A stretch of 64,000 nt of DNA from Salinirussus salinus (lineage in GTDB: Archaea; Halobacteriota; Halobacteria; Halobacteriales; Haloarculaceae): positions 310,001 to 374,000 of the forward strand of contig NZ_WOWO01000004.1 of the NCBI RefSeq assembly GCF_009831455.1, in the 5' to 3' direction. The notes below the pieces were generated by a model. It was not told where the DNA came from and ran no database searches. It saw only the letters and a program-made list of their open reading frames with translations. Positions within the stretch are counted from its first letter, which is position 1. Every line of letters begins with the position of its first letter. The position numbers were made by a program, and so were the translations under genes. This document shows positions 1 through 64,000 of the stretch, piece by piece.

Positions 1-1226
1 CGAGCCGCTCGGCGCCCAGCCCCCAGCCGGCGTGGGGCGGCATTCCGTAGCGGAACATCTTGGTGTAGTACTCGAAGGCCTCGGGTTCGAGGCCCTGCTG
101 TTCGAACCCCTCGATCAGGTGCTCGTAGCGGTGTTCGCGCTGGCCCCCGGAGACCAGCTCCAGGGAGGGGTGCATCAGGTCGAAGCCCGTCGACAGCTCG
201 GGGTCGTCGTCGTGGTCCTTGATGTAGAACGGCTTGACCTCGCTTGGCCAGTCGGTGACGAAGTAGTGGCGGCCGACGTCCTCGCCCAGCGCGTGCTCGG
301 CCTCCGTCGAGAGGTCGTCGCCCCAGACCAGCTGCTCGTCGAGTTTGCCGGTGGCGTTGACCCGCTCGATGGCCTCCTGGTAGCTCAGCCGGGGGAAGTC
401 GGCCTCCGGAACGGAGAAGTCCTCGAGTCCGAGCGTCTCCAACTCCTCGGCGCAGTTCTCGGCGACGCCCTCGTAGGCCGCCCGGACGACTGCCTCGCAG
501 GCGTCCATCGCGTCGGTGTGGTCGTAGAAGGCCGACTCGAAGTCGATGCTCGTCGCCTCGTTGAGGTGGCGGGGGGTGTTGTGCTCCTCGGCGCGGAAGA
601 TCGGGCCGACCTCGAAGACCCGCTCCAGGCCGGAGCCGACCATCAGCTGCTTGAACAGCTGGGGGCTCTGGTTCATGAACGCCTCCCGGCCGAAGTAGGT
701 GACCGGGAACAGCTCCGTCCCGCCCTCGGTGCCGGTAGCGACGATCTTTGGGGTGTTGATCTCCGTACAACCCAGGTCGCGGAACTGCTCGCGGACCGCC
801 CGGAGCATCTCCGCGCGGATCTGGAAGATGGCCTTGACCTCCTCCTTGCGGAGGTCGAGCGTCCGGTTGTCGAGCCGGGTCGAGAGGTCGGCGTCGACCT
901 TCCCCGAGGGGTCCAGCGGTAGTTCGGGGTCGGCCTCTGCGACCACCTCCAGCGAGTCGGGGACGACCTCGACGCCGGTGGGGGCCCGCTCTTCTTCCTC
1001 GACCGTGCCCTCCACGCGAACGACGCTCTCGCGGTGGACGCTCAGTCCAGTGTCGACGAGGTCGTCGTCCATCTCGTCTTTCTCGAATTTCACCTGGATC
1101 TTGCCCGACTTGTCCCGGAGGATGAGGAAGGCGATGCCGCCCAGGTCCCGGACCTCGTGGACCCAGCCGGCGACGGTCGCGTCCGTGCCGGGCTCGGCGT
1201 CGGCTGCGTAGGTGCGGTCGTCCATG
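1..1226 (-). CDS. aspS: Aspartyl-tRNA synthetase, archaeal type (C-terminus cut by the window edge)
   Basis: Charges tRNA with aspartate. About 408 residues are visible. An N-terminal OB-fold anticodon-binding domain covers roughly residues 1-100, followed by a class II catalytic core. Motif 2 reads [11 protein letters not shown], and the sequence stops just inside motif 3 (GWGLGAERL), so only some 25 C-terminal residues are missing. The start is ATG at 1226 with a TTAAG box near 1250-1256, about 26 bases upstream, fitting a leaderless transcript. Residues His23 and Pro82 fall where non-discriminating archaeal enzymes carry His and Pro, so it probably also makes Asp-tRNA(Asn) for GatCAB; this rests on remembered alignments. 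Confidence 0.95.
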
Positions 1227-1365
1227 GACGCGGGTGAGGGCGGCCCGGACTTAAGGCCAGTCTTTGTGACTCGGTAGAGCGCGTCCGGCCGTGGCTCGCG
1301 ACCCCGTTCCTGTCTGCTGACACCAGAACCGGACCTTTAACTACCACATCGGCGAATCCCGGGGT

Positions 1366-1776
1366 ATGTACCAGGTACTGGTGCCCATCGACGACAACGT
1401 CGAGCGCGGCCTGTCACAGGCGGAGTTCGTCGCAAACCTCCCGCGGGCGAACGAGGAGGTCAAGGCGACGCTGACCCACGTCCTCCAGACCGAGGGTGCG
1501 GACCTTCCCGAGCCGATGGCCACGCCCTCCCGGGTCAGAGCCGTTCGAGAGGCGCGTGACTCCCTCCAGGATGCGGGCGTCAAAACGGAGATCCGCGAGG
1601 CCGACGTCCCGCCCGCGGAGGGGATCCGCGAGCTGGCCGAGAACATCGACGCCGACCTCATCGCGATGGGCGGGCGCAAGCGCAGCCCCGCCGGCAAGGT
1701 CCTCTTCGGCAGCGTCACCCAGTCCGTCCTCCTGAACACCAACCGCGCGGTCGCCGTCACCGGCCGCCGGGAGTGA
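1366..1776 (+). CDS. Universal stress protein UspA family, single domain
   Basis: A 136-residue single Usp domain with a Rossmann-like alpha/beta fold. The N-terminal strand MYQVLVPID is typical. The C-terminal ATP-binding signature is present as GGRKRSPAG then KVLFGSVTQSV, matching the G-x2-G-x9-G-S/T pattern of nucleotide-binding Usp proteins. Such proteins act as cytosolic stress-response nucleotide sensors; the specific role here is unknown. A TTTAA box at 1336-1340 lies about 26 bases before the ATG, so the gene is probably leaderless with its own promoter, divergent from aspS. Confidence 0.9.
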   Translation: MYQVLVPIDDNVERGLSQAEFVANLPRANEEVKATLTHVLQTEGADLPEPMATPSRVRAVREARDSLQDAGVKTEIREADVPPAEGIRELAENIDADLIAMGGRKRSPAGKVLFGSVTQSVLLNTNRAVAVTGRRE

Positions 1777-1807
1777 GCGGCCCCGCGACTTTTCGGCTGC
1801 GAACGGC

Positions 1808-2668
1808 TCAGAGCCGGCGCCGGCCCTCTGCACCGACGGCCGCGGCGTAGCCGGAGAGCAACGGCAACAGGTCGGTCCCTCCGGCGTCGAACCCGCCGAA
1901 CAGCGCCGCCATGTCCTCGACGGCCCCGCCCAGCCCCGCGCTCCGGAGGTCCGCCGGCGTGGTCCGCGGCGTGTAGGCCAGCCGGCCGACGAAGTCCTCG
2001 ACCAGCCGGTCGGCCTCCCCGCGGGCGGCCGCCAGCGCCTCCTCGTCGGCCGTCACCGCCGCCCACCCGGCGTCGAGGGCGGCCGGCCACTGCGCGAGAC
2101 ACCGGTAGATGCTCGGAAGCCCGTCGCCGAGGTCGTGGGCCTCCCGGACCGCCGCCAGCGTCTCCTCCGTTCCCGGGGGAGTCTCGCCGGGCCCGACCAT
2201 GGTCGGCTCGCGGCCGCGGTCGCGGTCGAGGGCGGCAGGGTAGGGGGCCGTCGAGTCGACCCCGCCGGCGGCGCCGCCGACCCGCTCGCCGTCGAGCGTT
2301 CGCGCCAGCGTTCTGAACAGCACCGCCAGCCGCGGCCCGACGATATCGAACGTCGCCAGCTGTCCCTGGAGCTCGCGGTACTCCGGCGGCCGCAGGCCCA
2401 GGTCCCGGCCCTCGTGGACCGGCACCTCCAGTTCCGTGAGGACCGCGTCGCGGTAGTCGACGCTGAACTGTGCGAAGGCCCGCGTGTCGAAGACGGGAGC
2501 GACCTGGCCCCAGGTGTACCGCAGGAAGGCGGGCTCGTTTGCCATCGCAGTCCGGAAGATCCAGTTGACGAACGGGGCCCGGAAGGTGCGCTTGACGTCG
2601 TCGTAGAGGCCGCGCTGCCAGCCCGCCGCCTCGTGGTCGTAGACCTGCGCGCTCGTGTCGAGGGACAT
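1808..2668 (-). CDS. DehI-like halocarboxylic acid dehalogenase family protein
   Basis: A 286-residue cytosolic protein resembling the group I 2-haloacid dehalogenase (DehI) family. DehI proteins contain two related helical repeats; here related helical segments fall roughly at residues 65-125 (PEYRELQGQLATFDIVGP) and 170-240 (HDLGDGLPSIYRCLAQWP). The start at 2668 was preferred over longer frames because a TTATT box at 2692-2700 lies about 27 bases upstream. Haloarchaeal members have no demonstrated activity that I know of, and the role in dehalogenation is inferred from family only. It is convergent with the Usp gene and adjacent to topA on the same strand. Confidence 0.6.
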   Translation of the reverse strand: MSLDTSAQVYDHEAAGWQRGLYDDVKRTFRAPFVNWIFRTAMANEPAFLRYTWGQVAPVFDTRAFAQFSVDYRDAVLTELEVPVHEGRDLGLRPPEYRELQGQLATFDIVGPRLAVLFRTLARTLDGERVGGAAGGVDSTAPYPAALDRDRGREPTMVGPGETPPGTEETLAAVREAHDLGDGLPSIYRCLAQWPAALDAGWAAVTADEEALAAARGEADRLVEDFVGRLAYTPRTTPADLRSAGLGGAVEDMAALFGGFDAGGTDLLPLLSGYAAAVGAEGRRRL

Positions 2669-2753
2669 GGTCGACGTACACCCGCCCGGGGAATAAGGAT
2701 GAGTGCCGGCTGCGTGCCCGGGACCGGCGCCAGCCACGCGCCCGGCCGGCGGC

Positions 2754-5285
2754 TCAGGCAGCCTCGACCTGCTCCTGCCACTCACGCAGGCGGTCGGCGG
2801 AGACGCCCTGGAGGTCGTCGGCCACGGTCTCGGGGTCGATCGTCTGGAGGTCGTCGGGCGACTCGACGCCGGCCGACTCGAGTTTCTCGGCGGTCGCCGC
2901 GCCGACCCCGTCGATGTCCTCCAGGTCCTCGACGGCCTGCTCGGCGCGGTACTCCCGGTAGTTGCAGACCGGACAGCCCAGCTCCCAGGGGTCCTCGCCG
3001 TCGTGTACCACCAGTTCGGGCAGGTCGTGCTCCTCGCAGTAGGTGTCGGTCACCTCGATCTCGCCGTTGCGGGGCAGGGGCAGCGAGTACTCACAGTCCG
3101 GATATCTGGTACAGCCGGCCAGCCGCGAGCCCGACCGGAGGTGTTTGATCGCGAGCTCGCCGCCGTGCGCTTCGGCGGCCTCGCCGCCTCCACCTCGTTG
3201 CTCGTCCGGAGCAACGCTCTCCCCACATTCCGGACACGGCCCGATCACCTCGTCGTCGCTGTCGTCGGCCTCGGCGGCCGCACACCGCGGGCAGCCGTGG
3301 ACGAAGGTGTCCCGGCCGGCGAGCATCTTCACGTGGTGGGTGTCGTGTTCCTCGCAGACCTCGTCGAGCACCAGCGGCTCGCCCGTGCTCGGCAGCGGCA
3401 GCGTGAACCGACAGTCCGGAAAGCCGTCACAGCCCACGAAGTAGGAGCCGTCCCTGGATTGCCGGACAAGCAGGTCCTCGCCACACTCCGGACAGGGACC
3501 GAGCCGGCGGTCGGCCTTCAGCGACTCCTGGAGGTGGTCGCCGACCGCCTCCCGTGACTCGCGGAGGTCCTCGAAGACCTCCCCGAGCATCTCGCGGGAT
3601 TCGGTAGTCACCTCCTCCAGAGTTGCCTCGCCGCTCGCGATGGCGTCCATGTCCGCCTCCAGCTGGGCGGTCATCTCCTCGCTGACCACGCGGTCCGCGA
3701 AGGCCTCGGCGGCCTCCACGACCGCCTCCGCCAGCCTGGTCGGCCGGGGCGGGTCCCCCTCGATGTAGCCGCGGTCGTACAGCTTCTCGAGGGTGTTGTG
3801 TCTCGTAGCCTTGGTGCCCAGTCCAAGACTTTCCATCTTTTTGATAAGTCTGGACTGGCCGTACCGCCGCGGGGGCTGGGTCTGTTTGGCCTCCAGGCGA
3901 ACGTCGGCGATATCCAGCCGGTCGCCTTCCTCGACGTCGGGGACGACGGTCTCGCTGGTGCTCGGGTACGGGTAGACCTCGTGGTAGCCGGGCTCGACCA
4001 GCCGCTTGCCGTTTGCCTTGAGCTGGCAGCCGTTCGCCTCCGCGACCACCCGCAGGTGGGCCCAGGTCGCCGGCTCCGCCACGGTGGCGAAAAAGCGCCG
4101 GACGACCAGCTCGTACAGCTCCCACTCGTCTTCCCCAAGGTCCCCGCGGTCGGGCACCTCGCCGGTGGGGTGGATCGGCGGGTGGTCCGTGGTCTCCTCC
4201 TCGCCCTCCGTGGGCTCGAGGTCCTCGAGGTCGAGCAGCGACTCGGCGTCCTCGCCGAACGCGCGGCTGCCCACGAAGGCATCGAGTAGCTCCTCCGGGT
4301 CGAGGTCCTCGGGATAGACGGTGTTGTCGGTCCGGGGGTAGGTGAGATAGCCCGCAGTGTAGAGTTCCTCGGCGACCGACATCGCGCGCTGGGCCGAGTA
4401 GCCCAGCGAGCCGGCCGCGGAGATGAACGCGGTGGTGTTGAACGGCGCTGGGGGCTCGTCGGTCCGGGTGCGCCGGCGGACGCTCGTCACCTCGGCGGCG
4501 TCGGCGGCCCGCAGCCGCTCGTGGGCCGCCTCGGCGGCCGACTCCTCCCAGACCCGCTCGGCCTCGGTCCCGTCGTCGTCGTAGAAGTACTGGGCCTCGA
4601 AGGACTCGCCGTCCCGGCTCAGGTCGGCGAACAGTTCCCAGTAGTCCTCGGGGTCGAAGGCCTGGATCTCCCGTTCCCGGTCGACGATCAGCTTCAGCGT
4701 CGGCGACTGCACCCGCCCGACGGAGATGAAGTCGTTGCCGAGCTGGCGGGCCGACAGCGAGAGAAAGCGCGTGAGCGCGGCGCCCCAGACCAGGTCGATG
4801 GTCTGGCGGGCCTCCCCCGCGGCCGCCAGGTCGAAGTCGATCTCGTCGGGCTCGGCGAAGGCCTCCCGGACCTCCCGGTCGGTGATCGAGGAAAACCGGA
4901 CGCGGTCGACGGGCGCGTCGGTCTCCTCCCGCACCAGTTCGTAGGCCTCCTTGCCGATGAGTTCGCCCTCGCGGTCGTAGTCGGTCGCGATGGTGACCCG
5001 GTCGGCCTCGCGGGCGAGTTCGCGCAGGGTGCGGACGATGTTCTCCTGGGTCGGCTCCGTGACGACATCGGCGTCGATCAGTTCGACGGGCTCGACGTCC
5101 CGCCAGTTCTCGTACTCCGGGGGGAAGTCGACGCCGACGACGTGTCCCGAGAGGCCGACGACGCGCGTGTCGCCCCAGCGGTAGACGCCCACGCCGTTTC
5201 GCCGCTCGGCGTCGGCGCTACCCTCGCTGAGTATCTCCGCGATCCTGCGGGCGGCGTTTTCCTTCTCCGTGACGATCAGCTCCAC
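2754..5285 (-). CDS. topA: DNA topoisomerase I (type IA) with zinc ribbons and C-terminal HhH
   Basis: Relaxes negative supercoils by a transient 5'-phosphotyrosine break. The 843-residue protein has a TOPRIM domain (Glu7 and the acidic triad in TDYDREGE at 101-108). The catalytic tyrosine is Tyr316 in GYLTYPRTD. The C-terminal third has two four-Cys topoisomerase zinc ribbons (CPECGEDLL and CPECGESVA), each followed by a shorter CEEH...CPxC element, and a helix-hairpin-helix-like tail (DIDGVGAATAEKLESAGV). The start is GTG, fixed by a perfect Shine-Dalgarno TCACCTCC (plus-strand view) 6 bases upstream. Most neighbours look leaderless, so this leadered start stands out. Confidence 0.96.
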   Translation of the reverse strand: MELIVTEKENAARRIAEILSEGSADAERRNGVGVYRWGDTRVVGLSGHVVGVDFPPEYENWRDVEPVELIDADVVTEPTQENIVRTLRELAREADRVTIATDYDREGELIGKEAYELVREETDAPVDRVRFSSITDREVREAFAEPDEIDFDLAAAGEARQTIDLVWGAALTRFLSLSARQLGNDFISVGRVQSPTLKLIVDREREIQAFDPEDYWELFADLSRDGESFEAQYFYDDDGTEAERVWEESAAEAAHERLRAADAAEVTSVRRRTRTDEPPAPFNTTAFISAAGSLGYSAQRAMSVAEELYTAGYLTYPRTDNTVYPEDLDPEELLDAFVGSRAFGEDAESLLDLEDLEPTEGEEETTDHPPIHPTGEVPDRGDLGEDEWELYELVVRRFFATVAEPATWAHLRVVAEANGCQLKANGKRLVEPGYHEVYPYPSTSETVVPDVEEGDRLDIADVRLEAKQTQPPRRYGQSRLIKKMESLGLGTKATRHNTLEKLYDRGYIEGDPPRPTRLAEAVVEAAEAFADRVVSEEMTAQLEADMDAIASGEATLEEVTTESREMLGEVFEDLRESREAVGDHLQESLKADRRLGPCPECGEDLLVRQSRDGSYFVGCDGFPDCRFTLPLPSTGEPLVLDEVCEEHDTHHVKMLAGRDTFVHGCPRCAAAEADDSDDEVIGPCPECGESVAPDEQRGGGGEAAEAHGGELAIKHLRSGSRLAGCTRYPDCEYSLPLPRNGEIEVTDTYCEEHDLPELVVHDGEDPWELGCPVCNYREYRAEQAVEDLEDIDGVGAATAEKLESAGVESPDDLQTIDPETVADDLQGVSADRLREWQEQVEAA

Positions 5286-5291
5286 CGCCGC

Positions 5292-5299
5292 TCACCTCC
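5292..5299 (-). promoter_or_regulatory. Perfect Shine-Dalgarno site for topA
   Basis: The minus strand reads GGAGGTGA here, complementary to the archaeal 16S rRNA 3' end, with 6 bases before the GTG at 5285. It decides the topA start. A TTTAG box near 5326-5335 would give a short leader. Confidence 0.75.
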
Positions 5300-5487
5300 T
5301 GTCATCTACCCGTCCCTACCCCCTGCTCGGCTAAAGCCTTTCGGGAACCGCAGGACAGCGCGGGTGTGCGCGGGACGCGGGCGGGTACACGAGCAGGCGT
5401 GCGGGCGGGTGTGGACCGGGCGTGCGCAGGGCGCACACGCGACACCTGTTCCCGTGCGCCGCATCTCGGCCCTGCGCCGCCGCCCGC

Positions 5488-6618
5488 TCAGTCGGCCGCC
5501 GCGGCGTCGACCCCGGAGGCGGAGCCGGGGAGACGGCAGGCGTCCTCGGCGCTTCGTATCGCGCTCCCCGTCAGGAGGATAACGCTCGCCGACAGGAACA
5601 GCCCCCCGACGGGAGAGGTTGGGTCGAGGAAGGCCCAGTAGACCGGGCTGGCGGCAGTCCCGAAGGCCGCGCCGACGACGCCGTACAGCGCGGGCGCACA
5701 GCAACAGCAGGCGGTCGCGCCGGAGGAGGCAAGCGCCCCGGCCATCGCCCGCGGCGACCCGCTCTCTCCCCGGGACCACTGGCGGAGGACGAGCCCCGCA
5801 TTGAGCGCCACCAGCCCGCCCAGCACCGCGAGCAGGACCAGGGAGCCGACGGAGACGTAGCCCGCCACCGGAACGGAGGGGGCGTAGAACTCGACGGCCG
5901 GCCAGTAGACCAGCGGCGAGGCCACCCCCTGGACGGTCAGGAAGGCGTGGTCGGGCAGGCCCACGCCGGTGTCGGGGTTGAGCGTCAGCGTCCCGGAGGA
6001 GACCGCGAAGAAAAGGGTGAAAGCCAGGAAGGTCAGCCCGGCCCCGACCCGCGCTTTCCGGTCCGCGAGCGCCCGCCGGAGCCGGCTGCCGGCGTCCCGG
6101 ACGAGGACGTACACGACGACGAGCGGCAGGCCGAGCACGACCAGGTAGCCCAGCGGGTGGGTCAGCCCGCCGTTGGGCATCACCGCCGGGTAGGCCGTCC
6201 ACGCCGCCAGCAGTCCGCCGAGCGCGACGTACCGGGGGCGCTCGGACCAGCGCCAGCGCACGACAATTAGGCTCCCCAGCGCGAGGGCGACGGCGACGCC
6301 GACGTTCAGGAGGGTGAACCACTCGCTCCAGGCCGGGGCGACCTCCGGCGTGACCTGGATCTCGACGAGCCCGATCCCCCCGCCGACCAGAAAGAGCGTC
6401 CCGGCGCCGATAGCGAGGGCGCCGAGTTCGCGGCCGCCGCGGCGGACCGCCCGGACGCCGAGTCCGACGCCGGCCAGCCCCACGAGCACCAGGAGGAGCA
6501 ACACCCAGTGTGGCGTCCCGGCGTGCGTCGTCCCGGCGTGGGCCGCCGCGGGACTCGCGAGGCCCGCGAGGACGGGAACGGATAGCGCCGCGGCGAGCGC
6601 GCGGCGGGTCGAGTGCAT
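5488..6618 (-). CDS. Haloarchaeal polytopic membrane protein with CCCC motif
   Basis: A 376-residue integral membrane protein that I cannot assign to a named family. It opens with a cleavable-looking signal (RRALAAALSVPVLAGLASPAAAHAG), followed by a His-containing segment HAGTTHAGTPHW. About eight to nine hydrophobic helices follow. Near the C-terminus is a run of four cysteines (GATACCCCAPALYG) at the start of a transmembrane helix, plus an extracytoplasmic-looking region with WPAVEFYAP. The Cys4 run and His-rich N-terminus suggest metal or redox chemistry, but this is inference. The start at 6618 was chosen because the signal peptide begins there; longer frames overlap the next gene. Confidence 0.7.
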   Translation of the reverse strand: MHSTRRALAAALSVPVLAGLASPAAAHAGTTHAGTPHWVLLLLVLVGLAGVGLGVRAVRRGGRELGALAIGAGTLFLVGGGIGLVEIQVTPEVAPAWSEWFTLLNVGVAVALALGSLIVVRWRWSERPRYVALGGLLAAWTAYPAVMPNGGLTHPLGYLVVLGLPLVVVYVLVRDAGSRLRRALADRKARVGAGLTFLAFTLFFAVSSGTLTLNPDTGVGLPDHAFLTVQGVASPLVYWPAVEFYAPSVPVAGYVSVGSLVLLAVLGGLVALNAGLVLRQWSRGESGSPRAMAGALASSGATACCCCAPALYGVVGAAFGTAASPVYWAFLDPTSPVGGLFLSASVILLTGSAIRSAEDACRLPGSASGVDAAAAD

Positions 6619-6701
6619 GCCCGGAGTTACGCCAGCGCCGAAAAGACGGTTACGGTGCGGGTGGCCGGCCGCCGTGACTCCCGGCCGAGCCCCGCTCCCG
6701 C

Positions 6702-7658
6702 TCAGACCACCTGGTTCCGCAGCTCCTCGCCGGCCTCCAGCCGCCGGAGGTTCTCCGCGACGATGTCGGCCAGCCGGTCGTAGTAGTGGGGGGTGTGGCC
6801 GGCGTTGTGAGGGGTGATGAGGGCGTTCTCCAGGCCCCACAGCGGGTGGTCGGCGGGCAGCGGCTCGGGGTCGGTGACGTCCAGCGCGGCGCCGCCGACC
6901 CGGTCCTCCCGCAGCGCCCGGACGAGCGCGTCGGTCTCGACCACGGGCCCGCGGGCGACGTTGACCAGGACCGCGTCGTGGGGCAGTGTCTCCAGTTCCG
7001 GCCAGCCGACCAGCCCCCGGGTGGTGTCGGTCAGCGGGCACGCCAGCACGAGATACTCGCTGCGGGCGAGCGCGTCCTCGAACCCGGGACCGTCGAAGCC
7101 GACCACCTCGTCGGTCGGGCCGCCCTTCTCGGGCGTGTACCGGACGCCGACCGTGTCGACGCCGAAGCCCTCCAGCCGCTCGACGACGCCCGTCCCGATG
7201 GCGCCGAGGCCGACCACCGTAACGGTGCTCCCCTGGAGTTCCCGGGTCCGGTAGTGGCGCCACTCCCGACGGCCCTGCCGGCGGCGTCCCTCTAGAAGGC
7301 CGGCCGCGAAGGTCAGCATCGCCCCCACGGCATGCTCGGCGACGTTGGGGGTGTGGACGCCGGCGGCGCTGGTGACCGCGACCCCGCGCTCCTCGAACCG
7401 GTCGGTCGGGAGGTGGTCCGTCCCGGCCCACGAGCAAGCGAACAGCTCCAGCGCTTCGGCGGCTGCGAGCACGCCGTCGTCGATGGTCCGGCCGGTCGCG
7501 GCGGGCGCGTCGGCGACCAGCTCCCGCTCCTCGCTCGGGGTCCGGGCGTGGACCACCCGCCGGTCGGGGAGCCGCTCGCGCAGCGCCGCGGCGTAGTCGG
7601 CGACGGGCATCCCGTGGACGCCGGTTCGCAACACGACCAGGTCCGGTGTGTCGGTCAT
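6702..7658 (-). CDS. D-2-hydroxyacid dehydrogenase (NAD-dependent)
   Basis: A 318-residue enzyme of the D-isomer-specific 2-hydroxyacid dehydrogenase family, interconverting 2-oxoacids and D-2-hydroxyacids; the substrate is not evident. The NAD-binding motif is GLGAIGTGVVERL. Catalytic Arg lies in VNVARGPVV, Glu in DVTDPEPLP, and the proton-donating His in LITPHNAGHTP, so all catalytic residues are present. Length is normal for the family. The start at 7658 has a CTTACTT box about 27 bases upstream. It sits between a membrane protein and a MATE exporter on the same strand, with gaps too wide to prove an operon. Confidence 0.88.
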   Translation of the reverse strand: MTDTPDLVVLRTGVHGMPVADYAAALRERLPDRRVVHARTPSEERELVADAPAATGRTIDDGVLAAAEALELFACSWAGTDHLPTDRFEERGVAVTSAAGVHTPNVAEHAVGAMLTFAAGLLEGRRRQGRREWRHYRTRELQGSTVTVVGLGAIGTGVVERLEGFGVDTVGVRYTPEKGGPTDEVVGFDGPGFEDALARSEYLVLACPLTDTTRGLVGWPELETLPHDAVLVNVARGPVVETDALVRALREDRVGGAALDVTDPEPLPADHPLWGLENALITPHNAGHTPHYYDRLADIVAENLRRLEAGEELRNQVV

Positions 7659-7719
7659 GCCCCGGCGTTCGGAGCCCGCCAGCAAGTAAGCTCCCCCTCT
7701 CCGGTTCGGAGCCGCCGGG

Positions 7720-9186
7720 TCAGTCCTCGCTCGCGGCCTGCCGGTCGGCCGACCGGCGGGCGACTGCCTGCCACCGGCGGCTCCGGAACCGGACCGCGTT
7801 GACCGCGGCCCGGCTGTACATGTCCACGAGGATCGCGGCGAAGACGGCGACGACCCCGAGGCCGAGCCCCGGCGCGAACTCGACCCCGCCGACGGTCGCC
7901 AGCGTGAGCCCTGCCGGCACCGCGAGGACGGCGACCCCGAGCCGGAGCGCCGTCCCCAGCGCCATCCCGTACAGCGGCCAGGTGGTGTCCCCGGCGCCCC
8001 GCAGTCCTCCCTCCAGGGTCTGGGCGACGCTCGTCCCGGCGATCCCGAGGACGAACACCCAGATGAACGCCGCAGTGAGGTCGACCGACGCCGTCCCGAA
8101 CAGGCGGGCGATGGGGTAGGCGAGGGCGGCGAAGGCGGCGCCGACGAGTAGCTGGGTGGCGAGCGCGACCGTCACGGTCTCCCAGCCGTAGGCGGTCGCC
8201 TCGTCCTCGGCACCCTCGCCCAGCCGCTGGCCGACGAGCGTGCTGGCGGAGGTGGCGTAGCCCCACCCGGGGATCATCGCCAGCTGGACGATCTGGCGGC
8301 CGATGGCGAAGGCTGCCACGACGGGCGTGCCGAGGATCCCGAGCAGGTACAGGAAGGGAAAGCGCCCGAGCGTGGCGACCAGCCGCCGGCCGGCCAGCGG
8401 CAGCCCGACCCGGAGGATCTCGCCGGCCATCGCGAGGTCGACCTGGGTCCCGCCGGGCCGGAAGCGCAGCGGGAACCGCCCCGAGAGGTAGATGGCCGTG
8501 AAGACGGTCGCGCCGAAGACGTTCGCGACGGCGGTCCCGATGGCGGCGCCGGTGATCCCCAGCCGCGGCGCGGGGCCGAGTCCGAAGATCAACACGGCGT
8601 TGAGGACGATGTTGATGGGGATGACGACGAGGTTGACGTACATCGGCGTCACCGTGTCGCCACATCCCTGCAGGCCCCGCGAGCCGATCATGCTCACGAA
8701 GCGAAAGACCAGCGCGAGCATGACGACCTGGAGGTAGGCCGCGCCGAACTCGACGACGGCGGCGTCGGCGCTCAACAGCCCCATGAGCTCGTCGGCGAAC
8801 AGCCAGGAGACCGCAGTGAGGGGCACCGATATCAGGACCGCGAACCAGACCGACTGCTTGACCGCGAGGTCGGCGGCGTCGTCATCGCCGGCGCCTTTGA
8901 ACCGCGAGACGAGGCTGATGGTCCCGCTGGAGACCGCGATGGCCAGGCTGAAGCCCACGAAGTAGAACTGAAAGGAGATCTCGAGGGCGGCGACCGCGGC
9001 GTCGGGCAGGGCGAGACTCACCATGAAGAAGTCGGTGATCCGGAGGACGGTCCAGATGCCCGCCGAGACCATCGACGGGACGGCGAGTTCGAAGGTGTCG
9101 CGGGCCCGCCTGCGGCTGACGAGCCCGACCCGCGCGAGTGCGTCGGGAAAGCGCAACAGCAGCCGCCGGACCCGCTCGCGGACCAT
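7720..9186 (-). CDS. MATE family efflux transporter
   Basis: A 488-residue multidrug and toxic compound extrusion protein with about twelve transmembrane helices in two related six-helix bundles. Typical MATE segments are LAVPSMVSAGIWTV in helix 1 and the repeated GATxxxG-type motifs (GCGDTVTPMYVN and GAGDTTWPLYGM), which mark the two halves. It is likely a cation-coupled exporter in the cytoplasmic membrane; the substrate cannot be told. A TATTTTT box at about 9209-9217 sits 27 bases before the ATG, indicating a leaderless transcript. Confidence 0.92.
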   Translation of the reverse strand: MVRERVRRLLLRFPDALARVGLVSRRRARDTFELAVPSMVSAGIWTVLRITDFFMVSLALPDAAVAALEISFQFYFVGFSLAIAVSSGTISLVSRFKGAGDDDAADLAVKQSVWFAVLISVPLTAVSWLFADELMGLLSADAAVVEFGAAYLQVVMLALVFRFVSMIGSRGLQGCGDTVTPMYVNLVVIPINIVLNAVLIFGLGPAPRLGITGAAIGTAVANVFGATVFTAIYLSGRFPLRFRPGGTQVDLAMAGEILRVGLPLAGRRLVATLGRFPFLYLLGILGTPVVAAFAIGRQIVQLAMIPGWGYATSASTLVGQRLGEGAEDEATAYGWETVTVALATQLLVGAAFAALAYPIARLFGTASVDLTAAFIWVFVLGIAGTSVAQTLEGGLRGAGDTTWPLYGMALGTALRLGVAVLAVPAGLTLATVGGVEFAPGLGLGVVAVFAAILVDMYSRAAVNAVRFRSRRWQAVARRSADRQAASED

Positions 9187-9331
9187 CCCCGGCGTCTACC
9201 GTCGACCCGGAAAAATAGGTTCGGGTGGGCCGACCCCGTGGCCGCCGTGACCGCCGGGCAGGTGAGAGCGACGAGGTCGCGACCGACCTGGGGCTCGACC
9301 CTTCAGAGCCCCCCTCAGCGAAGTGTGCCCC

Positions 9332-10372
9332 TCAGTCCCCGGCTTCCGTGGGGACCAGCTCGGCGGCACCGGCGGCCGTCGCGTCGGTCGAGGCGAGCCA
9401 CTCCTCTGCGTCCAGGGCAGCCATGCTGCCCGTGCCGGCGGCAGTCACTGCCTGCTGGTAGTCGGGGTCCATCACGTCACCCGCCGCGAAGACCCCACTG
9501 ACCGCCGTCTCCGTCGTCGCCCACGCGTCCCCGTCGGGAGCGGTCTGTACGTACCCGTCCCCGTCGAGGGCCACGGGCGTGTCCCGGAGGAAGGCAGTGT
9601 TGGGTTCGTGGCCGATGGCGTAGAATACGCCGCCGACATCGACCGCTTCGACGTCGACGTCCTCGCCGGCTTCGTACTTTTCTCGTGGATACCCGTCCGG
9701 GTGCGAGACGAGCGTCGCACCGGTCACGCCCTCCTCCCGGGACCCGTCGATCGCCACGAGTTCGGTGTTCCAGGCGAACGCGACGTCCTCGTGGTCACGG
9801 GCGCGCTCGGCCATGATCTCCGACGCCCGGAGTTCGTCCCGGCGGTGGACGACTGTCACGGAATCGGCGAACTTCGCGAGGAAGAGCGCCTCTTCCATCG
9901 CGCTGTCGCCGCCGCCGACGACGAGGACGTCGTCCCCGCGGTGGAACGCGCCGTCGCAGGTCGCGCAGGTCGAGAGACCGTAGCCCATCAGTTCGTCCTC
10001 GCCGTCGGCGCCGACCCAGCGGGCGCTCGCGCCCGTCGCGACGACCAGCGCGCGGGTCCGGACCGTCTCGCCGGTCGAGAGCGACAGCGCCAGCGGCTGC
10101 CCGTCCAGGTCGGCGGACTCGATGCTGCCGTGCCGGAACTGTGCGCCGAACTGCTCGGCCTGCTCTTTCCCGCGCTGGATGAGTTCCATCCCGCCGACGC
10201 CGTCGGGGAACCCGAGGTAGTTCTCGACGTCGGTCGTCAGCGTGAGCTGGCCGCCCGGTTCGTCGCCCTCGAGCACGAGGGGGTCGAGGTCGGAGCGAGC
10301 GCCGTAGACCGCCGCCGAGAGGCCAGCGACCCCCGAGCCGGCGACGACGAGGTCGTGTACGTCCCCGGCCAT
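9332..10372 (-). CDS. trxB: Thioredoxin reductase
   Basis: A 346-residue FAD flavoprotein that reduces thioredoxin. The FAD-binding dinucleotide motif is GSGVAGLSAA near residues 12-21. The redox-active disulfide is CATC (Cys136/Cys139). A second nucleotide-binding motif, VVGGGDSAMEEAL, follows, then VHRRDELRAS, which includes the Arg pair often linked to NADPH binding. A C-terminal FAD motif (GVFAAGDVMDPDYQQ) completes the fold. The ATG follows the thioredoxin stop codon with no gap (TAGATG), so the two genes are almost certainly co-transcribed. Confidence 0.95.
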   Translation of the reverse strand: MAGDVHDLVVAGSGVAGLSAAVYGARSDLDPLVLEGDEPGGQLTLTTDVENYLGFPDGVGGMELIQRGKEQAEQFGAQFRHGSIESADLDGQPLALSLSTGETVRTRALVVATGASARWVGADGEDELMGYGLSTCATCDGAFHRGDDVLVVGGGDSAMEEALFLAKFADSVTVVHRRDELRASEIMAERARDHEDVAFAWNTELVAIDGSREEGVTGATLVSHPDGYPREKYEAGEDVDVEAVDVGGVFYAIGHEPNTAFLRDTPVALDGDGYVQTAPDGDAWATTETAVSGVFAAGDVMDPDYQQAVTAAGTGSMAALDAEEWLASTDATAAGAAELVPTEAGD

Positions 10373-10732
10373 CTACGCTGCGTAGGACTCGACGAGCGCC
10401 CGGAGTTCCTCTTCCCCTCTGAGGCCGACGACCTCCTCGACCTGCTCGCCGCCGGCGAACAGGACGAGGGTCGGCACGCCGCGGACGCCGTAGGCGGCCG
10501 CGAGTTCCTGGTTGGCGTCGACGTCGACCTTCGCGACGACCGCGTCGGTCTCCGCGGCCAGTGTCTCGACGATGGGCTCGAGCATCTGGCAGGGGCCACA
10601 CCAGTCCGCGTAGAAATCGGTGAGAACGACATCGTTCTCGGCGACGACGTCGTCGAGCTGTGCCCGGCCGTCGACGTAGAGCGGTTCGTTCGCGGTGGCG
10701 GTGCCGGCGTCGGATGCAGTGTCGGTTGCCAT
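10373..10732 (-). CDS. trxA: Thioredoxin
   Basis: A 119-residue thioredoxin with the classical active site WCGPC (Cys45/Cys48) and the cis-proline loop VRGVPTLVLF. The first 20 residues form a Thr/Ala-rich acidic extension before the fold. The start at 10732 is supported by a CCTTAAC box at 10758-10764, about 29 bases upstream. It is the first gene of a two-gene operon with thioredoxin reductase, so the pair forms a complete disulfide-reducing system. Confidence 0.94.
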   Translation of the reverse strand: MATDTASDAGTATANEPLYVDGRAQLDDVVAENDVVLTDFYADWCGPCQMLEPIVETLAAETDAVVAKVDVDANQELAAAYGVRGVPTLVLFAGGEQVEEVVGLRGEEELRALVESYAA

Positions 10733-10756
10733 CGCCGGTTCGTAGGCACCAGCGGC

Positions 10757-10768
10757 AGTTAAGGTTTT
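10757..10768 (-). promoter_or_regulatory. TATA-like box of the trxA-trxB operon
   Basis: Minus-strand CCTTAAC lies about 29 bases before the thioredoxin ATG. The 10733-11028 gap that holds it also has two AT-rich words, TATACAATAC near 10777 and TACAATATAC near 10895. No gene is seen in that gap. Confidence 0.5.
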
Positions 10769-11028
10769 GGATAGAATATACAATACTACACAACTTCAAG
10801 GGGCGATTGCGGGCAGTGGGAACGTCTCTCGGTCGTGGACAGCCGGAACGTCTCTCTGTTCTCGCCTATCCGACCCGATTGGATGTATGGCTTGTACAAT
10901 ATACGGGTGAGGAGGGTTCCCGGAAAGCGGCTCGTGGACGGACTCGACAGCGACTGTCGGGTCCCGCTGCAGCCCCTCGCGCCGACCCGGTTCACGCCGC
11001 CAGCGTGCCCGGAAGCCGGCCGCGTCGC

Positions 11029-12381
11029 TTACTCCCCGTCGAGTTTGCCCTCGAGGACGTTCGCCGCCGTCAGGATCGGGTCACGGACGGGACTGAACGG
11101 CGGCGCGTAGGCCAGGTCGGCCTTCTGGAGTTCGGAGACCGTCATGCCCGCCGCGAGCGCCGTCGCGACCGTGTCGACCCGCTTTGTGCCCTCCCGACCG
11201 ACCACCGTCCCGCCCAGCAGCCGGCCGGACTCCCCGTCGGCCACCAGCGTGACGGTGAGCTCGGCGCCGCCGGGGTAGTAGTGGGCCCGCGTCGGAGCCG
11301 AGATCGAGACCGAGACCGGGTCGAAGCCGGCCTCCCGCGCCCGCTGTTCGTCGACGACCCCGGTCCGGGCGGCGCCGAGGTCGAACGCCTTGACGATGGC
11401 CGTTCCGGCGGTCCCGCCGACCGGCTCCGGGTCGCCGGCGACGGTCTGGCCGATGGCGCGGCCGGCGCGGTTGGCCGTCAGCGCCAGCGGCACGTGGTCC
11501 GGTTCGCCGGTCACGACGTTGCGCGCCTCCGCGCAGTCGCCCGCGGCGTAGACGTTCCCGTAGTTCGTCCGGCCGTACTCGTCGGTCGCGATGGCGCCGG
11601 TCTCGCCCAGCTCGATGCCGGCGTCCGCCGCGAGCTGTGTGTTCGGCGCGACGCCGACGCCGACGACCGCGATGTCGGCGGGGCGGGACTCGCCCTCGAA
11701 GCCGACGCGCTCGACGCTCCCCTCGCCGTCGAAGCCCGAGACGGCGGTGTCGAGGTGTAAGTGGACGCCCTGCGCTCGCAGGTGTTCCTCGACGACCTCG
11801 GCTACCGCGTCACCGAACGGCTGGAGGACGTGTGGCAGCATCTCGTAGAGGTGTACGTCGGCGCCGCGTGCCGACAGCGCCTCGGCCATCTCGATGCCGA
11901 CGTACCCGCCGCCGACGACCGCCGCGGTGTCGGGCGAGCGCTCGGTGACGTAGTCCTCGATGGCGCCGGCCTCGTCCATGTCGTGGATGGTGAACACGCC
12001 GTCGAGGTCCAGGCCGTCGAACGGCGGCTCGACCGCGGTCGCCCCCGTCGCGACGAGGAGGTGGTCGTAGGGCTGTTCGAACGTCTCTCCCTCGCCCTCG
12101 ACCGTGACGGTCCCGGCCCCGGGGTCGACCCCGACGACCTCGTGGCCGGTCCGCAGGTCGATGTCGCGCTCCTCGCGGAACTCCTCGGGCGTCACGGCGA
12201 CCAGGTCCTCCAGGTCCTCGACCTCGCCTTTCACGTAGTAGGGCATCCCGCAGGCGGCGTAGGACACCCACTCGCCCTTCTCGAAGACGACCACGTCCAG
12301 CTCCGGGTTCTCGCGTTTGGCCTTGCTCGCGGCGCTCATCCCCGCAGCGTCACCGCCGACGACCACGAACGTGTCGCTCAT
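11029..12381 (-). CDS. CoA-disulfide reductase / NAD(P)H oxidase-like flavoprotein
   Basis: A 450-residue pyridine nucleotide-disulfide oxidoreductase. FAD motif VVVGGDAAGMSAA opens the protein. A single active-site cysteine, Cys44 in YAACGMPYY, matches the CoA-disulfide reductase/NADH oxidase subgroup, which works through one Cys rather than a CxxC pair. The NAD(P) motif VVGGGYVGIEMAEAL and the dimerisation domain (from about residue 330, ending APPFSPVRDPI) are present. It may reduce CoA disulfide or a related low-molecular-weight thiol disulfide. Its position next to thioredoxin genes supports a thiol-redox role. An AT-rich promoter region with a CAATATTG palindrome lies upstream. Confidence 0.85.
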   Translation of the reverse strand: MSDTFVVVGGDAAGMSAASKAKRENPELDVVVFEKGEWVSYAACGMPYYVKGEVEDLEDLVAVTPEEFREERDIDLRTGHEVVGVDPGAGTVTVEGEGETFEQPYDHLLVATGATAVEPPFDGLDLDGVFTIHDMDEAGAIEDYVTERSPDTAAVVGGGYVGIEMAEALSARGADVHLYEMLPHVLQPFGDAVAEVVEEHLRAQGVHLHLDTAVSGFDGEGSVERVGFEGESRPADIAVVGVGVAPNTQLAADAGIELGETGAIATDEYGRTNYGNVYAAGDCAEARNVVTGEPDHVPLALTANRAGRAIGQTVAGDPEPVGGTAGTAIVKAFDLGAARTGVVDEQRAREAGFDPVSVSISAPTRAHYYPGGAELTVTLVADGESGRLLGGTVVGREGTKRVDTVATALAAGMTVSELQKADLAYAPPFSPVRDPILTAANVLEGKLDGE

Positions 12382-12406
12382 GTCTCGTGGTTGGTGCGGC
12401 GACCTC

Positions 12407-12435
12407 AAAAATATTCCGTAGATTCCACAATATTG
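12407..12435 (-). promoter_or_regulatory. TATA-like box and CAATATTG palindrome upstream of the CoA-disulfide reductase-like gene
   Basis: AAAAATATT at 12407-12415 (plus view) is about 28 bases before the ATG, suiting a TATA box. The perfect 8-base palindrome CAATATTG at 12428-12435 sits just upstream and could bind a regulator; that is inference. Confidence 0.4.
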
Positions 12436-12465
12436 CGAAATACCTATTCGGGGTTCGGGGGGCTG

Positions 12466-12969
12466 TCACCGCCGGTCCAGTTCCCGGCCCCGGCCCTGGT
12501 TCCGGCTCCGGTCCTCGCCGTCCTCCGCCTCGGTCTCGTCGTCGAAGAAGCCGAAGTCGTTCTCGTCGCGCCGGAGGTAGTCGTTCTCGAGGACTTCGGA
12601 GACGACCCGGCCGAGCGCGTCGAGTTCCTCCGCGACGCCGTCGGGGTCCTCGAACGCGTCGCGGCTCCCCTCCGGGACGGTCGGGCTGCGGTAGCCGACC
12701 TCGTCGGTCGCGGGGTCCCAGTAGAAGTCGAACTGCTCGACCAGCCCGCGTTCGCGCGCTGTCTCGAACTCCGCCGCCGAGAGGTATGTGTGCTCGCTCC
12801 ACTCCTCGAAGGCGTCGGCCCACGCCCCGTCTTCGAGGACCGCCGCCACCTCCTCCCGGCGGTAGTCGTCGGTGACCTCCTGGTCGGTCATGTCGATGGC
12901 GTCGTACTCGCCCCGGGACTGCGGGCCCCGGAGCGCCGGCGGGTCGGGGGGCTCGACGTCGAGTGACAT
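12466..12969 (-). CDS. Conserved haloarchaeal hypothetical protein, acidic
   Basis: A 167-residue soluble, strongly acidic protein. I do not recognise a characterised family. It has no signal peptide or membrane segment. The central part is rich in aromatic residues (FDFYWDPATDEVGYRSP), and the C-terminus is a low-complexity charged tail (ETEAEDGEDRSRNQ), which is common in haloarchaeal cytosolic proteins. It lies on the same strand as DNA ligase (82 bases downstream of it) and the flavoprotein gene, so read-through from ligase is possible. The start at 12969 follows a normal haloarchaeal layout; longer frames run into ligase. Confidence 0.65.
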   Translation of the reverse strand: MSLDVEPPDPPALRGPQSRGEYDAIDMTDQEVTDDYRREEVAAVLEDGAWADAFEEWSEHTYLSAAEFETARERGLVEQFDFYWDPATDEVGYRSPTVPEGSRDAFEDPDGVAEELDALGRVVSEVLENDYLRRDENDFGFFDDETEAEDGEDRSRNQGRGRELDRR

Positions 12970-13051
12970 ACGATGACATACGCCACGGGATGGCTTGTGT
13001 CTTCGCGTCCCCCTCGCGTGTCGGGTCCTGACTGCCTCCCGGCTCCGCTCG

Positions 13052-14881
13052 CTACGTGTCGGTCTGACTCTCGTACAGCGACTCGACGCGGTCGAGGCTG
13101 TCGGCGCCGGCCGTATCGAAGTCGTCGCGGAACCCCTCGAAGCGGGGAAAGCGCAGGGCATAGCCCGAGTCGTACTCCGGGGACCGCTGGACCCCCTCGT
13201 AGCCCACCTCCAGCACCTCGGTGGGCTCGAGGTCGACGTCCCGGCCGTCCTGCTCGAGGATGTGGGGTTCGAGCCGGGCGGTCAGCTCCGCGAGCTGCTC
13301 GTCGGTGAAGCCCGTCGAGAGCCGTCCGACCTCCCGGAACGTGTCGCCGTCCCGGCAGGCCAGGTAGAGCCGGCCGAGGTTGTTCGAGCGCCGCCCCTCG
13401 CTCCACTTCGCGCGAGTGACGACCAGGTCCAGCGACTCCATCGTGGGTTTGACCTTCCGGGTGTAGCCCACCCGCTTGCCGGGCTGGTAGGTCGCGTCGG
13501 CAGTCTTGACCATGAGCCCCTCGTGACCGGCCGCGAGCGCCTCCTCGTAGAACGCCCGGACACGGTCCGGGTCGCGACTGCGGAGGCTCGGCATCCGCTC
13601 GACCTCCCGAGTGCGTTCGGTCAGTCGCCCCTCCAGTGCGTCGACCCGCTCGAGCAGGCTCCGCTCCAGCAGCGACTCCCCGTCCAGGTAGAGGAGGTCG
13701 AAGAGGTAGATGACGACCGGGACCGACTCGACGAGGCGCGCGACGTCGTGCTTGCGCTTGATCCGCCGGGAGAGCTGCTGGAAGGGGAGCGGCTCGCCGG
13801 TCTCGGGGTCGTGGGCGACGACCTCCCCCTCGACGATGTAGGAGTCGGCGTCGAACCCCGCCATCGCGTCGACCACGTCGGGGAACTGCGCGGTCACGTC
13901 CTCCAGCCGGCGGGTGAACAGCTGCGGGCCGGTCCCGCCCCCGCTGCCGTCTCCTCCGTCACCCCCTCCCGCGCTCCCGTCGTTCCCCTCGCTCGCTCCG
14001 GCCTCGAAGTGGACCTGCGCGCGGAAGCCGTCGACCTTGTACTCCGCGAGCGGGGCGGGCGGGGTGTCGCCGCTCCCGCCGTCACCCTCGCTCCCGCCGG
14101 CGGCGCCTGTGTCGCTCGCTTCGAGCGCGTCGGCGACGGCCGCCTCGACGGAGTCGGTCTTCTCCGCGAGCATCACCTCCACCGGCCGGCCGACTTCGAG
14201 GTCCAGGTCGGCAAGCCCAGCGCGGCCCGAGTCCGCGGCTGTCTGTGCGACGAGTCCGGGGTCGTTGGTGACCTGGAGAGCGTGCTCGACGGCCTCGACG
14301 TCCGCCCCGGGGGTCTCGCCGGGCTCGTCGGGGTCGCCGCCGAGGAAGGCCGCGGCGATGGCGTCCCGGACGGTCCCGCGGCCGACGCCGAGTCGGAGGT
14401 GACCGAGCGCCGTGCGGACGACGTACGTGGCCTCGTCGGGGTCGGCGTCGGCCAGCAGCCCCGCCACGGTGTCCACCCGGCGGTCCTCGCTTCCCGCGCC
14501 CTCGTAGCCGGCGAGACTCCGCAGCTCCTCGTAGACCCCCTCGACGGTCAGCGTCTCCGAGACGAGCGTCTGCTGGACCTGCCGCTCGACCGCCCTGGCG
14601 GCGGCACTGCCCAGGTCGCCGGTCTCGCGCCAGCCGGCCTCCACGTCCTCGGCGGCGACGCCGGTCGCCCGCTGGACCGCCCGGCTCGCGAGGCTGGAGG
14701 AGACGCCGAGTTCCGCCGGGTCCCAGGGCGCGAACAGTTCTCCCCGGAGGAGTCTGAGGACCATCGGGAGGTCCTCGTGGGAGGTCTCGGCCAGCGTCTC
14801 CGCGACGATGGCGACCTTCCCGTGAGTCGACTGGGTCTCCGCCAGCCGGTCGTACACCTCCACGAGCGCAGCGTACTCCAC
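13052..14881 (-). CDS. lig: ATP-dependent DNA ligase with Gly/Ser-rich inserts
   Basis: A 609-residue archaeal replicative-type ligase that seals nicks in DNA. The N-terminal DNA-binding domain spans about residues 1-240. The nucleotidyl-transfer motif I is KVDGFR with catalytic Lys282. Later motifs include EGEVVAHD, the segment EGLMVKTAD and the motif V-like YTRKVKP. The OB-fold ends the protein. Two low-complexity Gly/Ser/Asp inserts flank motif I, at about residues 257-277 and 294-319, making this copy longer than most archaeal ligases. The start is ATG at 14881, and the frame is otherwise intact. Confidence 0.95.
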   Translation of the reverse strand: MEYAALVEVYDRLAETQSTHGKVAIVAETLAETSHEDLPMVLRLLRGELFAPWDPAELGVSSSLASRAVQRATGVAAEDVEAGWRETGDLGSAAARAVERQVQQTLVSETLTVEGVYEELRSLAGYEGAGSEDRRVDTVAGLLADADPDEATYVVRTALGHLRLGVGRGTVRDAIAAAFLGGDPDEPGETPGADVEAVEHALQVTNDPGLVAQTAADSGRAGLADLDLEVGRPVEVMLAEKTDSVEAAVADALEASDTGAAGGSEGDGGSGDTPPAPLAEYKVDGFRAQVHFEAGASEGNDGSAGGGDGGDGSGGGTGPQLFTRRLEDVTAQFPDVVDAMAGFDADSYIVEGEVVAHDPETGEPLPFQQLSRRIKRKHDVARLVESVPVVIYLFDLLYLDGESLLERSLLERVDALEGRLTERTREVERMPSLRSRDPDRVRAFYEEALAAGHEGLMVKTADATYQPGKRVGYTRKVKPTMESLDLVVTRAKWSEGRRSNNLGRLYLACRDGDTFREVGRLSTGFTDEQLAELTARLEPHILEQDGRDVDLEPTEVLEVGYEGVQRSPEYDSGYALRFPRFEGFRDDFDTAGADSLDRVESLYESQTDT

Positions 14882-15014
14882 ACCCGGGTCTCGGGACGGC
14901 GGGACATAAACGGGGCGGCCCGCGGGGCCGTGGCGAGTCCGGCGGGCCAGGATGCGAGAAGCTTCCGGGAAACGCCGCCGGCAACCACAAGACCCGGGCC
15001 GCCGAAGGCCGGGT

Positions 15015-15659
15015 ATGTCCGGCCGGCGCGGCCAGCGGCTCTACGACTGGTGGAGTCGCCACGGGGAGTTGCTGGACGGGCTGTACGACGCGGCCTTTCT
15101 GTGCAGGCAGGCACAGCTGCGCGCGAAAAGCGTCGACGCGCTGGCGCTGTCGCCCGGCGACACCGTCCTCGAACTCGGCTGCGGCGACGGGCGCAGCCTC
15201 CACCGCCTGCGCACGCGCGTCGGTCCGCGGGGGCGTGTCGTCGCGCTGGACTACAGCGAGGGGATGGTCCGCCGGGCCCGCGAGCGCGTCCGCGAGGCCG
15301 GCTGGACGAACGTCCACGTCCTGCGGGCCGACGCGAGCCGTCTGCCGCTTGTGGGTCCCGTCGACGCGGTCTACGCGTCGATGGCCGCCAGCGCGATGGC
15401 CGACCCGGACGCGGTCGCCCGCGAGTCCCGCCGGCTGCTGCGGCCCGGCGGGCGGATGGCGCTGCTCGACGCGCGGCCGTTCGGGGAGCCGTGGACGGCG
15501 CTCAACCGCCTGGTCGTCCCGGTCTCGCGGTGGGCGACCGACTGGAACCCCGACGCGGACGTCACGGGGGCGCTCGCGACCGCCTTCGACGAGGTCGACC
15601 TCGACACCTACGTCTGGGGGACGGTCTTCGTTGCCAGCGCCCGCCTGGCGGACAGCTGA
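15015..15659 (+). CDS. Class I SAM-dependent methyltransferase
   Basis: A 214-residue methyltransferase. SAM-binding motif I is VLELGCGDGRSL; motif II is VVALDYSEGM; the acidic residue before motif III is in VLRADASRLP, and a post-core DAVYASMAAS segment follows. The substrate is unknown; the layout resembles small ubiE/biotin-type methyltransferases. The start at 15015 was chosen over the upstream frame because the residues before it are not homologous-looking and overlap the ligase promoter. It stands alone between convergent and divergent genes. Confidence 0.8.
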   Translation: MSGRRGQRLYDWWSRHGELLDGLYDAAFLCRQAQLRAKSVDALALSPGDTVLELGCGDGRSLHRLRTRVGPRGRVVALDYSEGMVRRARERVREAGWTNVHVLRADASRLPLVGPVDAVYASMAASAMADPDAVARESRRLLRPGGRMALLDARPFGEPWTALNRLVVPVSRWATDWNPDADVTGALATAFDEVDLDTYVWGTVFVASARLADS

Positions 15660-15697
15660 GCCGTCGGGCCCGTGCGGTGGGCCGTGCGACGACCCGG

Positions 15698-15967
15698 CTA
15701 CCGGACAGTGACCCGGCCGCTGCTGTGGACGGTCACCTCGTACTCCTCGACCGGGAAGGTCACCGTCCCGCCGGTGGCGCGGAGCACGGACCGCAGGTCC
15801 GCGGCGTCGACGTACGTCCCCAGGGGGCCGATGTCGCCGGCCGTGAGCGCGGTCGTCTCGGTGAGCGCGTCGACGACGGCCTCCTCGACGGAGGCCGGGC
15901 GGACCCACTCCGCGCCGTCCCCCTCCCGGGTCCGGACGACGTACAGTTCGGCGTCGTCGGTCTCCAT
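15698..15967 (-). CDS. Stand-alone HalOD1 output domain protein
   Basis: An 89-residue protein that is essentially one HalOD1 domain: VVDALTETTALTAGDIGP then LGTYVDAADLRSVL and a C-terminal beta strand pair VTVHSSGRVTV. HalOD1 is a small haloarchaeal domain found in signalling proteins, with no known biochemical activity. It sits 44 bases after the start-side neighbour (a Bat-like HTH regulator on the same strand), so the two may be co-expressed. Confidence 0.75.
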   Translation of the reverse strand: METDDAELYVVRTREGDGAEWVRPASVEEAVVDALTETTALTAGDIGPLGTYVDAADLRSVLRATGGTVTFPVEEYEVTVHSSGRVTVR

Positions 15968-16011
15968 GGCCGGACTATCGCGGAGCCAGTACAAAAGGGG
16001 CCGGGCCGGTT

Positions 16012-16671
16012 TCAGCGCGTGAAGGAGCCGTCCGCGGGCGAGAGCAGCGCCTCCTCGACCAGCGAGTCGAGGCCACGCCGGACCCGCTCGGAGGCCGCCT
16101 GGCTCGACACGTCGAGTTCGTCGGCCAGCTCCGCGAGCGATGCCTGCCGGGGGACGTCGAAGTACCCGCGCCTCGCGGCCACCGCCAGCGTCCGCCGCTG
16201 TGGCTCGGTCAACCGGAACCGGGCAGCCCGCGGCGACCCCTCACACTCGTAGAGGGCCTCGACGGACCCGGCGACGCCGGCGGCCTCGCACCGCTCCCGG
16301 AACGCCGCCGCGGCGTCACGGTCCGGGAACTGCAGCCGCAGCGCCCAGACGCCCGTTCCGGCTCGCCCGGAGACGAACACCCCCTCGTGTTCGACCGCAG
16401 CGCGGTAGACGTCCGTGCCGTCGAAGGCCCGGCCGTACCGGACGCGGTACAGCGAGCCCCGCTGCCCCGCGGCCACCTCCGTCGTGGTCCGGGTGACCTC
16501 CCGCTCGACCAGCGGGTCCCGGACGTCGGTCCCGGCCCCGCCGAGCCACAGCGCCGCACAGAGCGGGACCTCCCCCGTCGAGTCGAGCGAGGAGATGTCG
16601 GCCGCCTCCGCCGACGCCGCGTCGAGTGCCGGGCCGAGCACGCCCGTCTCGAACTGAAACTCCGCGATCAT
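16012..16671 (-). CDS. Bat-like transcription regulator with C-terminal HTH-10
   Basis: A 219-residue DNA-binding regulator. The C-terminal 55 residues are a bacterio-opsin-activator type HTH (LTEPQRRTLAVAARRGYF then LAELADELDVSSQAASERVRRG). The N-terminal part (residues 1-150) is a Bat-type ligand/sensor domain (EFQFETGVLG start) with no recognised cofactor motif. A TACTTAAC box at 16694-16701 lies about 25 bases before the ATG, supporting this start and leaderless transcription. Its targets are unknown; the adjacent HalOD1 gene is on the same strand. Confidence 0.85.
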   Translation of the reverse strand: MIAEFQFETGVLGPALDAASAEAADISSLDSTGEVPLCAALWLGGAGTDVRDPLVEREVTRTTTEVAAGQRGSLYRVRYGRAFDGTDVYRAAVEHEGVFVSGRAGTGVWALRLQFPDRDAAAAFRERCEAAGVAGSVEALYECEGSPRAARFRLTEPQRRTLAVAARRGYFDVPRQASLAELADELDVSSQAASERVRRGLDSLVEEALLSPADGSFTR

Positions 16672-16877
16672 GTCTCGGACGTAACACAGCCAGATGTTAA
16701 GTACTGACGGCGCACGGGTCCGCGACTCGGCGGCGTCCGGAGACCCGTTGGAGGGAAAACCCGGCTCAGGAAGGTGTCAGAGGCACGGTCGGACGGGACT
16801 CCCCCAACGCGTCACACGGTGTTCGACGCGCGGACACATAGCCGTATTGCCTGATATGTCATGCAACGATCCCGCGG

Positions 16878-17348
16878 TCACAGCCCCTCGCCCTGGTAGC
16901 TGCCGTCGTAGGTGTCCTCGTGGTCAGCGCGGGCGAGCACCAGCTGTGCGACGCGGGCCCCGGCCTCGAGTTCGACGGTGTGGTACACCTCGAGCAACCC
17001 CTCGCCGCGCCCCTCGTAGCCGGCGTCCCAGACGGCGGTGTCGAGCATACAGGAGTTGCGCAGCAGCGACGAGCGGGGGTAGATGAAGCCGACGTGGCCT
17101 TCCGGGATCCGGACGCGGTCGGCGTACCGGAGGACGTAGCCGCCGGGGTCGAGGCGGTAGACCGCCGGGTCGTCTTCGACCGGCTCGCACTCCCGCCGGT
17201 CACCGACTGTTTTGCCCTCGCGGCCGACCCGGCCGGGCTCGACCTGCTCGAAGACGGCCCCGAGCGTGAGGTCGACGCCGTTGGGCTGGACCTGCTCCTG
17301 GCGGACGCCCCCGAGCTGGTCGGCGACGAACTGGCCGCTCCTGAACAT
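16878..17348 (-). CDS. dut: Archaeal dUTPase / dCTP deaminase family protein
   Basis: A 156-residue trimeric-fold enzyme of the dCTP deaminase family; haloarchaeal members of this length are annotated as dUTPases, hydrolysing dUTP to dUMP to keep uracil out of DNA. Motif PRSSLLRNSCMLDTAVWDAGYEGRGEG carries the conserved Arg-Ser-Ser and the acidic substrate pocket. It is shorter than bacterial dCTP deaminases (about 190). The start is ATG at 17348, with GGGGAGGAT just upstream as a possible Shine-Dalgarno and a TTTTTT run about 27 bases upstream as a possible TATA box. It is divergent from aconitase. Confidence 0.85.
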   Translation of the reverse strand: MFRSGQFVADQLGGVRQEQVQPNGVDLTLGAVFEQVEPGRVGREGKTVGDRRECEPVEDDPAVYRLDPGGYVLRYADRVRIPEGHVGFIYPRSSLLRNSCMLDTAVWDAGYEGRGEGLLEVYHTVELEAGARVAQLVLARADHEDTYDGSYQGEGL

Positions 17349-17435
17349 ATCCTCCCCTGTCGGAGCCGGGAAAAAACGCTGCCGGTCGCCCCCAGTTCTC
17401 CACGGCCGTCCGGGCTCGCCCTCCAACACACATGA

Positions 17436-17442
17436 TTTATAT
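17436..17442 (+). promoter_or_regulatory. TATA box of the aconitase gene
   Basis: TTTATAT centred about 30 bases before the ATG at 17469, a canonical haloarchaeal promoter for a leaderless gene. The whole 120-base divergent spacer with dut is 17349-17468. Confidence 0.7.
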
Positions 17443-17468
17443 CCGCGGATAGTCGAAGTTCGGACGCT

Positions 17469-19436
17469 ATGGGACAGACGCTCACCGAGAAGATCCTCGA
17501 CGACCACCTCGTCGAGGGCGAACTCGAGCCCGGCGAGGAGATCGGGATCGAGATCGACCAGGTTCTCACCCAGGACACGACGGGGACGCTCGTCTGGCTG
17601 CAGTTCGAGGCGCTCGGCCTCGAGGAAGTCCAGACGGAACTGGCGGCCCAGTACTGCGACCACCAGACATACCAGTTCGACTTCAAGAACACCGACGACC
17701 ACCGCTTCCTGCGCTCTGCGGCCGGTACCTTTGGCGCCTACTTCTCGCGTCCCGGCAACGGCATCTGCCACAACGTCCACCGCGAGAACTTCGCCGCCCC
17801 GGGCAAGACGATGCTCGGCTCGGACTCGCACACCCCGACGCCCGGCGGGCTCGGCGAGCTCGCCATCGGCTCCGGCGGGCTGGACGTCGCCGTCGCGATG
17901 GGCGGTGGCGCCTACTACATCGACATGCCCGAGGTCACCAACGTCCGGCTCGAGGGCGAGCTGCCCGAGTGGGCCACCGCGAAGGACATCATCCTCGAGA
18001 TGCTCCGTCGCCTCTCCGTGAAGGGCGGCGTCGGCAAGATCTTCGAGTACACCGGCCCCGGTGTCGAGACGCTGTCGGCGCCCGAGCGGATGACCATCAC
18101 CAACATGGGGACGGAGCTCGGCGCGACCTCGAGCATCTTCCCGACCGACGAGCGCACCAAGGAGTACCTCGAGAAGGTCGGCCGCGCCGACGAGTTCGAG
18201 GAGCTCCAGCCCGACGAGGACGCCGAGTACCACGACGAGATCACCATCGACCTCTCGGAGATCGAGCCGCTGATCGCGACGCCGTCGATGCCCGACAACG
18301 TCGTCCCCGTCCGCGAGGTCGCGGGCGAGGACGTCGACCAGGTCATCATCGGCTCCTGTACCAACGGCGGCTACGAGGACATCCTGCCCGCGGCGAAGAT
18401 GCTCGAAGGCCGCTCGATCAAACGGGACACCGAGATGATCGTCGCGCCCGGCTCGAAGAAGGCCAGCGAGATGCTCGCCCGCCAGGGCTGGACCGCGGAG
18501 ATGATGGCCGCCGGCGTCAACTACTCCGAGTCGACCTGTGGTGCCTGCATCGGCATCGGCCACGTCCCCGGCTCCGATTCGGTGAGCCTGCGCACGTTCA
18601 ACCGCAACTTCGAGGGTCGCTCCGGCATCGAGGACGACAACGTCTACCTGTGCTCGCCGGAGGTCGCCACCGCCGCGGCTATCGCCGGGGAGATCGTCGA
18701 CCCGCGCGACCTGGCCGACGAGCTGGGCGACCTCGAGGACCCCGGCTTCGAGCTGCCCGAGGAGTACGAGGGCGCCGAGAACGACATCATCACGCCGGAC
18801 GACCCGGTCGACGACGACCTCGTCAAGGGCCCCAACATCGGCGACGTGCCGCTGAAGGACCCGCTCGACGCCCACCTGCAAGGGCCGGCGCTGCTGAAGA
18901 TGGAAGACAACATCACGACCGACCACATCATCCCCGCGACACAGGACATCCTGATGTACCGGTCGAACATCCCGAAGCTGTCGGAGTTCACCCTCTCGCG
19001 GGTCGACGACAGCTTCGCCGAGCGCGCCCTGGAGTCCGACGGCGGCTTCCTCGTCGCCGGCGAGAACTACGGCCAGGGCTCCTCGCGTGAGCACGCCGCC
19101 CTCTGTCCCATGTACCTGGGCATCGAGGGCGTGCTCGCCCAGAGCTTCGCCCGCATCCACAAGGCGAACCTCTTCAACTTCGGCCTGCTCCCCCTGGAGA
19201 TCGACGAGGAGACCTACGAGCAGATCGACCAGGGCGACGACATCGAGATCGTCGACGATGTCTCCGAAGCTGTGCGGTCGGGCCAGGAGGAGTTCACCAT
19301 CCGCGTCAACGACGACTGGGAGGCGACGGGCATGCTCGACGCCTCCGCCCGCGAACGCGAGATCCTCGCGGACGGCGGCAAGCTGACCCACGTCAAGCAG
19401 CAACACGACGAGAGCGGCGCCCCGGCCGACGACTGA
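17469..19436 (+). CDS. acn: Aconitate hydratase
   Basis: Interconverts citrate and isocitrate in the TCA cycle. The 655-residue protein carries the three 4Fe-4S ligands: Cys297 (GSCTNGG), Cys357 and Cys360 (ESTCGACIG). The large N-terminal aconitase domains (residues about 1-420) include SDSHTPTPGGLG, and the swivel domain (about 520-640) contains GENYGQGSSREHAAL. Length matches the archaeal aconitase A-type lacking extra insertions. It has its own TATA box and is a stand-alone gene. Confidence 0.96.
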   Translation: MGQTLTEKILDDHLVEGELEPGEEIGIEIDQVLTQDTTGTLVWLQFEALGLEEVQTELAAQYCDHQTYQFDFKNTDDHRFLRSAAGTFGAYFSRPGNGICHNVHRENFAAPGKTMLGSDSHTPTPGGLGELAIGSGGLDVAVAMGGGAYYIDMPEVTNVRLEGELPEWATAKDIILEMLRRLSVKGGVGKIFEYTGPGVETLSAPERMTITNMGTELGATSSIFPTDERTKEYLEKVGRADEFEELQPDEDAEYHDEITIDLSEIEPLIATPSMPDNVVPVREVAGEDVDQVIIGSCTNGGYEDILPAAKMLEGRSIKRDTEMIVAPGSKKASEMLARQGWTAEMMAAGVNYSESTCGACIGIGHVPGSDSVSLRTFNRNFEGRSGIEDDNVYLCSPEVATAAAIAGEIVDPRDLADELGDLEDPGFELPEEYEGAENDIITPDDPVDDDLVKGPNIGDVPLKDPLDAHLQGPALLKMEDNITTDHIIPATQDILMYRSNIPKLSEFTLSRVDDSFAERALESDGGFLVAGENYGQGSSREHAALCPMYLGIEGVLAQSFARIHKANLFNFGLLPLEIDEETYEQIDQGDDIEIVDDVSEAVRSGQEEFTIRVNDDWEATGMLDASAREREILADGGKLTHVKQQHDESGAPADD

Positions 19437-19463
19437 CCGCCCGCCGTTTCGACCGAACCGACG

Positions 19464-19476
19464 CGAATTTTTCGGC
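19464..19476 (+). terminator. T-rich tract downstream of aconitase
   Basis: TTTTT at 19468-19472 lies about 30 bases after the aconitase stop in a GC-rich context, the form of an archaeal T-tract terminator. No strong hairpin is needed or seen. Confidence 0.35.
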
Positions 19477-19648
19477 CGGCCGACCACCACCCGCACGGTA
19501 GACGCGTCCCTCGAACCGGTCGCCACCGGCCGGGAGGTCCGGTGTGTGGGGGCCTGTCACTGTCACGCACCCGCATCGCTGCAGGAAGACGGGCGCCGTC
19601 CGTGGCAATCACAGAAGATACTTATGACAGTTCCGAGACGAGTAACGC

Positions 19649-22408
19649 ATGGAAGAGCCCTCCAGGCGAACCTTCCTGAGCGGGAGCTTCGCCACGATAG
19701 CCGGTCTGACGTACGGTCTCCGCGGCAGCGCCGCCGACCGTTCACGGGCGGTACGGGTCGACCCCGAGGACCTCCCCAAGGACGCCGTCGCCGACCTCGA
19801 CGGTATCTTCGACCTCGTCCCCGCCGGGTCCGCGGTCGACCGGGAGTACCAGGTCGTGGCTCTCGCGGACGCCTCCGGGGTCGAGACCACAGAGGAGTTC
19901 ACCTACCAGACCCGGCAGGTCGTCGACAGCGTCGACGGCCTCGAGGCGGGTGCGGTGAGTCACGTCGTCTCGGCCCGCACGGACCCGCCGGGGCTGCTGG
20001 GCGCTGTCGTCGGCTCCTTCGAGGACCTGGAACCGGGCGAACGCGTCGGGACAGACGGCGACTGGCGGGTCGCCGACACCGGCGAGGTCGCAGTCGCGAG
20101 CACCGACGGCCGGCTCGCGTTCGCGAGCGGGGACAGGGAGGCCCGGGTCGGCGCCGTCGAGGCGGCGGTGACGGCGGCCCGCGGCGAGACCGACACCCTG
20201 CTCGATACCGCCGACCACGCGGCCGAGGCCTTCGGGCGGTTCGGGGACAAGCGCCTCGCCTTCCTCCTGCGCAACGTCGACGGGGGGTTCGTTCCGCTGT
20301 CCGGGGCCGTCGAGGCGGTCGCCGCGGGCTTCAGTCAGGACCCCAACGACTTCGAGGGACGGGTCGAAAACGAGTATCTGCTGTTCACCGCCCGCCGGCT
20401 CGACGACGCGACCGCCGAGCGGGTCGTGCGACAGCTCGACCCGGGCAGGGTCGTCGACCTGGAACTCGGCCGGGAGGACGGCGTCGTCCACGCCGCAGTC
20501 GTCTCGACGGAGCCGCCGCGCCACGACCGCGAGGCGGCCCCGGACGCACACATCGAGGCCACGCGGGAGGACGGGTCGGTCTCCTTCGCGCACGCGGGCG
20601 GCGAGCCCGTGCCCGCGGAGGAACTCGACCTGTGGGTCGACGGCGAGCGCCCGCCGACACAGCCAGCAGACGAGTTCGACCGCTTCACCGACGGGGACAG
20701 CTTCACCGTCGAGACGGACACGCTGACGACAGTCACCCTCCGCTGGTTCGACGAGGGGGAGAACGTCTACTACGACTACGTCCAGCGGCTGTTCGGCGGG
20801 GGCGCCTTCGAGACGGCGTACGACGTCGACGCCGAGCGGCTCCGGGTCACCTACGCGGGCGAGCGCCCGGCGGACCCGGCGAAACTGACGGTGCGCCACC
20901 GGGGCGAGGACGGCAGCCGGACGTCCGCGGCGGAGTTCGGCGACGGCGAGCTGACCGTCGGTGACACCGCGACCGTCGAGGGCGTCGGGATGGGTGACCA
21001 GGTCACGGTGTCGCTGGACGTGCCGCCCCGGCCGCAGGGGGCGCCGACCACGCTCGTCCGGTTCCGCGCCGCCCCGCCGCGGCTCCACGCGTACCAGCAC
21101 CGGGAGGGCGTGGTCGTGAGATACCACGACGACGCGGACCGCGACGCCGCGGAGTTCGAGGTCCTGGTCGACGGCGAGGCCGCCGACCGCCAGTTCGCCG
21201 ACGAGTACGACACGCTCTCGCGGGGCGACGACCTGCTGCTCGAGACGCCCCCGTTCGGGAGCGAGGTGACCGTCGAGTGGACCGAGCCCGACGAGCCGGT
21301 CGAGGTCGCACAGGAGGTCGTGGTGCCGCGTGGCCACGTCGAGACCACCTACGACGGCCAGCAGGGAACGGTCACCCTCACCTACCGCGAGGGCCCCGCC
21401 CTCCCGGCGGAGACGCTCTCGCTGACGGTCGACGGCGACCGGGCTCCCGTCCAGCCCGCCGACGAGCACGACGAGTTCACGCCGGAGGACACCCTGACCG
21501 TCGACGCGCCGCCGTTCGTGGTCGTCGAACTCCGCTGGGAGCGCGGGGAGGCGACACACGAACTCGCGGAGGCGGTCACCGGCCGGGAGGATGTCGAGGC
21601 CAGCTACGACCCCGACGAGGGCGCCGTCGAGTTCGTCTACGTCGGGCAACAGCCGGCCGACCCCGGCCGCGTCGACGTCGTTCGCGGCCGCCGGCCCCAG
21701 GCTGGCGACGGAAGCGGGACGACGGCCTTCGAGGCCGAACACGACACGCTGACAGAGGGGGACAGCGTCCGGGTCGACGGCGTCGACGTCGACGAGCGCC
21801 TCGAGGTCGTTCTCACGGACGGGGAGCGGCGCCGCCCCCTGTTCACCTTCACGCCGCGGCCGCGGTGGGCGTTCTCCTTCGAGCAGCGCGAGGGAACGGT
21901 CGTCGCGGTCTACACCGGGGAGAGCCAGCGCGACGCCGACTCGTTCCGGCTGCTCGTTGACGGCGAGCCGGCCGACACGCAGCCGGCGGACGTCCACGAC
22001 ACGCTCGAGCGCGGTGACGAGGTCGAACTCGGCTCGCTCGGCGCCGGTACCGAAGTCACCGCCGAGTGGGTCGTGCCCGACGAGCCACGCGAGGTGCACA
22101 GCCACGTCGTCGCCCCCGACGCCGAGTTCGAATTCGAGCTGAGCGGCGACGGGGAGACGGTGACCGTCGAACACGACGGCGGGAGCGCGGTCGACGCCGA
22201 CGACCTGTCGGTCGCGGTCCACGGCGCTCGCGGGAGCCACCTCGAAGAAGCCTGGGGTCAGTCGGGGACCGAGGTGACCGAGGGCGACACGACCACCGTC
22301 GACCTCCCCGACGGAGCCGGCGACGGCCCGCTCCACGTCGTCGTGGTCTTCGACGGGCAGGAGATGCTGGACCACGGGGAGTTCGACCTGTCCGACGGCG
22401 CGGACTGA
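19649..22408 (+). CDS. Large Tat-exported protein with seven tandem beta-rich repeats
   Basis: A 919-residue secreted protein that I do not recognise as a characterised family. The N-terminus has a Tat signal (SRRTFLSGSFATIAG) with no lipobox, so it should be exported folded and released or surface-held. Residues about 30-290 form a non-repetitive domain. Residues about 300-905 are seven repeats of roughly 85 residues (starts near 300, 387, 477, 562, 648, 740, 825) built around the words LxVDGE, QPADExD, TLxxGDxxxV and VTVEW. The pattern resembles the globular half of haloarchaeal pilins, suggesting an Ig-like beta domain. Its TATA-like TACTTAT box (19619-19625) is 27 bases upstream. Confidence 0.75.
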   Translation: MEEPSRRTFLSGSFATIAGLTYGLRGSAADRSRAVRVDPEDLPKDAVADLDGIFDLVPAGSAVDREYQVVALADASGVETTEEFTYQTRQVVDSVDGLEAGAVSHVVSARTDPPGLLGAVVGSFEDLEPGERVGTDGDWRVADTGEVAVASTDGRLAFASGDREARVGAVEAAVTAARGETDTLLDTADHAAEAFGRFGDKRLAFLLRNVDGGFVPLSGAVEAVAAGFSQDPNDFEGRVENEYLLFTARRLDDATAERVVRQLDPGRVVDLELGREDGVVHAAVVSTEPPRHDREAAPDAHIEATREDGSVSFAHAGGEPVPAEELDLWVDGERPPTQPADEFDRFTDGDSFTVETDTLTTVTLRWFDEGENVYYDYVQRLFGGGAFETAYDVDAERLRVTYAGERPADPAKLTVRHRGEDGSRTSAAEFGDGELTVGDTATVEGVGMGDQVTVSLDVPPRPQGAPTTLVRFRAAPPRLHAYQHREGVVVRYHDDADRDAAEFEVLVDGEAADRQFADEYDTLSRGDDLLLETPPFGSEVTVEWTEPDEPVEVAQEVVVPRGHVETTYDGQQGTVTLTYREGPALPAETLSLTVDGDRAPVQPADEHDEFTPEDTLTVDAPPFVVVELRWERGEATHELAEAVTGREDVEASYDPDEGAVEFVYVGQQPADPGRVDVVRGRRPQAGDGSGTTAFEAEHDTLTEGDSVRVDGVDVDERLEVVLTDGERRRPLFTFTPRPRWAFSFEQREGTVVAVYTGESQRDADSFRLLVDGEPADTQPADVHDTLERGDEVELGSLGAGTEVTAEWVVPDEPREVHSHVVAPDAEFEFELSGDGETVTVEHDGGSAVDADDLSVAVHGARGSHLEEAWGQSGTEVTEGDTTTVDLPDGAGDGPLHVVVVFDGQEMLDHGEFDLSDGAD

Positions 22409-22424
22409 CGGGACGGGTCGGCGC

Positions 22425-23948
22425 TTACTCGCCCACCTGGTCCCGGAGCGAGACTTTGTCGATCTTCTGGGTCGCCGTCCGCGGGAACTCCGACACGAAC
22501 TCGATACGGCGGGGCCGTTTGTACCCCGCAAGACCGGCGTTTACCTCCCACCACTCAGTGACGTCCTCCTCCGTGAGGTCCGGGTCGGCGGGCACGATAG
22601 CCGCTGTGACGGCCTCGCCCCACCGCTCATGGTCCGTTCCGAACACGGCAACGGCTTCGATCCCGGGATGGGCCTGGAGCGCGTTCTCGACTTCGCTGGG
22701 GGCGACGTTCTCCCCCCCGGAGATGACCATGTCGTCGACCCGGTCGACGTAGTACAACAGCCCGTCCTCGTCGGCACGGACGACGTCGTCGGTGTGCAGC
22801 CAGCCGTCGGTGAAGTAGTCCGGATTCAGCGACTCGTCCCAGTAGCCGGGCGTGATAATGTCTCCCCGGAGGAGCAGTTCACCTTCCTCGCCCGGCGGGA
22901 CGTCGGTGAGGTCGTCGGCAGTGACGTCGACGACCCGGTGCTCGACGGCCTGAACCGGGCGACCGAGCAAGCCCGGCCGGCGCTCGGTGTCGGTGTCGAA
23001 CGTGACACTCAGCCCCGTGTTCTCGGTCTGCCCGTAGTAGTTGCGCAGCGCGCCGACATCGAAGACCGACTGGAACGAGTCGAGCGTCTCCTCGGTTGCT
23101 GGCGACCCACCGTAGACGACCTGCTCGAGCGAGGACGTATCCCGTTCCCGGGCGGCTTCGGTGTTGAGCACATCGAGCATCATCGTGGGAATGAGTCCGG
23201 AGAAGGTCGCTCCGTGTGTCTCGGCCAGTTCCGCCCACTGAGCGGCGTCCCAGGCCGGTTGGACGACCACAGTCGCCCCTTCGAGGAGGGCCGGCAACGC
23301 CCCGCCGTAGAGTCCCCCGACGTGAAAGAGCGGGACCGCGACCAGCGAGACGTCCGACGGCGAGAGGTCGAAGTGAGTGACGTTGACGTCGAGCTGGGCC
23401 CCGACGTTTCGGTGCGTCTGGATGACACCTTTCGGCCGCCCCGTCGTTCCGGAGGTATACATCACGACGGCGGCCTCGTCATCGAGACGGCGAACCGGCT
23501 CGGGCGCTGTGTCTGGCTCTGGTAATTTCCCTGCGTCGAAGGCACCCTTGCTGTCGACCTCGACGACACTGTCCTCGTCCAGTCCATCGATGCGGTCTTC
23601 GAGTGCGCGGATGTTCTCGCCGAACGCATCCGACCCGACCAGCGCCGTCGGGTCGAGATCCGAGAGCGTATACTCGAGTTCATCGAGGCCGAACCGCGTG
23701 TTGATCGGACTCGCTATTGCGCCCGTCTGCCAGACGCCGAGCATCGCCGGAAGGTAGGCGGGAGTGTCCGGGAGATAGACCGCGACCCGGTCCCCGACGC
23801 CGAATCCCTGGGCGTCGACCCAGGCTGCGACCCGTCGAGTCTGAGCGGCGAGTTCCTCGTAACTGGTCGTGGTACCGTCGGCGCTGACGATGGCAGTGTC
23901 GGTCCCGCGCTCGGCCAGCCGGTGTTCGAATCTGACAGCGACATTCAT
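22425..23948 (-). CDS. Acyl-CoA synthetase (AMP-forming)
   Basis: A 507-residue class I adenylate-forming enzyme that activates a carboxylic acid to its CoA thioester using ATP. The P-loop is YTSGTTGRPKG, and the A5 motif is NYYGQTE. The A7 segment GWLHTDDVV, the hinge YVDRVDDMVISGGENV and the C-terminal catalytic lysine region (TQKIDKVSL) are all present, so it looks functional. The substrate cannot be read from the sequence. It is divergent from a crotonase gene across a 95-base spacer containing an inverted repeat. Confidence 0.9.
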   Translation of the reverse strand: MNVAVRFEHRLAERGTDTAIVSADGTTTSYEELAAQTRRVAAWVDAQGFGVGDRVAVYLPDTPAYLPAMLGVWQTGAIASPINTRFGLDELEYTLSDLDPTALVGSDAFGENIRALEDRIDGLDEDSVVEVDSKGAFDAGKLPEPDTAPEPVRRLDDEAAVVMYTSGTTGRPKGVIQTHRNVGAQLDVNVTHFDLSPSDVSLVAVPLFHVGGLYGGALPALLEGATVVVQPAWDAAQWAELAETHGATFSGLIPTMMLDVLNTEAARERDTSSLEQVVYGGSPATEETLDSFQSVFDVGALRNYYGQTENTGLSVTFDTDTERRPGLLGRPVQAVEHRVVDVTADDLTDVPPGEEGELLLRGDIITPGYWDESLNPDYFTDGWLHTDDVVRADEDGLLYYVDRVDDMVISGGENVAPSEVENALQAHPGIEAVAVFGTDHERWGEAVTAAIVPADPDLTEEDVTEWWEVNAGLAGYKRPRRIEFVSEFPRTATQKIDKVSLRDQVGE

Positions 23949-23954
23949 GCATCA

Positions 23955-23975
23955 ATGTGGTACCATACACCACAT
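23955..23975. promoter_or_regulatory. Inverted repeat in the divergent CoA-ligase / crotonase spacer
   Basis: ATGTGGT, seven bases, ACCACAT: perfect 7+7 arms around ACCATAC. It lies 7 bases upstream of the CoA ligase start and about 84 bases upstream of the crotonase start. It looks like an operator, but no regulator gene is adjacent. The rest of the 95-base spacer has no other obvious feature. Confidence 0.45.
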
Positions 23976-24058
23976 CAAAGTTCGTGCCGACGTGGACGGA
24001 TGGCGACCGACCCGATTCAGCGGTAGACTGAAGCGACCGGTCTGTGACAGACTGGCGC

Positions 24059-24889
24059 ATGAGCGGGACAGTCAGCTACGAGACCAGCGGACGGAAAGCG
24101 ACAATCACGCTCGACCGGCCGAAGCGGTACAACGCCATCGACGACGACATGCCCGGCGAACTCCGGGCCGCCGTCGAACGGGCGGACGAAGACGAGGACA
24201 TCCATGTGACCGTGCTGACCGGCGCGGGCGAGGCATTCTGTTCGGGGTACGACCTCAAACACTACGCCGAGGACCCCCGACCGACGATGGGGAGCCAGGA
24301 GATGCCGTGGGACCCCATGCAGGACTACCGGATGATGAAGTCGAACACGGAGGATTTCATGAGCCTGTGGCGCAGCTACACCCCGGTCATCTGCAAGGTC
24401 AACGGCCCCGCTGTCGCTGGCGGGAGCGATATCGCCCTGTGTGCGGACCTGATAATCATGGACGAAGACGCCCGGATCGGTTACCCGCCGGCGCGGGTCT
24501 GGGGCTGCCCGACGACGATGATGTGGGTCTACCGGCTCGGGCCCGCCGGTGCCAAGCGCATGCTGTTCACGGGTGACCTCGTCGAGGGTGACGAGGCGGC
24601 TGACATGGGGCTGGTCTGGGAGGCAGTCCCCGGCGACGAACTCGACGACCGGGTCGACGAACTCGCCCATCGGATCGCGGGCATCCCGCAGAACCAGCTC
24701 ATGATGCAGAAACTGGCCATCAACCAGGCCTACGAGAATATGGGCCGTGAGACGACACAGATGTTCGCGACGATCTTCGACGGAATGACCCGCCACACCC
24801 CCGAAGGCGTCGCGTTCAAGGAGCGGTGTGAAGAGGTGGGCTTCCAGCAGGCAGTCGCCGAGCGCGACCAGGGTGAACTCTTCGAGTGA
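24059..24889 (+). CDS. Crotonase (enoyl-CoA hydratase/isomerase) family protein, non-canonical active site
   Basis: A 276-residue crotonase-fold enzyme. The N-terminal strand pattern (ATITLDRPKRYNAIDDDM) and oxyanion-hole segment (GEAFCSGYDLKHY) are typical. At the two positions that hold the catalytic glutamates of classical enoyl-CoA hydratase it has Asp124 (GGSD) and Pro144 (GYPPARVWG), so ordinary hydration is unlikely and another crotonase reaction, such as isomerisation or hydrolysis, is possible. I chose ATG at 24059 over the GTG at 24044. A second crotonase follows after 242 bases. Confidence 0.82.
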   Translation: MSGTVSYETSGRKATITLDRPKRYNAIDDDMPGELRAAVERADEDEDIHVTVLTGAGEAFCSGYDLKHYAEDPRPTMGSQEMPWDPMQDYRMMKSNTEDFMSLWRSYTPVICKVNGPAVAGGSDIALCADLIIMDEDARIGYPPARVWGCPTTMMWVYRLGPAGAKRMLFTGDLVEGDEAADMGLVWEAVPGDELDDRVDELAHRIAGIPQNQLMMQKLAINQAYENMGRETTQMFATIFDGMTRHTPEGVAFKERCEEVGFQQAVAERDQGELFE

Positions 24890-25124
24890 GCAGTCGCGCT
24901 GTCGCAGGTGAACCGACAGTCGAGGCCGGATCCGAGGCCGTACGCGCAGCTCCCGGGTATGTACCTGAAACCGGCCACACATCCCGTCTCCTCGGCCGGG
25001 TGCGAACGGTTCCACGCGCTGGTCGGCTTGGTACCGTCGATGCCTCCCGGCCCGCCCATCCCAGCTCGTTCTCGCCGGTCCTCTCCTGCCGAGACTAGTA
25101 ATTAAGCCACGAGACTGTCAATTC

Positions 25125-25129
25125 GGAGG
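25125..25129 (+). promoter_or_regulatory. GGAGG close before the GTG start of the second crotonase
   Basis: GGAGG ends two bases before the GTG at 25132, closer than a normal Shine-Dalgarno. A TAATTAAG box at about 25099-25106 lies about 30 bases upstream, so a leaderless start is equally possible. Confidence 0.35.
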
Positions 25130-25131
25130 AC

Positions 25132-25959
25132 GTGACCGAATACGACTACATCAGGTACGAGGAAGAAGACGGCGCCTCAGTCATCACGTTCGACCGACCG
25201 GAGACCCTGAACGCATTCAATACGGGGCTGCTCAGCGAGGTCGAGGCCGGGATCGAACGGGCCGAAGAGAGCGATGGTATCCGGGCCATCGTTCTCCGGG
25301 GGGCGGACGGCGTCTTCTCGGCAGGCAATGACTTCGGCGAGGAGCACGACCTCGATGGACCCGCAGAGCGGTTGGAAGCCTATACGGGCGACACGCAACA
25401 ACGGCCCGGGTATATCGGCCACTACGAAGCGATCTTCCAGTCTCCGCTCCCCGTCATCGCCGCTATCGAGGGCTACGCGCTGGCGGCGGCGTGTAACGTC
25501 GCGTGCCTCTGTGACATCGCCATCGCAGCGGAGGACGCGGAGTTCGGCTATCCCGACGTTCGCATGGGGTCGTTGCCCGGGATACTCGTTCACCCGTACG
25601 TCGGCGTCGGCATCAGACATGCCAAGGAACTGCTCTTCTCTGGCCAGCATATCGACGCTGCCGAGGCCGAGCGGATCGACCTCATCAACCGGGCCGTTCC
25701 CGCGGACGACCTCTGGGAGGAAGTCATGCACCAGGTCGACCGGATCAAACTGACGCCATCGTCGACCGTGACACTCTCGAAGTACATGCTCAACGACGCG
25801 ATGCGTCAGATGGGATACCAGGCACCCGACGGGCGACTCGACAGGTATCTCTGGGCGTTCTCCTCCAACACCACGGTGAACAAGACGTTCCACCAGATAC
25901 AGTCCGAAGAGGGGCTAGAGGCGGCGATCGAGTGGATGAACAACGCGGAGAAGAGGTGA
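25132..25959 (+). CDS. Crotonase family protein (GTG start), non-canonical active site
   Basis: A 275-residue crotonase, related to but clearly different from the one just upstream. The oxyanion-hole segment is GVFSAGNDFGEEH. The catalytic glutamate positions carry Asn122 (AAACNVA) and Asp142 (GYPDVRMG), so the pair of Glu residues of enoyl-CoA hydratase is missing, and one Gly of the GGG loop is Ala. It begins with GTG at 25132, and its stop is 50 bases before the next gene, a CoA ligase. The reaction is unknown. Confidence 0.82.
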   Translation: MTEYDYIRYEEEDGASVITFDRPETLNAFNTGLLSEVEAGIERAEESDGIRAIVLRGADGVFSAGNDFGEEHDLDGPAERLEAYTGDTQQRPGYIGHYEAIFQSPLPVIAAIEGYALAAACNVACLCDIAIAAEDAEFGYPDVRMGSLPGILVHPYVGVGIRHAKELLFSGQHIDAAEAERIDLINRAVPADDLWEEVMHQVDRIKLTPSSTVTLSKYMLNDAMRQMGYQAPDGRLDRYLWAFSSNTTVNKTFHQIQSEEGLEAAIEWMNNAEKR

Positions 25960-26009
25960 ACCGGGATGCCGCCTGAACGCCGGCACCCGGGCGTACGGGG
26001 AGCCCGCCG

Positions 26010-27695
26010 ATGACTGCAGACCAGTGGACCGACGCCTACTGCCTCCACGAAACGGAGTGGGCCGGGTACGAGCAGCTTTACACTGAGTTCGACTGGCGGG
26101 TTCCGGACCGCTTCAACATCGCCGCGTATACGACCGAACGGTGGCGCGGGAGCGACCGGCTCGCACTCGTTGCCGCCGAAGAAGGGGGGGCCGACCGACG
26201 GTACACGTTCGCTGACCTGGACCGGGCAGCCGATCAGTTAGCGAACGCCCTCGTCGCGGACGGTATCGAGCGCGGCGACCGGGTCGCGGTTACGGGGCGA
26301 CAGCACCCGGTCGTGGCGACCGCCCACCTCGCCGCCTGGAAATGCGGTGCGGTTACGGTTCCAGTGAGTCCGCTTCTGGGGACTGGGGGCCTGAGATATC
26401 GGCTCCAGGATTCCGGTGCGACGGCAGCCGTCTTCGGGTCGTCGCTACTCGAAACGCTGGACGACATTGATTCACCGTCACTATCACTCGACCCAGTATA
26501 CGCGGTGGATGGCGAATCCCCCCTCGACCGCTCGCGTGCTATCCAGCCGCTGCTTGATGAGGGGGCGGCTGCGTTCGAGACGGTCGATACCGCTGCAGAC
26601 GAGCCCGCGAGTGTGTTCTACACGAGCGGGTCGACTGGTGACCCGAAAGGTGTCGTCCTCCCGCACCGGACGCTGCTGGGCATACTGCCCTCCTATCTCA
26701 CGCTCAAGTGTGACCTCGAACTCTCCCCTGACGACCACTTCTGGACGGCCTCCGAGTGGTCCTGGATCGCGCTGTACTCTACTGTCTTTACGAGTTGGTT
26801 TTATGGAATGTCGGTACTGGCGTACGACCGGGGTGCCTTCGACGCCGACGAGGTCTGGCACTTCCTCGACCAGTACGGTGTGACGTCGCTCTCGGCGGCA
26901 CCGGCTGCGCTGCGCCGGCTCCGTGATGCACCGGCCGCTCGCTCGGTCGATAGTGTCCGCGTCGTGTTCAGCGGTGGGTCGCTGCTCCGGGAACCAACAG
27001 TCGAGTGGGCACGACAGAAGTTCGGACCCGTCTCCGTGCACGTCTCCTATGGCCTTACTGAAGCCGCGCTCGTCTCCGGCAACTGTGAAGCCCTCGGAAA
27101 GTCGTACCGGCCTGCCACGATCGGGGTCCCCCAACCTGGCCACGAACTCCGACTCGTCGACCCCGACACCGACGACCACGAAGCCGTCCCACGCGGCGAC
27201 GTGGGCGAGGTCGCGGTGCGTGCTGCGTCCGACCCGGTTTGCATGGACCGATACTGGCAGAAGCCGGGAGCGACGAACGAGGCGTTGCGAGACGGCTGGC
27301 TACTCACCAACGACCTGGGTCGCCGGACCGCTGAGGGGTACATCGAATACATCGGCCGGGCTGACGATGTCATCATCAGTTCCGGGTACCGGATCGGGCC
27401 AGCAGAGATCGAGCGGACGCTCGGGACGCACGATGCCGTCAAGGCCGCCGGAGTGGTCGGGATTCCGGACGAGGACCGGGGCGAAATCCCGAAGGCAGTG
27501 GTCGTGCTGGCCGATGCCTATGAGGCGAGCGAGAGGCTTGAGGAGGCGCTCCAGGACCACGTCAAGCAGGCACTTGCCCGTCACAAATACCCTCGCGATA
27601 TCGAATTCGCCGACGAACTTCCGCGAACCTCGACAGGAAAAGTTCAACGGGAGAAACTCGGGGACGGACCGCCGGATTCGTCCGATACTGCCTGA
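26010..27695 (+). CDS. AMP-dependent acyl-CoA synthetase
   Basis: A 561-residue adenylate-forming ligase with the layout of acetyl/medium-chain acyl-CoA synthetases. The P-loop is YTSGSTGDPKG, and VSYGLTEA is the A5 motif. The A7/hinge region reads LTNDLGRR then IGRADDVIISSGYRIGPAEIE, and the C-terminal Lys is in LPRTSTGKVQREKL. All key motifs are present. Its base composition is visibly less GC-rich than most neighbours. It probably acts with the crotonases and the MaoC protein on one acyl-CoA, but the acid is unknown. Confidence 0.9.
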   Translation: MTADQWTDAYCLHETEWAGYEQLYTEFDWRVPDRFNIAAYTTERWRGSDRLALVAAEEGGADRRYTFADLDRAADQLANALVADGIERGDRVAVTGRQHPVVATAHLAAWKCGAVTVPVSPLLGTGGLRYRLQDSGATAAVFGSSLLETLDDIDSPSLSLDPVYAVDGESPLDRSRAIQPLLDEGAAAFETVDTAADEPASVFYTSGSTGDPKGVVLPHRTLLGILPSYLTLKCDLELSPDDHFWTASEWSWIALYSTVFTSWFYGMSVLAYDRGAFDADEVWHFLDQYGVTSLSAAPAALRRLRDAPAARSVDSVRVVFSGGSLLREPTVEWARQKFGPVSVHVSYGLTEAALVSGNCEALGKSYRPATIGVPQPGHELRLVDPDTDDHEAVPRGDVGEVAVRAASDPVCMDRYWQKPGATNEALRDGWLLTNDLGRRTAEGYIEYIGRADDVIISSGYRIGPAEIERTLGTHDAVKAAGVVGIPDEDRGEIPKAVVVLADAYEASERLEEALQDHVKQALARHKYPRDIEFADELPRTSTGKVQREKLGDGPPDSSDTA

Positions 27696-27736
27696 GGACG
27701 CTACGGGTTTCCGCCAGTCGTCCCGGAGTACGACAC

Positions 27737-28747
27737 TCAGGAGGCGTCGCGGCTCGGGAGGACCGCAGTCGCCTCCCCCTCGACGACAGTCTCGCCCCGC
27801 TGGCTCAGGCCGTCGAGTTCGACGTCGACGGCAGCACCATCGTCCCGGTCCCGTTTGTCGACGACCGTGCCGCGGACTGTCAGGGTGTCTCCGGCCCAGA
27901 GCGGGGCCGTGAAGCGCGTTCCGAACCGGGAGACCCTGGACAGCCCCAGCCAGTCCGTGACCATGTGCTCGACGACGCCAGCGGTGAGCATCCCGTGGGC
28001 GAAGACGTCGGGGTAGCCGGCCTCGCGGACGAAGTCCCGGTCGTAGTGGATCCGGTCCAGGCCGTTGCTCGCGCCCGCGTACCTGACGAAATCCTTCAGG
28101 TCGAACGTCTCGACTACCTCCGGACCGGTGTCACCGACGGCGAGGTCCTCCGCGTATCTCGTGGTCCGGTACGCACCTGTGGCGGCGTCCGACACCGACG
28201 CCGCTGGGTCCTCTCCCTCCTCCTGGTTCCCGGGGGGCGTCGCCTCGATACCGCCGGGGGCTTCCAGGATGGTCTTTCGCTCCGTCGCGATGAGGCCTCC
28301 GTCCTGGTCGGTGTACTCCGTCTCCAGCACCAGCAGCGTCAGGGTTCCGTCGTCGATCGCTCGCTGGGAGACGTCGACGAGTGTCGTCGTCCCGTCGACC
28401 CTGTCGCCGACGTACAGCGGGCGTTCGATCTCGTACTCCTGGCCGCCGTGGACGCGGTATCGCAGGTCGAAGCCGATGTCGAACCCGAGCGGGAACCGGT
28501 CGGCACCCGTCTCGGTCTCGCCGGGGCCGTAGCGGGGGAACAGTGCCGTCCGGAGGAACGTGATGGGGGCTGGAACGCGTTCGAACCCCTGTGCTCTTGC
28601 CGCCTCCCGTGACCGGTACGCGGGATTGTCGTTTTTCAGCGCACGGGCGAACTCCTCGACTTTGCCGGCCTCGACAGTCAATCCCTCGACGGACCGTTTC
28701 GATTCGCCGACCATGGACCGGAGTTCCGCTATGGGGCGTGTTGGCAT
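27737..28747 (-). CDS. Double hot-dog MaoC-like (R)-hydratase
   Basis: A 336-residue fusion of two hot-dog domains. The N-terminal half (about 1-170) resembles the non-catalytic MaoC dehydratase N-domain (AYRSREAARAQGFERVPAP). The C-terminal half (about 200-330) carries the hydratase dyad Asp231 and His234 in GLDRIHYDRDF, followed by FAHGMLTAG. It likely hydrates or dehydrates a 2-enoyl-CoA. It is convergent with the CoA ligase and has a TATATAAA box at 28774-28781, about 30 bases upstream, supporting the start at 28747. Confidence 0.85.
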   Translation of the reverse strand: MPTRPIAELRSMVGESKRSVEGLTVEAGKVEEFARALKNDNPAYRSREAARAQGFERVPAPITFLRTALFPRYGPGETETGADRFPLGFDIGFDLRYRVHGGQEYEIERPLYVGDRVDGTTTLVDVSQRAIDDGTLTLLVLETEYTDQDGGLIATERKTILEAPGGIEATPPGNQEEGEDPAASVSDAATGAYRTTRYAEDLAVGDTGPEVVETFDLKDFVRYAGASNGLDRIHYDRDFVREAGYPDVFAHGMLTAGVVEHMVTDWLGLSRVSRFGTRFTAPLWAGDTLTVRGTVVDKRDRDDGAAVDVELDGLSQRGETVVEGEATAVLPSRDAS

Positions 28748-28773
28748 CCGTATCTGGTGGGGACAGGCGAGTG

Positions 28774-28781
28774 TATATAAA
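28774..28781 (-). promoter_or_regulatory. TATA box for the MaoC-like gene
   Basis: Minus-strand TTTATATA about 30 bases before the ATG at 28747. The 171-base spacer also holds a likely plus-strand TTAAG box near 28889 for the divergent racemase gene. Confidence 0.6.
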
Positions 28782-28918
28782 CCGTCCTCTTTGTGAAGGG
28801 CTCGCGGTCCGTGTGCCACTCCTGCACCGTTGAGCGAGCCCGACCAGAGCAAATCCTCGCGTGGTGGGGGAAACGGACCCACCGAACGGTTAAGCCGGTT
28901 CGATAGCAGGATGACAGC

Positions 28919-29635
28919 ATGTCACCGGAGCTCGATACGATCGGCGTGCTCGGCGGGATGGCCAGTGCATCTACTGTCGAGTACTACCGCCTCATCGACC
29001 AGTCGATCAACGACGAGCTCGGCGGCCACAACGACGGCGAGGTCCTGATACGGAGCGTCAACTTCGGGGAGATCGAGCGGTTCATCCGGAATCAGGAGTG
29101 GGAGACGGCCGGCGAGCGCCTCGCGGCGGCCGCACAGGAACTCGAAGCCGGCGGTGCAGACTTCATTGTCATGGCGACCAACACGATGCACAAGGTCGCC
29201 CCGGCGATAGCCGACGCGGTCACGATTCCGTTCGTCCACCTGGTCGACGTGACCGCCGATGCTATCACCGACGCCGGGCTCGAAACCGTCGGCCTCCTCG
29301 GCACGCAACCCACAATGGAGCAGCCCTTTTACCGTGACCGCCTCGCAGAACACGGGGTCGACGTGGTCGTTCCCGACCGGGCCGACCGGGAGACTGTCGA
29401 CGAGATCATTTTCGAGGAACTGACTCACGGGGAAACCAGTGAACGATCACGGCGGACCTATCTCCGGGTCGTCGACGACTTGGTCGAGGACGGAGCGGAG
29501 GGGCTTGTCCTCGGCTGCACCGAGATCGAATTGCTGATCGGCCAGGACGACCGACCGGCGCTCCCGATGTTCGACACGACGGCCCTCCACGTCGAACGGG
29601 CCGTCGAGCGGAGCCTCGGCTATCGTAGGTGTTGA
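28919..29635 (+). CDS. Aspartate/glutamate racemase family protein (YgeA-like)
   Basis: A 238-residue protein of the Asp/Glu/hydantoin racemase superfamily, close to TIGR00035 amino-acid racemases. It opens with TIGVLGGMAS. Classical enzymes use two cysteines; here the first position is Thr87 (MATNTMHK), while the second is Cys200 (GCTEIELLI). This Thr/Cys pair is the arrangement I recall for the broad-specificity E. coli enzyme YgeA. It sits beside the acyl-CoA genes, divergent from MaoC, so its natural substrate may differ from amino acids. Confidence 0.85.
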   Translation: MSPELDTIGVLGGMASASTVEYYRLIDQSINDELGGHNDGEVLIRSVNFGEIERFIRNQEWETAGERLAAAAQELEAGGADFIVMATNTMHKVAPAIADAVTIPFVHLVDVTADAITDAGLETVGLLGTQPTMEQPFYRDRLAEHGVDVVVPDRADRETVDEIIFEELTHGETSERSRRTYLRVVDDLVEDGAEGLVLGCTEIELLIGQDDRPALPMFDTTALHVERAVERSLGYRRC

Positions 29636-30035
29636 ACCGAGTCACACGTCGACCGCACCGCGGCCGTGCGGTCGGGTGCACAATGACTTTCAAGACCTCG
29701 ACAGGAACCTGACGATTCAAATCCGCGCGAACGACTGGTTGGCTCCAACGGAAGCCACCGCGTATCGCTCCAGTTGACGACGGCTCCCGGGCGCTGAAGC
29801 CGAACGTAATCCGCTGGAATCTTCTCGCTCACGCCGTTGTTCGCGAGAGTGCTCCTCCGCGGACAGTCACTGGCGTGTGGCGTCTCACCGTCAGATACCG
29901 CCGTGTTCGGCTGTGAGCGCTGTTGGTCCGAACGTCTACAGTACCATGACCCTCTGCACCCACCGGCTCGCATGTCCGCTGGACGATCATTCCTGCGCAC
30001 AAGATTTTAAGTCCGAAGGGCCGACCAACGCCGGC
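29636..30035. other. 400-base gap without a recognised gene
   Basis: I see no coding sequence with haloarchaeal composition here. A T-arm-like TTCAAAT word near 29716 does not extend into a foldable tRNA. The last 35 bases hold the TATA box of the pilus operon. Confidence 0.5.
30004..30010 (+). promoter_or_regulatory. TATA-like box of the pilus operon
   Basis: ATTTTAA centred about 29 bases before the ATPase ATG at 30036, typical of leaderless haloarchaeal genes. It is the only strong promoter signal before 36897. Confidence 0.55.
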
Positions 30036-32243
30036 ATGGCCGACGCGCGGCTGGAACTGGCAGAGGCACCGGCCGGGGGGTCGGGGGGTCGCGGGCTGGT
30101 CCCGTCGCCGCTCCCGCCCGACGACCCCGAGGCGTGGTACGCGCCGGACGTGCAGGCACAGTACGAGGTTCACCCCGGCGTCGTGGTCACCGTCACCGAG
30201 CGCGAGGCAGATTTCACCTACGACGTGCGCGAGCCCGTCCTCACCGCGGGCGACCGCGCAGCGGTCGAGCGCGTCGAAGCGCACTTCGCCGACGCCCACC
30301 TCGAACGCCCGCGAACCCGGGAAGGGGCTGTCGAGGTGATGAACGGGGGATTTGACCGGAAACACGGGCGCGTCATCGACCGGCTGGTCGACCGGTCGGC
30401 ACCCGCCCGCCGCCGCCTCGACTACCACGCCCTGGCCCGGATCGCCTGCCTCGGCGAGCTGACGCCGTACGCCCTCGACTCCAACATCGAGGTGGCCGAC
30501 ACCGACGACGGCCTGGTCGTCCACACCAGCGACTACGCGCCGGCGGTGACGGACCTCGAGGACCCCGAGTACATCGAGCGGTTCGCCAGCGAGCGGCTGG
30601 ACCGCCACACCGTCGCGTTCGAGGGGTTCGAGATACCGGTCGTCCTCTACCGCGAGAACCTGCTCGGTGCGGACCCGTTTACGACCAAGTACGCGGTCCA
30701 AGAGCCGGACCTGCTGCCCGGCGACGAGCAGCTCATCGCCGAGTGCAAGGAGCGGCTCTGGGAGGCCTCCGTCGACGGCGTCATCGAGGACGAGCGGGCG
30801 TTCGTCCGCGAGCGTGCGGAGGCGCTGCTCTCCCGGCGGCTGCGGAGCCGGAACACCCGCGCCTGGGTCGATGCCGCCCGCCACCGCCTGCGCTCGGCGC
30901 TCGCGGAGTACGACCTCGCAGTCCCGCCGGTCGACCGCCGGTACGCCGACGACCGCCTCTCCGACCTGGTCTACTACGTCCTCCGTGACTACGTCGGCTA
31001 CGGAAAACTCACCATCCCGGTCCGGGACCCGACCCTGGAGGACATCGAGGCCAACCGCGTCGGCGAGCGCGTGAAGGTCGTCCCGCGGACCGACACCGGC
31101 CACGACGAGCGGGTCCCTACCAACCTCGTCTTCGAGGAGGAGAGCGCATTCGTCAACGTCGTCACGCAACTCGCGGCTGCGGACGGCACGGAACTCAACG
31201 CCTCGACGCCCAGCGCGAAGGTGAACCTCAGCCCCGAGGGGGTCGAGGAGACGATCCGGTGTGCGGTGGGGCTCCCGACGGTCAGCGAGGGCGGCCCCCA
31301 CATCTCCATCCGCAAGCAGTCCGCGGACGCGCTCACGCCGGTCGACCTCGTCCGCTCGGACAGCCTGCCGACCGAATTGGTGGCGCTTCTGTGGCTGGTC
31401 TACGAACACCACGGGGTCGTCCTCTTCTCGGGCCCGACCGGGGTCGGGAAGACGACACTGATGAACGCCCACATGCCCTTCGTCCCGTTCCGGGACCGTC
31501 CGATCAGCATCGACGAGGGTTCCCGGGAGGTCCGCCTGCCCCACGAGACCGGCGTCTCGCTGACGACGCGGGACCACCAGGAGAGCTACAAGCGGGTGAC
31601 GATGGCCGACCTGATGACCCAGGCCAACTACCTGAACCCCGACGTGGAGATAATCGCCGAGGTCAACACCACCGAGAGCTTCGAGACGTTCGCGGAGTCG
31701 CTGAATACGGGCCACGGCCTGATCGGCACCACCCACGCAGAGGACGTCGAGTCGCTGGTCAACCGCGTCATCGAGCAGGGGCTGCCGCCGTACCTGCTGC
31801 GGGAGCTCGACCTGGTCGTCTTCCCGCGCCACGTCGACGGCGAACGGTACGTCGGGCAGGTGGTCGAGCTCCTGAGCGAGGGGGAGTTCCGCGACCTCGA
31901 CCGCGAGACCGGCTGTGGGTCGGTTCGCAAGAACGGCACGGCAGTCTACTGGAACACCGTCGCCGAGCGCACGGAGGGCGGCGAGTTCCGGTTTGGCTAC
32001 GACCACCCCGACCTGGGCGACGAAACGCGTGCGGTAGAACTACGCACCCTCCACCGCGTCGCGAACCTCACCGACCGGCCCGTGACGGCCGTCGAGGAGG
32101 AGTTCCACCGGAAACACCGGTACGTCGAGTACTTCGTCCGCCAGGGGATCGACGACTTCGAAGAGCTGTTCGACCTGCTCGCGGACCTGCGCACCGAGGA
32201 AGCGGCGACCGTCGAGCGGCTCCGCCGGCGGGACGATGAGTGA
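30036..32243 (+). CDS. Type II/IV secretion system ATPase (pilus assembly)
   Basis: A 735-residue hexameric ATPase of the TadA/GspE/PilB-like family that powers pilin extraction or secretion. Walker A is GPTGVGKT at 466-473. An Asp box (ISIDEGSREVRLP) and a Walker B-like segment (DVEIIAEVNTTESF) follow. A His box-like segment is GLIGTTHAED. The long N-terminus (about 1-260) is divergent. I chose ATG at 30036 because of the TATA box. The stop codon overlaps the next gene by 8 bases, showing translational coupling with the membrane platform gene. Confidence 0.92.
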   Translation: MADARLELAEAPAGGSGGRGLVPSPLPPDDPEAWYAPDVQAQYEVHPGVVVTVTEREADFTYDVREPVLTAGDRAAVERVEAHFADAHLERPRTREGAVEVMNGGFDRKHGRVIDRLVDRSAPARRRLDYHALARIACLGELTPYALDSNIEVADTDDGLVVHTSDYAPAVTDLEDPEYIERFASERLDRHTVAFEGFEIPVVLYRENLLGADPFTTKYAVQEPDLLPGDEQLIAECKERLWEASVDGVIEDERAFVRERAEALLSRRLRSRNTRAWVDAARHRLRSALAEYDLAVPPVDRRYADDRLSDLVYYVLRDYVGYGKLTIPVRDPTLEDIEANRVGERVKVVPRTDTGHDERVPTNLVFEEESAFVNVVTQLAAADGTELNASTPSAKVNLSPEGVEETIRCAVGLPTVSEGGPHISIRKQSADALTPVDLVRSDSLPTELVALLWLVYEHHGVVLFSGPTGVGKTTLMNAHMPFVPFRDRPISIDEGSREVRLPHETGVSLTTRDHQESYKRVTMADLMTQANYLNPDVEIIAEVNTTESFETFAESLNTGHGLIGTTHAEDVESLVNRVIEQGLPPYLLRELDLVVFPRHVDGERYVGQVVELLSEGEFRDLDRETGCGSVRKNGTAVYWNTVAERTEGGEFRFGYDHPDLGDETRAVELRTLHRVANLTDRPVTAVEEEFHRKHRYVEYFVRQGIDDFEELFDLLADLRTEEAATVERLRRRDDE

Positions 32244-34119
32244 CCGCGCGTTGAGCCGGGTGGACCGGGGGCTCTACGCCCTGTTCTCCCGGCACGCCGA
32301 CAGCGAGAGCCACGAGCGCGACCGGCGCCGCTACCGCGCGGCCGGGCTCTCGACCAGCTTCGACGTCTACATCGCCAGGGTCTACGGGCTGGCGTGGGCA
32401 CTCGGGCTGCTCACCGCGCTCGGGACCTTCGCCGGTGCCGTACTCGTCCCCTCCTCGGCCGTCAGTGCGATGTTTTCCTTCCTGGGGAGCGGCCTCCCGG
32501 TACTGAACCGACTCCCCCTTCCCTCCGTCCCGCGCGTCTACCCCGCCCTCGCGCTTGCAGTCCTGCTCGCCGCCCTGGTCCGGTGGCTCGTCGTCAGGAG
32601 CGGCGGCGTCTATCTGAGTCGGGTGGCTGCCGTCCGACGCGAGGAGATCGAGCGCACGCTCCCGGGCGCCGTCCGGTATCTCCGGGTTCTGGCCTCCGGG
32701 GACAGCGACCAGCGGGACATGCTCGCCCGGGTCGCCGACCAGGAGGCCTACGGCGCGACCGCCGGTTCCTTCCGTGCGGCGCTGAACAAGGCCGCCCTCA
32801 CGGGCAGTCTCGACGAGGGGCTGTCGATGGTCGCCCGCGAGACGCCCTCGCGGGACCTGCTCTCTCCGTTCCTGCTGAAGTTCCGCGAACACGCCGCCCA
32901 AGGGACCGACGCCCTGGAGAGCTACCTCAAGATGGAGGGACGGCTGCTCTCACAGCGCCAGGCTCGCGTCCACGAGCGTGCCAGCGGCTATCTCGAGCTG
33001 CTCGCCGAGCTGTTCGTCGTCCTCCTGATCTTCCCGGCGCTCGCAGTGTTGATCCTCACCGTCGCCAGCGCGCTCGCTCCCGGGCTCTCCGCCCCTATTT
33101 CGACTCCCTTCGGGACGGTCACCACCCGGGCGCTTCTGGTCTACGCCGCCGTGGGCTTCGTCCTCCTCGTCGGCGTCGGTGCGGCGTTCGCGGTCGCCTC
33201 GCTGCGCCCGACCGACCACTCGGTGCCGACCTACGACCGGCCCGAGACCGTCCGGGCGATGCTCGCGTCGACGCCGTCGAACCCGGCGAGCGCGGCAGTC
33301 ACACTCCTGCCCGTCGGCGTGGCCGTCGGCCTCGTCCTCTGGTGGCTGGGGTCGCCTCCAGTCAACGTCGCTCTGCTGTCCTACGCCGCCTACGGCCTGC
33401 CAGTCGGGGTGATTGCCGTCCGACGGGCCCGCCGGGACGACGCCAAGGACCGCGAGATCCGCGACTTCGTCCACGCGGTTTCGGGTCACGTCAGCCTCGG
33501 CCGCCCGTTCCCCGAGGCAGTCCGGCGGGTCGCCAGCGATGTGGACCTCGGGGCGCTCCAGCCGGATGTCGAGGACCTGGCGTTCAACCTCGGGCTGACG
33601 ACCGGCCCCGAGGACGCCAGCGACGTGCGGGCGAGTGCGCTTGACCGCTTCGTCGAGCGGGTCGGCACGCCGCTTGCCTCACAGACCGTCGGACTCGTTG
33701 TCGGCGCCTTGGAAGCCGGCAGCGACACCGAGGAGGTCTTCGAGACCCTGGAGACAGAAATCGGGCGACTCTACCACGAACGGAAGGAGCTCCGCTCGCG
33801 GTTGTTGGTCTACGTCGCCGTCGGGTGGACGACCGCCCTGCTGGTGGTCGGGATCGTCGTCGCGGTCAACGCCTCGGTACTCGACGGGTTCGCGCAGCTG
33901 TCGACAGTCGCGGACACGAACACGGGGATGGCCCTGGACCCGAACGCGGTCGACCCGGCCCGTGACCGCTGGCGCTTTTACCTGGTGGCGCAGGCGACCG
34001 TCCTCGCCTGCGGGTGGTTCGCCGGCACGGCCAGCCGCGGCCGGTACGAGGCACTGCTCCACTCCGGGGCGCTGGTCGTGTTGACCTACGTCGTCTTCAC
34101 CGGACTGGGGGTGGTCTGA
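32236..34119 (+). CDS. Type II secretion F-domain membrane platform (two T2SSF domains)
   Basis: A 627-residue inner membrane protein, homologous to TadC/ArlJ, that anchors the ATPase and pilins. It has two T2SSF domains, about residues 120-260 (ERTLPGAVRYLRVLASGD) and 395-540 (EIRDFVHAVSGHVSLG), each followed by transmembrane pairs, with about eight to nine helices in all. The N-terminus overlaps the ATPase stop, and the next gene begins directly after the stop codon (GTG at 34120), so the operon is compact. Confidence 0.9.
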   Translation: MSDRALSRVDRGLYALFSRHADSESHERDRRRYRAAGLSTSFDVYIARVYGLAWALGLLTALGTFAGAVLVPSSAVSAMFSFLGSGLPVLNRLPLPSVPRVYPALALAVLLAALVRWLVVRSGGVYLSRVAAVRREEIERTLPGAVRYLRVLASGDSDQRDMLARVADQEAYGATAGSFRAALNKAALTGSLDEGLSMVARETPSRDLLSPFLLKFREHAAQGTDALESYLKMEGRLLSQRQARVHERASGYLELLAELFVVLLIFPALAVLILTVASALAPGLSAPISTPFGTVTTRALLVYAAVGFVLLVGVGAAFAVASLRPTDHSVPTYDRPETVRAMLASTPSNPASAAVTLLPVGVAVGLVLWWLGSPPVNVALLSYAAYGLPVGVIAVRRARRDDAKDREIRDFVHAVSGHVSLGRPFPEAVRRVASDVDLGALQPDVEDLAFNLGLTTGPEDASDVRASALDRFVERVGTPLASQTVGLVVGALEAGSDTEEVFETLETEIGRLYHERKELRSRLLVYVAVGWTTALLVVGIVVAVNASVLDGFAQLSTVADTNTGMALDPNAVDPARDRWRFYLVAQATVLACGWFAGTASRGRYEALLHSGALVVLTYVVFTGLGVV

Positions 34120-34836
34120 GTGTCCGCCCGTGGACAGTCACACGTCGTCGGCGTCGCACTCATGCTCGGGCTGACCGTCGCGGCGCTGGGCGCGCTGACT
34201 GCCGGTGTCGGCACGGTGCTGGAGTCACAGGCTGCGGCCGCCGACGCGAACCGGGTCGCAAGCGACCTCGACGCCGCGCTCGACGAACGGGCACACGGCT
34301 ACCACAGCGGCCACGTCCGGTTCTCCGAGGGGTCGCTCTCGACGGTCGACCGAACGGTGCGCGTGGTCCGCAACGGGTCGGTCGTCGGCGAGGTCGACGC
34401 CGGCGGCCTCGTCTTCGAGTCCGGCGACCGCCGGGCCGCCTACGTCGCGGGGGCGGTCGTCCGCGGCCGCGGCGGAGGCGCCTGGCTCACCGAGGCCCCG
34501 TCGGTGACGGGCTCCGAGCGGAACGGCGTGGTCGTCGTCGGCGTCCCGCGGCTCGGGGCCGACGAGGTCGGTGTCGGCGGGACTGGCGGGACCGCGGTGA
34601 CACTGGAAACGAACGTCACCCACAGTCGGCTTGACCTCGGCCGCGGGGAGTTCGCTGTCGCTATCGAGACCGCAACGCCCGACGCGCTGGCGCGTCACTT
34701 CCGCGAGGAGAACGCGACGGTCTCCCGGCAGGACTTCGACGGCGACGGAACGCCGAGCGTCGTCGCGCGGTACCCGGGTCGCCGGCAGGGGTATCTCGTC
34801 GTCCACGACCTCGCGCTGGAGGTGGGCGATGGATAA
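34120..34836 (+). CDS. Pilin-like secreted protein 1 (GTG start)
   Basis: A 238-residue protein with a short charged start (SARGQSHVVG) and one hydrophobic helix (VALMLGLTVAALGALTAGVG). This is the class III signal/pilin-like layout, with a prepilin peptidase-type cut likely just after the charged residues. The remainder is a beta-rich acidic extracellular domain with no recognised family. It starts at GTG immediately after the platform gene stop, and its end overlaps the next gene by 8 bases. Confidence 0.75.
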   Translation: MSARGQSHVVGVALMLGLTVAALGALTAGVGTVLESQAAAADANRVASDLDAALDERAHGYHSGHVRFSEGSLSTVDRTVRVVRNGSVVGEVDAGGLVFESGDRRAAYVAGAVVRGRGGGAWLTEAPSVTGSERNGVVVVGVPRLGADEVGVGGTGGTAVTLETNVTHSRLDLGRGEFAVAIETATPDALARHFREENATVSRQDFDGDGTPSVVARYPGRRQGYLVVHDLALEVGDG

Positions 34837-35272
34837 CCGCGGGCTCAGTCCGGTCGTCGGCAAGACCCTCGCCGCGAGCCTCGCGGTGCTGTACGTCGCC
34901 GGGATGACCGCGCTCCTGCTGAACGGCCCGGTGCCGGCGGGCCGGACGGCCGCCGGCGGGGAACTCGGCGAGCGGGTGCTCGCGACGGCTGCCGGTCACA
35001 TCGAATCTTCTCTCCCCGACGGCGACCGCCGCGTCGACACCCGAACCGAGGTACCGATGCCCGCCACCATCCGGAACGCGGGGTACGCGCTCGAACTCCG
35101 CGCCGGTCGGCTCGTTCTCGACCACCCGGTAGACGCGCTCGACCGCGAGACGCGGCTGTCGCTGCCGGCGAACGTCACCGTCGCCGACGGCGACTGGGAG
35201 AGTACCGACCGGCTGGTGGTCCGCGTGACCGGGCCGCCCGACAACCGGACGCTGTGGCTGGAGGGCGACTGA
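34829..35272 (+). CDS. Pilin-like secreted protein 2
   Basis: A 147-residue protein starting MDNRGLSPVVGK, a classic haloarchaeal pilin N-terminus, followed by one transmembrane helix (LAASLAVLYVAGMTALLLN) and a beta-rich C-terminal domain. It overlaps the previous gene by 8 bases and the next by one base (TGATG), so translation is coupled. It is probably a minor pilin of the locus; the structural role is inferred. Confidence 0.7.
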   Translation: MDNRGLSPVVGKTLAASLAVLYVAGMTALLLNGPVPAGRTAAGGELGERVLATAAGHIESSLPDGDRRVDTRTEVPMPATIRNAGYALELRAGRLVLDHPVDALDRETRLSLPANVTVADGDWESTDRLVVRVTGPPDNRTLWLEGD

Positions 35273-35949
35273 TGGCGAGGCGCGCACAGACGTCCCTGCC
35301 CGGTCTCGGGGTCGCCTTCCTGTTGCTCACGGCGGCGGTGTTCGTCGGGCTCGTGGCGGCGGAGGGCTCGCTGAGTTCGACCGACCGGGCGGCGCTGGAC
35401 CGGCAGGCTGCGGTCGGGCTCTCCGAACGGCTCACCGCCGACCACGCCCCCCTGACCACCCGTCCGAACGTGCTCAACGAGTCCCGGCTGGTCGGCCTTG
35501 ACGCGGCGGCGCTGCGCTCGACGTACGGTCTCGCCGACGACGCCGCCGTCCGGGTCCGGCTCGATGGCCGGACGCTCGCTGCTGCGGGTAGCCCGCGCGA
35601 GGGGCGGACGGTCCGGCGGGTCGTCCTGGTCGAGACGCGCCAGCGCAGAACCCTCACACCCGAGTTCACCGGCTCCCGTCGGGTCACACTCCCGCGCCGG
35701 ACCGACCGCGTGCTGGTGACGCTCGCCCCACCACCCGGAACCACTGTCAGCGAGGTCCGTGCCAACGGTCGCGTCGTCCTCCGGGACCCCGGCGGCCTCG
35801 ATGGCACCTACGACGCCGCCGTCTCGCCGTACGAGACCGTCACGCTCCGGTTCGAGGCGACTGGCGCCCTCGACCGCGGGAGCGTCAGGGTCGTCTACTT
35901 CCCCGAGCGGACCCGACCGGCCGAACTCGAGGTGACCGTCGATGGATAG
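35272..35949 (+). CDS. Pilin-like secreted protein 3
   Basis: A 225-residue protein with N-terminus MARRAQTSLPGLG, then one hydrophobic helix (VAFLLLTAAVFVGLVAA) and a large beta-rich acidic domain. The start codon shares its A with the previous stop. It has no similarity I recognise outside the pilin-like N-terminus. Its end overlaps the next gene by 8 bases. Confidence 0.7.
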   Translation: MARRAQTSLPGLGVAFLLLTAAVFVGLVAAEGSLSSTDRAALDRQAAVGLSERLTADHAPLTTRPNVLNESRLVGLDAAALRSTYGLADDAAVRVRLDGRTLAAAGSPREGRTVRRVVLVETRQRRTLTPEFTGSRRVTLPRRTDRVLVTLAPPPGTTVSEVRANGRVVLRDPGGLDGTYDAAVSPYETVTLRFEATGALDRGSVRVVYFPERTRPAELEVTVDG

Positions 35950-36346
35950 GGGGCAGGCGCCGCTGACCGCCGTCGAGGCGGCACTCGGCGTTCTTCTGCT
36001 CGCCAGCGTGGCCTTCGTGTTCGTCCTCGGGCTGCCCGCGAGCCCGGCCGACGAGACACAGCTCGAGCTGTACGCTTCCGACGCAGCGACGGTGCTCTCC
36101 TCGGAGGGGCCCCGCCACGCCGACCAGACCCGGCTGGCCGAACTCGCCGCTTCCCGGGAGAGCTTCGAGCGCGAGCGGGGGGCACTCGAGCGGCGGCTCG
36201 ACCGGCTGCTCCCGGCGAACGTGCTCTACCGGGTCGAGGCACGGTACGGAACCGTCGGACATCCGCTCCCCGCTGACGTACAGACGGGGACGGCAACCGT
36301 CTCGACGGTCAACGGCGACGTCACGGTCAGGGTGTGGTACGCGTGA
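35942..36346 (+). CDS. Pilin-like secreted protein 4
   Basis: A 134-residue protein beginning MDRGQAPLTAVEAALG, followed by one hydrophobic helix (VLLLASVAFVFVLGLP), a helical charged middle (ASRESFERERGALERRLD) and a short beta domain ending in RVWYA. The Glu in the hydrophobic stretch (AVEAA) resembles the Glu5 of type IV pilins. It overlaps both neighbours by 8 and 4 bases. Confidence 0.7.
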   Translation: MDRGQAPLTAVEAALGVLLLASVAFVFVLGLPASPADETQLELYASDAATVLSSEGPRHADQTRLAELAASRESFERERGALERRLDRLLPANVLYRVEARYGTVGHPLPADVQTGTATVSTVNGDVTVRVWYA

Positions 36347-36897
36347 CGCCCCGTCCTCAGGCCGGCCGGGGCTGCGACCGATACCGGAACCGCGCCCAGC
36401 TGGTGCTGGTCGCGGCCGTCGTCATGACTGCCGCACTCGTCCCGCTGGCGCTCGCGTACCTCCAGCTCGGGTACGGCGCATCGGTTCCGGTCGACGACGA
36501 CCCTGTCCGGGACGTGACCGACACGCTCGAGCGCGCGCTCGTCGACGCGGCCGACGGGGTCCCGGACAGCTACGCCTGGAGCGACCGCGGGGCAGCCGTC
36601 GACACGGTGCGACAGCGGCTCCGGCCCACACTGTCGACGCTCAACCGGTCCCGTCTCGACGACGACACGGCGCTCGCGGTGACGTACAACGCCAGCCGGG
36701 CCAGTAGGTGGGCGAGCGCCGACTGTCCCGGTGGACCGGGCCGAGCGTTCGGCCCTTGCCGTGCCGACCGCGGAGTCGTCGTCCAGGAGCGAGCGGGTGA
36801 AACACACGTCCTCGCGGTGGCCGTCGACGTCCGCGTCAGCAGCCCGGCAGCCGAGCGCCGCGGGACTGCGGTCGTCACGCACGCGATTCGCTCGTAG
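36343..36897 (+). CDS. Pilin-like secreted protein 5 (GTG start)
   Basis: A 184-residue protein with a basic start (RDRYRNRAQLV-like segment) and one hydrophobic helix (LVLVAAVVMTAALVPLALA), then a helix-rich acidic domain with two cysteines (DCPG and GPCRAD). I chose the GTG at 36343, which overlaps the preceding stop as GTGA, over the GTG three codons upstream. It closes the operon; an HTH gene follows after 32 bases. Confidence 0.7.
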   Translation: MTPRPQAGRGCDRYRNRAQLVLVAAVVMTAALVPLALAYLQLGYGASVPVDDDPVRDVTDTLERALVDAADGVPDSYAWSDRGAAVDTVRQRLRPTLSTLNRSRLDDDTALAVTYNASRASRWASADCPGGPGRAFGPCRADRGVVVQERAGETHVLAVAVDVRVSSPAAERRGTAVVTHAIRS

Positions 36898-36929
36898 GAA
36901 ACAAGTCCCTGGCGGACGACTGTCGACTC

Positions 36930-37157
36930 ATGTCACAGGGACGGGATACCGAGTTCGGTCTCGCCGAGGTAACCGCAGTGTTCGAGGACCGGAAGGACTA
37001 CGCCGAACCGCTCACCGCGAGTGAGGTCGCGGACCAGCTGGGCTGCTCTCGCCGGACGGCGCTGAACAAGCTCCACGAACTCCAGGAGGAGACCGACCTG
37101 ACGAGCAAGAAAGTCGGCGGTCGCAGTCGGGTGTGGTGGATCCCGGTCGAGGTCTGA
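36930..37157 (+). CDS. Small winged helix-turn-helix protein
   Basis: A 75-residue DNA-binding protein that is one winged HTH (LTASEVADQLGCSRRTALNKL) with a short wing (VGGRSRVWWIPV). It may regulate the pilus operon, which ends 32 bases upstream on the same strand. The stop is four bases from the convergent pilin-like gene stop. Confidence 0.75.
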   Translation: MSQGRDTEFGLAEVTAVFEDRKDYAEPLTASEVADQLGCSRRTALNKLHELQEETDLTSKKVGGRSRVWWIPVEV

Positions 37158-37161
37158 CCGC

Positions 37162-38376
37162 TCACGAACATTTCAGGACTGGATCGCCGCCTTCCCTGTC
37201 CAGTGAAACCTCTACTGGTTCGATGTCGATCAGCCCGACGGCGTCGTTGTAGTCGGGATTCCCACCGCCGCCGTTCGCCGGCGGCGCGTTCGACGGCTCC
37301 GCGTCCGATTCTGACAGTTCGTACAGGACTGCGACCTCGCGGTCGTCGAGAGCGAGCGTCCCCGAAGGTCCGAGTTGCGAGCCGAGCATGCCCCCCAGCG
37401 ACGGCTGGTGGGAAGCCGCGACCCCGTACGTCGGGACCGACTCCCCGTCGCGGAGCAGGATGATATTCTGGTTATCGGGGTCGCTGGCATCGATCCAGAA
37501 CCGGGGGTCCTGGATCCCGGCACCGGGGTCGGGTTCGAGGATGTCATACTGGGTACCGTCGATCGTCTCGTCGACCGGACCGCCGTCCGCGGCCGGTACT
37601 TCCTGCCATCCGTCCGGCTTCGGCGCACGCATCTCCAGTGTCACCGACGCGTTCGCCGGGAGTTGCCCCGTCGTGTACGAGTAACTTCCCGGCAACGTCG
37701 GGTGGTTGAGGTCATCTTCCCACAGCTCGACCCCGTCGGTTCCGTTCCCGTCGGGCCACGGCGTAAGCGTCTCTGTCGTTCCGTTCGGATAGCTGATGAC
37801 GACGCGCCCGTAGACGATGTCGGGCTGGATATCGTCGCCACTGCTGGCGCTTGCGGCAATTCCAACCACTGTGAGGGTCGCGACGAAGGGCCGGTCCGTG
37901 ACCACTGCGTTGTCGACGACCTGGACGTCTGCCCCTCGCTCGATCGGGACGGTCCGCTCGGCCACGATTCCGTTCGACGGCTCATGGACGATGGACATAC
38001 TAAACGCATCGGCCGATACCCCGCACAGGTCTGCCTCGGTGAGGTTGAACTCTAGCCGGTCGCCCGCACGGTACGGTCCGGTAACCGAGCCCGTTCGTTC
38101 CGGGTCGTCGATGCGCTCCCCGTCGACCTCGATGACGAGCCGCAACTCCTCCGGTTCCAATGAGTCACCACCCTCGTGCTGGACTCTGGCGTACTGGTAG
38201 ATCTCCCCAGTGCTGTTGTCGTAGACGGTGTAGAACTCGTCTTCGACCGCAACCTGTGGCGTCGGCGTCTGGAGCGAGAACCCGAGTGCCAGCGAGGCAA
38301 CCGAAACGGACAGCAACAACACGATCGCGACGAGGAGGACGACCCCGACCGGTTTGCTGATCCCGCGGCTCCTCAT
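37162..38376 (-). CDS. Archaeal type IV pilin-like protein, large
   Basis: A 404-residue protein with a prepilin-like N-terminus (RGISKPVGVVL then LLVAIVLLLSVSVASLALGF) and a long extracellular part. Residues about 35-130 resemble the DUF1628-type pilin C-domain (VQHEGGDSLEPEELRLVIEVDGERI). The remainder is acidic, with several N-glycosylation sequons (NGTTE, NASVT). It is much longer than typical pilins. The TATA-like TATTTAT box at 38444-38450 gives a leader of about 45 bases. A GTG at 38397 is an alternative start. Confidence 0.8.
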   Translation of the reverse strand: MRSRGISKPVGVVLLVAIVLLLSVSVASLALGFSLQTPTPQVAVEDEFYTVYDNSTGEIYQYARVQHEGGDSLEPEELRLVIEVDGERIDDPERTGSVTGPYRAGDRLEFNLTEADLCGVSADAFSMSIVHEPSNGIVAERTVPIERGADVQVVDNAVVTDRPFVATLTVVGIAASASSGDDIQPDIVYGRVVISYPNGTTETLTPWPDGNGTDGVELWEDDLNHPTLPGSYSYTTGQLPANASVTLEMRAPKPDGWQEVPAADGGPVDETIDGTQYDILEPDPGAGIQDPRFWIDASDPDNQNIILLRDGESVPTYGVAASHQPSLGGMLGSQLGPSGTLALDDREVAVLYELSESDAEPSNAPPANGGGGNPDYNDAVGLIDIEPVEVSLDREGGDPVLKCS

Positions 38377-38486
38377 ACGTCTTCCTGTTCTTCGCACAGT
38401 ACAAACATCCGGCTCGTGTCCCGGCTCGATCTGGCCACAAGCTATTTATGCGTACATCGGCAGGTCCGAGCGCACCGTTGCCGCGC

Positions 38487-39011
38487 TCAGAAGTTCCACT
38501 CCTCGGCCCGTTGCTCGGCTTCCTCACGAGCCTGCTTGCGGATGGCCTCGATCTTCTCTTCGTCTTCGAGGAAAGCCACGACGGCGCCGGCGTCCCGGTC
38601 GGTATCCTCGGCCCGCCAGTCGGGGGCAGCCCTGCGCGTCCGCTCGGCCAGCGCGGGGTCACCGGCCAGCCGGTCCGCCGGGGCGTCCGGCGGGACCCGC
38701 AACTCCTCGGCGGCGTGAACGTCCTCCAGCACCTCGGCGTCGAGTTCGTACAGTTCCAGCCGGTAGGGGCCGGCGACCGCGATGTCCGCCAGGGCCGCCG
38801 GGCCCGCGGCGTCGGTGCCGGTGTGGTAGGCGACGACCGGCACACCGGCCTCGAACGTGAGTACACCCACTCCCTCGCCGTCGAGCAACAGCGCGTCCTG
38901 TGACTCCAGGCGAGCGTAGCCCGTGAGTTCGGCGTCGAGCGCGTTCGCGAGCGGCGTCCCGGGGTCGGCCACGACCCGCTGGCGGACGAGCCGTCCCTGC
39001 GGGAGCTTCAT
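38487..39011 (-). CDS. Conserved haloarchaeal protein, partner of the MinD-like ATPase
   Basis: A 174-residue soluble acidic protein that I do not recognise. Residues 1-110 look like a compact beta-rich domain (ALLLDGEGVGVLTFEAGVPV), and the last 40 residues form a charged coiled helix (DEEKIEAIRKQAREEAEQR). Its start overlaps the MinD-like stop by four bases (ATGA), so the two are co-translated and probably functionally linked. Confidence 0.7.
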   Translation of the reverse strand: MKLPQGRLVRQRVVADPGTPLANALDAELTGYARLESQDALLLDGEGVGVLTFEAGVPVVAYHTGTDAAGPAALADIAVAGPYRLELYELDAEVLEDVHAAEELRVPPDAPADRLAGDPALAERTRRAAPDWRAEDTDRDAGAVVAFLEDEEKIEAIRKQAREEAEQRAEEWNF

Positions 39012-39775
39012 GGCTGTTCGGGAACGACCGCGTTCCGGAAGCGGTCGGCGACCGCCCCCGAATCGCGTTCGCGGACCTCCAGTGCCGCCGCCGCCTCCCG
39101 GTAGGCTGCCGCAGGCTCGGAGTCCGGTGCGTGCGCGAGCAGCGGCTCGCCGGCCCGCCTGGCCGCCCGGACGACCTCCCGCTCCGGGACCGTCGCCAGC
39201 GTCTCCCCCTCGAAGTACCGCTCGGCCCGCTCGCTGACCGCCTCGATGTTGGCGTCGTCGGTCACGCGGTTGAAGAGCAGCCCCGCAACTCCAGTCTCGT
39301 AGGTGTGGGCGTACTCCTGGGCTTTGAGCCCGTCCGACAGCGAGGGGATCGTGGGCTGGAGCACCACCACGACCCGGTCGGCGAGCACCACCGGCAACAC
39401 GCCCTGCCTGCTGCCCAGCGCGGCCGGCGCGTCCAGCAGGATGACGTCCGTGTCGGCGGCGAGGTCCGCGACGACCTCCCGGAGGCGTGTGGGGTCGCTG
39501 TCCCGAAAGCCCGCCAGCGACGTGCCACAGGGGACCACCCGCATCCCGAAGCGGTCGTAGGCGGCCTCCTCGACGGGCGCCTCGCCGGCGAGCACCTCGT
39601 GCAGCGTCGTCTCCACGTCGGCGAGCCCGGCGTGGAAGAGGACGTTCGCCATCCCCGTGTCGGCGTCGATGACGGTCACGTCGTACTCCTCGGCCAGGGC
39701 CATCCCCAGCGCGAGCGTGGTGGTGGTCTTGCCTGTCCCCCCCTTCCCGCTGGCGACGGCGAACGTCTCCACCAT
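39008..39775 (-). CDS. MinD/ParA-family P-loop ATPase
   Basis: A 255-residue MinD-type ATPase. The deviant Walker A is GKGGTGKTT, switch I is DADTGMANV, and Walker B is VILLDAPAALG. It lacks an obvious C-terminal amphipathic membrane-targeting helix; the end is an acidic, arginine-containing tail. Haloarchaea encode several MinD paralogues that position surface structures, so a role in the nearby pilus cluster is possible but unproven. A TACAAAAA box at 39798-39805 is about 26 bases upstream, supporting a leaderless start at 39775. Confidence 0.88.
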   Translation of the reverse strand: MVETFAVASGKGGTGKTTTTLALGMALAEEYDVTVIDADTGMANVLFHAGLADVETTLHEVLAGEAPVEEAAYDRFGMRVVPCGTSLAGFRDSDPTRLREVVADLAADTDVILLDAPAALGSRQGVLPVVLADRVVVVLQPTIPSLSDGLKAQEYAHTYETGVAGLLFNRVTDDANIEAVSERAERYFEGETLATVPEREVVRAARRAGEPLLAHAPDSEPAAAYREAAAALEVRERDSGAVADRFRNAVVPEQP

Positions 39776-39797
39776 GGCGGCACCTGCCGCCCTTTCG

Positions 39798-39912
39798 TAC
39801 AAAAACCCTCGGCTCGCTCCCGCTCCGGCGCAGCCAGGGGGGCCGGTGCCGGCAGCCACTCCCTGAAACTGTCTCACAAACATCACTCAGAAATGTGGAT
39901 AGTTATTTATAT
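39798..39912. promoter_or_regulatory. Divergent promoters of the MinD-like gene and the 7TM sensor-regulator
   Basis: A minus-strand TATA box (39798-39805) serves the MinD-like gene. A plus-strand TTATTTATAT (39903-39912) lies about 27 bases before ATG 39935, which favours that start over ATG 39920. Confidence 0.55.
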
Positions 39913-39934
39913 CCACCTGATGACAGCAGTTGCT

Positions 39935-42103
39935 ATGGTCGGTTCGGGGCTGTTTCACCTCCTGTTGCTCGCTGGCGCGGCCGCCGTGACGGGCGGGCTG
40001 GCGGGCTACGCCTGGCGCCACCGCGAGCAGCCGGGCGCGGTCCCGCTCTCGGCGGCGATGGTCGGCGTCACCTTCTGGGGTGTCACCGAGATGTTCGCCC
40101 TCTCCCAGACCTGGGGGCCGCACCTGTTCTGGGAACGGGTCCAGTGGCTCGCGATCGCCGTCGTCCCGGTGCTGTTTTTCCTCTTCATCGTCGACTTCAC
40201 CGGGTACGACTCGGTGCTCTCCCGCCGGCTGCTCCCGCTGTATTTCGTGGTCCCGGCAGTCACCGTGGCCCTCGTCTGGACCAACCCGGCCCACGGGCTG
40301 ATGTGGACCGACCCGTTCCACATCGCGGCCGGCGGGGTGGTGACACTCGACCAGACCTTCGGCCCCTGGTTCTGGGTCTACTTCGTCTACGCCTACTCGC
40401 TGCTCATCGTCGGGTTCCTGTTGCTGTTGCGGCTGGTCGCGGTGTCGGAGTACCTCTACTTCGACCAGAGCGTGCTGATCGTCGTCGGGCTCCTCGCACC
40501 GCTTGCGGGCAACGCCGCCAGGGTGTTCGGCCTGACGCCGCTGCCCGGACTCGACCTGACGCCCTACGGCTTCGCGGTGACGGGTGTCGCCTTCGGGAAC
40601 GCCCTGTTCCGGTACCGACTCTTCGACCTGCTGCCCGCGACCCGACAGCTCGGCCGGCAGGCGGCCCTGGCGGCCCTCGACGACGGGGTCGTCATCGTCG
40701 ACACCGACCGGGAGGTACTGTACATGAACGCCGCCGCGGGGGAGATCCTCGACCGTGACCCGACCGGGGCGCTGGGCGAGCCCGCCGACCGGCTCGTCGG
40801 GGACGAAGAGCTCGACCTCGCGGCGACCGACCGGCTGGCCGAACTCTCCGTGGACGGCCGGACCTACGAGGTCGAGACCGCGCCGGTCGCCGACCGGCGG
40901 GGCCGGGAGGTGGGGCACACCGTCCTCCTGTACGACGTGACCGAACGCAAGCGCCGCGAGCGGGAGCTGCGCGCCCAGCGCGACCGGTTCCAGCGCCTCG
41001 AGCGGATCAACACCGTCATCCGCGAGGTGAACCAGGCGCTCGTCGGGGCCACCACGGTCGACGAACTCGAGCGGGCGGTCGTCGAATCCCTCGCGACTCC
41101 GGGGCTGTACGACACGGTCTGGCTCAACACGACCGCCAGCGACGGCCCCCCGGTCAGGATGGTCGCCGACGACGACAGCGCCCGGACGGTCGAGGAGGGT
41201 GCCGAATTCGGGGAGCTCCCCCCGCCGCTCGTCGCCGACGACCCCGATGTCGCCGGGACCGACCTCCCGGCCGACCCCGCCGAGGCCGACGGCGGTGACT
41301 GGGCGACCGTCCCGGTGGTGTACGGCCGGACGGTCTACGGCGTGCTCGCGTTGCACAGCGACCGGGAGGCCGGCTTCGGCGAGCGGGAACTCTCCGTCCT
41401 GGACGAACTCGGCGAGACGGTCGGTCACGCGCTCAACGCCGTCGAGCACACCCGCCTGCTCGTCGCGGACACGCACGTGGAACTGGACTTCCGGTCGACC
41501 GACGGGGACGCCCTGCTGGTCGCGCTCGCCGGGGAGACCGGGGTCGAGTGGACTCTCGACGGCCTCGTCCCCGCCGACGACGGCGACCTCATCGCCTACC
41601 TCAGCACCGACGAGGGAGTCGACGCCGCGGCCGCCGTCTCCCATCCCGGCGTCGTCGACACCCGCCGGCTGGCAACCGACGGCGGGACGACGCTGGAGGT
41701 GACCGCGGCCGAGGGGATGCTCGCACACCCGCTGGTCGAGTTCGGCGCGAACGTCCGTACGGCGACCGCGGCCGACGGGAGCTGCCGGCTCGTCGCCGAG
41801 ATATCGCCGGAGGCCAACGTCCGGGCGGTCGTCGAGCGGCTCCAGGAGGAGTTCCCGGAGACGGAGCTGCTGGCGAAACGCGAGGTCGAACCGACGGGGG
41901 AGGCCGCGCTGCCCGACGAGGCCGACCTGACCGACCGCCAGCGCGAGGCGTTAGAAGCCGCCTACCGCGCCGGCTACTTCGAGTGGCCCCGCGACTCCAC
42001 CGCCGAGGAGGTCGCGGCGTCGCTGGACATCGCCTCCCCGACGCTGCACGGGCACCTCCGCAAGGCCGAGAACCGGCTGGTCGAAACTTTCTTCAACAAC
42101 TGA
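39935..42103 (+). CDS. 7TM-PAS-GAF-HTH membrane sensor and transcription regulator
   Basis: A 722-residue protein with no histidine-kinase domain. Residues about 5-230 are seven transmembrane helices of the HisK N-terminal 7TM type. Residues 243-350 are a PAS domain, 355-495 a GAF-like domain, 500-650 a Bat-type domain and 660-722 a bacterio-opsin activator HTH-10 (LTDRQREALEAAYRAGYF). The fusion puts a membrane sensor directly on a DNA-binding domain. It is divergent from the MinD-like gene. Confidence 0.87.
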   Translation: MVGSGLFHLLLLAGAAAVTGGLAGYAWRHREQPGAVPLSAAMVGVTFWGVTEMFALSQTWGPHLFWERVQWLAIAVVPVLFFLFIVDFTGYDSVLSRRLLPLYFVVPAVTVALVWTNPAHGLMWTDPFHIAAGGVVTLDQTFGPWFWVYFVYAYSLLIVGFLLLLRLVAVSEYLYFDQSVLIVVGLLAPLAGNAARVFGLTPLPGLDLTPYGFAVTGVAFGNALFRYRLFDLLPATRQLGRQAALAALDDGVVIVDTDREVLYMNAAAGEILDRDPTGALGEPADRLVGDEELDLAATDRLAELSVDGRTYEVETAPVADRRGREVGHTVLLYDVTERKRRERELRAQRDRFQRLERINTVIREVNQALVGATTVDELERAVVESLATPGLYDTVWLNTTASDGPPVRMVADDDSARTVEEGAEFGELPPPLVADDPDVAGTDLPADPAEADGGDWATVPVVYGRTVYGVLALHSDREAGFGERELSVLDELGETVGHALNAVEHTRLLVADTHVELDFRSTDGDALLVALAGETGVEWTLDGLVPADDGDLIAYLSTDEGVDAAAAVSHPGVVDTRRLATDGGTTLEVTAAEGMLAHPLVEFGANVRTATAADGSCRLVAEISPEANVRAVVERLQEEFPETELLAKREVEPTGEAALPDEADLTDRQREALEAAYRAGYFEWPRDSTAEEVAASLDIASPTLHGHLRKAENRLVETFFNN

Positions 42104-42408
42104 CGCCGCTCTTCCCGGGGACCGACCCCGGCGACGGGGCGTCGGGCGACTCCCCCGGGCCGCCCGGATGGCCGGCCGCCGGGACGCCCGCGCGGGTGTG
42201 TCGTCCCGCACGGGCAGTCGTCGGCCGCTCTCCCCCGTGTCGGGCGGGACGGTTCGGCTTCCCCCTTCCTGTCTGTCCCGCCACGATCGTGTATCCGCTG
42301 GACGGTCGTGAATCCGGTCGCTACGTATCTAGAGGCCGCCGCTCTCACGGGAGGACGGACGCTACGTACTTAGCGGCCAGCGCGGCCCGGGCACGACCCT
42401 CCGGCCGG
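42104..42408. other. 305-base convergent gap without a gene
   Basis: No convincing coding sequence. It holds two imperfect direct copies of GCTACGTA...TAG.GGCC (42320-42340 and 42361-42381), reported separately. Confidence 0.5.
42320..42381. repeat. Imperfect direct repeat pair with TACGTA cores
   Basis: Copies at 42320-42340 and 42361-42381 start 41 bases apart and match at 16 of 21 positions. Each contains GCTACGTA and TAG followed by GGCC. They lie between convergent genes, so a role in transcription end signals is possible. Confidence 0.45.
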
Positions 42409-43242
42409 TCAGTCCGTGACACCCGCGAACAGCGGCTCCAGCTCGTCGAACCCTGCCTCGTCGGCCGACCGAAGCGACAGCGGCGAGACGCTGACACGCC
42501 CCTCCAGCAGCGCGTGCCGGTCGGTCCCCCGGCCGTCGGGGATGTCGCCGGCAGCCATCCCGGCCCACAGCGGGTTGTGCAGCCGGAAGCTCCCGTCGGT
42601 CAGGTCCGCGTGCATGTCGTACTCCGGAGTGGCCCGGGTCACCGCCACCCCGGTGATGGCCTCGTCCGGCCCGGGAACGTTGACGTTCAGGTAGTCGGTG
42701 TGTGCGAAGGCGTCGCCCCCGACCGCGCGCTCGACGACCCGTCGTCCCACCCGGCAGGCCCGCTCGAAGTCCGGCACTGCGAGTTCCTCGCGGTCGTGTC
42801 CGAGCCCGTTCATCGAGACCGCGATACCGGGCACGCCCAGACAGGCCGCCTCTTCGGCCGCGCTCGCCGTCCCCGACCGCGGGAGGACGTGAACCCCGAG
42901 GTTCGCGCCGGGGTTACAGCCCGAGACCACCACGTCCGGCTCGAAGGTCCGCGCCCCGACGATCACGCAGTCACAGGGAGTCCCGTGGATGGCGTAGCCC
43001 AGGTCGTGTTCCTCGTAGGGGATGGTGACGGTGAACGGTTCCTCGTCGGCCTCGTCGATGCCGATGTCGCCCTCGTTGCCCTGGTCCGGTCCCATCCGAC
43101 CATACGAGAGCCCGCGCCCCACCGCGCTCTGGTTGCGCGCCGGGGCGACGACCGTCACCTCGCCCAGCTCGGAGAGCGCGTCCGCGAGCGCCCTGATGCC
43201 CGGCGCGTCGATCCCGTCGTCGTTGGTCAGCAGGATGTCCAT
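42409..43242 (-). CDS. surE: 5'/3'-nucleotidase SurE
   Basis: A 277-residue metal-dependent phosphatase that hydrolyses nucleoside monophosphates. The N-terminal NDDGIDAPG supplies the Asp8-Asp9 metal ligands; NQSAVG and NPGANLG complete the active-site loops. An acidic insert (GPDQGNEGDIGIDEADEEP) sits in the region after NQSAVG, making it slightly long. It is convergent with the 7TM regulator and divergent from an F420 oxidoreductase. Confidence 0.92.
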   Translation of the reverse strand: MDILLTNDDGIDAPGIRALADALSELGEVTVVAPARNQSAVGRGLSYGRMGPDQGNEGDIGIDEADEEPFTVTIPYEEHDLGYAIHGTPCDCVIVGARTFEPDVVVSGCNPGANLGVHVLPRSGTASAAEEAACLGVPGIAVSMNGLGHDREELAVPDFERACRVGRRVVERAVGGDAFAHTDYLNVNVPGPDEAITGVAVTRATPEYDMHADLTDGSFRLHNPLWAGMAAGDIPDGRGTDRHALLEGRVSVSPLSLRSADEAGFDELEPLFAGVTD

Positions 43243-43455
43243 CTCTCCCCCCTGCAGACTGCGGTCGGCCGGCTCGCCGCTCCCATCGGTCGGTCGCGTC
43301 CGGTGTGGCTCATCGTCTCCGTTCTCGCCCCCGGGCTACGTGTCGTTTCCGGTCGCCACGTTCCGTCAGCTCCCGAGGTCTCGTGTGAGACCTGTAGCCA
43401 CACCTGACCCCCGGGTCCCGTGATTTTTTACCGCTGGTCCGCGTCGGCCAGGGGT

Positions 43456-44472
43456 ATGGCTGACTTACAGGTCGATGCCAGCATCAACGGACTGACAAAA
43501 GGTGTCGGCGAGACCGCCGAGCGGGCCGACGAGGTCGGGTTCGACTGCCTGTGGAACCCCGAGACCGAACACGACTCCTTCGCGCCGCTGCCGGTGGTCG
43601 CCGACCGGACCGAGGACATCGAGTTCGGCACCCGGATCGCGACCGCCTTCACCCGGAGCCCGATGGTGTTGGCCCAGCAGGCCTGGGACCTGCAGGCCTA
43701 CAGCGACGGCCGCTTCATCCTCGGGCTCGGCACACAGGTCCGGGCACACAACGAGCGCCGCTTTTCGGTCGACTTCGAGTGGGAGTCGCCCGGCCCGCGC
43801 CTCCGTGAGGTCATCGAGTCGCTGCGCCACATCTGGGAGGCGTTCCAGGAGAACCGGGAGAGCCTCGACTACGAGGGGGAGTTCTACGACTTCTCGCTGT
43901 TGACGGACACGTTCAACCCCGGCCCCATCGACGACCCGGACATCCCCATCTACACCGCCGCGGTCAACGAGTACAACATCAGGATGGCCGGGGAGATCTG
44001 CGACGGGATCGCGCTGCACTCGTTCAACACGCCCTCCTACACCCGGGAGGTCGTCGCGCCGAAACTCCAGCAGGGCGCCGACCGCGCCGGCCGGTCGGTC
44101 GACGAGGTTAGCGTCTCCGCCAGCCCCTTCGTGGTCACCGGCCGCGACGAGGAAGAGCGCGAGCGCCAGCGCCAGGAGGTCCGCCAGCGGGTGGCCTTCT
44201 ACGCCTCCACCCCGACCTACAAGGACGTCATGGCCCACCACGGCTGGGTCGACACCGGCCGCGAACTCCACGAACTCTCCAAGGAGGGCAAGTGGCAGGA
44301 GATGGCCGGGCTGGTCACCGACGAGATGATGGACGCGTTCGCCGTCGAGGCCCACCCCGACGAGCTCGCCGACGCGCTCGTCGAGACCTACGGCGACCTC
44401 GCCGACCGGGTCTCGCTCGCGCTCGACCTCGAGGACCCCGAGCTCGCCGAGCAGGTCCTCGACGGGTTCTAA
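43456..44472 (+). CDS. LLM-class F420-dependent oxidoreductase (TIGR03617-like)
   Basis: A 338-residue luciferase-like TIM-barrel oxidoreductase. The pattern [13 protein letters not shown] then [21 protein letters not shown] is typical of F420-linked members. The substrate is unknown. The start at 43456 is chosen over the frame's upstream ATG because a T-rich TATA-like box (43422-43430) sits about 30 bases before it. The stop overlaps the convergent cbiP stop by four bases. Confidence 0.85.
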
Positions 44473-46058
44473 ACGTCCGACTGCTCCCCGGCACTCCCCG
44501 CCGGCCGGCCGAGAGCCTCGAAGACGGCGCCGAGGTCGGCGTGCTCGCCGACGAGCCGTGCCGCGCGGTCGTGCGGGGAGAGGGCCCCTCCCTCGGCCGC
44601 CGCTCCCGCGTCGGTCGGCCGCTCGACCCCCGCAGCGTCGAATACCCGGTCGAGAAACCCCTCCCGGGCGACCCCGTTGGCGAAGAGGTCGTGCACGTAC
44701 GTCCCCAGCACCCGGTCGGTCGCAGCGCCCTCGCCCTCGAACGGCCGGGCCGCGTCGCCGGTCAGTTCCGTCCGACCGAGGTGGACCTCGTAGCCCGACA
44801 CCTCGCCGGTCGCGCCCGCGAGCGGCTCCACCGGCCGGAGGTCGCGAGTGACCCGCCGGACCTCCTTCTCGGCCTCGAAACGCGTCTCGACCGGCAGGAG
44901 TCCGAGCCCCTCGACGGCCGCCTCGCGCCCGGACTCGACGCCCCTGTCGACGACCCGCTCGCCGAGCAGCTGGTAGCCGCCACAGAGCCCGACCACCGGG
45001 CCGTCGAAGGCTCGTATCCGCTCGGCCATCCCGGCCTCCCGGAGCGCACGCAGGTCCGCGACCGTATGTTTCGTCCCCGGGAGGACGACCGCGTCCGCCC
45101 CGTACTCCGCGGCCGCGCCGTCGACCGCGTCCCCGCCGGCGTCGAGCCGGCCGTCCAGCGGGAGGAAGGCGACCCGGACGCCGGGCTCGCGAGCCAGCGG
45201 GCCGAAGTCGGTGACATTCGATATCCGGGGCAGGCGGGGGACTGCGACGGTGACCGCGCGCTCCCCGGGCACGCCGTCGTCGGCACCGCGGACCGCCCGC
45301 TCGCCCGCGGCCGGGAGGGCGACGCTGTCCTCCTCGGGCAGCCCGGGGTCCTCGTAGGGGAGCACGCCCAGGACCGGAACACCAGTCCGCTCCTCGAGTT
45401 CCGCGACCCCGTCGGAGAGCAGCGTCCGGTCCCCGCGGAACTTCGTGACGAGGACGCCGACCACGCGCTCGCGGAGGGCTTCCGGCATCAGCTCCAGCGT
45501 GCCGTAGACGTGGGCGAAGACGCCGCCGCGCTCGATGTCCGCCACCAGCAGGATGTCGGCGTCGGCGAAGCGGGCGGTCTCGACGTTCGCGAGGTCTCGA
45601 TGCTGGAGGTTGAGTTCGGCGATGGAGCCGGCGCCCTCCGCGACGATGACGTCGTGGCGGTCTGCGAGCCGGGCGTGGGCACGGCGGGCGACCCCGCGGG
45701 CTCGCTCCCAGCGCTCCCCGTAGTAGCTCCCGGCCTCGACGTGGCCGACGGCCTCGCCGTCGAGGACCAGTTGGGAGCGCCCGTCGCCGGTGGGCTTCAG
45801 GAGGACGGGGTTGTGGTCGGTCGTCGGCGCCACCCGGGCCGCGCGGGCCTGGACGTACTGGGAGACGCCGACCTCGCCGTCGCGGCTGCGGTCGCCGCTA
45901 CCCGCCCGCGGGACCGCGCGGGCGTTGTTCGACATGTTCTGGGCCTTGAACGGGGCGACGTCGACCCCGCGGTCGGCGAGCAGGCGACAGAGCCCTGCCG
46001 CGACAGTGGATTTGCCGACGTGGCTGGCGGTGCCGGCGACGAGCAGGGTTCGCGTCAT
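44469..46058 (-). CDS. cbiP: Cobyric acid synthase
   Basis: A 529-residue CobQ/CbiP enzyme that amidates adenosylcobyrinic acid side chains b, d, e and g using glutamine. The N-terminal P-loop is [10 protein letters not shown], followed by [10 protein letters not shown]. The C-terminal glutamine amidotransferase domain has the nucleophile Cys in [10 protein letters not shown], and the catalytic His in TYVHDLF. The protein is normal length for archaea. It is separated from the other cobalamin genes by an exchanger on the opposite strand. Confidence 0.95.
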
Positions 46059-46144
46059 GCTATCCCGGCCGGCGCGCTGTGTCTGGCCCGGCGCTACGAC
46101 CCCGGTACGGGAGCTTTATTCCGGTGTCGGCCCTCTCCCCGGTC

Positions 46145-47083
46145 GTGACGTCCGTCTCGGTCGTCATCGATGTCTGCCTGCTCGTCGTCGCGGTCATCGT
46201 CCTCTGGGTCGGCGCCCAGCGGTTCGTGGAGAGCGCCGCCCGGCTCGCCCGCCGGGTCGGGCTCTCCGAGCTCGTGGTCGGGCTGTCGGTCGTCGCGCTG
46301 GGGACCTCGGCCCCCGAGGCGGCCGTCACCGTCGACGCGGCCGTCACCGGCCGGCCGACCATCGCGCTCGCCAACGTCGTCGGCTCGAACGTCTTCAACC
46401 TCGGGCTGGTCCTGGGCGGGGTGGCGCTGTTTCGCCCCATCGTCGGGCGCCGGGCGCTGGTCCGCCGGGACGGGGTCGTCGCCATCCTGGCGACGGTCGG
46501 GCTCGTCGCGGTCGGGGGCAGCGGGACCGTGGGCCGCGCCGAGGGGGCGCTTCTCCTGGGCGCGTTTCTCGCGTATCTCGGCCTCCTCTTTCGCGGTGCC
46601 GACCGGACAGCGGTCCCGACCCCGGCCCCGGACCCCGGACCCCAGCGGCTGCCGGCCGCCGTCTGGGTGGTCGTCGGGCTGGCGCTTGTGGTCGGGGGTG
46701 CGAACCTCCTGGTCTCCTCCGCGGCCGACCTGGCCCGGCTGCTCGGGGCCTCCGAGTGGCTGGTCGGCGAGACGGTCGTCGCCGTCGGCACGTCGGCGCC
46801 CGAAGTCGCCGCGGCGGCTGCCGCCGCGCGCGAGGGGCTGGCGGACATCGCCGCGGGCAACCTCGTGGGGAGTTGCATCTTCAACGCCCTGGGGGTGCTC
46901 GGGCTGGCGGCGGTGCTCGTCCCGCTTCCCGTCGGCGGCGAGGCGTCGCTGGCCCTCCTCTGGCTGGTCGGCCTGACAGTCGTCGCGGTCGGGCTCCTGG
47001 CGACCGGACGGCGCATCTCGCGGGCCGAGGGTGGTGCGCTCGTGGCCGCAAACCTGGCGAAGTGGCTCATCGACCTCCTCTAG
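46145..47083 (+). CDS. Sodium/calcium exchanger family (YrbG-like) antiporter
   Basis: A 312-residue CaCA-superfamily antiporter with about ten transmembrane helices. The two alpha repeats carry the ion-binding motifs VALGTSAPEAAVTV (residues about 50-63) and VAVGTSAPEVAAAA, followed by GNLVGSCIFN. The substrate ion is uncertain. The GTG at 46145 was chosen; an in-frame GTG at 46124 is the alternative. It is wedged between cbiP and cobO on the other strand, and its end overlaps cobO by four bases. Confidence 0.87.
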   Translation: MTSVSVVIDVCLLVVAVIVLWVGAQRFVESAARLARRVGLSELVVGLSVVALGTSAPEAAVTVDAAVTGRPTIALANVVGSNVFNLGLVLGGVALFRPIVGRRALVRRDGVVAILATVGLVAVGGSGTVGRAEGALLLGAFLAYLGLLFRGADRTAVPTPAPDPGPQRLPAAVWVVVGLALVVGGANLLVSSAADLARLLGASEWLVGETVVAVGTSAPEVAAAAAAAREGLADIAAGNLVGSCIFNALGVLGLAAVLVPLPVGGEASLALLWLVGLTVVAVGLLATGRRISRAEGGALVAANLAKWLIDLL

Positions 47084-47721
47084 AATTCGGTCCCCTTCCG
47101 CGCGCCCTGGCCGGCCTCCATCGGGTGGACCTCCTTGTCGACGTTCGTCACCAGGTCCGCGACGTCCGTGGCGTACTCGGGGCGCTCGTGGCCGCCCGTC
47201 AGGACGAGTTCGAGGTCGGCGGGCTTGCCGTCGACCAGTCCCTGGACCTCCTCCTCGGCGATGAGCCCGCGGTTGGCGGCGTACAGCACCTCGTCGAGCA
47301 CGAGCATGTGGAGGCCGTCCTCGGGTGGTCCGTCCAGCGCGAGGGGCTCGGTGAGGTCGGCCCGGGTCGAGGCCTCGAGCAGGTCCCGGGCCCGGGCCAG
47401 CGCCGCCTCGGCGCGGGCCTGGTGGGCCTCGTCGTCGGAGCCGTCGAGCATCCCGTGCCAGCCGTAGTGGCCGGCGTTCTCGTAGCTCATCCCCGGCAGG
47501 GCCGCGATGGCGTTGTACTCCCCGCGGGTGTCCTCGACGGTTCCCGTCCCGGCTTTCATGAACTGGAGGACGTGGACGCGGTAGCCGTGGCCGGCCGCCC
47601 GCATCCCCATCCCCAGCGCCGCTGTCGTCTTCCCCTTGCCCGTACCCCACCAGACCTGCACCAGACCGAACTCCTCGGGGGCCGCGGGCGCGATCGGCTG
47701 GGGGTCGACTGTGCGTGCCAT
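47080..47721 (-). CDS. cobO: Corrinoid adenosyltransferase (CobO/CobA type)
   Basis: Transfers adenosyl from ATP to Co(I) corrinoids. The 213-residue protein has P-loop WGTGKGKTTAALGMG, then LQFMKAG and a Walker B-like VLDEVLYAA. The length and motifs match the CobA/CobO family rather than PduO. A CTTTTAGCT box at 47741-47749 is about 24-28 bases upstream, so it can be expressed on its own as well as from the upstream cbiZ operon. Confidence 0.93.
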   Translation of the reverse strand: MARTVDPQPIAPAAPEEFGLVQVWWGTGKGKTTAALGMGMRAAGHGYRVHVLQFMKAGTGTVEDTRGEYNAIAALPGMSYENAGHYGWHGMLDGSDDEAHQARAEAALARARDLLEASTRADLTEPLALDGPPEDGLHMLVLDEVLYAANRGLIAEEEVQGLVDGKPADLELVLTGGHERPEYATDVADLVTNVDKEVHPMEAGQGARKGTEF

Positions 47722-47757
47722 ACCAACTCACGTTGCGGTAGCTAAAAGACACTTTCG

Positions 47758-48456
47758 TCAGACGCGGAAGACGTCCGGCTCCGCCGCCGGCACCGCGCCG
47801 TGTTCGGCGCCGGCCACGGTGTCGGGGACCGACCCGCGCGCCGCCACCGCGGCCTCGACGGCCCGGCGCACGCAGGCCCGGGCCGCCCGCCCGACCGGAG
47901 TCGCGCTCCCCGCGAAGGGGGCCGGGTCGCCGCCGGGCTCACAGCCGACCGCGACCGCGTCCGTCGTGGTGCCGGTGAACCCGGTCGCAGCCTGGAGGGT
48001 CGCCGCTTTCGTCTCCACGACGGTCGCCAGAAGCGTCGCGAGCGTCCCGTCGGCCAGCGCCCGGTCGGTCCCGACCAGCAGGTTGACCGTCCCAGGGCCC
48101 GCGTCCGACTCGCGTGTGCGTTCCCCCGACGCTCCGCCGGCGGCCTCGCTGCCGGCCAGGGCGACGGGGTTCGAGAGCCCCGCGGTGGCGACCACGCAGA
48201 CTCCCCCGGCTCGGGCCCCGCGGGCGTGGCGCATGTCCACGCCGGTCAGGAGTCCGGGGCCGGGCGCCTCGAAGCCGGCCGCCCGCCGGCGCTCGGCGGC
48301 GTAGGCCGCGGGGTCCTCGCGGTCGAACCCCTCCGGGACCGAGACGTTGTAGGCCGCGTCGGCCCGGCGGTAGCCACCTTCGGGTCCGGTGACAAGCCAC
48401 CGCGCGCCCGGCGACCTGAGCCGGCAGACCTCCTCCCTGCGCTCGGCCTCAAACAT
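47758..48456 (-). CDS. cbiZ: Adenosylcobinamide amidohydrolase
   Basis: A 232-residue CbiZ that cleaves the aminopropanol side from adenosylcobinamide or pseudo-cobalamin to return adenosylcobyric acid, an archaeal salvage step. Motifs NVSVPEGFDREDPA, VVATAGLSNPVALAG and the repeated Thr-rich segment ATGFTGTTTDAVAVG match the family. Its ATG overlaps the cobD stop by 8 bases, so it is translated with the biosynthetic operon. Confidence 0.87.
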   Translation of the reverse strand: MFEAERREEVCRLRSPGARWLVTGPEGGYRRADAAYNVSVPEGFDREDPAAYAAERRRAAGFEAPGPGLLTGVDMRHARGARAGGVCVVATAGLSNPVALAGSEAAGGASGERTRESDAGPGTVNLLVGTDRALADGTLATLLATVVETKAATLQAATGFTGTTTDAVAVGCEPGGDPAPFAGSATPVGRAARACVRRAVEAAVAARGSVPDTVAGAEHGAVPAAEPDVFRV

Positions 48457-49453
48457 CCAGCGCCTCCAGCAGCCGGTCGTTCTCCGCGGGCGTCCGGACG
48501 GCGACGCGGACGTGGCTGTCCAGGTCCCGGAACGTGCGGGCGTCCCGGACGGCGATCTCCGCGGCCTCCACCTCGCGCTGGATGGCCTCCACGTCCGGCA
48601 CCGCGAGCAGGAGGAAGGGGGCATCGGAGGGGTGGACCTCGAACCGCGCCGAGAGGCGCTCGCGCATCCGGACGCGCTCCTCGCGGACGCGCTCGCGGGT
48701 CGCGGCGACGAACTCCCGCTGGCGCATGCAGTGGGCGCCGACGGCCGCCGCGGGCGTCCCCAGGGCCCACGTCGGCCGGGCGGTTCTCAGCCGGTCGCCG
48801 AGGTCGCCGGTCGCGACCGCGTAGCCCGCACGCAGCCCCGGCAGCCCGTACAGTTTGGTGAGCGAGCGGGCCACCACCACACCCTCCCGACCCGCAAGCG
48901 AGGGCCGGTCGGTGAACCCCAGGAAAGCCTCGTCGACGAGCGGAACCGTCCCCACCTCCCGGCAGCGGTCGGCGAACGCGCGGAGCCGCTCCGTGGCGTA
49001 GGCTTCGCCGGTGGGGTTGTTGGGGGTGCAGACGACCGCGAGCGCGTGGCCCTCGGGGTCGGCGTCGGGAAGTTTGTCGTGGGGGCGGAAGACGGGCTCG
49101 CCGCCCTGGAGGCGGACTTCGCGGGCGTACTCCGCGAAGGACGGTGCGGGGACGAGCGCGGTGTCGCCCGGGGAGACCGCGGCCGCCACCGCCAGCCGGA
49201 TGGCCGCCAGCCCGCCCGGCGTCGGCACGACATCCCCGGGAGCACAGTCGACGGCCTCGGCGGCCGCGTGGCGGTACTCCGGGTAGCCGTCGTCGGGGTA
49301 GGAGCCGGCGGCGGCGAGCGCGCGCCCGTAGACGCGCTCGGTACCCTCTGGCACTCGGGGATTGGTGTTGGCGCTGAAATCCAGCAGCTCGGGGTCGTCG
49401 CGACTCCCGTGGTGGACGCCCGCCTCCAGGCGCGCGAGGGCCTCGCTGTCCAT
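48449..49453 (-). CDS. cobD: Threonine-phosphate decarboxylase-like aminotransferase
   Basis: A 334-residue fold-type I PLP enzyme of the CobD/HisC family, predicted to make (R)-1-aminopropan-2-ol phosphate from L-threonine phosphate for the nucleotide loop. The PLP lysine is in ARSLTKLYGLPG, and the Asn of CTPNNPTG and a DEAF motif are conserved. Context among cobalamin genes supports CobD over histidinol-phosphate aminotransferase. It is followed by cbiZ and preceded by cobY (24-base gap). Confidence 0.83.
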   Translation of the reverse strand: MDSEALARLEAGVHHGSRDDPELLDFSANTNPRVPEGTERVYGRALAAAGSYPDDGYPEYRHAAAEAVDCAPGDVVPTPGGLAAIRLAVAAAVSPGDTALVPAPSFAEYAREVRLQGGEPVFRPHDKLPDADPEGHALAVVCTPNNPTGEAYATERLRAFADRCREVGTVPLVDEAFLGFTDRPSLAGREGVVVARSLTKLYGLPGLRAGYAVATGDLGDRLRTARPTWALGTPAAAVGAHCMRQREFVAATRERVREERVRMRERLSARFEVHPSDAPFLLLAVPDVEAIQREVEAAEIAVRDARTFRDLDSHVRVAVRTPAENDRLLEALDV

Positions 49454-49477
49454 CGTCCGTACGAGCGCCCCGGCGGA

Positions 49478-50044
49478 CTAATCGCTTGCGGCGGGCGCGC
49501 CGGCGAGCCACCTGGCCCGCCGGAGGTCGCGGCGACGGTTGACGTTGACCGCCAGCCCCCGGTCGGTCGCGACCGCGAGTCCCTCCCCGTCGCCGACGAC
49601 GTTCAGTCCCGAGGGCGCGAGCAGCCGGCCGCCGGCCCGGAACGCGGTGTCGACGGTCACCCCGAGCGCGCGCTTGCGCCCGACCGGCACCGCGACCGTG
49701 GTTGCACCCTCAGCCGCGTCGAGCGCGCGGTCGACAGTCCCGGGGGTCAGCAGCGGGACGTCGGCGGCCACGGTCAGCACGGGCTCCGCGACCCGGTCGT
49801 CGGCCAGCGCGTGCTGGAGGTCCGGGACGTACCCTTCCCCAGGTGCCTCGATCCGCGGGCAGTCGAGCAACCCCGCCGTTCTGGGCGCGTGGGGGGCGGT
49901 GACGGCGTAGACCCGCTCGACCCGGCTGGCCGCCAGCACCCGCCGGACGCGTTCGACCATCGGGACGCCGCCGACCTCGACCAGCGGCTTTTCGCCCCTG
50001 TCCAGCCGGGTCCCCCGGCCGCCACACATCAGGAGAGCGTCCAC
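49478..50044 (-). CDS. cobY: Archaeal adenosylcobinamide-phosphate guanylyltransferase
   Basis: A 188-residue nucleotidyltransferase replacing bacterial CobU; it attaches GMP to adenosylcobinamide phosphate. The GTP-binding motif is LLMCGGRGTRLD, with a metal-binding loop VAADVPLLTP. The start is GTG at 50044, preferred because it lies just before the motif and overlaps the cobS stop by 16 bases. An N-terminal longer frame is not homologous. Confidence 0.87.
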   Translation of the reverse strand: MDALLMCGGRGTRLDRGEKPLVEVGGVPMVERVRRVLAASRVERVYAVTAPHAPRTAGLLDCPRIEAPGEGYVPDLQHALADDRVAEPVLTVAADVPLLTPGTVDRALDAAEGATTVAVPVGRKRALGVTVDTAFRAGGRLLAPSGLNVVGDGEGLAVATDRGLAVNVNRRRDLRRARWLAGAPAASD

Positions 50045-50772
50045 GCGACCACCCCCGCGTGCAGCGCCGCGACCCGGGCGAGTTCGTTGGCAGCGCCGAA
50101 GACGTCGCCGTTGACGCCGCCGAGGTTCCGGCGCGCCCACGCGAGCAGGAGAAGAGCCACGACCGGACCGGCTGCGACCGCCGCCGCGGCCGCGGGCGAG
50201 GGCCAGGTCGCCGCCGCGGCCGGGGCCGCGAGCCCGAGCGCGACGAACACCGACCCGGCGCTCGCACCGGTGAAGGCCGAGCCGAGCCCCTCGTGGCTAG
50301 CCTCGCCGGCGGCGGCCAGCACCGCCATCGCGAGCTTCGCGGCCACTTCGCTCGCGATAGCCAGCCCGAGCGCGACCCGCCAGGAGAGGCTCGCAGCCGC
50401 GAGCGCGCCGAGCCCGAGCCCCAGGAGCGCGAGCCCGACGGCGACGGCCGCGCCGACCCCGACGGTCGTGTCGGCCATGACCTCGCGGCGGCGCCCGGGG
50501 CCGCCGTGGACGACGGCGGCGTCGCCGAGGTCCGCGAGCCCGTCGGCGTGGTTGATGCCGGTGAGCGCGACCAGCGCGAGAGGGTAGAGGAGGGCGGCGG
50601 TCGGCGTCGGGAGCGGAGCGGCGAGTGCCAGCCCCGCGACCGCCCCGACGGCGTAGCCGACGGGGACGAACAGCGCCGGCCGGCCGGCAAGCCCCTCCCA
50701 GGCGCGCTCGTCGTGGCCGACCGGAACGCGAGTCAGAAAGCCGACCGCGCCGCGCAGCCCGCTCAGGACCAC
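50029..50772 (-). CDS. cobS: Adenosylcobinamide-GDP ribazoletransferase
   Basis: A 247-residue membrane enzyme joining adenosylcobinamide-GDP to alpha-ribazole (phosphate). It has about six to seven transmembrane segments and the catalytic-type loop INHADGLADLGDAA then MADTTVGVGA. The start is GTG at 50772, overlapping the cbiB stop by 10 bases. It belongs to the compact cobalamin operon. Confidence 0.9.
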   Translation of the reverse strand: MVLSGLRGAVGFLTRVPVGHDERAWEGLAGRPALFVPVGYAVGAVAGLALAAPLPTPTAALLYPLALVALTGINHADGLADLGDAAVVHGGPGRRREVMADTTVGVGAAVAVGLALLGLGLGALAAASLSWRVALGLAIASEVAAKLAMAVLAAAGEASHEGLGSAFTGASAGSVFVALGLAAPAAAATWPSPAAAAAVAAGPVVALLLLAWARRNLGGVNGDVFGAANELARVAALHAGVVAWTLS

Positions 50773-51686
50773 GTTACCACCGCCGCGAGCCCGTAGGCCA
50801 GCAGGCCGGCCACGCCGGTCCGGACCAGCGCCGTCCGGGTCGCCGCGGCGTCCGGGAATCGCCCCTCGGGGTTGAGGGTGTAGACCCCGGGCTTCTCCAG
50901 GCGGACGTCCAGGGCCGCCGCCAGCGTCCCCATCGGCCACCCGGAGTTCGGCGAGGGGACCGCGGAGAGCCACGACCGCGCGCGCAGGAGCGCCCCCGGT
51001 CGGCCGGTCGCGGCCGCGAGCAGGAGCGCGCTCGCGCGGGCGGGCACCCACATGACCGCGTCGTCCAGCCGCGCGGGGATGCGCCCGACCGGCCGTCCCC
51101 GGTATCCGAGCATGGAGTCGAGCGTGTTCACCGCCTTCACCCACGCGGCCGCGCCACAGCCGACGGCCAGCGCCCCGACAGCCCCGACGCCCGCCAGCCC
51201 CGCCGCGGCCGCACAGACGCCGTACCACAGAAGCGGCGCGACCAGCCCGTCCGCGAGGTTCTCCGCGAGGCTCTCGACGGCCGCACTCCGCACCTGGCCG
51301 GGCGAGAGTGCCGCGGCGTCGCGGCCGGCCAGCGCCCGGAGTTCGGCTCTCGCGCTCGCGAGGTCCGACTCGGTGAGCGCGACGACGCGGCGGACCGTCG
51401 CGAGCAGCCGGCGCAGGCTGGTCGTCACGAACAGCGCCAGCGCGCCGACAGCGGCGGCCGCCAGCGGGTCGACCAGCCCCGCGAGCGCCACCGCCCCACC
51501 GACTGCCAGCGCGGCAGCCAGCGGCCACAGGAGCGCCAGCACTCCCCCCGCGAGCACCGGCCGCCGGAACGCCCGGTCGGGAACCGCCCGCCCGAACCAG
51601 GCGACCGGGTGCAGGCGGTCGGGCGGCTCGCCGACGGCGCCGTCGAGAACGAGTGCCCCTCCGACGGCCAGCGCGCCCAGAGCCAT
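50763..51686 (-). CDS. cbiB: Adenosylcobinamide-phosphate synthase
   Basis: A 307-residue CbiB/CobD-type membrane protein that joins cobyric acid with aminopropanol phosphate. Family motifs include EPPDRLHPVAWFG, ESLAENLADGLVAPL and SPNSGWPMGTLA. There are about five transmembrane helices. Its ATG shares a base with the stop of the upstream HAD gene (TGATG), and its stop overlaps cobS. Confidence 0.9.
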   Translation of the reverse strand: MALGALAVGGALVLDGAVGEPPDRLHPVAWFGRAVPDRAFRRPVLAGGVLALLWPLAAALAVGGAVALAGLVDPLAAAAVGALALFVTTSLRRLLATVRRVVALTESDLASARAELRALAGRDAAALSPGQVRSAAVESLAENLADGLVAPLLWYGVCAAAAGLAGVGAVGALAVGCGAAAWVKAVNTLDSMLGYRGRPVGRIPARLDDAVMWVPARASALLLAAATGRPGALLRARSWLSAVPSPNSGWPMGTLAAALDVRLEKPGVYTLNPEGRFPDAAATRTALVRTGVAGLLAYGLAAVVTWS

Positions 51687-52297
51687 CACCGTTCCCCCAG
51701 CCACCCGGGGAACGCCGACAGCGGGACGTCCTCGGTCAGGACGACCGTCACCCCGGTGGTCCGTCCGCCGCCGTCGGCCCGGGGGTCGTCTCCGACGTGG
51801 ACCAGCTCCCCGACGCCGACGCCCAGCTCGTCGGCTACCGCCTCGAAGGCCCGGTCGTGGGGCTTGCGCCAGCCACAGCCCACGCTGGTGACGACGGTGT
51901 CCACTCCGACATCGGCCCGCGAGAGCGTCCGGTCGACGAGCCCGGGCAGGCTGCAGTTCGAGAGCACCCCGACGGGCCCGCGCTCGCGTGCGGCCGCGAG
52001 CGCCTCGGGTGCGCCCGGTCGTACCTCCACAGGAACGTCGAAGGCGGCCAGCAGCGCGTCGCGGACGACGTCCACCTCCGCCTCGACCCCGCGGCTCGCG
52101 AGCGCGGCGCGGGAGTGGTCGACCAGCGACTGCTCGCGGCCGGGCTCCAGGTCCGCGTGGGACTCGCGGTAGGCGGCCTCCCAGTCGTCGGGGACGGGAA
52201 CCCCGCGCGCCCGCAGCTCCGCGGCGACAGCGTCCCACGGGTCGTCCGGTCGCTCCTGCGTGACCAGCGTGCCGAAGAGGTCGAACGAGACTGCCAC
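51686..52297 (-). CDS. HAD-superfamily hydrolase heading the cobalamin operon (GTG start)
   Basis: A 203-residue HAD subfamily IA protein. Motif I is FDLFGTLV (Asp6 nucleophile, with Phe rather than Asp at the +2 position), motif II VLSNCS, motif III Lys in GWRKPHD and motif IV VGDDPRAD. The missing +2 Asp is more like dehalogenase-type HADs than phosphatases. It is the first gene of a tightly overlapping cobalamin operon. A role such as alpha-ribazole phosphatase is suggested by position but weakened by motif I. Confidence 0.8.
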   Translation of the reverse strand: MAVSFDLFGTLVTQERPDDPWDAVAAELRARGVPVPDDWEAAYRESHADLEPGREQSLVDHSRAALASRGVEAEVDVVRDALLAAFDVPVEVRPGAPEALAAARERGPVGVLSNCSLPGLVDRTLSRADVGVDTVVTSVGCGWRKPHDRAFEAVADELGVGVGELVHVGDDPRADGGGRTTGVTVVLTEDVPLSAFPGWLGER

Positions 52298-52400
52298 TAC
52301 CTCCCTCTTGCCAGGGGCTCACTTGAATCGTTGGCTGAGGGCTGACCGGTCCACACCCGCGGCTGCGGGCCGGTGGGACACGGCGGGGCCGCGTGGACCC

Positions 52401-52568
52401 TCACTCCGTGACCCACTTCGACCGGCGGACATCGAAACTCCCGCAGACAGGACAGCTGTGGTGCTGGACCTCGAACGGCGTCTCGCAGGCGAGACAGACA
52501 TAGGGCATCGGCTCCCCACCCCCGTCCGAGATACCTGACACTTCCTTGGCCCTGTCGAGGACACCCAT
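52401..52568 (-). CDS. Mini-protein with one zinc ribbon
   Basis: A 55-residue protein with two CxxC pairs (VCLACETPF and SCPVCGSFDV) forming a single zinc ribbon. Such small haloarchaeal zinc-binding proteins are common, and their functions are mostly unknown. I chose the ATG at 52568; longer frames add 75 residues with unlike composition. It is 103 bases downstream-side of the HAD gene start and on the same strand. Confidence 0.65.
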   Translation of the reverse strand: MGVLDRAKEVSGISDGGGEPMPYVCLACETPFEVQHHSCPVCGSFDVRRSKWVTE

Positions 52569-52944
52569 CGCGACCACACCTGCCCGGTCGGACGGGAGCG
52601 ACAAAAAGAGGACCGATAGTTTATCCCATTTTTTCCTGCCTCCCTTTTGCGGTTTGGCATCTCGTTCTGTTTCGGTATCATGTGGACGACCCACCCCGAG
52701 AGCCGACCGACTGACCCGCGGACTGCCCGTGTCCCGGACGGGACATATCTCTTCGATGATTTGATCGTTCGGGATAGCCCGATCCGCGACTGTCACCTAT
52801 GTATGTATACGAATATATATGATATATAACTAAACATTCTATACCTGTCTGGATATGTTTATTTCGGTGCTCGGACGGTCGTCCAGACGAGCGGCCGTCA
52901 TCCCGGTCCGTGAGCCGACACGCGGGGTGGTGTGGCCCGGCTTC
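52569..52944. other. 376-base gap with an AT-rich tract
   Basis: No gene is supported. Bases about 52795-52860 are strikingly AT-rich (TATGTATGTATACGAATATA style) in a GC-rich genome. The minus-strand region near 52600-52622 may hold the promoter of the zinc-ribbon gene. Confidence 0.45.
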
Positions 52945-53904
52945 TCACTCCGGTATCGGCGTCGTGACCGCGTCGTTGCCGGCGGCCGTCATCGAGTGGA
53001 TCACCGAGGAGTAGTTCCCGATCCCGCCGGCGACCATGACGAGAGCGTCGTCGGGCGAGCGCAACAGCGGGTTGTCGTCGCCCCACCGGCAGTGGTCGTG
53101 GAGGTACTCCTTGACCTCCTGTTTCTCGTAGTCCTGCCCCAGACGCCCCGCGTGGTCCTGGCCCAGGACGAACAGCATCGGGCCGGGCATCGTGGACGGG
53201 CCCATCGCTGACTCGGTGGCGCCGTGGGCCAGCCCTTCGAGGATGTCCTCGTCGTCGGGGTCCGGTCCGATCCCCTCGTCGAGCAGGTGTGGCGAGTGGG
53301 CGGGGTAGACGGTGACGGCACTGGTGTCGGGGTCCAGGTCCGCGGTGTCCGTGTGCAGCGGGTCCCAGGGACTCTCCTCCTCGAACTCGCCGAAACAGTA
53401 GGTGTACCGCCCCGGGTGCGCGTGTGTCGCCTTCGTCCCGGTTCCGGGGTAGACCCGGCCGACCGTGATGAACGCGAGGCTGACCGCCCGGCCGATGGTC
53501 GCGTTGGCGCGGTAGCCGGGGCCGAACAGCCCCGTCCCGCAGTTCACGTCGAGGTCGTTTCTCGCGGGGCCGTTGACGATGACGGCCGGGCAGAAGCCGC
53601 TGGTGGTGGCCATCACGGCCCGGAGGTTCGGCCACTCCGCCAGCCCCTCCATCGCGGCGAGCACGGCAGGGAAATACTCCGGCCGGCAGCCGGCCATGAC
53701 CGCGCAGCTGGCAAGCGACTCGACGGTGAGTTCGTCGAAGCTCGTGGGGATCTGCATGAGGGTCTCGCCGCCCGGCCGGTCGACGGTGGCCAGCGTGTCC
53801 GCGACGCGCTCGTCGGTCGGCGGGATCACGGGTAGCCCGTCCGAGAGTTCGTTCTCGTGGAGGTACTCGAAGAGCTCCTCGGGCTCGGTCGGGACGTTAT
53901 CCAT
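52945..53904 (-). CDS. Partner protein of the CGSC/UGSC-like unit, 319 residues
   Basis: A soluble 319-residue protein of unknown function. The N-terminal segment SDGLPVIPPTDERV and the conserved-looking blocks AVMAGCRPEYFPAVL, ATTSGFCPAVIVNGP, NCGTGLFGPGYRANATIGR and GHPG-like HAHPGRYTYCFGE suggest an enzyme with several functional cysteines (Cys67, 73, 105, 122, 170). I recall similar proteins in bacteria beside UGSC proteins. Its start overlaps the CGSC gene stop by 8 bases. Confidence 0.75.
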   Translation of the reverse strand: MDNVPTEPEELFEYLHENELSDGLPVIPPTDERVADTLATVDRPGGETLMQIPTSFDELTVESLASCAVMAGCRPEYFPAVLAAMEGLAEWPNLRAVMATTSGFCPAVIVNGPARNDLDVNCGTGLFGPGYRANATIGRAVSLAFITVGRVYPGTGTKATHAHPGRYTYCFGEFEEESPWDPLHTDTADLDPDTSAVTVYPAHSPHLLDEGIGPDPDDEDILEGLAHGATESAMGPSTMPGPMLFVLGQDHAGRLGQDYEKQEVKEYLHDHCRWGDDNPLLRSPDDALVMVAGGIGNYSSVIHSMTAAGNDAVTTPIPE

Positions 53905-54457
53905 CGTCGCCAGCGAGCAGACACTCCTCGCAGGTGAGCTGGGTGTGGACGCTCCACTGGATCCGTTCGGCCAGCGCGTCGACCTCCTCGCTGTCGAGGT
54001 AGCGGGTCGGGTGGTCGACCGTGATGAGCGGGAGCTTCTCGTAGCCGTAACTCTCCGAGATCCTGGTGTTCAGGTCGAGGAACTTGTCGGTGATGACCTG
54101 GACGGTCGGGACTCCCTTCTCCTCGAAGGTCTTCGCGTCGACGACGACCGAGGAGTTACAGGACCCGCAGTCGGCGATCGCGAGAATGACCCCGTCGGGA
54201 TCCGCCGCCATGATCTCCTCCATCAGGTCGCCCGGGACCGGGCTCGACGGCGTCGGCTTCCGGTAGTACAGCAGCTCCTCGATGCCGAACTCCTCGGTGA
54301 AGCGGCGCTCGAAGCAGTCGTACAGTTCCTCGCCGTTGGGCTTGCCCCAGTCGACGTAGGCGAGGGTCTTGCCCTCGAGGTCGTCGATGCGGTCGGCGTA
54401 TGTCGCCTCCGATGTCGACTCCCCGTCCGACCCGGGGAGATTGATGCTCTCGCTCAT
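53897..54457 (-). CDS. CGSC protein, cysteine form of the UGSC (seleno)protein family
   Basis: A 186-residue protein with redox-type motif CGSC (Cys97-Cys100) in VILAIADCGSCNSS, aligned with the U-G-S-C motif of UGSC-family selenoproteins, where selenocysteine replaces the first Cys. A second pair, CEEC (Cys176, Cys179), is near the C-terminus. The rest has a Rossmann-like feel (KTLAYVDWGKP, VPTVQVITDKF). The TATA-like GGTATATG box at 54486-54493 is about 30 bases upstream. Role unknown; likely thiol/selenol redox. Confidence 0.75.
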   Translation of the reverse strand: MSESINLPGSDGESTSEATYADRIDDLEGKTLAYVDWGKPNGEELYDCFERRFTEEFGIEELLYYRKPTPSSPVPGDLMEEIMAADPDGVILAIADCGSCNSSVVVDAKTFEEKGVPTVQVITDKFLDLNTRISESYGYEKLPLITVDHPTRYLDSEEVDALAERIQWSVHTQLTCEECLLAGDDG

Positions 54458-54485
54458 GGGTGTCTCTAGCGTGCATCCCGGGTCT

Positions 54486-54493
54486 CATATACC
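54486..54493 (-). promoter_or_regulatory. TATA box of the CGSC operon
   Basis: Minus-strand GGTATATG lies about 32 bases before the ATG at 54457. The transcript should be leaderless and cover both genes. Confidence 0.55.
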
Positions 54494-54595
54494 TACGGGG
54501 GCGGTCCCGCCCCGCCCGCGCACGCGGGACTCTCCCCGCGTTCAAACCGTGTCAGGATGGACCTTTTCACTGCTCACTATCGTTCGCAGGAAAAG

Positions 54596-54669
54596 TCCGC
54601 CCTCCCCGATTTGAACGGGGGACAAGTCGATCTACAGTCGACTGCTCTACCAGTCTGAGCTAAGGGCGG
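54596..54669 (-). tRNA. tRNA-Tyr (GTA)
   Basis: Folded by eye on the minus strand. Acceptor CCGCCCT pairs with AGGGCGG, with discriminator A and no encoded CCA seen. The anticodon arm is GTCGA-CTGTAGA-TCGAC, giving anticodon GTA, and the T-arm is CCCCG-TTCAAAT-CGGGG. The C1:G72 pair is the archaeal tyrosine identity feature. No intron is present; 74 bases. Confidence 0.93.
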
Positions 54670-54761
54670 GCGTCCGGTGATAGGACACGAGCCGGACTTA
54701 ACCATTATCATTCGGAGAGCGACCGACGCCCGACAGACGGGCGTCAGACACCTCGGGAAGA

Positions 54762-54769
54762 TTGATATA
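54762..54769 (+). promoter_or_regulatory. TATA-like box of cdrL
   Basis: TTGATATA lies 22 bases from ATG 54788 and 34 bases from ATG 54800 (centre to start). The spacing suggests a start at 54800 with a short leader, but it is not decisive. Confidence 0.45.
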
Positions 54770-54799
54770 CCCCGACAGACAACGTGTATGACGACCGCG

Positions 54800-55402
54800 A
54801 TGAGCAAGATCACGTTCCGCGCCGACGACGAGCTCATCAGGCGACTCGAGGAGTTCGACGCCTCGAAAAGCGAGGTGATGCGGGAGGCCCTGCGCGAGTA
54901 TCTCGACGGCGCCACCGCCTCGACGTCCGACACGCGGCCCAGTGCCGACCCCGAACCCGAGACCCTCGACGAGGCCGTCGCCGACCGCGTGGACGCGCTC
55001 ATCGCCGACCGGCTCGAGGAGGCGTTTACGCCACGCCAGCCCCGCGACGTCAACGTAAACATCACGCTCGACGGCGATTCTGCGGCCGTCAGCGACGAAC
55101 AGGCCGGCTCAGTAAACACCACCGCGGGCGCGTCACACGACTCGCCGGCCGATGCGTCACACACGCCGGAAACGCGTAAGACGGGTGACGGGGGCGACGA
55201 AAACGCGGCTGCAAACGAGAGTAAGACGTGCTCGCAGTGCGGGGAAACCGTGTCGCCGTCCCACGTTTACTGTCCGAACTGTGGGGAGAAGACGGCGCGG
55301 CGGGTGTTCTGTGACTGCGGGGACGAACTCCGCTCTGACTGGGGATTCTGTCCCGGCTGTGGCCGCCGCACCCCCGCAGCGGACGTTCTCGACCAGGGCT
55401 AA
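54800..55402 (+). CDS. cdrL: CdrL-like RHH regulator with double zinc ribbon
   Basis: A 200-residue transcription regulator. The N-terminal ribbon-helix-helix reads [18 protein letters not shown] then [15 protein letters not shown] disordered acidic Ser/Thr/Ala linker spans about 55-145. The C-terminus has two zinc ribbons (CSQCG, CPNCG, CDCGDEL, CPGCG). In Haloferax, CdrL is known to regulate the cdrS-ftsZ2 operon, and here the gene lies directly upstream of cdrS, supporting the name. Two GTAAGAC boxes fall inside the coding region near 55176 and 55221. An ATG at 54788 is an alternative start. Confidence 0.82.
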
Positions 55403-55452
55403 CCGCCCGTAAACAGCCATCTCAGTGGGTTTACTCCGGTAAACGCCCTGAT

Positions 55453-55613
55453 GTCTTACGCAACCCCCAACCTTTATTACATACCAGTCTGTGGTATGTT
55501 GTGCGTAAGACGGCCGTCTTACACACCGCGACGCGCGGCACGCATTCCGCCGCTGTCGTGCGGTTTCGGTGTGTAAAACGTGCGGGCCGGGGGTGTCCCG
55601 GTCCCCGTCTTAC
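55453..55613. promoter_or_regulatory. cdrS promoter with GTAAGAC/GTCTTAC box array
   Basis: TATA-like TTTATTA is at 55473-55479. Inverted repeat ACATACC...GGTATGT is at 55479-55499, and palindrome GTAAGACGGCCGTCTTAC is at 55505-55522. Further GTCTTAC copies are at 55453-55459 and 55607-55613. The palindromes straddle the expected start site near 55503, a typical repressor position. Confidence 0.6.
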
Positions 55614-55632
55614 CCACAAAGGGGAACACAAC

Positions 55633-55827
55633 ATGGAGCGTGTGACACTACGGATTCCGAAACAGCAGGTCGAAGAGGTCGAACGGATGGTCGAGACGGG
55701 GGAGTACCCCAACCGGAGCGAGGCGATCCGGGCCGCCGTTCGGGAGATGCTCGACGAGCAGGACGCCGGCAAGGAGCGTCCCTCCGAGAAACGCCAGCGC
55801 CGCAAGCGCTCGTGGGCCAAGGTGTAA
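55633..55827 (+). CDS. cdrS: CdrS-like short RHH regulator of cell division
   Basis: A 64-residue protein consisting almost only of a ribbon-helix-helix fold ([19 protein letters not shown] then [15 protein letters not shown]), with a basic tail (KRQRRKRSW). In Haloferax and Halobacterium, CdrS controls ftsZ2 and cell division. Here it ends two bases before ftsZ2, so the two form an operon. The leader from the predicted start site to this ATG is about 130 bases, unusually long for the window. Confidence 0.87.
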
Positions 55828-55829
55828 CT

Positions 55830-57011
55830 ATGCAGGATATCGTCAACGAGGCCCTCGAACGCGACGAGCAGGAACAGAAACAGATGGACGACGTCGACGG
55901 CTTTGGCGATCCGCGGATCGTGATCGTCGGCTGTGGCGGCGCCGGCAACAACACGGTCAACCGCCTCTACAACATCGGCGTCGACGGCGCGGAGACCATC
56001 GCGCTGAACACCGACAAACAGCACCTGCAGATGATCGAGGCCGACACGAAGATCCTGGTCGGCAAGTCCCTCACCAACGGGCTCGGCGCGGGCGGCGACC
56101 CCTCGATGGGCGAGCGCGCCACCGAGATGGCTCAGGGGACCATCAAGGAGGTGCTCGGTGACGCCGACCTCGTCTTCGTCACCGCCGGCATGGGTGGTGG
56201 CACGGGGACCGGCGCGGCGCCGGTCGTCTCGAAGATCGCCAAAGAGCAGGGCGCTATCGTCGTCGGCATGGTGTCGACGCCGTTCAACGTCGAGCGCGCG
56301 CGCACGGTCAAAGCCGAGGAGGGCCTCGAGCGGCTCCGCGACGAGGCCGACTCCATCATCGTGCTCGACAACAACCGGCTGCTCGACTACGTCCCGAACC
56401 TCCCGATCGGCAAGGCGTTCTCGGTGATGGACCAGATCATCGCCGAGACGGTCAAGGGGATCAGCGAGACCATCACCCAGCCCTCGCTGATCAACCTCGA
56501 TTACGCCGACATGACCTCGATCATGAACAAGGGTGGCGTGGCGGTCATGCTGGTCGGCGAGACCCAGGACAAGAACAAGACCGATGAGGTCGTCAAGGAC
56601 GCGATGAACCACCCGCTTTTGGACGTCGACTACCGCGGCGCCTCCGGCGGGCTGGTCCACATCACCGGCGGCCCCGACCTCACGCTGAAGGAGGCCGAGG
56701 GGATCGCCCAGAACATCACCGACCGCCTGGAGGCCGACGCCAACGTCATCTGGGGCGCGCGCATCCAGGAGCAGTACAAGGGGAAGGTCCGCGTGATGGC
56801 GATCATGACCGGCGTCCAGAGCGCCCAGGTGCTCGGCCCGACGACCCAGAAGCAGGCCGACAAGTCCCGCCAGGCCATTGAGGGCGTCGACGACGAAGCC
56901 TTCGACGCCGCGACGAACGTGGCCGAAAGTCGCGAGTTCGGCGAGACCGACGGCGGCCGCAGCAGCGTCGAGACCAACAACGGACTCGACGTCGTCCGCA
57001 CTAACGACTGA
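55830..57011 (+). CDS. ftsZ2: Tubulin-like cell division GTPase FtsZ2
   Basis: A 393-residue GTPase that forms a contractile ring with FtsZ1/SepF. The nucleotide signature GGGTGTG (residues 122-128) is intact. The T7 loop is [11 protein letters not shown], which carries the acidic catalytic residue. An N-terminal helical extension (about 1-24, rich in Glu/Gln) precedes the fold; an acidic C-tail ends the protein. It is directly downstream of cdrS and belongs to its operon. Confidence 0.96.
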
Positions 57012-57046
57012 GTCCGGCGACCCGGTTACCCCCCCACTTCCGCGTT

Positions 57047-58027
57047 TCAGGTGAGCGCGTCCAGCAGGCCACACTTCCGGCAGACCTCTCTGGCGGTCGG
57101 CGACCCACACTCCGCACACTCGCCGAGGTCGCCGTCGCCGTCCGATGCGTCGTACTCGCCCGCGGCCAGCGCCGCCAGCTCCTCGTAGCCCGCCATGATG
57201 GAGTGGCGCGTCCCGGGGTGTCGCTCCTCCAGGTCGTAGAGCAGCTGCTGGATCTCCCCGCGGTAGGCTTCCTCGGCGTGGGGGCACTCGGTGATGTGGG
57301 CCGGCAGGTCGCGGACGCGGGCGTACAGGGCGACCTCCCGCTCGGGGACGTCCCGCAGCGGCTTCGCCCGCGGGACGAACTCCTCGCCCCCCTCGCGGGT
57401 GCGCTCCGCGTCGGCCCCCTCGAAGGGGCCGAGGCTGGCGTCGAACTGCTGTGACAGTTTTCTGATATCGCCCTCCAGAAAATTCATCAGCGCGGTCTCG
57501 GCCTCATCATCGAGATTATGACCAGTCAGAAGCTTGTCAGCACCGAGGTCGGCCGCGTACCGGCTCAGCACGTCCCGGCGGAACACCCCGCAGTACGCAC
57601 AGGCCGACATGTCGTGTGGGTCCTCCTCGACCACCTCGTCCATCCGGACGTCGAACTCCTCGTCGTAGGAGACGACCTCGTGAGCGACCCCGAGGTCGGC
57701 GGTCAGTTCCCGGCAGGCCGCGAGCGACTCGTCGCGGTAGCCGTCGATCCCCTCGTGGACCGAGAGCGCGACCAGCTCGACCCGGGGGTCACGGCCGAAC
57801 GTCTCCGCGAGGATCTGCGTGAGGACGACGCTGTCCTTGCCGCCGGAGAGGCCGACGACCCACGTCTCCGGGTCCCCGGCGGTGGCGTCGTCGGGCAGGA
57901 GGTTGTCCTCGCGGACCCGCCTGCGGACCCGCTTCTCGACGGACTGGCAGAGATGGTCCTCACAGAGGTGAAGCCCGGAGTAGGCGGCGTGCAACACGGC
58001 GTCGGCGCCGCACTTGTCGCAGTCCAT
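57047..58027 (-). CDS. ncsA: tRNA 2-thiolation protein NcsA
   Basis: A 326-residue TtcA/Ncs6-type PP-loop enzyme that thiolates the wobble uridine of some tRNAs with SAMP-type ubiquitin-like sulfur carriers. The N-terminal zinc finger has CDKCG and CEDHLC; PP-loop SGGKDS is at 61-66. A CAYCGVFRR segment and the late C-terminal pair CAECG...CRKCG follow. Start is ATG at 58027. It is convergent with ftsZ2. Confidence 0.88.
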   Translation of the reverse strand: MDCDKCGADAVLHAAYSGLHLCEDHLCQSVEKRVRRRVREDNLLPDDATAGDPETWVVGLSGGKDSVVLTQILAETFGRDPRVELVALSVHEGIDGYRDESLAACRELTADLGVAHEVVSYDEEFDVRMDEVVEEDPHDMSACAYCGVFRRDVLSRYAADLGADKLLTGHNLDDEAETALMNFLEGDIRKLSQQFDASLGPFEGADAERTREGGEEFVPRAKPLRDVPEREVALYARVRDLPAHITECPHAEEAYRGEIQQLLYDLEERHPGTRHSIMAGYEELAALAAGEYDASDGDGDLGECAECGSPTAREVCRKCGLLDALT

Positions 58028-58142
58028 TACCGTCGGCTCGGCGTCCCACGCCGTTGACCGTTTCGCTCCCGATGTGGCTCGGCCCGGCTGCCGGTTCCAC
58101 GGAGCGCAAGCCGTTTGTCTGCTCCCGTCATACCCGACGGCG

Positions 58143-58796
58143 ATGACCGACTGGCCTCGCAGCGAAGCCGTCGCCCGTGTCGAGGAGGTCGTCGCCCGCA
58201 TCGAGGAGGAGCTCATGCCGGTCCCGGTCCGCGAGGTGTGGGTCTACGGCGACGCCGCGCTCGGCCTCGACCCCGTCGAACGCCTCGACATCTACCTCAC
58301 CAAGGACATCCTCTTTCACGGGGAGGAGGACCGGGAGGCGGAGTTCATCGACTCCCACGGGGTCGAGGGCGTCGGCAAGACCGTCCGGGCCGAGTGGGCC
58401 GACGAATTCCCGGAGTATCTCCGGGCGAACGCCAGCGGGCACGCCGCCCCGGAGAAGTGTCTCGCTGCCCACCTCCTGGCCGACGACGAGCCCGTCCACC
58501 TGGAGGTCTGCAACGCGAGCTTCGAGGACAACGTCCGCCAGCGCCTGGAGGGCGCGATGGCCCGGGAGAACTACGGCGAGATCCTCGACCCCCGCGGGGC
58601 GTGTCTGTGGGTCGACGGTCACCGCTCCGAGGAAGCCTTCGAGAAGCTCCGGGCCGGCGACTTCGTCTTTCCCACTCTGTCCGACGCCCTGGAGATGCTC
58701 GGACTCGAGGCCGACGAATCTCGGGAGGCTGCCGAGGCCGTCGAGCAGTACCGGAAGCAGCAGGACGGCCCCTCAGTGCGGGGGGACGTAGTTTGA
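58143..58796 (+). CDS. Conserved haloarchaeal protein of unknown function
   Basis: A 217-residue cytosolic acidic protein. I do not recognise its family with certainty. It has a nucleotidyltransferase-like feel (YGDAALGLDPVERLDIYL), with several conserved-looking blocks (KDILFHGEED, CLAAHLLADDEPVHLEV, ENYGEILDPRGACLWVDGH), but no complete motif. It is divergent from ncsA, separated by 115 bases, so a tRNA-linked role is possible but unsupported. Confidence 0.6.
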   Translation: MTDWPRSEAVARVEEVVARIEEELMPVPVREVWVYGDAALGLDPVERLDIYLTKDILFHGEEDREAEFIDSHGVEGVGKTVRAEWADEFPEYLRANASGHAAPEKCLAAHLLADDEPVHLEVCNASFEDNVRQRLEGAMARENYGEILDPRGACLWVDGHRSEEAFEKLRAGDFVFPTLSDALEMLGLEADESREAAEAVEQYRKQQDGPSVRGDVV

Positions 58797-58919
58797 AACC
58801 GGAGGGCGGGACCACTCCCGGGTATGTCCTGACGAGCTACTGCGGAGCGGCCCGCGATAGCGTGACCGACCGCTCCGCGCTACGGGGTCCGCCGCCGGCC
58901 CTGTCGGGTCACCTGCTCG

Positions 58920-59747
58920 CTATACCTGTCCGACAGTCACGAAGAAGGGGACGGTCTCACGGTGGCGATACTCCCCCGCTTGCATCTGTGCCACGACCTC
59001 TCTCCCCATCGCCCGCCACTCCGCTCTGAGGTCGTCGAACTCCTCCGGGGTCGCGCCGCCGGCCAGCACTTCGGCACGGTCTCCACTCAACCCCTCGCCG
59101 CTGGCCTTCCGCCGCGCGCTCTCGATGTCCCGCTCGGTGTACGGCGGGCTCACCGTTCGCTCGTGGTCGTACTGTCGAACCTTGACCTCGGACAGGCCGA
59201 CCCGCTCGAACAGCCCGCGGGCCGCGCCGAAACTCGCCTCGGTCCCGACGCCAGCGAGGTACAGCTCCCGCGCTCGGCGCGCCAGGGGCACCTCCGTCTC
59301 GACCGTCGAGTCGACGGTGACGGCGCTGTTGTCCGGTTCGATGACGGCCACGCGCTCGCTGGCGACGCGAGCGAATTCCCGGACGGCGCGCTCTGGGTCC
59401 GGGAGGTTCACCAGTAGCGCCTGGCAGACCACCAGGCCGACGCTGTCGTCGACGAACGGGAGACTGACGGCATCGCCGACGACGCTGGGGCCGCCGGCGT
59501 GAGCCAGCAGGTCGGCGTCCGCGTCGACCGCGACCACCTCGCCGGGGCTCTCCTCGCGCAAGACGCGGGTCAACTCGCCGGTCCCTGCGCCCACGTCGAG
59601 GGCGTACTCGCACCGCTCTAGGCCCAGTGGTTCCAGCGCTTCCCGGGAGTCTGCCCACATCCCCTCGCGGGTGGCAGTCAGATACTCGGCGGTGAACTCG
59701 CGCACACGTTCGCTACTGGCTTCTGCGGTAAAATTCCCTGCACTCAC
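58920..59747 (-). CDS. Class I SAM-dependent methyltransferase
   Basis: A 275-residue methyltransferase. SAM motif I is [15 protein letters not shown], motif [13 protein letters not shown], and [10 protein letters not shown] precedes the [11 protein letters not shown] segment. It has a C-terminal extension of about 90 residues typical of small-molecule methyltransferases. Its ATG overlaps the nfo stop by four bases (ATGA), so the two are co-expressed. Substrate unknown. Confidence 0.82.
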
Positions 59748-60577
59748 TCCCGCAGCTCCCGCACCCGCCGGATGTTCCAGGCGAAGTCCTTGCCGTCTTC
59801 TGTCGGAGTCTCTAGCACTAGCGGGACTTCACGGATAGCCCCGTGATTGACGAACGCGCGCATCCCGTCCTCGCCGATCAGTCCCTCGCCGACGTGCGCG
59901 TGTTCGTCCTTGTTGGTGCCACACTCGTGTTTCGAGTCGTTGAGATGGACACAGGCCAGGTTCTCCAGCCCGACCACGTCGTCGAACTCCGCGATGGTCT
60001 CCTCCACCGCTTCCGGCGTCGAGAGGTCGTACCCCGCCGCGAACGCGTGGGCGGTGTCGAGACAGACCTCCAGGTCCTGCGCCGAGCGGTTGAGCACCGC
60101 CCGCAGGTGGTCGAAGTCGCCGCCGAGTTTCGTCCCGCTGCCGGCGTCCGACTCGACGAGGACAGTCACGCCCTCGGGAACGTCCAGATCGTCGAGTGCG
60201 CTCGCTGCGTTGTTCAGCCCACCCTCGACGCCCGCACCCGTGTGCGCGCCGAGGTGGACGTTGACGTACTCGACCCCAAGGGTCTCGGCCGCGTCGACCT
60301 CCCGTTGCATCGACGCGACGGACTTCTCCCGGAGGTCGTCCTTGGGCGTCGCGAGATTCACGAGGTAGGAGGCGTGGATGACCCATGGGCCGATGTCGTC
60401 CTCTTCGGAGATGTCGCGGAACTGCGCGGCGTTGTCGGGGTCGATGTCCGGGTCCTGCCAGACCTGCGGGGAGTGTGAGAAGATCTGCCCGCAGTTGCCG
60501 CCGAACTCCCGCTGTTCGTCGACGGCGTTGTGGACGCCGCCGGCGACCGAGGCGTGCGCACCGACGCGGAGTGTCAT
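59744..60577 (-). CDS. nfo: Deoxyribonuclease IV (AP endonuclease)
   Basis: A 277-residue zinc enzyme of base excision repair that cuts at abasic sites. Metal-ligand segments include [48 protein letters not shown] and [23 protein letters not shown]. The length matches family members. It is upstream of the methyltransferase gene in a coupled pair and 78 bases downstream of the lipoate ligase gene. Confidence 0.95.
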
Positions 60578-60655
60578 ACCGGCCCGTCGGGCCCGCCGGC
60601 TCTTAGCGGCTGTGACTCGTGGCCGGCAGGGTCGTCAAATCCCTGACGGTACCAC

Positions 60656-61462
60656 TCACGCTTCCGGGGTGGTTCGTTCGTGGACCCAGGCGTCGCTCGC
60701 GTACTTCCGCGCTGCAAGCTCCCGTGCCCGCGCCAGCTCCCCATCGGTCCACCCCCCCTCCTCGGCCCCGCACCACTCGACCAGCGCCGCCTCGAGCGCC
60801 GCGACGGTCTCCTCGCGGTCGGCGCCACACTCCGCGCGGACGGAGGTGACGCGCTCGCGAAACCGGTCGGGCGAGAGGTCGGCCGCGAAGACGCCGAGGT
60901 GTGGTTCGACCGCCCGGCTGTGCGTGACCGACCCATGCTGGATCACGGCCTCGCGCTGGCGGTACTGGGCGTTGCCGCTGATCTTCTTCCCGTCAACTCC
61001 GATGTCGTGAGCGGGGTCGAGTGCGCGCAGGTAGCAGGCCGGCCGGTGGACGGCCGGCGCGGGCTCGTCGAGAAAGCCGGCGCCGACGCCGAGCCGGTCC
61101 AGCCCCGCCAGTACCGGCTCACAGAGCCGGTTGTACGCGGCTTCCAGCTCGCCCGGGAGCGCCTCGGCCGGTGCGATGACCGAGTAGGAGATGTCGCCAG
61201 CGTGGTCGTGGTAGATGCCGCCGCCGCCGGTCTGCCGCCGAGTCACGTCGATACCGTTGCGCGCACAGAACTCCCAGTCGACGGTGGCGGAGTCCTGGCC
61301 GTAGCCAAGCGAGAGCGTGCTCGGCTCCCACCGGAAGACCCGCACCGTCGCCGGCCCGCCCGCCGCGACCGTCTCGGCGGCGACCTCCTCCAGGGCCATC
61401 TGCACCGGCCCCGGTCGCGTCTCCTCGGGGACGAGCCGCCACTCCCGGTCGGTCAGCTCCAT
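60656..61462 (-). CDS. lplA: Lipoate--protein ligase A family protein
   Basis: A 268-residue LplA-type enzyme that may attach lipoate to E2/H proteins. The motif RRQTGGGGIYHDHAGDISYS and the catalytic-type GKKISGNAQ then VIQHGS are present. A helical C-terminal part (ELARARELAARKY) resembles the LplA accessory domain. Whether it uses free lipoate or octanoyl donors is not shown. Divergent from an F420 oxidoreductase (93-base spacer). Confidence 0.85.
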   Translation of the reverse strand: MELTDREWRLVPEETRPGPVQMALEEVAAETVAAGGPATVRVFRWEPSTLSLGYGQDSATVDWEFCARNGIDVTRRQTGGGGIYHDHAGDISYSVIAPAEALPGELEAAYNRLCEPVLAGLDRLGVGAGFLDEPAPAVHRPACYLRALDPAHDIGVDGKKISGNAQYRQREAVIQHGSVTHSRAVEPHLGVFAADLSPDRFRERVTSVRAECGADREETVAALEAALVEWCGAEEGGWTDGELARARELAARKYASDAWVHERTTPEA

Positions 61463-61524
61463 ACCGGGGGTCGGGTGGCCGACGGCAAAGCCGTTGTGTC
61501 GACCCGCCGCGGGTTTGTCCCCCT

Positions 61525-61533
61525 GTTTTTTAT
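61525..61533 (+). promoter_or_regulatory. TATA-like box of the F420 oxidoreductase gene
   Basis: TTTTTTATC at about 61525-61533 lies about 27 bases upstream of the ATG at 61556, again leaderless. Confidence 0.5.
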
Positions 61534-61555
61534 CCTAGTCGTCGGTTGTGGGCGT

Positions 61556-62527
61556 ATGACAGGCATCCTCGCGCTGGAGCCGACCGACGACGTGGCGACG
61601 TTCGCACAGCGGGTCGAACGACTCGAGTACGATTCCCTGTGGACCGGCGAACTCTGGGGCCGGGACTCCTTCGTGGCGCTGACCCGGGCCGCCGAAGCGA
61701 CCGACGACCTCGGCCTCGGGACTGCGATCGTCAACGTCTACGGGCGCACCCCTGCGACGCTCGCGCAGGCGGCCGCGACCCTCGACAACGCCTCCGGCGG
61801 GCGCTTCCGGCTGGGGCTCGGAACGAGCACCGCGAAGGTCGTCGAGGACCTGCACTCGATGTCCTTCGAGAACCCGCCCCGGCGGACCCACGAGACCGCC
61901 GAACTCGCCGGGGAGTTCCTCACCGCCGAGGGCCGGGTCTCCTACGACGGCGAGCTGTTCTCGGTCGCCGACTTCCCCTCTCTGGGTACGGACGTGCCGG
62001 TGTACACGGCCGCGCTCGGGCCCGCGATGCGGCGCGTGACCGGCCGCGTCGCCGACGGGTGGCTGCCCCACAACATCCCCTTCCACGACCTCGCGAACGC
62101 CTTCGAGACCATCGCCGAGACGGCCCGGGAGGCGGACCGCGACCCCGGCTCGATCACGGTCGCGCCCTACGTCCCCTCGGCGGTCAGCGAGGACCGCGAG
62201 GCGGCCCTCCGAACGGCCCGGGGCCACGTCGCCTACTACGTGGGCAGCGGCGAGGGCTATCGGGCGGCCGTCGCCGCCCATTACGACGGCGCGGACGCGG
62301 TCGCGGAAGCCTGGCGGGAGGGCGACCGCGAGGGCGCACGCGAGGCCGTGACCGACGACATGCTCCAGGGGCTGACCGTCGCCGGCACGCCAGAGGAAGC
62401 CCGCGAGCAGCTGGCCGAGGTCGCGGGCCGCGACATCATCGACGAACCGATCGTGGTGATTCCCGGCGGAGCGAGCGACGAGGTGGCCGACTCGACCGTC
62501 GAGGCGCTCGCGCCGGCCAACCGGTAG
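61556..62527 (+). CDS. LLM-class F420-dependent oxidoreductase (TIGR04024-like)
   Basis: A 323-residue luciferase-like monooxygenase family protein. The pattern [39 protein letters not shown] is typical of F420-using members in halophilic archaea. The substrate is unknown. The ATG at 61556 is chosen for its TATA spacing; the stop is 40 bases before uvrB. Confidence 0.85.
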
Positions 62528-62567
62528 AGCGCACGGCTCAAGTCCGTCCGGCCCCACCGTTCTCCCG

Positions 62568-64000
<1,433 letters not shown>

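Follow-up and report, generated by a model that had tools for sequence, protein, structure and literature searches.

UGSC and a constant partner protein in the haloarchaeon Salinirussus salinus: a gene pair probably encoding one reductase

The locus at 52945 to 54457 of the window (the whole 64,000-nucleotide stretch of DNA analyzed, from the 3.37 Mb haloarchaeal genome of Salinirussus salinus) raises the question of whether two overlapping genes, one of them related to the UGSC (seleno)protein family, encode the parts of a single enzyme and, if so, of which kind. A preliminary description had read the locus as two genes overlapping by eight bases, the first coding for CGSC at residues 97-100 plus CEEC near its end, and the minus-strand open reading frames of 186 and 319 amino acids agree with it in all these points:

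52945..53904, minus strand: gene 2, partner protein of 319 amino acids outside any described family (without Pfam, NCBIfam, or PDB match; dN/dS 0.11; found in 12 of 242 genomes, the very ones with UGSC)
53686..53688, minus strand: codon of partner Cys73 (in VMAGC), the sole family-conserved partner cysteine (Cys in 28 of 29 relatives)
53897..53904, minus strand: 8-base overlap ATGGATAA, comprising the start of gene 2 and the stop (TAA) of gene 1 (from the sequence)
53897..54457, minus strand: gene 1, UGSC-family protein, Cys form, 186 amino acids (PF24696, 125.2 bits with a cut-off of 25; NF041046, 112.3 bits; dN/dS 0.17)
53921..53932, minus strand: CEEC, UGSC residues 176-179, near the C-terminus (Cys in two of the 23 sequences, which belong to this genus)
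54158..54169, minus strand: CGSC motif, UGSC residues 97-100 (Cys97 and Cys100 invariant in 23/23 aligned relatives, with TGA at 97 in four)
54484..54491, minus strand: TATA-like TATATGAG, ending 26 nt ahead of the gene 1 ATG (sequence reading)

The placement of TATATGAG suggests a possible promoter and one leaderless transcript for the gene pair. A congener maintained the pair in the same surroundings (1.5 kb aligned, 88.8% identity), and these kept surroundings together with the dN/dS values of 0.17 for the UGSC gene and 0.11 for the partner gene indicate that both genes are real and under purifying selection. The pair in the window lies between other genes and a tRNA-Tyr gene upstream (54595-54669), with no thioredoxin or catabolic genes adjoining.

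The product of gene 1 matched Pfam PF24696 over nearly its whole length and passed the gathering cut-off, while its score against NCBIfam NF041046 was just below the equivalog cut-off of 125 and does not certify it as an equivalog. It has in common with the published UGSC family (PF24696, NF041046; Zhang and Gladyshev, 2008) the profile match, the [CU]GSC motif, and the existence of Cys and Sec forms, and departs from it in being a divergent Cys form that scores below the NCBIfam equivalog threshold. The CGSC at 97-100 lines up with TGA-containing relatives and occupies the Sec position, in agreement with the earlier view of this protein as a Cys relative of UGSC. Conservation of the two cysteines across relatives, on which that view depended, was complete in the 23 aligned UGSC proteins, including the four whose codon at position 97 is an in-frame TGA interpreted as Sec; this alignment excludes three UGSC domains from the natural fusions of Variovorax boronicumulans, Vibrio, and Sporomusa. 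A general role of CEEC is not supported, and as a family feature it was ruled out by its restriction to this genus. Annotated UGSC genes of Paracoccus (L041, 8953-9519) and Acidovorax (L044, 8640-9167) were cut at an in-frame TGA aligned with Cys97, probably a Sec codon missed by annotation in both cases. A scan of genome contigs for relatives returned the congener only, and a search of viral contigs returned none. The portions of the literature consulted give the published UGSC family no function and no named partner except an “Unknown_1” fusion domain; this “UGSC/Unknown_1” fusion was reported in 2008 (Zhang and Gladyshev, 2008; PMC2398784) and its second domain may be the UGSC partner described here.

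The partner had been called undescribed, and it indeed gave no match in Pfam, NCBIfam, or the PDB, either as a single sequence or as a 29-member family. Searches of the PDB at this locus, by sequence and by profile, produced no credible hit. The accompanying claim of at least five conserved-looking cysteines was not sustained by the comparison of 29 partners: of the six present (67, 73, 105, 122, 170, and 272), Cys73 is kept in 28/29, Cys170 is Cys in 16/29 and Cys122 in 4/29, and Cys67, Cys105, and Cys272 are Cys in this genus only. “Cys-rich” was therefore rejected as a description of the family, since Cys73 alone is conserved. The partner at locus L062 has Ala in the place of Cys73, which makes an essential function of this residue less likely; its conversion into a pyruvoyl group is a speculation. 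AlphaFold returned an unusable model for the partner (with one congener; pLDDT 31).

Distribution of the two genes showed a near-constant association. Single-sequence and profile searches for the partner in 242 haloarchaeal genomes marked precisely the 12 genomes (10 genera) that have UGSC, with the two genes adjacent in 12/12. Among plasmids, 24 records carried the partner, 20 of which also had a UGSC gene (tblastn) and three of the remaining four were single-ORF fusions with the UGSC domain N-terminal, such that UGSC accompanied the partner as a separate gene or a fused domain in 23/24. The sole exception in the plasmid set was Haladaptatus halobius (L068), with the partner and no UGSC in the 18.9 kb examined. 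Pairwise distances of UGSC and partner across 22 loci were correlated at 0.95 (0/5000 permutations as high), which is supporting evidence only because shared host ancestry contributes to it. The V. boronicumulans fusion keeps CGSC. Those of Vibrio europaeus (L039) and Sporomusa termitida (L038) lost both motif cysteines (DMGTS), from which it follows that the partner can act without the UGSC redox center, and they are possibly a non-redox derivative. The latter two fusion genes adjoin aconitase X and DUF126 genes.

Further variants of gene order were observed. At L043, L053, L057, L065, and L072, a single UGSC gene lies between two partner paralogues (partner-UGSC-partner), which suggests a heteromeric partner or two substrates. 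The Haladaptatus halobius locus otherwise resembles the Halorientalis locus (L065). In Neorhizobium galegae (L042, 8836-10573), the first part of the partner is in frame with UGSC, the remaining partner is in another frame, and the motif is HCSTC; this arrangement is a frameshift or broken fusion.

TrxB-like CxxC flavoproteins were encoded near the pair in 5/17 annotated loci (raw count), namely those of Arthrobacter (with trxA), Roseovarius, Variovorax SRS16, V. boronicumulans, and the archaeon Haloterrigena. Given a handful of TrxB-like genes in each genome, we would expect one nearby in far fewer than five of 17 loci. The Paracoccus locus includes selA, selB, and trxB (within about 10 kb). 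Many loci are placed amid genes for CoA transferases, enoyl-CoA hydratases, aldehyde dehydrogenases, and parts of TRAP or tripartite tricarboxylate transporters, making organic-acid catabolism and transport a frequent neighbor type. The proposal that the two genes act as one unit, for which a survey of neighborhoods had been suggested, is thus supported: homologues of the two are usually together, not apart. Its support comes from the invariant CGSC of the aligned set, from co-occurrence and adjacency in archaea as well as bacteria, from the fusions and the distance correlation, and from the TrxB-like neighbors in some relatives.

Profile searches pointed to a candidate relationship with selenoprotein subunits of amino acid reductases. 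The best non-self NCBIfam matches of UGSC members were GrdB in 10/23 (best E 0.0015), PrdB in 5/23 (best E 0.0022), and TIGR01918; GrdF and GrdH ranked lower. In weak alignments, residues 78-151 of the UGSC protein in the window corresponded to 328-395 of the GrdB model and residues 86-121 to 137-172 of the PrdB model. In the 436-residue GrdB, Sec occupies position 350, and in the 242-residue PrdB position 152 (PMC3091704); these alignments consequently put Cys97 close to the Sec of their UxxC sites. Scores stayed far below the cut-offs of TIGR01917, TIGR01918, and TIGR04483 (15.9 vs. 602.2, 12.3 vs. 65.45, and 14.9 vs. 300), PF07355 gave no match among UGSC proteins in the Pfam search, and the GrdB/PrdB matches are not independent, given the kinship among the UGSC members that gave them. 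A remote relationship is probable from these alignments, and not membership. GrdB/PrdB sequences looked for in the S. salinus genome, 393 genomes of the phylum, and 10 plasmid records gave no match, nor did the control genomes, and this result therefore does not indicate absence.

In D-proline reductase, PrdA holds the substrate via a pyruvoyl group, the alpha carbon is the point of attack for the PrdB Sec, and a PrdB Cys then resolves the adduct (PMC3091704). The UGSC pair is similar in its proposed two subunits, a small one with CxxC/UxxC and a larger one, and in the weak PrdB match over the Sec site; it differs in a partner without PrdA match, in the absence of recognized prdC, prdD, or prdF neighbors, and in a PrdB score far under the cut-off. 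Protein B of glycine/betaine/sarcosine reductase (GrdB and GrdE) is likewise matched weakly by UGSC over the Sec site, but no GrdA, GrdC, GrdD, or GrdE was recognized, the 29 partners gave no match to GrdE or PrdA models in Pfam and NCBIfam, and UGSC is not even half as long as GrdB. Electrons of glycine reductase pass from thioredoxin reductase to thioredoxin and GrdA (PMC3091704) and so reach GrdB, and the neighbors of the UGSC pair suggest a similar supply.

The near-constant pairing, the fusions, and the thioredoxin reductase genes nearby in several relatives therefore indicate that UGSC and its partner probably constitute one reductase. A more specific reading, to which we give slightly less than an even chance, is that they are the two subunits of a PrdA/PrdB-like, thiol/selenol-dependent, and thioredoxin-fed reductase of a small organic acid. 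UGSC would be its small alpha/beta subunit, with Cys97 (Sec in some relatives) as the nucleophile and Cys100 as the resolving residue, both in a loop that connects a strand to a helix, like the UxxC of PrdB and GrdB. The partner would bind the substrate, as the preliminary description had also supposed, Cys97 would attack a carbon of the bound organic acid with reductive breakage of a C-X bond, Cys100 would turn the adduct into a disulfide, and thioredoxin with thioredoxin reductase would regenerate UGSC from this disulfide. The fold, chemistry, substrate class, and substrate-binding subunit in this scheme are what we infer by analogy. This thioredoxin-fed reductase is argued for by the shared 12/242 genomes and adjacency, the 23/24 plasmid records including three fusions, and the correlation of 0.95; by a CGSC invariant in unfused members, four of which have an in-frame TGA in place of the Cys97 codon; by TrxB-like neighbors at five loci and trxA at one; by GrdB and PrdB as best non-self matches over their Sec site; and by the frequent organic-acid genes. 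It is opposed by the very low GrdB/PrdB scores among interrelated members, by a partner without GrdE/PrdA match, by the lack of adjoining thioredoxin or catabolic genes at the copy in the window, and by the Vibrio and Sporomusa fusions without either motif Cys.

The same CxxC/UxxC motif and TrxB-like neighbors would also suit a thioredoxin-like antioxidant or disulfide-reducing oxidoreductase acting on peroxides or protein disulfides, with the partner as a docking protein or substrate. Thioredoxin-fold oxidoreductases resemble UGSC in a CxxC motif with Sec forms, but none of the 23 UGSC members matched a thioredoxin, peroxiredoxin, or other thioredoxin-fold profile at E up to 0.1, and the neighbors are catabolic rather than stress-related. 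The element order ahead of the motif in the alignment (strand-helix-strand-helix-strand) is also unlike thioredoxin, according to a low-confidence prediction (AlphaFold for UGSC alone gave an unusable model with mean pLDDT 41). An oxidoreductase of this type is consequently considered unlikely.

Loss of both cysteines in two fused relatives beside aconitase X and DUF126, and weak matches to DUF436 and an asparaginase C-terminal domain over the same UGSC stretch, would instead fit a non-redox enzyme (e.g., an isomerase, racemase, or dehydratase) whose catalysis falls mainly to the partner, with an acid/base or structural role for the UGSC Cys. The four members with Sec in place of Cys97, together with the TrxB-like neighbors, point to redox or nucleophilic chemistry, leaving such an enzyme similarly improbable. 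Highly unlikely is a detoxification enzyme that removes an electrophile (e.g., an organohalide or other xenobiotic) by thiol attack: the distribution is sporadic and partly on plasmids, one from a strain of linuron-contaminated soil and one of the IncP type with IS1071, but no resistance or dehalogenation gene recurs beside the pair and neighbors vary by locus.

Returning to the two-subunit reductase, it may represent an unrecognized family of thiol/selenol reductases of archaea and bacteria, kin to PrdB and GrdB through UGSC and with a new substrate-binding subunit, a broader proposal that is tentative and rather doubtful. As a sequence family UGSC is already on record; the literature covered yielded no account of its pairing with the partner, of a link to thioredoxin, or of a possible relationship with GrdB/PrdB. 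If true, the proposal would provide the first function for an abundant orphan selenoprotein family of aquatic microbes. The pairing, the fusions, the thioredoxin reductase link, and the glycine/proline reductase lead turn UGSC into a testable enzyme, and selenium machinery is not needed to express the haloarchaeal Cys form.

Probable Sec forms of UGSC were also identified in archaea. Two phylum-mates (G416 and G424) have a UGSC gene whose first motif codon is TGA, adjoining a partner gene, and the in-frame TGA loci in Archaeoglobi-like genomes are L046 and L047 (G416, G424), L063, and L087. Both G416 and G424 contain tRNA-Sec with anticodon TCA and SepSecS matches, that of G416 in two pieces on two contigs, and SelD was above the cut-off in G424 and not in G416. 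G424 has an apparent PSTK-aSelB fusion ORF directly before SepSecS, as reported from one Archaeoglobi species (PMC8762117), which is the reason for naming the G424 lineage Archaeoglobi-like. Archaeal EF-1A and EF-2 genes share the contig with the Sec-form UGSC of G424, making bacterial contamination unlikely. Rfam SECIS elements were not found around the archaeal Sec genes, and RNA folds after their TGA were no better than those of shuffles. Judging from these genes, an Archaeoglobi-like archaeon probably makes UGSC as a selenoprotein. UGSC is not named among the 11 archaeal selenoprotein families in the accessible part of a 2026 review (PMC13188914), and would in that case be an additional one. 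A Cys-form (L061) and a Sec-form (L063) UGSC-partner pair coexist in the G424 genome, offering a natural Cys/Sec comparison.

Follow-up and report, generated by a model that had tools for sequence, protein, structure and literature searches.

The transcription start of cdrS-ftsZ2 in Salinirussus salinus is probably a two-layer control element, combining a DNA operator with a structured RNA leader. Its conservation, geometry, motif identities and covariation were computed; CdrL as the binder, the sign of the regulation and the effect of the RNA are what we infer. At the DNA level, two heptamers separated by four nucleotides (A-N4-B), together with a further heptamer (U) before the TATA box, would provide the site of transcription initiation with an RHH operator, and CdrL, most likely its binder in haloarchaea, would hinder initiation or early elongation at A-B. 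At the RNA level, the transcript's initial ~110 nt would fold into a three-way junction in which helix P1 joins A to D, helix P2 joins B to C, and a hairpin, P3, lies between C and D.

Layout of the cdrL-cdrS-ftsZ2 locus and its promoter

The window, the whole 64,000-nucleotide stretch of S. salinus DNA analysed here, carries on its forward strand cdrL (54800–55402; Pfam RHH_1, CdrL_M and DZR, i.e. RHH, CdrL middle region and double zinc ribbon), cdrS (55633–55827, ATG at 55633; Pfam RHH_1) and ftsZ2 (55830–57011; Pfam Tubulin and FtsZ_C). RHH_1 is found in both CdrL and CdrS, so that genes for RHH proteins lie within the locus itself. A second in-frame ATG is available for cdrL at 54788, and the heptamer GTATGAC at 54786–54792, which overlaps this upstream ATG and is similarly placed in many relatives, may mark the cdrL start as a further RHH site.

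Five copies of one heptamer, in either orientation, surround the predicted start of cdrS transcription. Four of them are situated in the leader, namely A (GTAAGAC, 55505–55511), B (GTCTTAC, 55516–55522), C (GTAAAAC, 55573–55579; GTAAGAC in most relatives) and D (GTCTTAC, 55607–55613), and the fifth, U (GTCTTAC, 55453–55459), lies 5' of the BRE/TATA and outside the transcript. The letters and the spacing to A identify CTTTATTA (55472–55479) as the TATA box. The first-pass annotation, which did not include U, C and D, had correctly read the TATA, an inverted repeat ACATACC-7-GGTATGT at 55479–55499, and the perfect palindrome GTAAGACGGCCGTCTTAC formed by A and B at 55505–55522, and had placed the latter close to the start site. 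This placement is supported across 122 distinct upstream regions (window included), where the TATA 8-mer begins 33–35 nt 5' of A in 110, and by a Y-R step 2 nt 5' of A in 82 of 82 sequences; together, the TATA spacing and the conserved step predict a transcription start at 55503. For the orthologous cdrS of Haloferax volcanii, a figure legend indicates that the +1 has been mapped and that the transcript possesses a 5' UTR. The core heptamer is likewise present 5' of A, as U, in 110 of the 122 regions, compared with a mean of 1.3 and a maximum of 6 in shuffles. The inverted repeat ACATACC-7-GGTATGT was rejected as a conserved element, being exact in this window only and loosely matched in 4/122 regions, the window included. 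A different inverted repeat, GTTTAC-n-GTAAAC, is located 5' of U (55428–55444) and occurs in 11/122 regions.

The palindrome A-B and its putative binder

The palindrome GTAAGACGGCCGTCTTAC has no other match in the window at ≤3 mismatches, where 0.05 would be expected, and none in the genome at ≤2 mismatches. Its occurrence before cdrS in relatives, which had been proposed as a check, was examined through the pattern GTAAGAC-N2-8-GTCTTAC, found in 237/242 genomes of the class, with a single forward match in 236 of them and two in G263; a reversed-pattern control gave none in nearly all of the 242. A chance palindrome was rejected on these two counts, the expectation within the window and the conservation within the class. 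Loss of the palindrome from relatives, which would have refuted the operator proposal, was accordingly not observed. Among the five genomes without the pattern, G068 has a leader that is still matched by an RNA covariance model, three (G065, G158 and G201) have an altered B, either GTATGAC or GTCATAC, beside a retained A and D, and G253, whose best match is merely FtsZ1-like, may lack its ftsZ2 locus.

Exact copies of A and B occur together in 117 of the 122 upstream regions, of D in 116 and of C in 71; loci L014 and L015, in which the contig begins ≤25 nt from cdrS, were excluded. The spacer between A and B measures 4 nt in 91 regions, 5 nt in 26, and 2–3, 6 or 8 nt in the 5 others, a variation that is loose for a rigid operator and counts against one. 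An exact heptamer begins 11 bp after A in 89/122 regions and 12 bp after it in 25/122. Thus, short half-sites are repeated about one helical turn apart, at 11 or 12 bp in haloarchaea, as in RHH operators. U (mostly at −52, or −65) and B (mostly at +11) stand at nearly fixed distances from A, and the A-to-C and A-to-D distances drift; C and D are not phased with A and so carry no argument at the DNA level. Locus L201 shows the haloarchaeal variant GTATGAC-N3-GTAAGAC-N3-GTATGAC. D is missing from loci L106, L133 and L134, which are haloarchaeal, contain A-B (with one mismatch in L134) and possess a different downstream hairpin.

The outgroup genomes, which we read as methanogens, carry GTCAGAC/GTCTGAC at their cdrS genes where haloarchaea have GTAAGAC/GTCTTAC, one substitution per strand that preserves the symmetry. 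In 31 distinct outgroup leaders, all 74 of the 74 further heptamer copies, counted at ≤1 mismatch, are offset from the first copy by an exact multiple of 11 bp, and within this phased array the copy at +55 pairs with the copy at +22. No CdrL match was obtained for the outgroup genomes G266 and G268 in the full-length search.

A second, related motif helped to distinguish the two RHH proteins. GTCWGAC-N4-GTCWGAC was seen by eye to recur in 34 ftsZ1 upstream regions, of which 22 contain the 8-mer CGTCAGAC or its complement and 20 contain CGTCTGAC. At ≤1 mismatch the S. salinus genome holds it at 15 places on each strand, compared with 1 for the control, and it precedes ftsZ1, DacZ and threonine ammonia-lyase, all three of which appear in the H. 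volcanii CdrS ChIP table (PMC8406309). Since it is found before three published CdrS targets, this motif is probably the CdrS site. In the part of that source available, the CdrS sites are described as symmetric RHH sites, and 15 of the 18 lie 41–110 nt 5' of a start (PMC8406309). The window contains only one match, GACAGAC-N4-GTCAGAC at 54732–54749, with one mismatch and just 5' of the cdrL promoter. A CdrS-type site (≤2 mismatches) likewise lies 60–75 nt before the start in 62 of 101 distinct cdrL upstream regions, a level of similarity reached by 0.15% of shuffled regions, and is missing from many Natrialba/Natrinema-type loci; the accessible H. volcanii text names no site before cdrL (PMC8406309). 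The site upstream of cdrL suggests that this gene is controlled by CdrS, with CdrL in turn acting on cdrS-ftsZ2. Two further occurrences were recorded: GTCTGACAGGGG, a CdrS-type heptamer, is present in the P3 region between C and D of the Natrialba-type loci L039, L041, L052 and L062, and L262 carries an exact CdrS-type site that lies 60 nt 5' of a bactofilin-domain gene and also precedes a different ORF on the opposite strand.

The proposal of an RHH operator for CdrL or CdrS at the palindrome thus held in its first part, through indirect evidence, and was narrowed in its second, CdrL being favoured and CdrS less likely; steric repression, also proposed, may be the mode of action. The reading of A-B, at the transcription start, as an RHH operator has good indirect support, because A-B shares its heptamer-N4-heptamer geometry with the likely CdrS site, because the methanogen promoter carries 11-bp phased arrays and the haloarchaeal palindrome is so widely conserved, and because published CdrL ChIP falls on this promoter only: in Halobacterium salinarum, the sole reproducible CdrL site given in the available text is upstream of cdrS-ftsZ2 (PMC7439475). 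CdrL is favoured as the protein binding GTAAGAC-N4-GTCTTAC since the palindrome is unique in the genome, as the ChIP site is, and lies at that same promoter. CdrL begins with MSKITFRAD in 103/113 tblastn hits, a few of which are CdrS cross-hits, and CdrS with MERVTLRIP in 130/134; residue 3, which differs between the two, presumably contacts DNA.

An autoregulatory CdrS site at the palindrome would agree with the similarity of the N-terminal strands of CdrS and CdrL and with the CdrS-type heptamers that methanogens lacking a CdrL match carry at this promoter. We consider it unlikely because the probable CdrS motif differs from A-B, which is one base off GTCWGAC in each heptamer, and because the published CdrS ChIP table, as far as available, has no cdrS entry (PMC8406309). 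The heptamer at the cdrS promoter here is GTAAGAC/GTCTTAC. The assignment to CdrL has its own difficulty in two 99% complete genomes, G044 and G059, which gave no CdrL match in the full-length search, on which absence was judged given that the CdrL_M profile is insensitive; these genomes cut against CdrL as the binder, and in G044 the heptamers A, B and D are still present at the locus (L126). Three less complete genomes (G034, G050 and G045; 70–78%) also gave no CdrL match, and their loci (L105, L132 and L099) retain A and D without B.

Predicted fold and covariation of the mRNA leader

The leader of the window (55503–55613) is predicted to fold as a three-way junction of −71.4 kcal/mol (z −3.66), a stability that one dinucleotide shuffle in 200 matched. 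In this predicted structure, P1 is closed near nucleotide +3 and stops shortly before a Shine-Dalgarno-like AGGGG, and P3 occupies 55584–55604. The 5' end would consequently be buried, and the start region, comprising the conserved AGGGGA (55620–55625) and the start codon, would be unpaired. Such an arrangement suggests control of stability or translation, and the fold most likely sets one or the other for the cdrS-ftsZ2 mRNA. P3 is present but weakly supported across relatives (mean z −1.4, mononucleotide shuffles).

Among 140 leaders, A-D and B-C are both predicted with probabilities above 0.5 in 113 and not both in 27. RNAalifold selects A-D in alignment A1, composed of 82 leaders under 85% identity and biased toward the full arrangement since eight leaders with an incomplete set (L097, L099, L104, L105, L106, L132, L133 and L134) had been left out. 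The covariance model R1 still matches L099, L104, L105 and L132 at E < 0.01, and gives no match at that threshold for L097, L106, L133 and L134. Searched against 392 genomes of the phylum, R1 matches 79, which by list order are 79 of the 81 haloarchaeal (same-order) genomes and no others. A recurrent genomic repeat was rejected, as R1 gives a single match in G000. Rfam returned no family at its gathering threshold, the best being SCARNA23 with 26.2 bits against a gathering score of 60.

Covariation was then assessed for the competing pairings. With a structure drawn from the sequences' own complementarity, A-D plus B-C yielded 98 cells changed on both sides, compared with 38.7 ± 5.5 in shuffles, none of 500 of which reached 98; sliding the partners reduced the double-change cells to ≤24. 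The alternative of A-B plus C-D hairpins yielded 6 such cells against 9.3 in shuffles, with no covariation excess, and was rejected as the native fold. In a tree-aware null model, in which substitutions were randomly re-placed on a tree built from the coding sequence that follows the leader (300 runs, minimum p 0.003), three P2 pairs showed 5, 7 and 7 compensatory branches against means of 0.4–0.6 (p 0.003 each), and the P1 pair 16-169 showed 2 against 0.11 expected (p 0.01); among the P1/P2 pairs in this test, 17-168 was not significant (p 0.063) and 29-123 had no compensatory branches. Compensatory base changes beyond those attributable to phylogeny therefore support the helices, as in structured leaders. 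These sequence comparisons support the view that the palindrome's strands A and B also pair with D and C in a covarying RNA three-way junction, a feature absent from the first-pass annotation. In methanogens, covariation of the B'-C' flanks is suggestive, from 16 distinct pairs.

The covariation was also considered as the trace of a longer, species-specific DNA half-site. This reading was rejected because, by eye, the outer flank is common to B and C only and the inner flank to A and D only, a pattern of sharing that a DNA site does not predict.

If A, B, C, D and U were all RHH half-sites on DNA, the RNA pairing would be a by-product of inverted repeats. The identical heptamer 5' of the TATA box and the phased methanogen arrays, with their pairing of the +55 and +22 copies, speak for this explanation, but it appears improbable: covariation of the flanks beyond the heptamers is confined to the A-D and B-C registers, the B-C and C-D distances drift, and C is replaced by wobble variants, GTGAGAC in L126 for example. 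The reverse case, in which the palindrome does no more than supply P1 and P2 with their 5' strands and its DNA is not a protein-binding site, would accommodate the covariation of both helices and the retention of the palindrome in G044 without detectable CdrL. We regard it as very unlikely, as it leaves unexplained U, the nearly fixed 11–12 bp A-B spacing, the 11-bp phasing of the outgroup and the published CdrL ChIP.

A switch operating during transcription deserves slightly more weight, although we still doubt it. The A-B hairpin would form first and be replaced by A-D and B-C, with C-D as an alternative partner, and the balance would set expression. One heptamer common to all four strands would permit such exchange, A-B is predicted above 0.5 in 15/140 leaders and C-D in 10/140, and the near invariance of A, B and D beside a variable C would follow from a need for A to pair with B as well as with D. 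On the other side, A-B plus C-D lack covariation, though invariant pairs are uninformative in this respect.

The preferred two-layer reading would account for both patterns. A and B would be fixed by protein recognition on DNA, because A, B and D show hardly any change, a constancy that the helix alone does not require; D and C would be tied to A and B by RNA pairing, because the B-C and A-D inner flanks change together, which the DNA site does not require.

Relation to known systems and significance

NikR, with its operator GTATGA-N16-TCATAC, and MetJ, with its met-box arrays, are RHH proteins that recognize short half-sites in phased or inverted repeats. A-B resembles these operators in its repeated half-sites and differs in spacing and regulon. 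The locus corresponds to the CdrL region of H. salinarum, with the same promoter and the gene order cdrL-cdrS-ftsZ2 (PMC7439475); unlike the present analysis, the main text of that study, as available, names no motif (0 occurrences of 'motif' or 'palindrom') and no RNA structure. Structured 5' leaders and riboswitch candidates, as presented in the accessible part of PMC2864571, are likewise conserved, covarying leaders upstream of one gene set; the leader described here differs from them in also containing a candidate DNA operator. RHH operators and structured leaders are thus known kinds of element, and to our knowledge neither their superposition on one set of heptamers nor the rewriting from methanogen to halophile has been described: no description of the motif or the leader was found in the literature searched, a scope beyond which most subscription papers lie.

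For the origin of this arrangement we tentatively propose a scenario that we hold to be possible rather than probable. An ancestral 11-bp phased CdrS autoregulatory array, kept in methanogens, would have been rewritten in haloarchaea from GTCWGAC to GTAAGAC when CdrL arose, two copies becoming the CdrL operator and the others strands of the mRNA three-way junction, with CdrS driving cdrL and CdrL acting back on cdrS-ftsZ2. If this were true, one sequence would serve as operator and riboregulator within a feedback loop that times cell division.

According to the portion of PMC4983044 available, 72% of H. volcanii mRNAs are leaderless, so that the cdrS-ftsZ2 transcript would carry a structured leader of deep conservation within a group of mostly leaderless mRNAs. 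Moreover, cdrS-ftsZ2 mRNA rises in Halobacterium without matching ribosome occupancy, as reported in the accessible text of PMC8303175, and the leader is a candidate cis element for this post-transcriptional control. The timing of archaeal division is largely open, and CdrS and CdrL are among the few known regulators; the present work offers letter-level candidates for the sites of both proteins and a regulatory loop that can be tested.
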